A program made the position numbers and the translations under genes. A stretch of DNA of 24,486 nt from a virus, in IMG/VR virus record IMGVR_UViG_3300042091_000324, positions 1-24,486 of that record; one strand, 5' to 3'. Below the pieces are notes generated by a model. It saw only the letters and a list, made by a program, of their open reading frames with translations. It was not told the DNA's origin and did not search any database. Shown here piece by piece: positions 1-24,486 of the stretch (its first letter is position 1; every line of letters begins with the position of its first letter).

Positions 1-68
1 CGATGCCGGATCGTCTCGACTACGCCCGCCGCATGACCGCGGCGGCGCAGGGCAAGAAGGTCGCCTGA
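1..68 (+). CDS. C-terminal end of an upstream phage gene (partial)
   Basis: An open frame runs from the left edge to a TGA at 66-68. The visible part from the ATG at position 3 encodes 21 residues ending in GKKVA, but this ATG has no upstream context, so the true start is probably outside the window. The tail is basic and rich in Ala and Lys. In T7-like phages the gene just before the capsid gene is usually the scaffolding protein, and a scaffold or portal-proximal protein is possible here. The visible residues are too few to decide. The next gene starts one base after this stop. Confidence 0.45.
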   Translation, partial: MPDRLDYARRMTAAAQGKKVA

Positions 69-69
69 C

Positions 70-288
70 ATGACCGTTTTCGTCGCCACCTTCGTCGACC
101 AGGCCTTCGACAAGAAGTCGGCTGAGGTTGCCTATATCGCGCGCATGTTGCACAAGATGGCCGACGATGTCCAAAAGACGCAGGGGACGGTCAGCGCCGC
201 GACCTCCGTGCTGCATTCCAACGCGGCGGGAACGGCGAACACCGCTGTCGCTTCGTGGACCTACACGGCAAGCGCGTCCAATCCGTGA
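70..288 (+). CDS. Small hypothetical virion-operon protein, 72 aa
   Basis: This 72-residue protein begins with MTVFVATFVDQ and is rich in Ala, Ser and Thr in its second half. I do not recognise a family. It follows the preceding stop by one base and has a purine-rich AGAAGG about nine bases before its ATG, which supports real translation. It lies directly before the major capsid gene, 17 bp away, so a head-related role (small scaffold or minor capsid component) is a guess from position only. There is no signal peptide or membrane segment. Its third codon positions are GC-rich like those of its neighbours. Confidence 0.6.
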   Translation: MTVFVATFVDQAFDKKSAEVAYIARMLHKMADDVQKTQGTVSAATSVLHSNAAGTANTAVASWTYTASASNP

Positions 289-305
289 TCTGAAAGGGAA
301 TTCCG

Positions 306-1259
306 ATGGCCGTCTCGAACCTCATGACCCTCACGGAATACGCCAAGGGAATGGCGCCGGAGGACGTTCGCCGCCCCGTGATCGAGATGTTCACGCAGTA
401 CAGCGACGTTTTCGAGGTCATGCCTTTCGAGGGGTTGAAGGGCTCCAAGTACGTCGGCTATCGCGAAGCCTCGCTGGCGACGCCGGTGTTCCGCGCCGTC
501 AACGAGGCGTCTTCGTCCGGGCATGGCGTGATCTCGCCGTTCGACGAAGCGACCTACATCATCGACCACGACATCGACATCGACCGCGCGATCCAGGATC
601 GCTTCGGCCCCGAGCGGCGCAATTACGAAGAACGGATGGGTATCACCGCCTTCGCCCGCCTGTGGATCGACACCTTCGTCAAGGGCGACCAGTCGGTCAA
701 TCCGCGCGTCTTCAACGGCCTCCAGGTTCGCGCGCAGAAGTTCGGCCGGATCTACTACAACTCGACGGCCTCGGGCGGCGCGGCGCTCAGCCTCGCCAAC
801 CTCGACACGATGCTCAACAACCTGTCGGGCAAGTCCGGCACTCGCTACCTGTTCGTCCCGTTCCTGTCGCTGCCCCTGTGGATTCAGGCGGCGCGCACCC
901 AGTCGCTGACCGGCTATGTCATGCAGACCTGGGACGAGATCGGCCGGCCGAAGCTGACCTACGCCGGCATCCGGCTTCTCTACGGCTACCCCAAGGACGA
1001 CCAGATTCCCGTCCTCCAGTTCAATGAAGTCGCCTACGGCACCGGCTCGGCGGTCACGTCGTCGATCTACGGCATGACGCTTGGCGAGGGCATGCTGCGC
1101 GGCATCTACGTCCGCAACCTGACGCCCGAAGACGTCGGCCTGCTGGAAGACCGCAAGACCTACCGCACCCACATCTCTTGGGACGTCGGTCTGGTCGACG
1201 AGTTCAAGTATTGCCTGACCCGCATGACCTCGTGGACCAACGCGCCGATCGTCGCGTGA
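306..1259 (+). CDS. Major capsid protein
   Basis: This 317-aa protein should form the icosahedral shell. It has the length of HK97-fold major capsid proteins of podophages and the expected start, with residues such as MTLTEYAKGMAPEDVRRPVIEMF followed by a phrase on moderate, charged strands (ATYIIDHDIDIDRAIQDRFG). The fold and family are inferred from sequence character and gene order: it lies upstream of a cement-like protein, the gp11-like adaptor and the gp12-like nozzle. The start ATG has AAGGGA a few bases upstream, and no better start lies nearby. There are no signal or membrane segments. It is clearly a phage head gene by context; the exact capsid family (for example the BPP-1 type) cannot be fixed by eye. 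Confidence 0.8.
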   Translation: MAVSNLMTLTEYAKGMAPEDVRRPVIEMFTQYSDVFEVMPFEGLKGSKYVGYREASLATPVFRAVNEASSSGHGVISPFDEATYIIDHDIDIDRAIQDRFGPERRNYEERMGITAFARLWIDTFVKGDQSVNPRVFNGLQVRAQKFGRIYYNSTASGGAALSLANLDTMLNNLSGKSGTRYLFVPFLSLPLWIQAARTQSLTGYVMQTWDEIGRPKLTYAGIRLLYGYPKDDQIPVLQFNEVAYGTGSAVTSSIYGMTLGEGMLRGIYVRNLTPEDVGLLEDRKTYRTHISWDVGLVDEFKYCLTRMTSWTNAPIVA

Positions 1260-1288
1260 TCGTGGGGCTGAATTAACAGGAGGCCCAG

Positions 1289-1816
1289 ATGGGCGACCGC
1301 ACTTACGGATTTGACGCCAACCTCGCTCTCGCCGACGGCGCCGCCGCTATGACGGCATCCGGCTACGCGCAGTATGGCGGCGCGGACGGCATCATCGATT
1401 GTGGCGGCAACCAGAACATCACGGTTACGCTGCCCTCGATTGCCGCTTCCTCGACGATCACGCCGCAGCAACAGCGCACTGACGCCGCGGTGGTCATCGA
1501 CGTCACCGCCATTGTCGTCACGTCGGGCTGCTACTACAAGCTGATGGTGCTGGTCTCGAACGACCCGGCCTTCGGCGCCACGAACGTCATGCAGGCCGGC
1601 GCGCTGCAACTCGCCATTGCCGGCACCGGCGATGTCCCCAACAACTTCACCCCGCCAGCGGTCCCCGCGATCGGCGGCAACCGCTACGAGATTCTGTTCT
1701 CCAACGAGCAGAACAACGTCAAGTACGAGTACGTCAAGCTGTACGTCGTGCTTGGCGGCTCGAACGCCTCCATCACCTTCAAGGCCTTCATGGCCGTCCT
1801 CCCGGCGATGCAGTAA
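1289..1816 (+). CDS. Probable capsid cement/decoration protein (Bbp16-like)
   Basis: This 175-aa protein follows the capsid gene by 29 bp and has the strongest ribosome-binding site in the operon, AGGAGG at 1278-1283, five bases before the ATG, consistent with high output. The N-terminus (YGFDANLALADGAAAMTAS, then IIDCGG) resembles the opening of Bbp16-family capsid cement proteins of Bordetella phage BPP-1, which bind the outside of the head. The rest alternates short beta-like segments and ends in VKLYVVLGG then AFMAVLPAMQ, as expected of a beta-sandwich. The family name is from memory of the motif and its position after the capsid gene, so it is a probable call. Confidence 0.6.
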   Translation: MGDRTYGFDANLALADGAAAMTASGYAQYGGADGIIDCGGNQNITVTLPSIAASSTITPQQQRTDAAVVIDVTAIVVTSGCYYKLMVLVSNDPAFGATNVMQAGALQLAIAGTGDVPNNFTPPAVPAIGGNRYEILFSNEQNNVKYEYVKLYVVLGGSNASITFKAFMAVLPAMQ

Positions 1817-1817
1817 C

Positions 1818-2378
1818 ATGGTCGAAGCGATCCAACTCAACGAGTACGTCAAGCTCTCGAACGTCGGGCCCGGCCTCGCCGCGATGGCCGACCGCGAACG
1901 GTCGATGGTCTATCTGTGGGACTGCGGTCCGACCGCGCCGAGCGCTCCCAAGCGCCCGGTTGCCCCGCGCGGCAAGGAAGGCGACCCAGAGTTCGATCTC
2001 GCGATGGTCGACTTCCGTCAAGCGATTATCGAGTACGAGGCCGACCTGCGAACCTACGGCGCCCGCAAGGACGAGTTTACCAAGTGGCAGACGCAGAACG
2101 GCGGCCCATTCGAGATCAAGATGTGGTCGGTCGACGCGCGCGATGCACTCGAGATCGAGGAGCGGGCGGTCAAGGAAGGGCTTGTCCCCGCGAAGCGCTA
2201 CTTCGTTTCGTCGCGCACGCCCGGCTTCGAGTCGCTACCCAATCAGGGCCTGCCTGGGAACATGAAGCCCGGCAAGGGCCATTTCGAGAATCTGCGCCGT
2301 GAGCGCGAGGGTGAGGCCGACCTTGACGAGGCCCGCCGCTCCGACCCGGTATTCGGCTCCAGGGAGATGCGAGCATGA
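1818..2378 (+). CDS. Hypothetical phage structural-operon protein, 186 aa
   Basis: The open frame reaches back to 1617, but the ATG at 1818 lies just after the stop of the preceding gene and is the natural start, giving 186 residues. The protein is hydrophilic and charged, with a Pro-rich stretch near residues 35-50 (PTAPSAPKRPVAPRG), a helix-rich middle and a basic/acidic C-terminus. It has no signal or membrane segment. I do not recognise the family. Its last bases overlap the next gene as ATGA, indicating translational coupling. A head-completion or virion-associated role is inferred from location only. Confidence 0.7.
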   Translation: MVEAIQLNEYVKLSNVGPGLAAMADRERSMVYLWDCGPTAPSAPKRPVAPRGKEGDPEFDLAMVDFRQAIIEYEADLRTYGARKDEFTKWQTQNGGPFEIKMWSVDARDALEIEERAVKEGLVPAKRYFVSSRTPGFESLPNQGLPGNMKPGKGHFENLRREREGEADLDEARRSDPVFGSREMRA

Positions 2379-2968
2379 ACACGAAACACTGGCTCATTGG
2401 GTCGCTCGCCGCTGCGGCGCTCGCTCTCGGTCTCGCCCTCCCGGCAGAAGCTGGCTCGGTCATGTGCGCGCCGGGCGCGGCGGCTACCGGGTCTCAAGCC
2501 GGGACGTTCGGCGGGACTAACTCTGCCGTCCCCTCGCAGACGCTCTACATCCTGAACTCAATGGGCTGTGCGGTCATCGCCAGCGGCGACGTCGGCTATG
2601 CCCGGTCGCAGGGCTGGGCTCCCGGCCCGAACCTGTTCACGGTCCAATTCGGCCCGTTCTCGGCGCAGTCGACCACGGCGAACTCGCCGATCCTACCGCC
2701 CGGCGCATCCATCATCGCGATCCAGGCGATCGAGACGGCGGGGCAGATCGTCACCGGCGGACTCGACGTCGGCACGGCTGGTTCATCCAGCCAGACGATC
2801 GCCGCGGCTGTCGCCGTGGGCGCCAGCGCCACGGTGGGCATCACCCCGCTCAGCGGTTACGTCATTCCCCCCACCGGCGTCCAGGTCTTCTTCAACGCCC
2901 ATACCAACTGGTCCGACGCCGCTGTGGTCAAGGGCACGATCTTCTACAGCCTGACCTCGCCGTACTGA
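2375..2968 (+). CDS. Exported small virion-operon protein with Sec signal peptide
   Basis: This 197-aa protein begins with a textbook Sec signal peptide: basic MNTKHW, a hydrophobic run of Ala and Leu at residues 8-22, and a probable cleavage after AEA near residue 26. The mature part is Gly-, Ala-, Ser- and Thr-rich with short beta-strand-like segments (LFTVQFGPF, then GVQVFFNAHTNW) and two Cys residues, as in small beta-sandwich structural proteins of phages. The start overlaps the previous stop as ATGA. A strong intrinsic terminator follows. Export is unexpected for a protein encoded between head and tail genes; it could be a periplasmic protein or a virion decoration protein. The function is unknown. 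Confidence 0.75.
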   Translation: MNTKHWLIGSLAAAALALGLALPAEAGSVMCAPGAAATGSQAGTFGGTNSAVPSQTLYILNSMGCAVIASGDVGYARSQGWAPGPNLFTVQFGPFSAQSTTANSPILPPGASIIAIQAIETAGQIVTGGLDVGTAGSSSQTIAAAVAVGASATVGITPLSGYVIPPTGVQVFFNAHTNWSDAAVVKGTIFYSLTSPY

Positions 2969-2992
2969 CGAGCGCCAGAAGCACAACGCGAG

Positions 2993-3025
2993 AGGCGGCC
3001 GCGCGAAATCGCCGCCGCCTTTTTT
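2993..3025 (+). terminator. Intrinsic terminator inside the virion operon
   Basis: AGGCGGC (2993-2999) pairs with GCCGCCT (3014-3020), and an inner GCG/CGC pairing extends the stem across a one-base mismatch around a GAAA-containing loop. A run of six T follows at 3020-3025. It lies 25 bp after the stop of the first exported protein and just before the next gene. It could make expression of the capsid and decoration genes exceed that of the tail genes. The structure is seen directly; termination efficiency is inferred. Confidence 0.7.
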
Positions 3026-3038
3026 GTTGGAGTGGATG

Positions 3039-3443
3039 ATGAAAAAGCTACTCGCCTCTTTCGCCCTCGTCTCCGCGCTTGCGTTGAGCGCCGCGGCTCT
3101 CGCGCAGACCACGCTCTACCAAACCTTGATCAACGTCGCGACCGGAACGACTGGCGCTGTCACCGCGACGCTGGCGGCCAACGCCGGCAAGACGACATGG
3201 ATTTGTGGCTTTGACGTTTCGGCGATCGGCGGCACGGCGGCCGTAGGGCCGGTGACCGTAACGGGCTTGCTCAGCGGCACGCTGACTTATCAGATGTCGT
3301 CTTCCGCCGCGGGCGTCACGCTCAGCCGAACTTTCACGCCATGCCTGCCAGGCAGCGCCATCAACCAAGCGATCGCCGTCGTCACCACGGCGGACGGCAC
3401 CGCAAGCGCAGTCGACGTCCAAGCGTGGGGCTTCTGGCAATAG
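3039..3443 (+). CDS. Second exported small virion-operon protein
   Basis: The frame could start at TTG 3024 or ATG 3036, but the ATG at 3039 lies six bases after GGAG and gives a clean signal peptide beginning MKKLLASFALVSALAL with cleavage expected after ALA near residue 22. The product is 134 aa. The mature domain has many short beta-strand-like stretches and two Cys in WICGFDVSAIGG and FTPCLPGS; it ends in VQAWGFWQ. I do not recognise a named family, although it has the look of small phage surface proteins. It comes just after the terminator and before the tail adaptor gene. It is the second signal-peptide protein in a row in this virion cluster, so the two may act together. Confidence 0.75.
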   Translation: MKKLLASFALVSALALSAAALAQTTLYQTLINVATGTTGAVTATLAANAGKTTWICGFDVSAIGGTAAVGPVTVTGLLSGTLTYQMSSSAAGVTLSRTFTPCLPGSAINQAIAVVTTADGTASAVDVQAWGFWQ

Positions 3444-3482
3444 ATCATTGCGTGAGCCCTGCCGTGCGGCGAAAGGTGCGGC

Positions 3483-4205
3483 ATGTACCAATTCCCGCTC
3501 GACGAACTCGCCCTTGTCAATCGCGCCTTGTCAGCCACGGGCGATAACCAAGTCGCCCAGGCTGACGATGGCTCCGACGAGTGGAACACCTGCGATCCAG
3601 CCTACCAGGCGGGCCTTGGGTACGCGGCGGAAAGCCATAGCTGGGGATTTGCCAAGCAGGTCTTGACGCTGACCGCCAGCCCGACGCCGCCGCAAGACGT
3701 GACGTGGGACACGGCATACCCGATCCCGAGCGATTGCGTCCACATCATCTGGATCAAGATCAACCAGGACGCGCCGACGGTCAACACGCCGACGCTGACG
3801 CTGTACGACATCATGGGGACGCCGAGCGGCCCTGTCATCGTTTGCAACGCCCAGGGCGGCCCGCCGCCGCCCACCACGCCGCAAGTCCCCGCGACGGTCA
3901 CGCTCTGCTACATCTCGAACTCAGGGGCGCTGTGCGACTCGACGAACGGCACGCCGACGCTCCTGCTTGCGCTGCAATCCTTCGTCATGTCGGGCATCTA
4001 TCGCGGGCTCCATGAAGACCCGGCCGAGGCCGACAAGATGTGGATGGCCGGCGAGAAGATGCTCCAGATGGCGCGCACGCGCTACGACCAGCAGAAGCCG
4101 AAGCGGCAGTTTTTCAACTCGCGCATGGCCGCCGCGCGCCGCGTGCGCCGCCCGTGGCCGCCCAACGGCCTGAACAATTGGGGCGGCAGCGGGGGACCGG
4201 GTTGA
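3483..4205 (+). CDS. Tail adaptor, tail tubular protein A-like (T7 gp11)
   Basis: This 240-aa protein should form the ring connecting the portal to the tail nozzle. It shows the pattern of T7 gp11-like proteins: an N-terminal helix ending in LVNRALSATGDNQV, a W-containing helix (SWGFAKQVLTLT), the core phrase TWDTAYPIPSDCVHIIW, and a late helix with ALQSFVMSGIYRGL that precedes a long charged helix. The C-terminus is basic and Gly-rich (GLNNWGGSGG). The middle loop, rich in Pro and Gly (residues 118-135), is longer than I expect. The gene lies before the nozzle gene with one small gene in between, as expected for a podophage tail module. Confidence 0.75.
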   Translation: MYQFPLDELALVNRALSATGDNQVAQADDGSDEWNTCDPAYQAGLGYAAESHSWGFAKQVLTLTASPTPPQDVTWDTAYPIPSDCVHIIWIKINQDAPTVNTPTLTLYDIMGTPSGPVIVCNAQGGPPPPTTPQVPATVTLCYISNSGALCDSTNGTPTLLLALQSFVMSGIYRGLHEDPAEADKMWMAGEKMLQMARTRYDQQKPKRQFFNSRMAAARRVRRPWPPNGLNNWGGSGGPG

Positions 4206-4219
4206 GAAGGATCGCCTAA

Positions 4220-4864
4220 ATGTCGCTGACGCGCGCTCAACTCCAATCCGAGGCGAACACCAACCTCGCCGACAACACGACTGGCTCAATCACGCCGGCG
4301 ATTCTGCGCAATATGATCCTCGACGTTTTGGCGAACCTGCCGACGTTGCTCGACGCCGACACCTTCGCCGCGGTCAAGACGTTCACCGTCCCGCCGGTCC
4401 TGACCGGGCTCACTGGCGTCCTGCAAGGGAATGGCTCGAGCGCGGTCACAGCGCTGACGAATGCAGCGCTCGCGGCGCTGGTTCCCCAGGGCAAGATCAC
4501 CATCACGGCGGCGGCGATCAACCTCAACGCGACCGGCGACACTGCGTTTGCCATCGCGCTGCCGAGCGGCTTCACGCGCTACAAGGTCTCTGAGCTGCAC
4601 GTCTCGCACGCCAGCCTTTCACTGACGACGGCGCAGATTGGTCTCTACACCGGCACGCTCCAGGGCGGCGTCAACATCGTGGCGCAGACCTTGACCGGCA
4701 TCACGCAGACGGCAACCGACACCAATCTGAACGCCTATAGCGCGACGATTGTCGACTCCGGCACGCGCTCCTACAACGACGCCAATCTCTATCTGAACGT
4801 CGGGACGGCGCAGGGCGCGGCGGCGACCGCCGACTTCACGCTCATCATCACGCCCCTGCCGTAG
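4220..4864 (+). CDS. Small phage structural protein between adaptor and nozzle
   Basis: This 214-aa protein begins MSLTRAQLQSEANTNLADN and then has ITPAILRNMILDVLAN, an N-terminal helix motif seen in several phage tail and receptor-binding proteins. The rest is beta-rich, with repeated hydrophobic strands (FTRYKVSELHVSHASLSL; YNDANLYLNVG) and a terminal strand FTLIITPLP. No signal or membrane segment is visible. The ATG follows AGAAGGA by a short spacer. It is probably a virion protein attached near the tail, but the exact role is not known. It ends four bases before the nozzle gene. Confidence 0.65.
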   Translation: MSLTRAQLQSEANTNLADNTTGSITPAILRNMILDVLANLPTLLDADTFAAVKTFTVPPVLTGLTGVLQGNGSSAVTALTNAALAALVPQGKITITAAAINLNATGDTAFAIALPSGFTRYKVSELHVSHASLSLTTAQIGLYTGTLQGGVNIVAQTLTGITQTATDTNLNAYSATIVDSGTRSYNDANLYLNVGTAQGAAATADFTLIITPLP

Positions 4865-4868
4865 CGCC

Positions 4869-7352
4869 ATGGCAATCCCGAAGATCATCGGCGCGCAACG
4901 CGACTTCTCGGCGGGGGAACTCGACGTTGCGATGAAGCGCGCCGATGAAAACCCGGTGATGAAGATCGGCGCGCGGCAAGCGTCGAACTGGCGCATCCTC
5001 AATTCCGGCGCCGCGTCGAACCGCCCTGGGCGCCGCATTCTGTTCCTGGAGACCGGCCGCGTCGAAAAGGTGCTGATGTCGCCGGGGAATGTGTTCTTCC
5101 TCGTCTTTGGCCCCGGCTATCTGCGCGTCTACAACGCCGCTGGCGCGAACGTCTTTTCCTCGACCGTGAAGGGCGACGGTGCGTCGGCAATCTCGTGGAC
5201 AATGGCGACGGTCGGAAATGTTTCTTTCGCTGTCGCGGCAGGATCGCAGCTTTCGATATACATCGCCTACGCCGATGGCGCCCCGAACAACGTCCCACAG
5301 GTTTTGACTTGGGATGGTGTGTCGCAAACGTCGACATGGACGCTGGCGACCTATGCTGAGACTGTTAAAATAACGGGCCAGAAGCGGACGTTATTCTATC
5401 GGATTTCACCACAAAATGTGACGATGCAGCCCAGCGGGTCTACGGGAAACGTGCAACTCACGTTTTCAGCCCAAGTCCTGACGGCTGGCATGATTAACAC
5501 CCGCATGAGTTACGCGGGAGTTCAGGTTATCATCACGAGTGTGACGGCTGCGGATTTTGTGACCCCGGTTGCTGGGCCGTCAAGATATGGGAAAGCGTCG
5601 GTTCAAGGAACATTGCCTGGAACACAGACCTTCGCGATGGGGGATAACCCGGCGATCTACTTCGCGGTCGGCGACTTGGTCAAAGGGTCCATTTCAGGCG
5701 CAGAAGGTATTGTCATCGCGACGTCCGGCACGCCCTACAACAACGGAATGACAGTCCAGTTGATTACGACGGCGACAGGTTCGTTGATTGGTTTCTATGA
5801 TGGCGTCTGGACAGTATCGAACGGAGACACCGTGGCGGGGCCGAGTGGCTCGACTCAAATCGATCCACAGAACGGCCCGAGCGACCAAACTCGAGCGCCG
5901 ATCATCAGCGGCCCACCGACTGCGATCTCGATTTGGGATAACGAGGTTATGAACACGTACTGGGGATATCCGTCCTCAGTTTTCTACGATCAGGAGCGGC
6001 TTGGCCTTTGCAATTTCTCTGCGTTGCCAAGTGCGGTCAGTTGGTCGGCAATCGGTCTTCCCCTCGACATGTACGTTGAGTCGACGGGCGCGTCGGTTAC
6101 GCAGGACTCCGCCATTTTTGAACTGGCGCCAGGCAAATCGCAAGTTCTGTTCGTCCTTCCAGGCATGGAATCGAGCGAATTCATCTTTTGCGACAACGCC
6201 ATCTACTATCTGCCTATCACGTTGCAGAACCCGCTTGAGCCGGGCTCCGTGGCGTTCAATCTCCTAAACTCACAGGGCTGTTCGCCAGGCGTGCGCCCAC
6301 AGCCGGTCCAGCAATCGATTCTGTTCGTCAAAGCCGGCGGCGTCGAGATGGGCGCGGTGCAGGCGCCGGGCGCTTACTACCGCCCCTACGTCGTTGACAG
6401 CGTGTCCGAATTTCACTCGCACCTTTTCACGGCCTCGCCGCCCGTCGCACTCGCGGTCCCGCCGGCGCCGAGCCAATTCGAGGAGAATTACGCCTACGTC
6501 TTACTCGCCGACGGCTCCATGGTCGTCGGCAAATACTCCATTCGACAGGGCTTGCTTGACGTGGGGCCGGACGGAAAGCCGAAGATCGGCTGGCTGCCGT
6601 GGACCGGCGATGGCGAGGTCGAATGGATTTCCGGGTCGGGCGCCGATCTGATCCTGACGACAAACTATCCGGCGAGCGGTGGATCTGGCTTCTCGAACGG
6701 CTTCTCGAGCGGCTTCGGCGGCGGCGGCCTTGTGAGCGTCGTCGAGCGTCTCGACGCCACGCAGTCGCTCGACTGTGCCCTTACAGTGAATAGCCTGCCG
6801 ACGGCGCTGGCGGCTCCGGGCGGCAAGGGGCCGCTGTGGTGGCTCCCCAACGCCAGCGTGACGCTGTTCGACGGCGCGCGGCCGATGGGGACGTATCAGA
6901 TCGACGCCAACGGCAACCTCGTGCCGCAGTTCAACGGCGGCGAGAATCTGTCCAGCGCGACGCTCGTCGCAGGACAACCGTGGACCTCCGTGCTCGAACC
7001 TTTCGTCCCTGACGCGCCGCCCGGCCAGAGCCAGCATCAGCGCATGTTCAAGCGGCGTGTGTCGCGCATGGCCGTCTACGTGTCGAACTCGACCGGCTTC
7101 CTGATGGCGCGGCTGTTCAGCGGGCCAATCACGCCAGCGACCGCCGCCGAGCTGGCGCTGGGGACGGTCATGAACACGTTCCGCATTCCCACATGGAACA
7201 TCGGCGACAACGTCGAGGTCGCGCCGCCGCTGCGCGAAGAGGCATATCGCTGGCGCCCGCTCGGCCGCTCCTACGACCCGCGCATGGCCGTGATCAAGGA
7301 CACGCCGGGTCCTTTGATCATTCACGAGATCGGCTTGGAGGCGAGTCTCTAA
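4869..7352 (+). CDS. Tail nozzle, tail tubular protein B-like (T7 gp12)
   Basis: This 827-aa protein has the size and the N-terminal signature of podophage nozzle proteins: RDFSAGELDVAMKRADEN, a short spacer, then ASNWRILNSGAASNRPGRR, followed by repeated beta-propeller-like strands (VFFLVFGPGYLRVYNAAG). It is expected to form the hexameric tube through which DNA leaves. The C-terminal part includes a Gly- and Ser-rich loop near residues 605-620. Codon use in about 5200-6280 (residues 110-470) is clearly less GC-biased than on either side, suggesting that a central segment was exchanged. The stop overlaps the next start as TAATG. Confidence 0.85.
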   Translation: MAIPKIIGAQRDFSAGELDVAMKRADENPVMKIGARQASNWRILNSGAASNRPGRRILFLETGRVEKVLMSPGNVFFLVFGPGYLRVYNAAGANVFSSTVKGDGASAISWTMATVGNVSFAVAAGSQLSIYIAYADGAPNNVPQVLTWDGVSQTSTWTLATYAETVKITGQKRTLFYRISPQNVTMQPSGSTGNVQLTFSAQVLTAGMINTRMSYAGVQVIITSVTAADFVTPVAGPSRYGKASVQGTLPGTQTFAMGDNPAIYFAVGDLVKGSISGAEGIVIATSGTPYNNGMTVQLITTATGSLIGFYDGVWTVSNGDTVAGPSGSTQIDPQNGPSDQTRAPIISGPPTAISIWDNEVMNTYWGYPSSVFYDQERLGLCNFSALPSAVSWSAIGLPLDMYVESTGASVTQDSAIFELAPGKSQVLFVLPGMESSEFIFCDNAIYYLPITLQNPLEPGSVAFNLLNSQGCSPGVRPQPVQQSILFVKAGGVEMGAVQAPGAYYRPYVVDSVSEFHSHLFTASPPVALAVPPAPSQFEENYAYVLLADGSMVVGKYSIRQGLLDVGPDGKPKIGWLPWTGDGEVEWISGSGADLILTTNYPASGGSGFSNGFSSGFGGGGLVSVVERLDATQSLDCALTVNSLPTALAAPGGKGPLWWLPNASVTLFDGARPMGTYQIDANGNLVPQFNGGENLSSATLVAGQPWTSVLEPFVPDAPPGQSQHQRMFKRRVSRMAVYVSNSTGFLMARLFSGPITPATAAELALGTVMNTFRIPTWNIGDNVEVAPPLREEAYRWRPLGRSYDPRMAVIKDTPGPLIIHEIGLEASL

Positions 7353-7801
7353 TGGGCCAAGCAGCATCCGCAGGCGCCGGCATCTTTGAGGCCGCAGGCT
7401 CGATAGTCCAGGGCATCGGGACTTCCAACGCCGACAAATACCAGGCCGCGGAGCAGGAGCAGGCCGCCCAATACGGCGACCTCAAGGCTGTCCAGACCAA
7501 CGCGGCGCTGACTCGCAACCTTAATCAGACGCTTGGCAACATCGACGCCGTCCGCGCGGCGGCGCGCACCGATCCGACCTCGCCGACAGGCGCGGCCGTG
7601 CGCAACACGGTCGAAGCGACCGGCACCGAGAACAAGAACATTCAGGTTGACTCGATCATGGCGCAGGCGGAACAGGACCGGGCGAACGCGGCCTATCTCC
7701 GCAGCGCGTCGAGCACGGCGCTGCTCAGCGGCACGATTGGCGCGTTCGGCGATTTGCTCAAGGGCTTCTCGGGAATGCCCGGCCTGTCGAGCGGGAGCTA
7801 A
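7352..7801 (+). CDS. Small internal virion protein (T7 gp14-like)
   Basis: The ATG at 7352 overlaps the preceding TAA by one base and gives a 149-aa product. The sequence is helix-forming: an N-terminal Gly/Ala segment (MGQAASAGAGIFEAAGSIV), a Gln/Glu/Ala-rich helical region with an NADKYQAAEQEQAAQYGD motif, a second region with RAAARTDPTSPTGAAVRNT, and a C-terminal Ala/Gly/Leu segment that could insert in membranes. This pattern and its place between the nozzle and the two large internal proteins match T7 gp14-like ejection proteins, which enter the host envelope during DNA delivery. Assignment is by position and composition, since this family is poorly conserved. Confidence 0.65.
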   Translation: MGQAASAGAGIFEAAGSIVQGIGTSNADKYQAAEQEQAAQYGDLKAVQTNAALTRNLNQTLGNIDAVRAAARTDPTSPTGAAVRNTVEATGTENKNIQVDSIMAQAEQDRANAAYLRSASSTALLSGTIGAFGDLLKGFSGMPGLSSGS

Positions 7802-7807
7802 ACGCAC

Positions 7808-10800
7808 ATGCCCGATCTTCTCGACCTCGTCCCGAAGGAAGTCGTCACCAGCCAGCAGCCGCGGGGCCTGAGCCCAGGCCAGGTCGCGCAGCCGTATGAC
7901 GAGCTTGGCAAGTCGCTCCAGACGCTCAGCACGGGCCTGAGCGACGTCGCCGTGCCGCTCGCCGAGAAACAGGCGGCGGCCGATCTCAACCAGCAGAAGG
8001 TGACGCGCGGACCGGATGGCTCGATCCAGGTTGCCAACCCGGCGAACGCCGTCATCTTTGGCGAGGCGGGCAAGGCTTACGAGCGCGCTGTTGTCTCCGG
8101 CACGGTCGCGCAGGCTGGCAATCTCGCCGCGCAGGATATGACGCAACTGCATCGGCAGTTCCCGCTCGACCCGCAAGGCTTCTCGACCGCCGCGCAGGCG
8201 CACCTCGACAAGATCGCGTCGGGCCAGGGCGACTCGATCGCCGGCCAGGAAATCTTGCGCGAAGGCCGCAGCCTCTACACGCAGCATCTCGACGCGATCA
8301 CCAACGCGGCGGCGATGAACGACGTCGACAATTCCAAGAAGTCGATCATGGCGACGATCGACGATCAGAAGAACACCGCGATCGCGCTCGCCCGCCAGCC
8401 AGGTGGAACCGACGCGCCAGAGTTCAAGCAGGCCGTCGCCAAGCTCAACGCCGCCTATGACGCGCTCGGCACGAACCCGCTGTTCAAGACGCCGCAGGAT
8501 CAGATCGACCTCGAAAAGAAGAACACCGTCGCACTGTTGCAGAGCGAGGGGGTGGTCGCGCACATCGACGACACATTCAACAAAAAGAGCAAGGCCGAAG
8601 CGCAGAAGGAACTGACGGATTCTGTCCTCAACAACCCGAACCTGCGCGAGGTCGATCGCGATCGGCTCTATCGTTTCGGCATGGCGCACCTGGAGTTTCT
8701 GACCGGAGATCAGCAGGCGTCCATTCAGGCGAGCCGCCAGACGACGACCGACATCGAGAAGCTGGTCTCGACCGGCAAGCTGCGGCCCGACGACCCGGCG
8801 ATCGGCTCCGCCATCACGCAGGCCAAGGCGATCGGGGACGATTCGAGCGTGCTGCGCTTGCAGGCCGCGATCAAGGTCGCGCCGGCGCTCAACGCCAGCG
8901 GCGCCCTGCCGTCCGGCGCGCGCGGCGCGGCGATGGGCGTCCCTGCCGCCGGCGGCAACGTCGCGAAGTTCCAGCGCTACAATCAGTTCCTTAACGGCGG
9001 CGACGTGCAAAGCGCGCTGCGACTGTCCGAAGGACTGCGCACCAACGCCTATTGGGACGTCAACCACTGGCGAACCGGCTACGGCTCCGACACGGTGACG
9101 CGCGCCGACGGCTCGATCGAGCCTGTCACGGCGACGACGCAGATCACGCCGGCCGACGCTGAGCGCGACCTCCAGCGCCGTACCGGGCTCGCCGCGCAGA
9201 CCGCGCAGGCGGCCGTTGGCGCCGGGACGTGGGCGGCTATGGCTCCCGGCGCGCAGGCGGCGCTGACCAGCGTCGTCTACAACTACGGCCATGTGCCGAG
9301 CGACATCGCGGCCGCGGCTGGAGACGCTTCGGCGATCGCTGCCGCCATTGCCAAGCACGCCAGCGACAACGGCGGCGTCAACTTCCAGCGGCGCAACGCC
9401 GAGGCGAACGCTGTGCTCGGCAAGTTCGGTCTGTCCGGCTTCGAGAGCGCGCCGGTCGCGCCGTCGGCCAATGGGGGCATGCCGTTCAGCCAGACCGACG
9501 TCGCGCGCAATCCCTACCTGCTGTCGGCCTATTTCCGCACGCTAGCGGCTGACCCGGAGGATCGCGGAGAGACGGTCAAGGCAACCGCCGAGGCCGCATT
9601 CAAGGCGATCGACGCCGGGATCAAGCCGTCCGACGACGCCATCACGCTCGTCTATCAGGCGGCCGATCGCGACAAGGCGAAGTTCGGATTTCTCGGTTCA
9701 GAGTTGACCGGCAAGCTGGCGGCGCTCGGCGCGGCCGGCATGGGCGGCCCGGACCGCGCGGCGTTCGCGGACCAAGCGCGCGCCGCCGCCGTTGCCGCTC
9801 CCGACATCTACCATCAGGCGATCGCCACCGCGGCGATGACGCAGGCAAAGCAGCAGGAGCGCCTGCGGGCCGAGCAACCCTACACCGCCGCGGCGAACCG
9901 CTTTGGCACGCCGACGCCGGCCGCGATCGATCCCGCGCATCCTGAATTGGCGGGGCAGGCGCTGGCTCAGCGCGGCGTTCTGTCACAGCACATCGGCGCA
10001 CTCGACGGCACACCGCCGCCGCCGTTGCTTGAGAAGGGCGACGAGCCGGCGCTGCGCGCGCTGTTGCAGGGTCCGCAGGCCGCGCAAGTCCTGCCGCAGA
10101 TCGCCGCGAACATGCGGCCTGACGATCTCGACCGCCTGGCGCGCGAGCCCGCGTTCAAGGAGAGCGTCGTCGGCATGTCGCGCTCGGGCGACCCGGCGAA
10201 GATGAATGCCGCATTCTCGCTGATGGACACACTGGCGCGGCGCAACCCGCTTTCGTTCGATACCGAGTACAAGGATGGCGTGAAGGACCTCAGCGTCTGG
10301 CAGTCGCTGCTCAGCCAATATCCGCCCGCCGAGGCGGCGAAGCGCATGATGCGCGCCAACGATCCGGCGCAGGCCGGCGCGATCGAAGACGCCAAGAAGG
10401 TCGCCGACGAAGCGTTGAAGGCTCTCACGCCCGCCGCCGTGGTCTCAAAATTCTCGACCGGCTGGGGTCCGTTCGGCACGACCGCGCAGGCGCCGGTCAA
10501 TCCTGACGGCGCGGCGAACGCTTCAATGGCGCTGCGGCGCGAGTACGGGACCGCTTATCGCGAGGCGTTTGCTTCGTCTGGCGACGTCCACGCGGCCGAT
10601 GTCGCCGCGACCAACGCGATCAAGATCAAGTTTGCGATCTCGCCGACGAACGGCAACCGCGTCATGGCCTACGCGCCGGAGGGCTACTATCCGCAGGTCG
10701 ACGGCTCGCAAGACTGGATGGCGAAGCAACTCGACGACGACGTCGCCAAGCTGATCAAGACGCAATACGGCTCGAACCTCGACGTGCAGGGAAGGGAAAA

Positions 10801-11104
10801 GCCGGGCGCGCTGCCGCTATATGGCGGGACCGAGCAAGACGCCGCGGCGACGGCGGCCTACCGCGCGCCGCGCGCGCTCGTCCCGGACCAGATGACGCAG
10901 GCCGATATTGCAGCGCACAAACCTCCATCCTACACCGTCGTCGTCCAGCAACCCGACGGGCGCTTCTCAGCTTTGGCGAAACCAGATGGGACGCCCTATC
11001 GCTACCGATTTGATCCATCGCAATTCCAAGCCGATCTCGCCGCGCGGATGGAACAGGAGCGAAACACCCCGGCGCCAGACATTGAAGTTCGGAGCATGCG
11101 CTGA
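7808..11104 (+). CDS. Large internal virion protein with embedded GH24 lysozyme
   Basis: This 1098-aa protein combines long helical regions with an internal muramidase domain at about residues 385-535. The domain shows the T4-lysozyme catalytic spacing exactly: Glu408, eight residues, Asp417, five residues, Thr423, in SEGLRTNAYWD and NHWRTGYG. A typical helical lower part follows, with ALTSVVYNYGHVPSD and NFQRRNAEANAVL. In T7 the lytic activity sits at the N-terminus of gp16 and is a transglycosylase; here it is a GH24 type in the middle of the chain. It should be ejected with DNA and open the peptidoglycan locally. The C-terminal 550 residues are helical and unassigned. The stop overlaps the next gene as TGATG. 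Confidence 0.8.
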   Translation: MPDLLDLVPKEVVTSQQPRGLSPGQVAQPYDELGKSLQTLSTGLSDVAVPLAEKQAAADLNQQKVTRGPDGSIQVANPANAVIFGEAGKAYERAVVSGTVAQAGNLAAQDMTQLHRQFPLDPQGFSTAAQAHLDKIASGQGDSIAGQEILREGRSLYTQHLDAITNAAAMNDVDNSKKSIMATIDDQKNTAIALARQPGGTDAPEFKQAVAKLNAAYDALGTNPLFKTPQDQIDLEKKNTVALLQSEGVVAHIDDTFNKKSKAEAQKELTDSVLNNPNLREVDRDRLYRFGMAHLEFLTGDQQASIQASRQTTTDIEKLVSTGKLRPDDPAIGSAITQAKAIGDDSSVLRLQAAIKVAPALNASGALPSGARGAAMGVPAAGGNVAKFQRYNQFLNGGDVQSALRLSEGLRTNAYWDVNHWRTGYGSDTVTRADGSIEPVTATTQITPADAERDLQRRTGLAAQTAQAAVGAGTWAAMAPGAQAALTSVVYNYGHVPSDIAAAAGDASAIAAAIAKHASDNGGVNFQRRNAEANAVLGKFGLSGFESAPVAPSANGGMPFSQTDVARNPYLLSAYFRTLAADPEDRGETVKATAEAAFKAIDAGIKPSDDAITLVYQAADRDKAKFGFLGSELTGKLAALGAAGMGGPDRAAFADQARAAAVAAPDIYHQAIATAAMTQAKQQERLRAEQPYTAAANRFGTPTPAAIDPAHPELAGQALAQRGVLSQHIGALDGTPPPPLLEKGDEPALRALLQGPQAAQVLPQIAANMRPDDLDRLAREPAFKESVVGMSRSGDPAKMNAAFSLMDTLARRNPLSFDTEYKDGVKDLSVWQSLLSQYPPAEAAKRMMRANDPAQAGAIEDAKKVADEALKALTPAAVVSKFSTGWGPFGTTAQAPVNPDGAANASMALRREYGTAYREAFASSGDVHAADVAATNAIKIKFAISPTNGNRVMAYAPEGYYPQVDGSQDWMAKQLDDDVAKLIKTQYGSNLDVQGREKPGALPLYGGTEQDAAATAAYRAPRALVPDQMTQADIAAHKPPSYTVVVQQPDGRFSALAKPDGTPYRYRFDPSQFQADLAARMEQERNTPAPDIEVRSMR

Positions 11105-14100
11105 TGCCGACCTTCGTCGAAGGGCAGGACCCGCTTGATCAGGGCGCGCCAGCGCCGGGCAGGATCCCGCTCGGGCCGACGCAGCCTGACCCGTTCGTCG
11201 GACCGACGCACGGCGAAGTCATCGGCGCCGCGTTTCGGCAGAACAACCCGGTCGCTTCGGTGATCGATGCAATCTCGCGCGGCCCGACCGTCTCGCCGCC
11301 TGTGCCGGGCTACGATCCTGTTCCGCGCCTTGTCGGAACGAAGTACGAACCGTTGCTCACCCAATCGCTCGGCGACACGAGCCCGGACGAAACGACGGCG
11401 CGGATGGCGAAGTTCGACGCCGAGCAAAAGGACCAGCAGACGCTGGCCGACGCCGGCTGGGGCGGCACAGTGGCGGCGCTCGCTGCCGGCGCGCTCGATC
11501 CGTCATGGTTCATTCCGATCGCGGGCGAGGCGCGGGCAGGCGCCGAACTCGGCATTGGCGCCCGCGTCCTGCGCGGCGCAGCCGAGGGGGCCCTGCGCTC
11601 GGGCGTCTCGGAAACCGCCTTGATGGCGTCGCAGGTCACGCGAACGCCAGGCGAGGCTGGCGCCGACGTCGCGACGAACACCCTCCTGATGGGCCTTATC
11701 GGCGGCGGGGCGCGCTACCTAGAGGGCGGCGAGCGCAAGGGCGCGGTCGATGGCCTGGAGGCGATGAGGCGCGACCTGACGCCCGGCGCTGCGCCCGCAA
11801 TAGCCGAAGACGTTTCCGCCGCGGCGGCCGACAAGCGGACGATGGTGCTCTCGCCAATCCTCCCGCCGATCGTGCGCGACGCCATCGCGGCGATCCCCGG
11901 CGGCGATGCCGCGCTCAACGCCATGCGGCAGATCGGTCTCGCCGCGTCGCCGTCCGGCCGGACATTCCTCAACGGCTCGCTGCCGGGCGCGCGGGCGATG
12001 GGCGACCTTGCCGAGACGTCGCTGAAATTCACGCAGGCGGCGGAAGGACAGACCGCCTCGACTATCGGGACGGTTCCGATCAGCCGCATCTCGCGGATGC
12101 AGCAAATGCGGTTTGAGCAGGTCAACCGAGACGCTCTTGAAGACGCCTTCACGCAATATCGCGGCAAGTCTGGCCCGTCGATCCTCGTGCGCGCGCAGGC
12201 CGCCGTCGAAAATCTGACCGGGAACAACGACGGCAAGATGAACTTCGACGAGTTCAAGAAGCAGGTCTACCTCGCGCAGACGCAGGGCGGCGAGCATCCA
12301 ATCCCCGAGGTCGCCAAGGCGGCGCGCGACGTCACGGCCAAAGTCTACGATCCCGTTCTCAAGTTTGCGCAGAGCGTGAAGGACAAGGACGGGCGCCCCG
12401 TCATCGCGGAGGCGATTGGGCCGCCGAAGGGCGACAAGGGCTTCGCGCCGCGCGTGTGGAACAAGGCTGCCATCGCCGAAGACCCGAATGGATTCGACAC
12501 CACGACGGCGTCATGGCTGGACGCCGAGCAGCGCCGCCACGTCTCGATCAAGGAGAACCTCGAATATCTGCGCGATCAGCACAACAAGCTCGGCGAGGAC
12601 GCGGAGGCCGAGCGCCAGCAACTCCGCTCGCGCATGGAAGAACAGATCGTCGATTGGGGCGGCAAGACGACGGACGAGGCTGTCGCCGCGCTCAAGAAGC
12701 GCGAGGTCGCCGAGGGAATGCGGCCAGAGGCGACCGATCGGCTCAAGGGCGCAGACAAGGCGGTCGACGCCGCAATCGACAAGATCATCAAGTCCGAGCG
12801 GCTGGATATGTCGCCGGACGAGCTGATGAGCCTGGCGCGCGAAATCCGCAACCGGATCAACACCGCAGCGGACGGGCGGCTTCCCTACGACATGCCGTCT
12901 GGCGGCCCACAGTTGGGCTACGGCGAGGCCAATCCCGTGCGCGGCTCGCTCAACGGGCGCGACTTCGCTATTCCGACGGCCAATGTATTGAAGTATGTTC
13001 ACACAGACATGGAGCATGTCGTCCCGGCATACCTCCGCACGATCATCCCCGACCTGCACCTGATGAAGCGGTTCGGCGACGTCGAGATGAGCGAGCAGTT
13101 CAAGAAGGTCAATGAGTGGTACGACGGCCTTGCGGCGAAGGAGACGGACGCCAAGAATCTGGCGAAGATCGACGCCTCGCGCAAGGCGGAGGTCCGCGAT
13201 CTCGCCGCGACACGCGACCGTATTCGTGGCGTCTACGGGATGCCGACAAACCAGACTCAGCGCAACTTCGGCCGCGTGGCGCGCGCCGTCGGTAACTGGA
13301 ACGTCGGGACCTTCCTCGGCACGTCGATGCTCAATCGCTTCCAGGACATGGCGAACGCGACGGCGCGGCGCGGCTTGCTCGGCTACATGGGCGACGGCTT
13401 CCTGCCGTTCATCAAGGGCGCGACGCGGATTGACGCCGGCTCCGCCGCCAATCGTCAGTTCATGAAGGACATCGGCGTCGGCGTCGACACGGTCAGCGGC
13501 CACTCGGCGTCGCTCTTTTGGGACGTCGTCAACAACCACCTACCAGGGAATCGCTTTGAACGCGGCCTGCGCGCGTCCGCCAACACGGCCATGATCGTCA
13601 CCGGCCACACGCCTTGGACGGACATGAACAAGCAGATCGCCGGCATGGCCGCGTCCGCTGAGTTCCTGCGCATGGCTGACCGCATTGCGGAAGGCGCGCA
13701 CACTGAACGCGACATTCGCTCGATGGCCCACGCCGGCATTGACCCGGCGATGGCGCGGCGCATCTCCAAGTCGTTCAACGACGGCGGGTTCACTCAGGTC
13801 GGCGACGCTAAGGTCCCCAACACTGCCGACTGGAAAGACGCCGGCGCGCGCGAGGCGTTCGAGGCCGCGATCCAAAAGGACGCCGACATCGCCGTCATCA
13901 CCCCTGGCGCCGAGAAGCCGCTGTTCCTGAGCGACCCGACGATGGCGCTGCTCGGCCAGTTCAAGGGATTCGCTTTTGCCGCACAAGAGCGCATCCTTAT
14001 TTCTAATTTGCAGGAAGCCGACGGCCGGACGTTGCAGGGGCTCCTGCACATGCTCGGCATGGGCGCCCTGTCCTACGCCGCCTACAGCCTCGCGACGGGC

Positions 14101-14523
14101 CAAGCGATGAGCAACCGGCCGCAGGATTGGGTTAAGGAGGCCGTCACCCGCGCCGGGATGATGGGCTGGATGAGCGACGTCAACGCCATGCAGGCCAAGT
14201 TCACCGGCGGCAAGACGGACGCCTGGCGCGTCGTCGGGGCCGATCGGCCGCTGACTCGCCACACATCGCAAAGCGCGCTTGAGGAAATGCTTGGCCCGAC
14301 CTTCGCGCTGCTCAACGGCGTCGCGCAGGCCGGGACGGACGCCTCTTTTGGCGCCTGGTCCGCCAAGGACACGCACAAGCTCCGCCAGGCGATGTTCCTG
14401 CAAAACCACTTCCTGATCCGCAAGCTGCTCGACGAGGCCGAGGATGGCTTCAACCAGCACCTTGGGATCAAGCCGCTCAACCGCGACCCGACAGTGTGGG
14501 CCGGCGGGCCGCCGAAACAATAG
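11104..14523 (+). CDS. Large internal virion protein (T7 gp16-like ejection protein)
   Basis: This 1139-aa protein follows the lysozyme-bearing ejection protein with a one-base overlap. The N-terminal 100 residues are Pro- and Gly-rich; two hydrophobic Ala/Gly segments follow (residues 120-150 and 190-205). The centre is a long charged helical region (about 440-580). The C-terminus contains LLGQFKGFAFAAQERILISN (near residues 948-967) and LLHMLGMGALSYAAYSLATG, a pattern I associate with the C-terminal part of gp16-type internal core proteins. It should be carried inside the head and help build the transenvelope channel for DNA. No catalytic motif is seen. The stop is the last base of the virion cluster before a 550-bp gap. 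Confidence 0.7.
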   Translation: MPTFVEGQDPLDQGAPAPGRIPLGPTQPDPFVGPTHGEVIGAAFRQNNPVASVIDAISRGPTVSPPVPGYDPVPRLVGTKYEPLLTQSLGDTSPDETTARMAKFDAEQKDQQTLADAGWGGTVAALAAGALDPSWFIPIAGEARAGAELGIGARVLRGAAEGALRSGVSETALMASQVTRTPGEAGADVATNTLLMGLIGGGARYLEGGERKGAVDGLEAMRRDLTPGAAPAIAEDVSAAAADKRTMVLSPILPPIVRDAIAAIPGGDAALNAMRQIGLAASPSGRTFLNGSLPGARAMGDLAETSLKFTQAAEGQTASTIGTVPISRISRMQQMRFEQVNRDALEDAFTQYRGKSGPSILVRAQAAVENLTGNNDGKMNFDEFKKQVYLAQTQGGEHPIPEVAKAARDVTAKVYDPVLKFAQSVKDKDGRPVIAEAIGPPKGDKGFAPRVWNKAAIAEDPNGFDTTTASWLDAEQRRHVSIKENLEYLRDQHNKLGEDAEAERQQLRSRMEEQIVDWGGKTTDEAVAALKKREVAEGMRPEATDRLKGADKAVDAAIDKIIKSERLDMSPDELMSLAREIRNRINTAADGRLPYDMPSGGPQLGYGEANPVRGSLNGRDFAIPTANVLKYVHTDMEHVVPAYLRTIIPDLHLMKRFGDVEMSEQFKKVNEWYDGLAAKETDAKNLAKIDASRKAEVRDLAATRDRIRGVYGMPTNQTQRNFGRVARAVGNWNVGTFLGTSMLNRFQDMANATARRGLLGYMGDGFLPFIKGATRIDAGSAANRQFMKDIGVGVDTVSGHSASLFWDVVNNHLPGNRFERGLRASANTAMIVTGHTPWTDMNKQIAGMAASAEFLRMADRIAEGAHTERDIRSMAHAGIDPAMARRISKSFNDGGFTQVGDAKVPNTADWKDAGAREAFEAAIQKDADIAVITPGAEKPLFLSDPTMALLGQFKGFAFAAQERILISNLQEADGRTLQGLLHMLGMGALSYAAYSLATGQAMSNRPQDWVKEAVTRAGMMGWMSDVNAMQAKFTGGKTDAWRVVGADRPLTRHTSQSALEEMLGPTFALLNGVAQAGTDASFGAWSAKDTHKLRQAMFLQNHFLIRKLLDEAEDGFNQHLGIKPLNRDPTVWAGGPPKQ

Positions 14524-14546
14524 TCAGCGGACTTGATCAAAAGTTC

Positions 14547-14560
14547 ACATGTCCACATGT
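14547..14560. repeat. Tandem ACATGT palindromes
   Basis: Two copies of the self-complementary hexamer ACATGT are separated by CC, making a 14-bp near-palindrome 24 bp after the stop of the ejection protein gene. Such a site could be an operator for a dimeric repressor or an element of a phage promoter, but no protein is known to bind it here. Confidence 0.4.
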
Positions 14561-14603
14561 TCGCAGACGGCTAGATCATCGCCGCGCCGCCTTCGTTGTG
14601 GTG

Positions 14604-14643
14604 AAAAAGGTGGCCGGCGGCGATAGCGAGTCGCCAACCGGCC
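14604..14643 (-). terminator. Intrinsic terminator on the - strand
   Basis: GGCCGG (14612-14617) pairs with CCGGCC (14638-14643), and GGCGA (14619-14623) pairs with TCGCC (14631-14635), around a seven-base loop. On the - strand the hairpin is followed by ACC and five T (14608-14604). On the + strand no T-tract follows, so the signal points leftwards only. Confidence 0.55.
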
Positions 14644-14685
14644 GGTTCGGACATACGGTTTGAAGGCTGAAATGTCCGATAGAGC
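14604..14685 (-). ncRNA. Predicted small RNA of about 80 nt
   Basis: On the - strand a sigma70-like promoter (14692-14720) is followed by a perfect 7-bp inverted repeat, CGGACAT (14672-14678 read in reverse) with ATGTCCG (14648-14654), and then by a long GC-rich hairpin (14612-14643) and five T. Transcription starting near 14685 and ending near 14604 would yield a compact two-hairpin RNA with no ORF. It would be transcribed opposite to the virion genes, in a gap. The promoter, stems and T-tract are seen; the existence of the RNA, its start and its targets are inferred. A phage regulatory or attenuation RNA is plausible. Confidence 0.45.
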
Positions 14686-14691
14686 GAACGT

Positions 14692-14720
14692 TCTATATAA
14701 CGGATGCGTTTGTTCGTCAA
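14692..14720 (-). promoter_or_regulatory. Sigma70-like promoter on the - strand
   Basis: Read on the - strand, TTGACG (14720-14715) is separated by exactly 17 bp from TATAGA (14697-14692). The -35 element matches consensus at five of six bases and the -10 at four of six. A GAACGTTC palindrome overlaps the -10 end and the region just after it, which could hold a regulator. No protein gene lies downstream within the expected transcript; a terminator comes about 80 bases later. Confidence 0.5.
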
Positions 14721-15073
14721 TCCGAAATCAGCCAGCCCGGCCGTAGGCCGATCGAGCCCCGTCCAAAATTCGCGCCGTGTCGGCGGTTCCGACAACGTGC
14801 AGGCGAGGGACTCTTCACCCGATCTTCGGGGCTTCCGGTCCGGCCGCGGCGGCTTAGCGCCAACGCCATATCCCCCAAAACAAACGGCAATCCACCTATG
14901 GCCAGTCCGAGGCAATGTGCGGACGCCGGGCGAATGGCCCACGATACGGGCAGGGCGGGTAAACTCTAACTAAGCTCCTCAGTCCGTGTCGGCTTCTAGG
15001 GGCCGGGGATTACGGAAGGCGGACTGTTGGCTTGGTCATTGCGACCGCCCGCCCGCGCGCGCAAACGGTCATC

Positions 15074-17251
15074 ATGAAGACCTTGCGCCGCCTGTCCATC
15101 GCCGCGCTTCTAGCGCTTGGCCTCTCCCCTGCATTCGCCCAGGCGCCGCCCGTCGTTCCGGCCCTTCCCGACACGCCGCGCCTGACGAGCTACACGATCG
15201 CTGGCACGACCTGCACATGCGCGGTCAACTTCGCGCTCTACGGCAACGCCAACCTCGCCGATTATCAGGATTGGGTCGAAGTCTTCCTGAACGGCGTCCA
15301 GGTCGCCTACAACGACCCGACTTATGGCTGGACGATTACCTCGCCGACCGGCGCGCTGGCCTCAATCGCGCGCCCCGTCACTGACGCGGTTCTGACCTTC
15401 ACTGGCGTCCAGACCGGCACAGTCCAGATCGTTGGCGCGTCGCGGCCGGCGCGCCTGTCGCAATGGTCGGAAAACCAGGGCGTCTCGGCGCGAAACCTCA
15501 ACGTCGCCTTTACCGGCATCGTTGCGCAGCTTCGCGAGGTCTGGGACAAGATCAACGACGTCTCTGGCCGCGACCTCAAGTCGCAGCCCGGCAACACCGT
15601 CGGCCTACTGCCGCTGCCGGCCGCTTGCTCAAACGCTTTCCTCGGCTTCGATTCGACTGGCCTCAATCCGCTTTGCCGAGTCGGCGCCGCCGGCTCTGGA
15701 AATGTCGTCGGGCCGGCGACGTCGACCGTAAACCATCTGGCGGCCTTCGGAAACACTACGGGATCGGCGCTGCTCGACATCGCACTCGGAACGCATCTGT
15801 CGATTGGCAGTTCGATGCTCTCGACCGACGCTCTCGGTACAGGCATCCTTGCAACACGTGGCGACATTCCAACCGCTCTCCCGCCGAACGGCCCGGCCAG
15901 TGGCGATCTCTCTGGGGCGTATCCCGGCCCGACCGTCGCCAACGTCCAGGGCCTCGCGTACAAGCCAAGCGCGGCTTACACGAGTGGCCAAGTCCCAACA
16001 TGGAACGCGACGAACAGAGACTTCGAGCCCGGGACCGGCGGCGGTTTGCCAGGTGTTGTTGTTCTCAGTGGAGCAGCGGGGAACGGAACAACTGACGACA
16101 CGACAGCTATTGCAAATTGCATTTCCGCGGCTGGACACGGAATTTGTTACATTCCACCCGCAAGCACGTGTTATCTAGTTAGCGCAGAACTAGATCTTCT
16201 TCAAGACTACGCAACGCTTACAGGCGCCGGAAGTGCATCATGGCTCTGTTATGCAAACACGTATAGTGGAAACATCATAAAAATAGGCAACGCCACAACA
16301 AATCCCGGTCGGGTGAGTGTGTCTCGCATCAAAATCGCCCCGAAGTCAGGTAACGGCACGTCGGCTACTGGCATTTATGTTGCTAACGGAAATGCCGTAT
16401 TTTCTGACCATATCGAAATTGTAAGCACTGGGAACGCTATCGACATAGAGAATGACGCCGCAACGTTAACAACGTATGGTGTTGTGATTCGTGACGCCTA
16501 TCTTAATACCTGTATCACAAGCTGTGTTACCGTTGGCAAGAATGGCACAAATAATCCGGCAAACATTTATCTTGAGGACGGCAATTATACGGGAGGGTCA
16601 GCCGCTAATATTATATTGTTGTACAATGTAAGCGGAATGACAATTAAAGAAGTTAGTACCCTAGGCGGTAACTCTGGTTTTCTTACGTACCCCGGCACGT
16701 CTCAGATAGTTTACTATGTGAGCGTGTTTGGTAGCTATTTTGATACGACGTATTCAAATGCCGCTCTGATTACGTCAGCCGGCGGCAATGTGCATGATAT
16801 TAGTTTCGTTGATCCGTGGTTTGCATCAGCGGGGTTAGGTTCTGGAACATGCTCCGGGTTATCGAACGGTTTGTACATAACCGGGGCAAATGTCTCTGGA
16901 ATTAGCGTTACCGGGGGAAATATTATTAATAACTGTAGCGCGGGTGTTCTTATAGACGGAGCTAGTTATATCAATTTTGAAAATGCACATATAGGCGCAA
17001 ATAATGTTAGCAATGGTGCCGGAACAAATGGATTTACTGTTACGGCCAACGCGGCAAACACGCATATTAAAGTTATAGGTGGAACGTCTGGCGGCGACCC
17101 TGCATTTGTAAGTAATTTGCAGAAGTATGGATATTCATTCGGTAGTGGATCGGACTACATCAACTTTATTGGCACTGATGGTACTGGAAACGTGACCGGC
17201 TCTAGTTCTATTGGAACAATAGCGCATTTGAACAACGTGAACAATTTCTAA
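15074..17251 (+). CDS. Tail fibre/spike: T7 gp17-like N-terminus, beta-helix body, signal peptide
   Basis: The frame can begin at TTG 15032, but the ATG at 15074 yields a signal peptide (MKTLRRLSIAALLALGLSPA, cleavage expected after AFA near residue 22). The product is 725 aa. Residues 35-170 resemble the T7 tail fibre N-terminal domain that docks on the tail: a YTIAG strand, NLADYQDWVEVFLNGVQVAY, a TYGWTITSP segment, then QWSENQGVSARNLN and a helix (IVAQLREVWDKINDVSGR). From residue 327 a pectin-lyase-like beta-helix begins with GNGTTDDTTAIANC and continues in Asn/Gly/Ile/Val-rich repeats. From about 16050 the DNA is much more AT-rich, suggesting exchange of the receptor-binding part. The Shine-Dalgarno sequence is weak. 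A signal peptide on a tail fibre is unusual. Confidence 0.75.
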   Translation: MKTLRRLSIAALLALGLSPAFAQAPPVVPALPDTPRLTSYTIAGTTCTCAVNFALYGNANLADYQDWVEVFLNGVQVAYNDPTYGWTITSPTGALASIARPVTDAVLTFTGVQTGTVQIVGASRPARLSQWSENQGVSARNLNVAFTGIVAQLREVWDKINDVSGRDLKSQPGNTVGLLPLPAACSNAFLGFDSTGLNPLCRVGAAGSGNVVGPATSTVNHLAAFGNTTGSALLDIALGTHLSIGSSMLSTDALGTGILATRGDIPTALPPNGPASGDLSGAYPGPTVANVQGLAYKPSAAYTSGQVPTWNATNRDFEPGTGGGLPGVVVLSGAAGNGTTDDTTAIANCISAAGHGICYIPPASTCYLVSAELDLLQDYATLTGAGSASWLCYANTYSGNIIKIGNATTNPGRVSVSRIKIAPKSGNGTSATGIYVANGNAVFSDHIEIVSTGNAIDIENDAATLTTYGVVIRDAYLNTCITSCVTVGKNGTNNPANIYLEDGNYTGGSAANIILLYNVSGMTIKEVSTLGGNSGFLTYPGTSQIVYYVSVFGSYFDTTYSNAALITSAGGNVHDISFVDPWFASAGLGSGTCSGLSNGLYITGANVSGISVTGGNIINNCSAGVLIDGASYINFENAHIGANNVSNGAGTNGFTVTANAANTHIKVIGGTSGGDPAFVSNLQKYGYSFGSGSDYINFIGTDGTGNVTGSSSIGTIAHLNNVNNF

Positions 17252-17274
17252 CGGCTAATAAGGATGGGCGGATA

Positions 17275-17300
17275 ATGACCGGATTTGCAGGCGTTGACCG
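17275..17300 (+). repeat. Copy 1 of a duplicated gene start
   Basis: These 26 bases, starting at the ATG of the CHAP-like gene, match 17864-17889 with three mismatches, and both are preceded by an AAGGAT-containing ribosome-binding region. The encoded residues are MTGFAGVDRS here and MTGFAGFDRS in the second copy. Confidence 0.75.
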
Positions 17301-17772
17301 CAGTGGTTCACTAATAGCCATCGCCGCTTTGGCGTCGCTCTGCCTCAGCCATCACGCCGAGGCGGCTGGGCGGTCCGCGCCGTCGATTTATTCAGCCGAA
17401 TGGAGCGGTGGCGTTCTGGGGCGGAATTGGGGCGGCGATGTCGTGGCCGAGGCGGCGCGCTATGTCGGCTCTGGCAAGTTCACAAGCCTCCCTGGGGCTT
17501 GGTGCGCGGACGCGGTCAGCGCTTGGCTGCGCGCAACCGGCAAGCCGCCTCTGGCGAATCGCATGGCGGCGGCCGCGCTGAGCTACGGCCCGCGCAGCAA
17601 CGGCTCGCCTGGCGATCTCGCCGTGTTCGTCGGCCGTCGCGGCTATGCCTACCATGTCGGCGTGGTCGTCGCGGACCTCGGGAGCGAGGTCGAGATCGTG
17701 TCGGGGAACTGGGATCACCGCGTCGCCCGCGCTGTCGTATCTCGCCGCGGGCTGATCTTCGTGAGGACGTGA
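17275..17772 (+). CDS. CHAP/TIGR02594-like peptidoglycan hydrolase with signal peptide
   Basis: This 165-aa protein is a probable endolysin. After an N-terminal MTGFAGVDRS it has a hydrophobic signal segment (SLIAIAALASLCL) with cleavage likely after AEA near residue 31. The catalytic domain has WCADAVSAWLRATGK with Cys77, YHVGVVV with His127, and SGNWD with Asn145, the usual Cys-His-Asn/polar triad of CHAP/NlpC-like amidases or peptidases. A Sec-exported endolysin (or signal-anchor-release type) would reach the periplasm without a holin pore. Its first ten residues are nearly identical to those of the DUF1906 gene 589 bp downstream. The ribosome-binding site is AAGGA at 17259-17263. The stop overlaps the next small ORF as TGATG. 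Confidence 0.7.
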   Translation: MTGFAGVDRSGSLIAIAALASLCLSHHAEAAGRSAPSIYSAEWSGGVLGRNWGGDVVAEAARYVGSGKFTSLPGAWCADAVSAWLRATGKPPLANRMAAAALSYGPRSNGSPGDLAVFVGRRGYAYHVGVVVADLGSEVEIVSGNWDHRVARAVVSRRGLIFVRT

Positions 17773-17864
17773 TGGTCGTCGAGGCAGGCGTCTCGATGCA
17801 GGGTCTGCTGGCGTTGCTGCTGTTCGCATGGCTGTTCGTCTATGTCGGCGGAAGGATTGGATGA
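17772..17864 (+). CDS. 30-aa single-span membrane protein in the lysis cassette
   Basis: An ATG at 17772 overlaps the stop of the CHAP-like gene (TGATG), and its own stop at 17862-17864 overlaps the ATG of the DUF1906 gene in the same way. The 30-residue product has a short polar start (MVVEAGVS), one strongly hydrophobic segment at residues 11-25 (GLLALLLFAWLFVYV) and a small basic end (GGRIG). Coupling at both ends and its place between two cell-wall enzymes make real translation likely. It could be a small holin-like, pinholin-like or regulatory membrane peptide. The function is inferred from location and hydrophobicity only. Confidence 0.55.
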   Translation: MVVEAGVSMQGLLALLLFAWLFVYVGGRIG

Positions 17865-17889
17865 TGACCGGATTTGCGGGCTTTGATCG
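17864..17889 (+). repeat. Copy 2 of a duplicated gene start
   Basis: This is the partner of 17275-17300. In this gene the encoded GFDRS phrase belongs to the first strand of the DUF1906 fold, so this copy is probably the original and the copy in front of the CHAP-like enzyme the derived one. Confidence 0.75.
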
Positions 17890-18535
17890 GTCCGAGTACC
17901 CCGGCGACGCCGTGATGAAATGGCTGCTCGCCGACACGAATCTGCGTTGGGCGGGGTTCTATCTCGCGCCGGCGCCGAGCCATCAGGACCCGTCGTGGAT
18001 GAAGGCGGCGGAAGGCGACGGACTCGCCGGCTGGGGCCTCGCGCCGATCTATGTCGGGCAGGAGACGATCGGCCCCGGCTCGCATCTCGTCACGGCGGCG
18101 CAGGGAGCAATCGACGGCGCGGCGGCGTGCGCGCTGATGACGCAGGTCGGCTTCGGCGCCGGTTCATTCGTTTATCTCGATTTGGAGAACGGGCCGCCGT
18201 TCAGCGCAGCGCAGCAGGGCTACGTCGGTGCGTGGGTCGACGCGGTCGTCGCCGGAGGCTTCGGGCCAGGCGTCTACGCCTCCTTCATGTTTGCCGCGCA
18301 GGTGAAGGCGCTGCGACCGAACGCGCGCATTTGGGCGTTTCACGTCCGCACAACTTCGCCTCATTCCGTCACGGGCTCGACCTTCGCCAATCCTGACCCG
18401 ACGACCAGCGGCTTCAACAAGGCGTCAATCTGGCAGCACGACGACGAGGCGCGCATCTACTGCCCTGCCACGCCGAACAACCTTCTTGCCTGCGATCTCG
18501 ACAGCGCCGACTCGGAAGACCCGAGCGCGGCATAA
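17864..18535 (+). CDS. DUF1906 (Rv2525c-like) glycoside-hydrolase-like protein
   Basis: The ATG at 17864 (with an adjacent ATG at 17861) follows GGAAGG and gives 223 aa. The protein shows the DUF1906 pattern: a first strand GFAGFDRSEYPGD with Asp8, a WAGFYLAP strand, an AGWGLAPIYVGQET strand, a helix with QGAIDGAAACALMTQVG, and the acidic strand SFVYLDLENG with Asp106 and Glu108. A later strand is FGPGVYASFM. DUF1906 proteins are TIM-barrel relatives of GH25 lysozymes, so cell-wall glycan cleavage is likely but not proven for the family. There is no signal peptide. The position in the lysis cassette suggests a second wall-degrading enzyme. Confidence 0.75.
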   Translation: MTGFAGFDRSEYPGDAVMKWLLADTNLRWAGFYLAPAPSHQDPSWMKAAEGDGLAGWGLAPIYVGQETIGPGSHLVTAAQGAIDGAAACALMTQVGFGAGSFVYLDLENGPPFSAAQQGYVGAWVDAVVAGGFGPGVYASFMFAAQVKALRPNARIWAFHVRTTSPHSVTGSTFANPDPTTSGFNKASIWQHDDEARIYCPATPNNLLACDLDSADSEDPSAA

Positions 18536-18545
18536 GGAGCACCAC

Positions 18546-19454
18546 ATGAACTTCGATCCAAAGATCGGCGTGATTTTCAGCGCGATCGCCACCCTCATCT
18601 CCGTCGTGGCGGTCATCAGCCCCACGGCGTTCCCGTCCTACGTTCCGGTCGCGGTAGCGGCGGCGATCATCAGCACCTGCGCCTTCCTGAACATCATCCT
18701 CAACGCGGTCAACGGTGTGCTGCATCTCTATTCGTCGAGCGCGCCAGGCCCCATGGCGCCGAAGGACTCCGCCCTCATCACTGCGGTGACGAAGTTGCAA
18801 GCGGATGACACAGCCATCGATACGGCCACGAAGACCGCGGCCACAACGATCATCGCCGCCGCGGCGAAAACCGCCAGCGCCCTTCTCGTCGGCGCGACGG
18901 TCGTCGGCGCTCTCGCCTTCGGCGCGCCTTCCATCGTCCGAGCCGCCGAAGCTGCGAGGCCAGTTGCAACAGGCCCCATCATTGACCCGCTCGGCCTCAA
19001 CAAGAAGCTGTCAGGTACGTCAATGGCGGACGGGACCGCGCCAGACCTGTTCACGGCGATCACCGACTATTTCCAGCAAGGGCTCGACGAGGCCGAGACG
19101 CTATCGCTCGCCGTCCCGTCGATCCAAGACGGCAACGGCCACGACTGCGCGGTCGCCGGCCAGACGCTCATGTCCGTGCGCAAGGTGCATCCGAAGCTGA
19201 TCTCCGGCCACGCCGCGGAAGACGTCGAGGGCCTGCGGATCACGATCGCCGCGTTCCACCAAATCTGCGACAACGCGGCCTGTCAGAAATTCTTCTCGGA
19301 AGCGTCCAACGCCATCGCGACGCTCGGCGTTAATATCACGGTCCCGATCTTCCCTGCCTTCTGCGCCAAGCTTCCCGCCGTCACGCTCGTTCCGCCGACG
19401 GCGCCCGTGACGGCTCCGGCCGCGTCGCCCACTCCCGCCCCAACGGCACAGTGA
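18546..19454 (+). CDS. Holin-like membrane protein with long exported C-terminal domain
   Basis: The ATG at 18546 follows AAGGAG and gives 302 aa. Two membrane segments lie at residues 7-25 and 33-57, followed by LHLYSSSAPGPMAPKD, an ending I associate with small two-span holin-like proteins of rhizobial prophages. Here the chain continues: a third Ala-rich hydrophobic segment (residues 94-122), a domain of about 150 residues with four Cys (in HDCAVAG, ICDNAACQ and AFCAK), and a Pro/Ala/Thr-rich tail. This suggests fusion of a holin unit to a membrane-anchored exported domain. Whether it forms holes is not shown. It overlaps the lipase gene as TGATG. Confidence 0.6.
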   Translation: MNFDPKIGVIFSAIATLISVVAVISPTAFPSYVPVAVAAAIISTCAFLNIILNAVNGVLHLYSSSAPGPMAPKDSALITAVTKLQADDTAIDTATKTAATTIIAAAAKTASALLVGATVVGALAFGAPSIVRAAEAARPVATGPIIDPLGLNKKLSGTSMADGTAPDLFTAITDYFQQGLDEAETLSLAVPSIQDGNGHDCAVAGQTLMSVRKVHPKLISGHAAEDVEGLRITIAAFHQICDNAACQKFFSEASNAIATLGVNITVPIFPAFCAKLPAVTLVPPTAPVTAPAASPTPAPTAQ

Positions 19455-20134
19455 TGCTCACCCATCAGCAAATCTGCGCGCTCGTCGGCCAATCCTACAA
19501 CGTCCCCGCGACGTGGCAGTGCGGCAACGACGTGCGGGCTGTTGGGACAAAGATCGGCGATGAGTTTGTGGTCGCCGTCCCCGGCACGGTCAACCTCGCG
19601 CAATGGATGATCGACTTCTCGGCGTGGCCGAAGCCCTTCCCCTACATCGGGACGTATCACGAAGGCTTCGGGCTGTGGGGGTTGAAGCTATGCGAGGCCG
19701 TGTTGAAGGACCTTCCCGCAAACGGCCGCGTCATCTTCGCCGGCCACTCGCTCGGCGCGCAACTCGCGCAGGTGATGGCCGCAGTCTTCGCCGCGCTCAA
19801 GCACAAGAGCGCCCCGATGCGCGTCGTCACCTTCGGTTGCCCGCGCGGCGCGTTCATGGGGAACTTGACGGCGCCCGGACTCATCAAGACGGCGCTCGAG
19901 GCCGTTTCCTACCACAACTGCGGTGATCCAATCTGCGAGGTCCCGCCGCTCCCGATGTGGAAGCACAACGTCAGCCTGACGGAGATCGGCTCGCCCATCC
20001 ACGCGCAGGCGCCTTCAATGGCCGACCACGCAATTGCTTTGTACTTGTCGAACCTCAAAACGTTGGAACCTCAAGCGGCTGGCGACGCCGCGAGACGTCC
20101 TGGTGGCCTGTGCGGCGTTGACGATAATTGGTGA
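19454..20134 (+). CDS. Class 3 lipase-like alpha/beta hydrolase
   Basis: This 226-aa protein matches the Lipase_3 pattern: a VVAVPGT strand where family members have AFRGT, an HEGFGLW segment, the nucleophile elbow GHSLGA with Ser99, the strand VVTFGCPRGAF, then GDPICEVPPLP with Asp158 and MADHAIALYL with His192. Ser99, Asp158 and His192 are the likely triad. There is no signal peptide. It is encoded within the lysis cassette and overlaps the holin-like gene. By analogy with the LysB esterases of mycobacteriophages it could attack an outer envelope lipid, but a Gram-negative host would offer phospholipids or lipoproteins instead. The substrate is not predictable from sequence. Confidence 0.75.
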   Translation: MLTHQQICALVGQSYNVPATWQCGNDVRAVGTKIGDEFVVAVPGTVNLAQWMIDFSAWPKPFPYIGTYHEGFGLWGLKLCEAVLKDLPANGRVIFAGHSLGAQLAQVMAAVFAALKHKSAPMRVVTFGCPRGAFMGNLTAPGLIKTALEAVSYHNCGDPICEVPPLPMWKHNVSLTEIGSPIHAQAPSMADHAIALYLSNLKTLEPQAAGDAARRPGGLCGVDDNW

Positions 20135-20220
20135 ACCGAAGCAGAATCCAGGTGTGAGTACAATCCGAAGCTGACGGTGGAATCGGAACTGGCCTGACCC
20201 AAGGGCCGAAGGGGGCTAAA

Positions 20221-20865
20221 TTGGTTGACAGGAGACCCAGGTACGTGAGGGGAAACATTCCGCCGCCTGCCGATCAAGTCCACATCGACCTTGGCGCTCT
20301 TGACGAGCGTGTTCGGGGGACCGAGCGAGCTATCGACGATGTGAATGGGCGCCTCGACAATCTCGGAACGCAGATCAACAACATGTCGTCGTCTTTCGCG
20401 CAGCAGATGACGCGGATTAGCGAAAAGATCGACGCCAAGATGCAGGTGAAGCCGACCAATTGGCTCGCCTTTGTAACGGCGGCAGCGGCGATTGTCGCTC
20501 TTGGGATCACAATCGGCAGCCTTGTCATGGTTCCCGCGTTCAGTAGCATCCGCGAGAACGCGGCGGATATCAAAGAGCGGGTGACAACAAAGGAATTTGA
20601 CGAATTTGGGCGCAATATGCACTCGCGAGACGACAAGCTGTCACAGTTGATTGAGGGTCTGACGCGCGACAAGATCGGCATCCGCGAGCACGACGAGTTC
20701 AAGGACAATATCGAAGGCCGGATCGGGGCCTTTGAAAAGACGCAGGACAATCGATTCCTCGATTTCGACAAGTCTATTGCCGAACGGCTGAGTGCGATCA
20801 TATCCCGTCTCGACGCGATGAGCACCCGGATCAGCGAAGGCCAGGAGCGGCCGAAGGCGAACTAG
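20221..20865 (+). CDS. Membrane-anchored coiled-coil protein, last gene of lysis cassette
   Basis: The start is unusual. TTG 20221 lies five bases after GAAGGGGG (20208-20215); an alternative GTG at 20245 has AGGAG ten bases upstream. The TTG form gives 214 aa. Residues 20-75 form heptad-like helices (LDERVRGTERAIDDVNGRL), residues 81-107 are a single membrane span (WLAFVTAAAAIVALGITIGS onward), and residues 108-205 are again charged helices likely to form coiled coils. The shape is that of an inner-membrane protein bridging the periplasm, as spanins do, but no spanin family motif or lipoprotein partner is seen. It could also be a holin-type regulator. Confidence 0.6.
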   Translation: MVDRRPRYVRGNIPPPADQVHIDLGALDERVRGTERAIDDVNGRLDNLGTQINNMSSSFAQQMTRISEKIDAKMQVKPTNWLAFVTAAAAIVALGITIGSLVMVPAFSSIRENAADIKERVTTKEFDEFGRNMHSRDDKLSQLIEGLTRDKIGIREHDEFKDNIEGRIGAFEKTQDNRFLDFDKSIAERLSAIISRLDAMSTRISEGQERPKAN

Positions 20866-20899
20866 CCTCCCCCTTCTCTGCCATGAGCGGCGATTAGGC

Positions 20900-21256
20900 T
20901 CAGAGGTCGAGTTCCGTTTCGAGTTCTTTGAGCGTGGCGACTGCCCCCATGCGTTCGGCAACCTTGGGGTAATGCTCGATCATGTGCTTGAGTTCGGCGA
21001 TGTGGTCGGGAACGGGAAACTCCCCGATCTGGTGCAGAAAGACAAATTCTTCGCCCCACATGCCGCTACGCGTCGCGCAGTCGAGGCCCCAGTCGTTGCA
21101 TTCGGGGTGGAAGTAGGAGCAATAGAAATCACCGTCGTAAACGCCGGAGCCTCGAATGGCCGGCTCGCCGACCTCAATCCGCTTGAAACAGTGGTCGCAG
21201 GTATGAGGCTTCCTGGTCGCCTTCACGGTTGAAGAGCGGTTGAATTCGCTGCTCAT
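20900..21256 (-). CDS. Small zinc-finger-like phage protein
   Basis: The ATG at 21256 has a strong GGAGG four bases upstream and gives 118 aa; an upstream in-frame start would lack this site. The N-terminal half has Cys20-X2-Cys23 in KPHTCDHCFKRIEVGE, then a turn with YDGDFYCSYFHPEC containing His50 and Cys53, a CXXC...HXXC zinc site as found in several small phage proteins. The C-terminal half is a charged helix (AELKHMIEHYPKVAERMGAV). It could bind nucleic acid or a host protein. It is the last gene of the - strand operon and converges on the lysis genes. Confidence 0.65.
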   Translation of the reverse strand: MSSEFNRSSTVKATRKPHTCDHCFKRIEVGEPAIRGSGVYDGDFYCSYFHPECNDWGLDCATRSGMWGEEFVFLHQIGEFPVPDHIAELKHMIEHYPKVAERMGAVATLKELETELDL

Positions 21257-21274
21257 AGCACCTCCCCCTTCCCT

Positions 21275-21291
21275 GCCGCGTTGAGGGCGGC
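21275..21291 (-). other. Hairpin just after the lectin-fold gene
   Basis: GCCGC (21275-21279) pairs with GCGGC (21287-21291) around a seven-base loop, nine bases after the stop of the lectin-fold gene on the - strand. No T-tract follows, so it is not a clear terminator. In diversity-generating retroelements a hairpin after the variable repeat assists retrohoming; that role here is only a possibility. Confidence 0.35.
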
Positions 21292-21299
21292 GAGACGGG

Positions 21300-22616
21300 T
21301 TACAGGCAGTCACTGCGCCCCCGAGCGCCCAAGTTCTCGACGGAGACGGCGTCCCAGTAGCCGACGTCCGCGCAGCGCGAGCCCGCGTAGCCGACGTTGA
21401 ACCAGGACCCGCCGATGAAGGCGCCGCGCGGCTGGTCGGGATCGCCGTCGTGGCCCCAGACCCACAAGCCGCCGGTCGCCTGCATCAGACCGAAGCGGCT
21501 GGTGCGCGGCGCGTCGAGGCCAGTCGTCTTGGGATCGCGTTCGGCCGCCGTCCTCTCCGTCACGCCGAACGCCGCGGCGAAGAACTCCTCGAGGCTGAGC
21601 AGCCCCTTGCCGTGCGCCGCCATCACGGCCTGCGCCGTCGCAAAGTCGAACCGCTTGGCCGGCTTGCCCTTGGCGTCGCGCGGCCGATCGTCGCCGTCGG
21701 CGATCGTCGCGCCAAACTTGCTGGTGCCGTCGGCGAGATGATTCACGCCGGTCAGATAGATGTCGCACCAGAAGCGGCCGGCCGACGTGGTCACCAACGT
21801 CATGCCGCGCGGGTCGGGGCAGGCGGGGCGGAAGGCGACGTCCCACAGCGAGAAGGGATTGATCGCCGGCACGTCATCGCCGCCTGCGCGCGCCGGCGCG
21901 TTGCCGCCGGGCGCATAGTGGAACCCGCCGAGCAGCGTCCCGCCGTCTGGAATGCCGATCAGTCGCGCCACCGAAAGCGCGCCACAATCGCAATTGACGA
22001 CGTAGTCGGCGCCGGGGACATAGCCGGGCTCGTCCGCGGCGTTCAAATGAAGAGGAACCGACGTGTCATGAGCGAATGTGTGGCCGGCGAAGATCGTTCC
22101 GGCCCTGACGACCAGGCTGTCGCGGCCCGTCGTCTTGAACACCGAGACGTGCGGGTTTGGTCTGATCAGCGCCGTCGCGTCCGGTTGCGGATTGGTGTGC
22201 AAATTCATGTTCTCAGGCTCCGTGTTTGGCCGACTTTCGAGGGCGGCGAGGGCTTCGTTGATCGCCGCAATTTGAAGGCTGGCAAGATCAGATGCGCTGG
22301 AAAATCTGCCGATGTGCCATTTAGCTCCCCACAGTGCCTCCTTCGCCTTCTCCACAGCCAAGCGGAGGGTGGCAATCTCCGCCGCTTCCCTCAGCCCCTC
22401 CGCCTGGCCTCGGGCTTCGGCGCGGGTTAGAGCGGCAAGGGCGATATGCACAGCTTCCGGAGTAGACTCACGGTTGCATGCGCCGCAGTTATCGGAACCG
22501 AGATCGGCGTGTCGCCGGCACACGGCTTGCTCGGGGTGGGGGCAGACCCACTCCCATTCTTTTGCGCAGACGAGCGCCAGCTCCCGCGCCTCCACCTCAC
22601 GTTCATTAGGGGTCAT
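21300..22616 (-). CDS. C-type-lectin-fold protein with fused N-terminal module
   Basis: This 438-aa protein has two parts. Residues 1-136 form a Cys-containing, helix-rich module (CPHPEQAVCRRHADLGSDNC, then repeated EA/AL helices). From Met137 a second module begins (MNLHTNPQPDATALIRPNPH), and internal initiation is possible because GGAG lies nine bases before that codon. The C-terminus has FGLMQATGGLWVWGHDGD, AFIGGSWFNVGYAGSRCADV and GARGRSD, the pattern of formylglycine-enzyme/C-type-lectin folds such as the Bordetella phage Mtd receptor-binding protein. Many residues at Mtd-like variable sites are NNC codons, but GC-rich coding gives that too. No reverse transcriptase or template repeat is visible. 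A ligand-binding or adhesin role is inferred. The start follows GGAG and overlaps the upstream ORF as ATGA. Confidence 0.7.
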   Translation of the reverse strand: MTPNEREVEARELALVCAKEWEWVCPHPEQAVCRRHADLGSDNCGACNRESTPEAVHIALAALTRAEARGQAEGLREAAEIATLRLAVEKAKEALWGAKWHIGRFSSASDLASLQIAAINEALAALESRPNTEPENMNLHTNPQPDATALIRPNPHVSVFKTTGRDSLVVRAGTIFAGHTFAHDTSVPLHLNAADEPGYVPGADYVVNCDCGALSVARLIGIPDGGTLLGGFHYAPGGNAPARAGGDDVPAINPFSLWDVAFRPACPDPRGMTLVTTSAGRFWCDIYLTGVNHLADGTSKFGATIADGDDRPRDAKGKPAKRFDFATAQAVMAAHGKGLLSLEEFFAAAFGVTERTAAERDPKTTGLDAPRTSRFGLMQATGGLWVWGHDGDPDQPRGAFIGGSWFNVGYAGSRCADVGYWDAVSVENLGARGRSDCL

Positions 22617-22744
22617 CCCAAGTCTCCAAAATATCGAGATCGCCGCCGACGTTGGCGAGATAGTTCATCTTCATTCGGCTCGTGAACACGACGATTAGCT
22701 TCTGCAACACACCGAGGGCACGCCGACTGATCGGCTACCGTCAT
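22613..22744 (-). CDS. Candidate 43-aa protein between DfrB and the lectin gene
   Basis: An ATG at 22744 overlaps the stop of the dihydrofolate reductase gene as TGATG, and the stop overlaps the lectin gene start as ATGA. The product begins MTVADQSACPRCVAEANRRV with a CPRC motif and ends in an Arg-rich stretch. Coupling on both sides supports it. A competing frame (GTG-initiated, ending at a TAA 11 bases into the lectin gene) reads VLQKLIVVFTSRMKMNYLAN followed by an acidic end and looks equally protein-like. The two may be an old frameshifted gene. The choice is uncertain. Confidence 0.35.
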   Translation of the reverse strand: MTVADQSACPRCVAEANRRVHEPNEDELSRQRRRRSRYFGDLG

Positions 22745-22974
22745 CAAGTACCACCTGTACTCATCGTCGGCTCCCATTTTCTCAGCGCGGCCTCGGGGTA
22801 AATCTGCACGCTTCCGCGCTCAAACGCACTTTCGACGCAGTACCCTCGCGGCGTTAACTCGGTCCAATAATACCCGCAGACTTTACCGCGCCAGGATGAC
22901 CCGGAACGCTTCTCGACCGGATCGCCGACCCGGTAGAGCCATGCGCCAGCGAAGGCGTCGGACATGGCGGTCAT
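22744..22974 (-). CDS. dfrB: Type B (R67-like) dihydrofolate reductase
   Basis: This 76-aa protein aligns without gaps to plasmid R67 dihydrofolate reductase as I remember it, from Gly17 to Leu64, with an offset of ten residues and about 29 of 48 identical. Conserved positions include Lys22 (R67 Lys32), Trp28 (Trp38), and the pore motif VQIY at 56-59 with Gln57, Ile58 and Tyr59 (Gln67, Ile68, Tyr69). LTPRGYCVES corresponds to LTPEGYAVES. These enzymes are SH3-like barrels that form a tetramer with one central active pore, reduce dihydrofolate with NADPH, and are insensitive to trimethoprim. The shorter N-terminus removes only a region known to be dispensable. The start has GGAG eight bases upstream and overlaps the previous gene as ATGA. 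Activity is inferred. Confidence 0.85.
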   Translation of the reverse strand: MTAMSDAFAGAWLYRVGDPVEKRSGSSWRGKVCGYYWTELTPRGYCVESAFERGSVQIYPEAALRKWEPTMSTGGT

Positions 22975-23132
22975 TTCGTCGGCTCCGTGGGTGGAGGGGG
23001 AAGGGGACGCCCATCGTCGTCACACGCGATTGTGAGAAGCCAATCAGGGTCATTCTCAGCAACCACGGCGTCCCCAGCAGTCCATACACACCAAGTTCCA
23101 TCTTTCCAGACTGTAATTGAGGGCTTGTTCAT
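22971..23132 (-). CDS. Small hypothetical protein, 53 aa
   Basis: An ATG at 23132 overlaps the stop of the DUF551-like gene (ATGA), and the stop overlaps the ATG of the dihydrofolate reductase gene (ATGA). The 53-residue product begins MNKPSITVWKDGTWCVWTAG, continues with an acidic stretch (ENDPDWLL, then CDDDG) and ends in a Pro-rich tail (RPLPPPPTEPTK). It has Trp residues spaced as in small beta proteins. I do not recognise the family. The tight coupling on both sides and the sensible composition support it as a real gene. Confidence 0.65.
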   Translation of the reverse strand: MNKPSITVWKDGTWCVWTAGDAVVAENDPDWLLTIACDDDGRPLPPPPTEPTK

Positions 23133-23824
23133 TTTGGCGGCTCCGGTAGTTGTTTCCAGATTGTGAGAGTGCCTTCGCTCTCGGATTTGTAGTTAGTCCC
23201 AAAATCCGATTGGTTCTCAATGATGCCGTTGCCTTCATGTGACGCCTGCCAACGGCCTTGCGCCCAAAAATAAGCGGCAACGGAACTGTTTGTCGGCCCC
23301 CACGCGAGAATCTGTCCGCCATTCCTCGGCGCGCTCTCGATTGGCCTCCACGCATTCTCCGCCCGCGCCTCGTCCCTCTCACGCTCGCACGCGGCGAGAC
23401 GGGCGGAGAGTTGGCCGCGCTCGGCGGAGAGAGCTTCTAGAAAGGCGGCGAGCGAGCTCCGGCCGCTGCTAGGCAATGCCTGTCCGTCGCGCAGATTGGC
23501 AACAATTGCCGCTATCGCCTTCGGGTTTGTATTGATCTTCCCCACCACAGACGCCGAGAGCATCGCGCGAAATACAGCGGCGGCAAGATCGACACGTCGC
23601 GGCCACGCCGGCGGTATGACGGCCTCTCCTGCGCGGTCCATCTCCTCCGTCACGTCCTCAAGCCCCTCGGCGATGAGGTCGACAATGGCGCGGGACGCTG
23701 TTTTAGTCCAACGCTCTCCGCCTTCTGGCCAGTCCTCACCTGTTTTTGCGACATGGCGAAGCTGTTTTAGGATTTTGTTTTCGACTTCCTCGACCAGCTT
23801 CTCTCGGACGGCTTGTGTGGTCAT
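23129..23824 (-). CDS. Phage protein with C-terminal DUF551-like domain
   Basis: This 231-aa protein has a helical N-terminal region (residues 1-155) with a coiled-coil-like part (LEALSAERGQLSARLAACER) and a C-terminal domain starting WRPIESAPRNGGQILAWG and ending in IWKQLPEPPK. The W-x-PI-x-SAP opening and the W-x-x-LPEPP ending are the marks of DUF551, a domain common in phage and prophage accessory genes and of unknown function. The start overlaps the stop of the ATPase gene as ATGA. Its own stop overlaps the 53-aa gene. No catalytic residues can be assigned. Confidence 0.7.
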   Translation of the reverse strand: MTTQAVREKLVEEVENKILKQLRHVAKTGEDWPEGGERWTKTASRAIVDLIAEGLEDVTEEMDRAGEAVIPPAWPRRVDLAAAVFRAMLSASVVGKINTNPKAIAAIVANLRDGQALPSSGRSSLAAFLEALSAERGQLSARLAACERERDEARAENAWRPIESAPRNGGQILAWGPTNSSVAAYFWAQGRWQASHEGNGIIENQSDFGTNYKSESEGTLTIWKQLPEPPK

Positions 23825-24486
23825 GGCGCGATCTCCTCCTCGCCGGCGGTCGCGGCGACGCGCGCCTTCCAGTCGTCGAGTTGTTTGCGCCCGACGGCGT
23901 CGCGCTCGGCCTTCGTCCGCGCCTTCCAGAATGCCTCCAGCGGGGCAAGCGTCGACATGGATGCCGCCGCGTCACCTTCGGCCAGGAGACCAGCGAGATC
24001 GCTCGGCATGACCAGCGGCACGTCGCCACGCGCCCACTCCGCCAGGAGCCGCCCCGTCGTCTCGTCAAGGGGCTTGTCCTCGGCGAAGATGTGCTCGAAT
24101 TGTTGCGGCAGTTTCATCATCAGCTTCTCGCCGACGTGGTCGCTGCGCCAACTCGGAACGCCGCCCGCCTTTGGCAGCAGCAGACAGTTGACCGTCATCT
24201 CGAACAGCAGTTCCTCGCCTGCGATCGGCATGAACCCCATCTCGATCGGCTGGCCGCCTTTGACCGGCTTCGTCTTCTCCTTTGCGCGGAAGCAGAAGAT
24301 GAAGTTGGCGTTGAGTTGCAGCAGGCCGGTGATGAACTGTTGGCGCAGCTTGGCCGGCTTGATCCACGCCGCCAGCTTGACGCGCTCGCGCTTCGCCATG
24401 TCGTCGCCGGCCATGCGCTCGACTTCGGCTTCCTGCGTCAGCAGATAGCCGCCGATGCCAATGTGCTCATGGCTGAGCGAGTCGAC
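23821..24486 (-). CDS. Phage AAA_24-type ATPase, C-terminal part (5' truncated)
   Basis: The frame is open to the right edge, so the 221 visible residues are the C-terminal part. They start with VDSLSHEHIGIGGYLL, whose VDSLS is a Walker B-type strand, then EVERMAGDDMAKRERVKL, AAWIKPAKLRQQFITGLLQL and FIFCFRAKEK. This order is the one seen in phage RecA-like ATPases of the AAA_24 family, linked to recombination or replication. The Walker A motif lies outside the window. The C-terminal region has a charged helix (APLEAFWKARTKAERDAVG). The gene leads an operon of small coupled genes, which marks the - strand as the early DNA-metabolism region. Confidence 0.7.
   Translation of the reverse strand, partial: VDSLSHEHIGIGGYLLTQEAEVERMAGDDMAKRERVKLAAWIKPAKLRQQFITGLLQLNANFIFCFRAKEKTKPVKGGQPIEMGFMPIAGEELLFEMTVNCLLLPKAGGVPSWRSDHVGEKLMMKLPQQFEHIFAEDKPLDETTGRLLAEWARGDVPLVMPSDLAGLLAEGDAAASMSTLAPLEAFWKARTKAERDAVGRKQLDDWKARVAATAGEEEIAP

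Follow-up and report, generated by a model that had tools for sequence, protein, structure and literature searches.

The minus strand of the window, by which we mean the whole stretch of DNA analysed here (a complete IMG/VR record of 24,486 bases), carries at 22744-22974 a 76-aa open reading frame whose product is, judged by its sequence, a genuine homologue of the R67 or type B dihydrofolate reductases (DfrB), the match lying far beyond chance. It is probable (roughly 0.6) that this protein is an active, tetrameric type B dihydrofolate reductase (DHFR), made from a coupled phage operon and providing an accessory supply of reduced folate or pterin. The proposal is based on homology, fold prediction, pore residues, purifying selection, coupling and, at the level of the family, the association of some relatives with pterin and thymidylate genes. 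We infer the tetramer, the activity, its substrate and what the gene does for this phage, the activity by analogy with close homologues from a Vibrio phage and from Methylobacterium (PMC9835603); the role is put forward with less confidence than the activity.

The DfrB gene product

The frame begins with ATG and reads from 22974 to 22744; the plus strand across the same interval is interrupted by stops. The product matches Pfam DHFR_2 over residues 10-66 with 67.3 bits (cut-off 25, E 1.1e-18), this being its only DHFR match in Pfam, with none to DHFR_1, the family of FolA and DfrA. DfrB was likewise the only NCBIfam model matched (E 2e-20), and the score against NF000331, the model for acquired trimethoprim-resistance DfrB, was 72.4 bits, under the cut-off of 137. 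By sequence, the sole match in the PDB is R67 (four distinct R67 sequences), aligned without gaps over residues 13-66 (E 8.7e-16), which make up the SH3-like core. This match is specific, because the next structures are generic SH3-like folds with E of about 0.01. The AlphaFold2 monomer, built with an alignment of the fetched loci, has a pLDDT of 87.5 overall and block means of at least 94 for residues 11-70, and superposes on 1VIE with an rmsd of 0.8 Å over 59 columns (TM 0.94).

K22, W28 and V56-Q57-I58-Y59 correspond in the alignment to K32, W38 and V66-Q67-I68-Y69 of R67, in the established residue numbering, for which PMC9835603 was also used. K22, Q57, I58 and Y59 are pore residues and W28 belongs to the dimer interface; R67 residues W45 and H62 are replaced by Y and E, respectively. 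The original prediction had been of an R67-like DHFR with Lys22, Trp28 and VQIY at 56-59 in a gap-free match. All of these residues are present, the R67 alignment has no gaps, the DfrB family profiles proposed as a check do align, and the predicted fold agrees, so that this identification stands, with the gene on the minus strand.

Genome and operon context

The G+C content of the window is about 0.58-0.69 in 3-kb blocks, and no tRNA genes were found in it. Its plus strand carries the virion module, comprising major head, tail and internal virion proteins, endolysin-like domains and a lipase. On the minus strand a coupled chain of genes runs from the C-terminal part of a P-loop ATPase (23821-24486, the gene being cut by the contig end) through a 231-aa protein (23129-23824), a 53-aa protein (22971-23132), DfrB and a possible 43-aa ORF (22613-22744) to a 438-aa Mtd-like tail protein (21300-22616), where it ends. 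The 231-aa protein has a weakly DUF551-like C-terminus (16 bits, below cut-off); the 53-aa protein has no Pfam match and no assigned function, and the 43-aa ORF has no family match. Four-base ATGA overlaps occur at 23824/23821, 23132/23129 and 22974/22971, the last joining the stop of the 53-aa gene to the DfrB start. The DfrB stop overlaps the ATG of the 43-aa ORF by one base at 22744 (TGATG), and this ORF overlaps the 438-aa ORF by four bases. These overlaps bear out the expectation of a coupled phage operon around DfrB.

The ATPase fragment matches phrog_1366 (E 7.6e-14), a family with no assigned function; the label holds because in the full-length homologue from record L003 there is a Walker A sequence, GPSGSGKT, as well as an AAA_24 match. 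Of the "recombination ATPase" that had been predicted here, the second word is upheld by this homologue and the first is presumptive. In the 438-aa protein, residues 144-437 constitute a tail protein of phrog_11262 (240 bits) with an Mtd-like domain (Pfam mtd_2nd, 28.9 bits), and the N-terminal ~135 residues look as though another small phage protein had been joined to it. Mtd-type receptor-binding proteins are diversified by retroelements in other phages; no reverse transcriptase match was obtained among the window ORFs scanned. An anti-defence or defence function was considered and rejected, PADLOC having given nothing above noise for DfrB or its neighbours.

Records L003 and L004, which represent sister phages, are identical to the window at 92% of DNA positions in the ATPase gene and at 87-93% over most of the virion module that aligns. 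The stretch from the ATPase to the tail gene is replaced in both except for the DfrB gene (71% DNA identity over 161 bases), whose product is kept at 59% protein identity (L003, 3566-7900, and L004, 3290-7660, compared with 21300-23824 of the window). These are the only 2 of 50 records related by ATPase or capsid, several of them fragments, that have DfrB, and it is therefore clearly an accessory gene in this phage lineage.

Conservation of the pore in viral homologues

In IMG/VR, 225 contigs encode DfrB relatives according to a scan for the VQIYP block. Since VQIYP is itself part of the active site, a separate scan relied on the W-G-V-G-Y block only, and VQIY was kept in 34 of the 36 complete sequences that it returned. 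The two exceptions, VQIF in L109 (1897-2440, frame) and VQVW in L128 (110-298), are natural pore-motif variants that would be useful in activity tests. Among 41 non-redundant viral homologues K32 and W38 never change, beside positions 31, 33, 34 and 37, which vary freely, and K32 is invariant also in non-redundant sets of 17 viral and 21 genomic sequences. Viral DfrB has a median dN/dS of 0.08 over 475 pairs and of 0.16 over 38 disjoint pairs; between the window gene and that of L003, dN is 0.24 and dS 1.08. Together, the conservation of K32 and VQIY and the low dN/dS indicate that the DfrB pore is under strong purifying selection in phages. Such selection argues for a ligand-binding or catalytic role, and names no substrate.

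Folate, pterin and thymidylate genes near DfrB

FolE, PTPS or QueE-like genes lie near DfrB in 36 of 43 contigs of a freshwater phage clade, and in the examples read FolE (L044, L055) or PTPS (L061) is directly upstream, overlapping the DfrB start by ATGA. The FolE proteins of this clade match the NCBIfam FolE equivalog with 319 bits and the PTPS-family proteins score 53-58 bits in Pfam; some zinc-ligand histidines of the PTPS-like proteins seem, by eye, to be lost. The pattern recurred in a further scan, including contigs of 111 kb and 367 kb, and one freshwater subclade (L248-L254) is without FolE, PTPS or QueE-like neighbours. FolE is present in 14 of 50 DfrB records, all of the freshwater clade, compared with 393 of 50,697 INPHARED records (0.8%). 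At L044 (9255-10186), L061 (9492-10195) and L096 (9186-13693), DfrB is coupled to FolE or PTPS with a QueE-like radical SAM gene nearby. Our search, which spanned part of the literature, turned up no publication that connects phage DfrB with GTP cyclohydrolase.

L267, a 39-kb IMG/VR record with a phage-type NAMPT (nicotinamide phosphoribosyltransferase) and HNH endonucleases, has in order dCMP deaminase (5983-6423), DfrB (7995-8180) overlapping ThyA (8173-9285), and dUTPase (9311-9913). The interval 5983-9913 is a phage dTMP gene cluster with a type B, not a FolA-type, DHFR. In the DfrB-bearing Schitoviridae, ZX86 and phiM9, ThyA is found elsewhere in the genome. Across the 50 DfrB-bearing phage records, ThyA occurs in 6 (INPHARED background 8%) and ThyX in 2, ThyA is adjacent to DfrB in L267 alone, and FolA-type DHFR occurs in none. 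A general link between DfrB and thymidylate synthase was rejected, these counts being near background. Because the FolE/PTPS link belongs to one DfrB clade and the ThyA adjacency to one record, the independent events are few.

A native role in thymidylate supply had been suggested for the window gene. Such a role is plausible for the family, with support from the gene context in L267 and from the phages that carry ThyA elsewhere; for the window phage it is unproven, the 24.5-kb fragment having no ThyX match, no annotated thymidylate synthase and no recognised pterin gene. The position of relatives beside folate, pterin and thymidylate genes suggests that phage DfrB has a real metabolic job.

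Origin and proposed function

In a tree of 82 DfrB domain sequences, which is unrooted, poorly resolved and based on 50 alignable columns, viral, chromosomal and plasmid rows are intermixed. The window DfrB groups, with support of 95/94, with rows from phages, Ensifer and Novosphingobium; the integron forms group weakly with chromosomal forms of Oxalobacteraceae and one viral row. Some chromosomal relatives are set among phage-like genes and are therefore probably prophage-borne; those resembling DfrB1 mostly are not so placed. With so few columns, poor resolution and no root, the tree was rejected as support for a derivation of integron dfrB from phages. The suggested phage reservoir thus survives in one part: phage homologues exist, and had already been reported, and a phage source for clinical dfrB is unsupported by this mixed tree.

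Two further arrangements were observed. On rhizobial plasmids, a distinct DfrB (AAKKGRASW form) lies beside a recombinase and a Tn3 transposase, outside integrons (L022, 7338-8183). At L006 (7563-8189), L009 (5692-6195) and L007 (7671-8327), the DfrB domain is fused, in mosaic fashion, behind unrelated small phage modules.

In the mechanism that we propose, the enzyme would be a ring of four DfrB subunits enclosing one pore at its centre (with W38 conserved and H62 replaced). K22 would hold the anionic ends of NADPH and dihydrofolate, and Q57, I58 and Y59 would form the floor and ceiling of the pore. The pterin would receive its hydride directly from NADPH, with no need of a catalytic acid, in a reaction expected to be insensitive to trimethoprim. 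Translated from the coupled phage operon, the accessory enzyme would supply reduced folate or reduced pterin to phage nucleotide metabolism. The trimethoprim resistance given by a Vibrio phage homologue speaks for the proposal. Against it stand a Pseudomonas phage homologue that gave no resistance (PMC9835603), the changes at W45 and H62, the fact that the genomes are uncultured, the thymidylate synthase and pterin genes not recognised in the window fragment, the low DfrB count (2 of 50) among the relatives of this phage, the near-background ThyA and ThyX counts, and the small number of independent events.

That the phage recently captured a trimethoprim-resistance cassette would fit the membership of the gene in the same family as dfrB and its single NCBIfam match, the DfrB resistance model. 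Nevertheless, such a capture is extremely improbable and was rejected: the 72 bits fall far short of the resistance-model cut-off of 137, identity to clinical DfrB is about 57% or less, the closest relatives are phage genes, and neighbouring genes overlap DfrB on both sides. Over 200 bases on its 3' side the gene has no GTTRRRY or RYYYAAC core sites, and the tight coupling leaves no room for an integron attC, the DfrB stop overlapping the next ATG; the operon neighbours match no transposase or integrase families. This agrees with the original prediction that neither attC nor transposase would be found nearby, a gene-cassette or mobile-element context being usual for resistance DfrB and not strictly defining. 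A non-catalytic phage function for the SH3-like module, such as the binding of a ligand, a protein or nucleic acid by an early-region protein, with any DHFR activity as a by-product of the pore, is unlikely but deserves more weight, and resembles a suggestion made for DfrB ancestors (PMC9835603). It would account for the fusion of the domain to long unrelated N-termini in several temperate phages (RHph_N3_2, PS-1, Vibrio 1.030.O), for the mostly hypothetical neighbours, and for the 42 of 50 DfrB records without thymidylate synthase. It fits poorly with an invariant K32 and near-invariant Q67, I68 and Y69 in independently sampled viral homologues, with standalone DfrB genes in many lineages, and with those phages in which DfrB is coupled directly to FolE, PTPS or ThyA.

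More doubtful still is that the protein is an NADPH-dependent reductase of another pterin, for example an oxidised 6-carboxy-dihydropterin in a phage 7-deazaguanine pathway. The freshwater-clade DfrB does sit with FolE, PTPS-family and QueE-like genes, the route from GTP to deazaguanines begins with FolE and QueD (PMC6884629), and the symmetric tunnel of DfrB1 binds substrate and cofactor promiscuously (PMC9835603). However, neither the window phage nor its relatives show FolE, PTPS or QueE-like genes, the freshwater PTPS and QueE proteins are under NCBI equivalog cut-offs, QueC is essentially missing from the freshwater-clade DfrB phages (1/15, weak), the known deazaguanine pathway has no step needing such a reductase, and L267 pairs DfrB with ThyA instead. 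Replacement of QueF in that pathway was also rejected, the weak QueF matches lying inside FolE genes and QueC being all but lacking. 

The strict conservation of the pore in many environmental phages, some of which have DfrB physically coupled to genes for GTP cyclohydrolase I, PTPS or thymidylate synthase, points to a real reductase role, and the coupled loci supply specific genes and phages for testing it. We hold only tentatively, with somewhat less than even confidence, that phage DfrB proteins are dedicated, selected reductases of dihydrofolate or dihydropterin that replace FolA-type DHFR in the folate, pterin and thymidylate pathways of phages, as opposed to a non-catalytic fold whose activity is accidental; the resistance enzymes would in that case descend from an old, largely phage-carried family.

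Comparison with known systems

Phage-borne type B DHFR is already known and is no discovery of the present work, because it was reported in 2020, 2023 and 2025 and is annotated in INPHARED and GenBank phage records; 25 INPHARED records match DfrB, many of them annotated as dihydrofolate reductase. DfrB2-like ORFs were described in four freshwater viral contigs in 2020 (Moon et al., PMC7265639), where dfrB function was untested, and eight dfrB genes among lytic phages in 2025 (PMC12466917), with identities to known DfrB of 67% and 50-72%, respectively. Like the window gene, these are of type B, come from phages and were recognised by their sequence. DfrB-H3 from a Pseudomonas phage and DfrB-H4 from a Vibrio phage were described by Lemay-St-Denis et al. 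2023 (PMC9835603). DfrB-H4 gave trimethoprim resistance when expressed in E. coli; DfrB-H3 gave none and was poorly expressed, perhaps with too little soluble protein. The same authors describe R67-type DHFR as an enzyme of unknown origin and natural function, and favour the idea that its reductase activity was a chance property before trimethoprim was used. Added here are the near-invariant pore in an independent viral sample, the low dN/dS, the FolE/PTPS coupling, the L267 cluster and the finding of FolA in 0 of 50 DfrB records. The window gene is one more standalone DfrB, and its branch also holds genes of other phages and of Ensifer and Novosphingobium replicons.

R67 (DfrB1) and the integron DfrB enzymes resemble the window protein in the SH3-like fold, in K32, W38 and VQIY, and in length (78 as against 76 aa), with a core identity of about 57% or less. 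Unlike R67, the window DfrB is encoded in a phage operon instead of a cassette, has a shorter and different N-terminus, and carries the changes W45 to Y and H62 to E; unlike the integron enzymes, it scores below the NCBI cut-off for resistance DfrB. DfrB-H3 and DfrB-H4 are likewise phage-borne with the same pore residues, but are multi-domain proteins of 167 and 218 aa (apparently records L009 and L007), whereas the window protein is standalone. Small standalone genes in phage replication regions are also found in Rhizobium Schitoviridae, Sinorhizobium phiM9 and Podoviridae ctOsX528, several of them already annotated as "dihydrofolate reductase"; their products are 47-65% identical to the window DfrB, and in the Schitoviridae form one residue is added and the Ser that precedes VQIY is replaced by Pro. 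The DHFR of T4 (FolA/DfrA type), to which the original prediction drew a parallel, is unrelated to DfrB in fold and mechanism; DfrB would do the same chemical job beside thymidylate synthase, and L267 is such an operon with DfrB.
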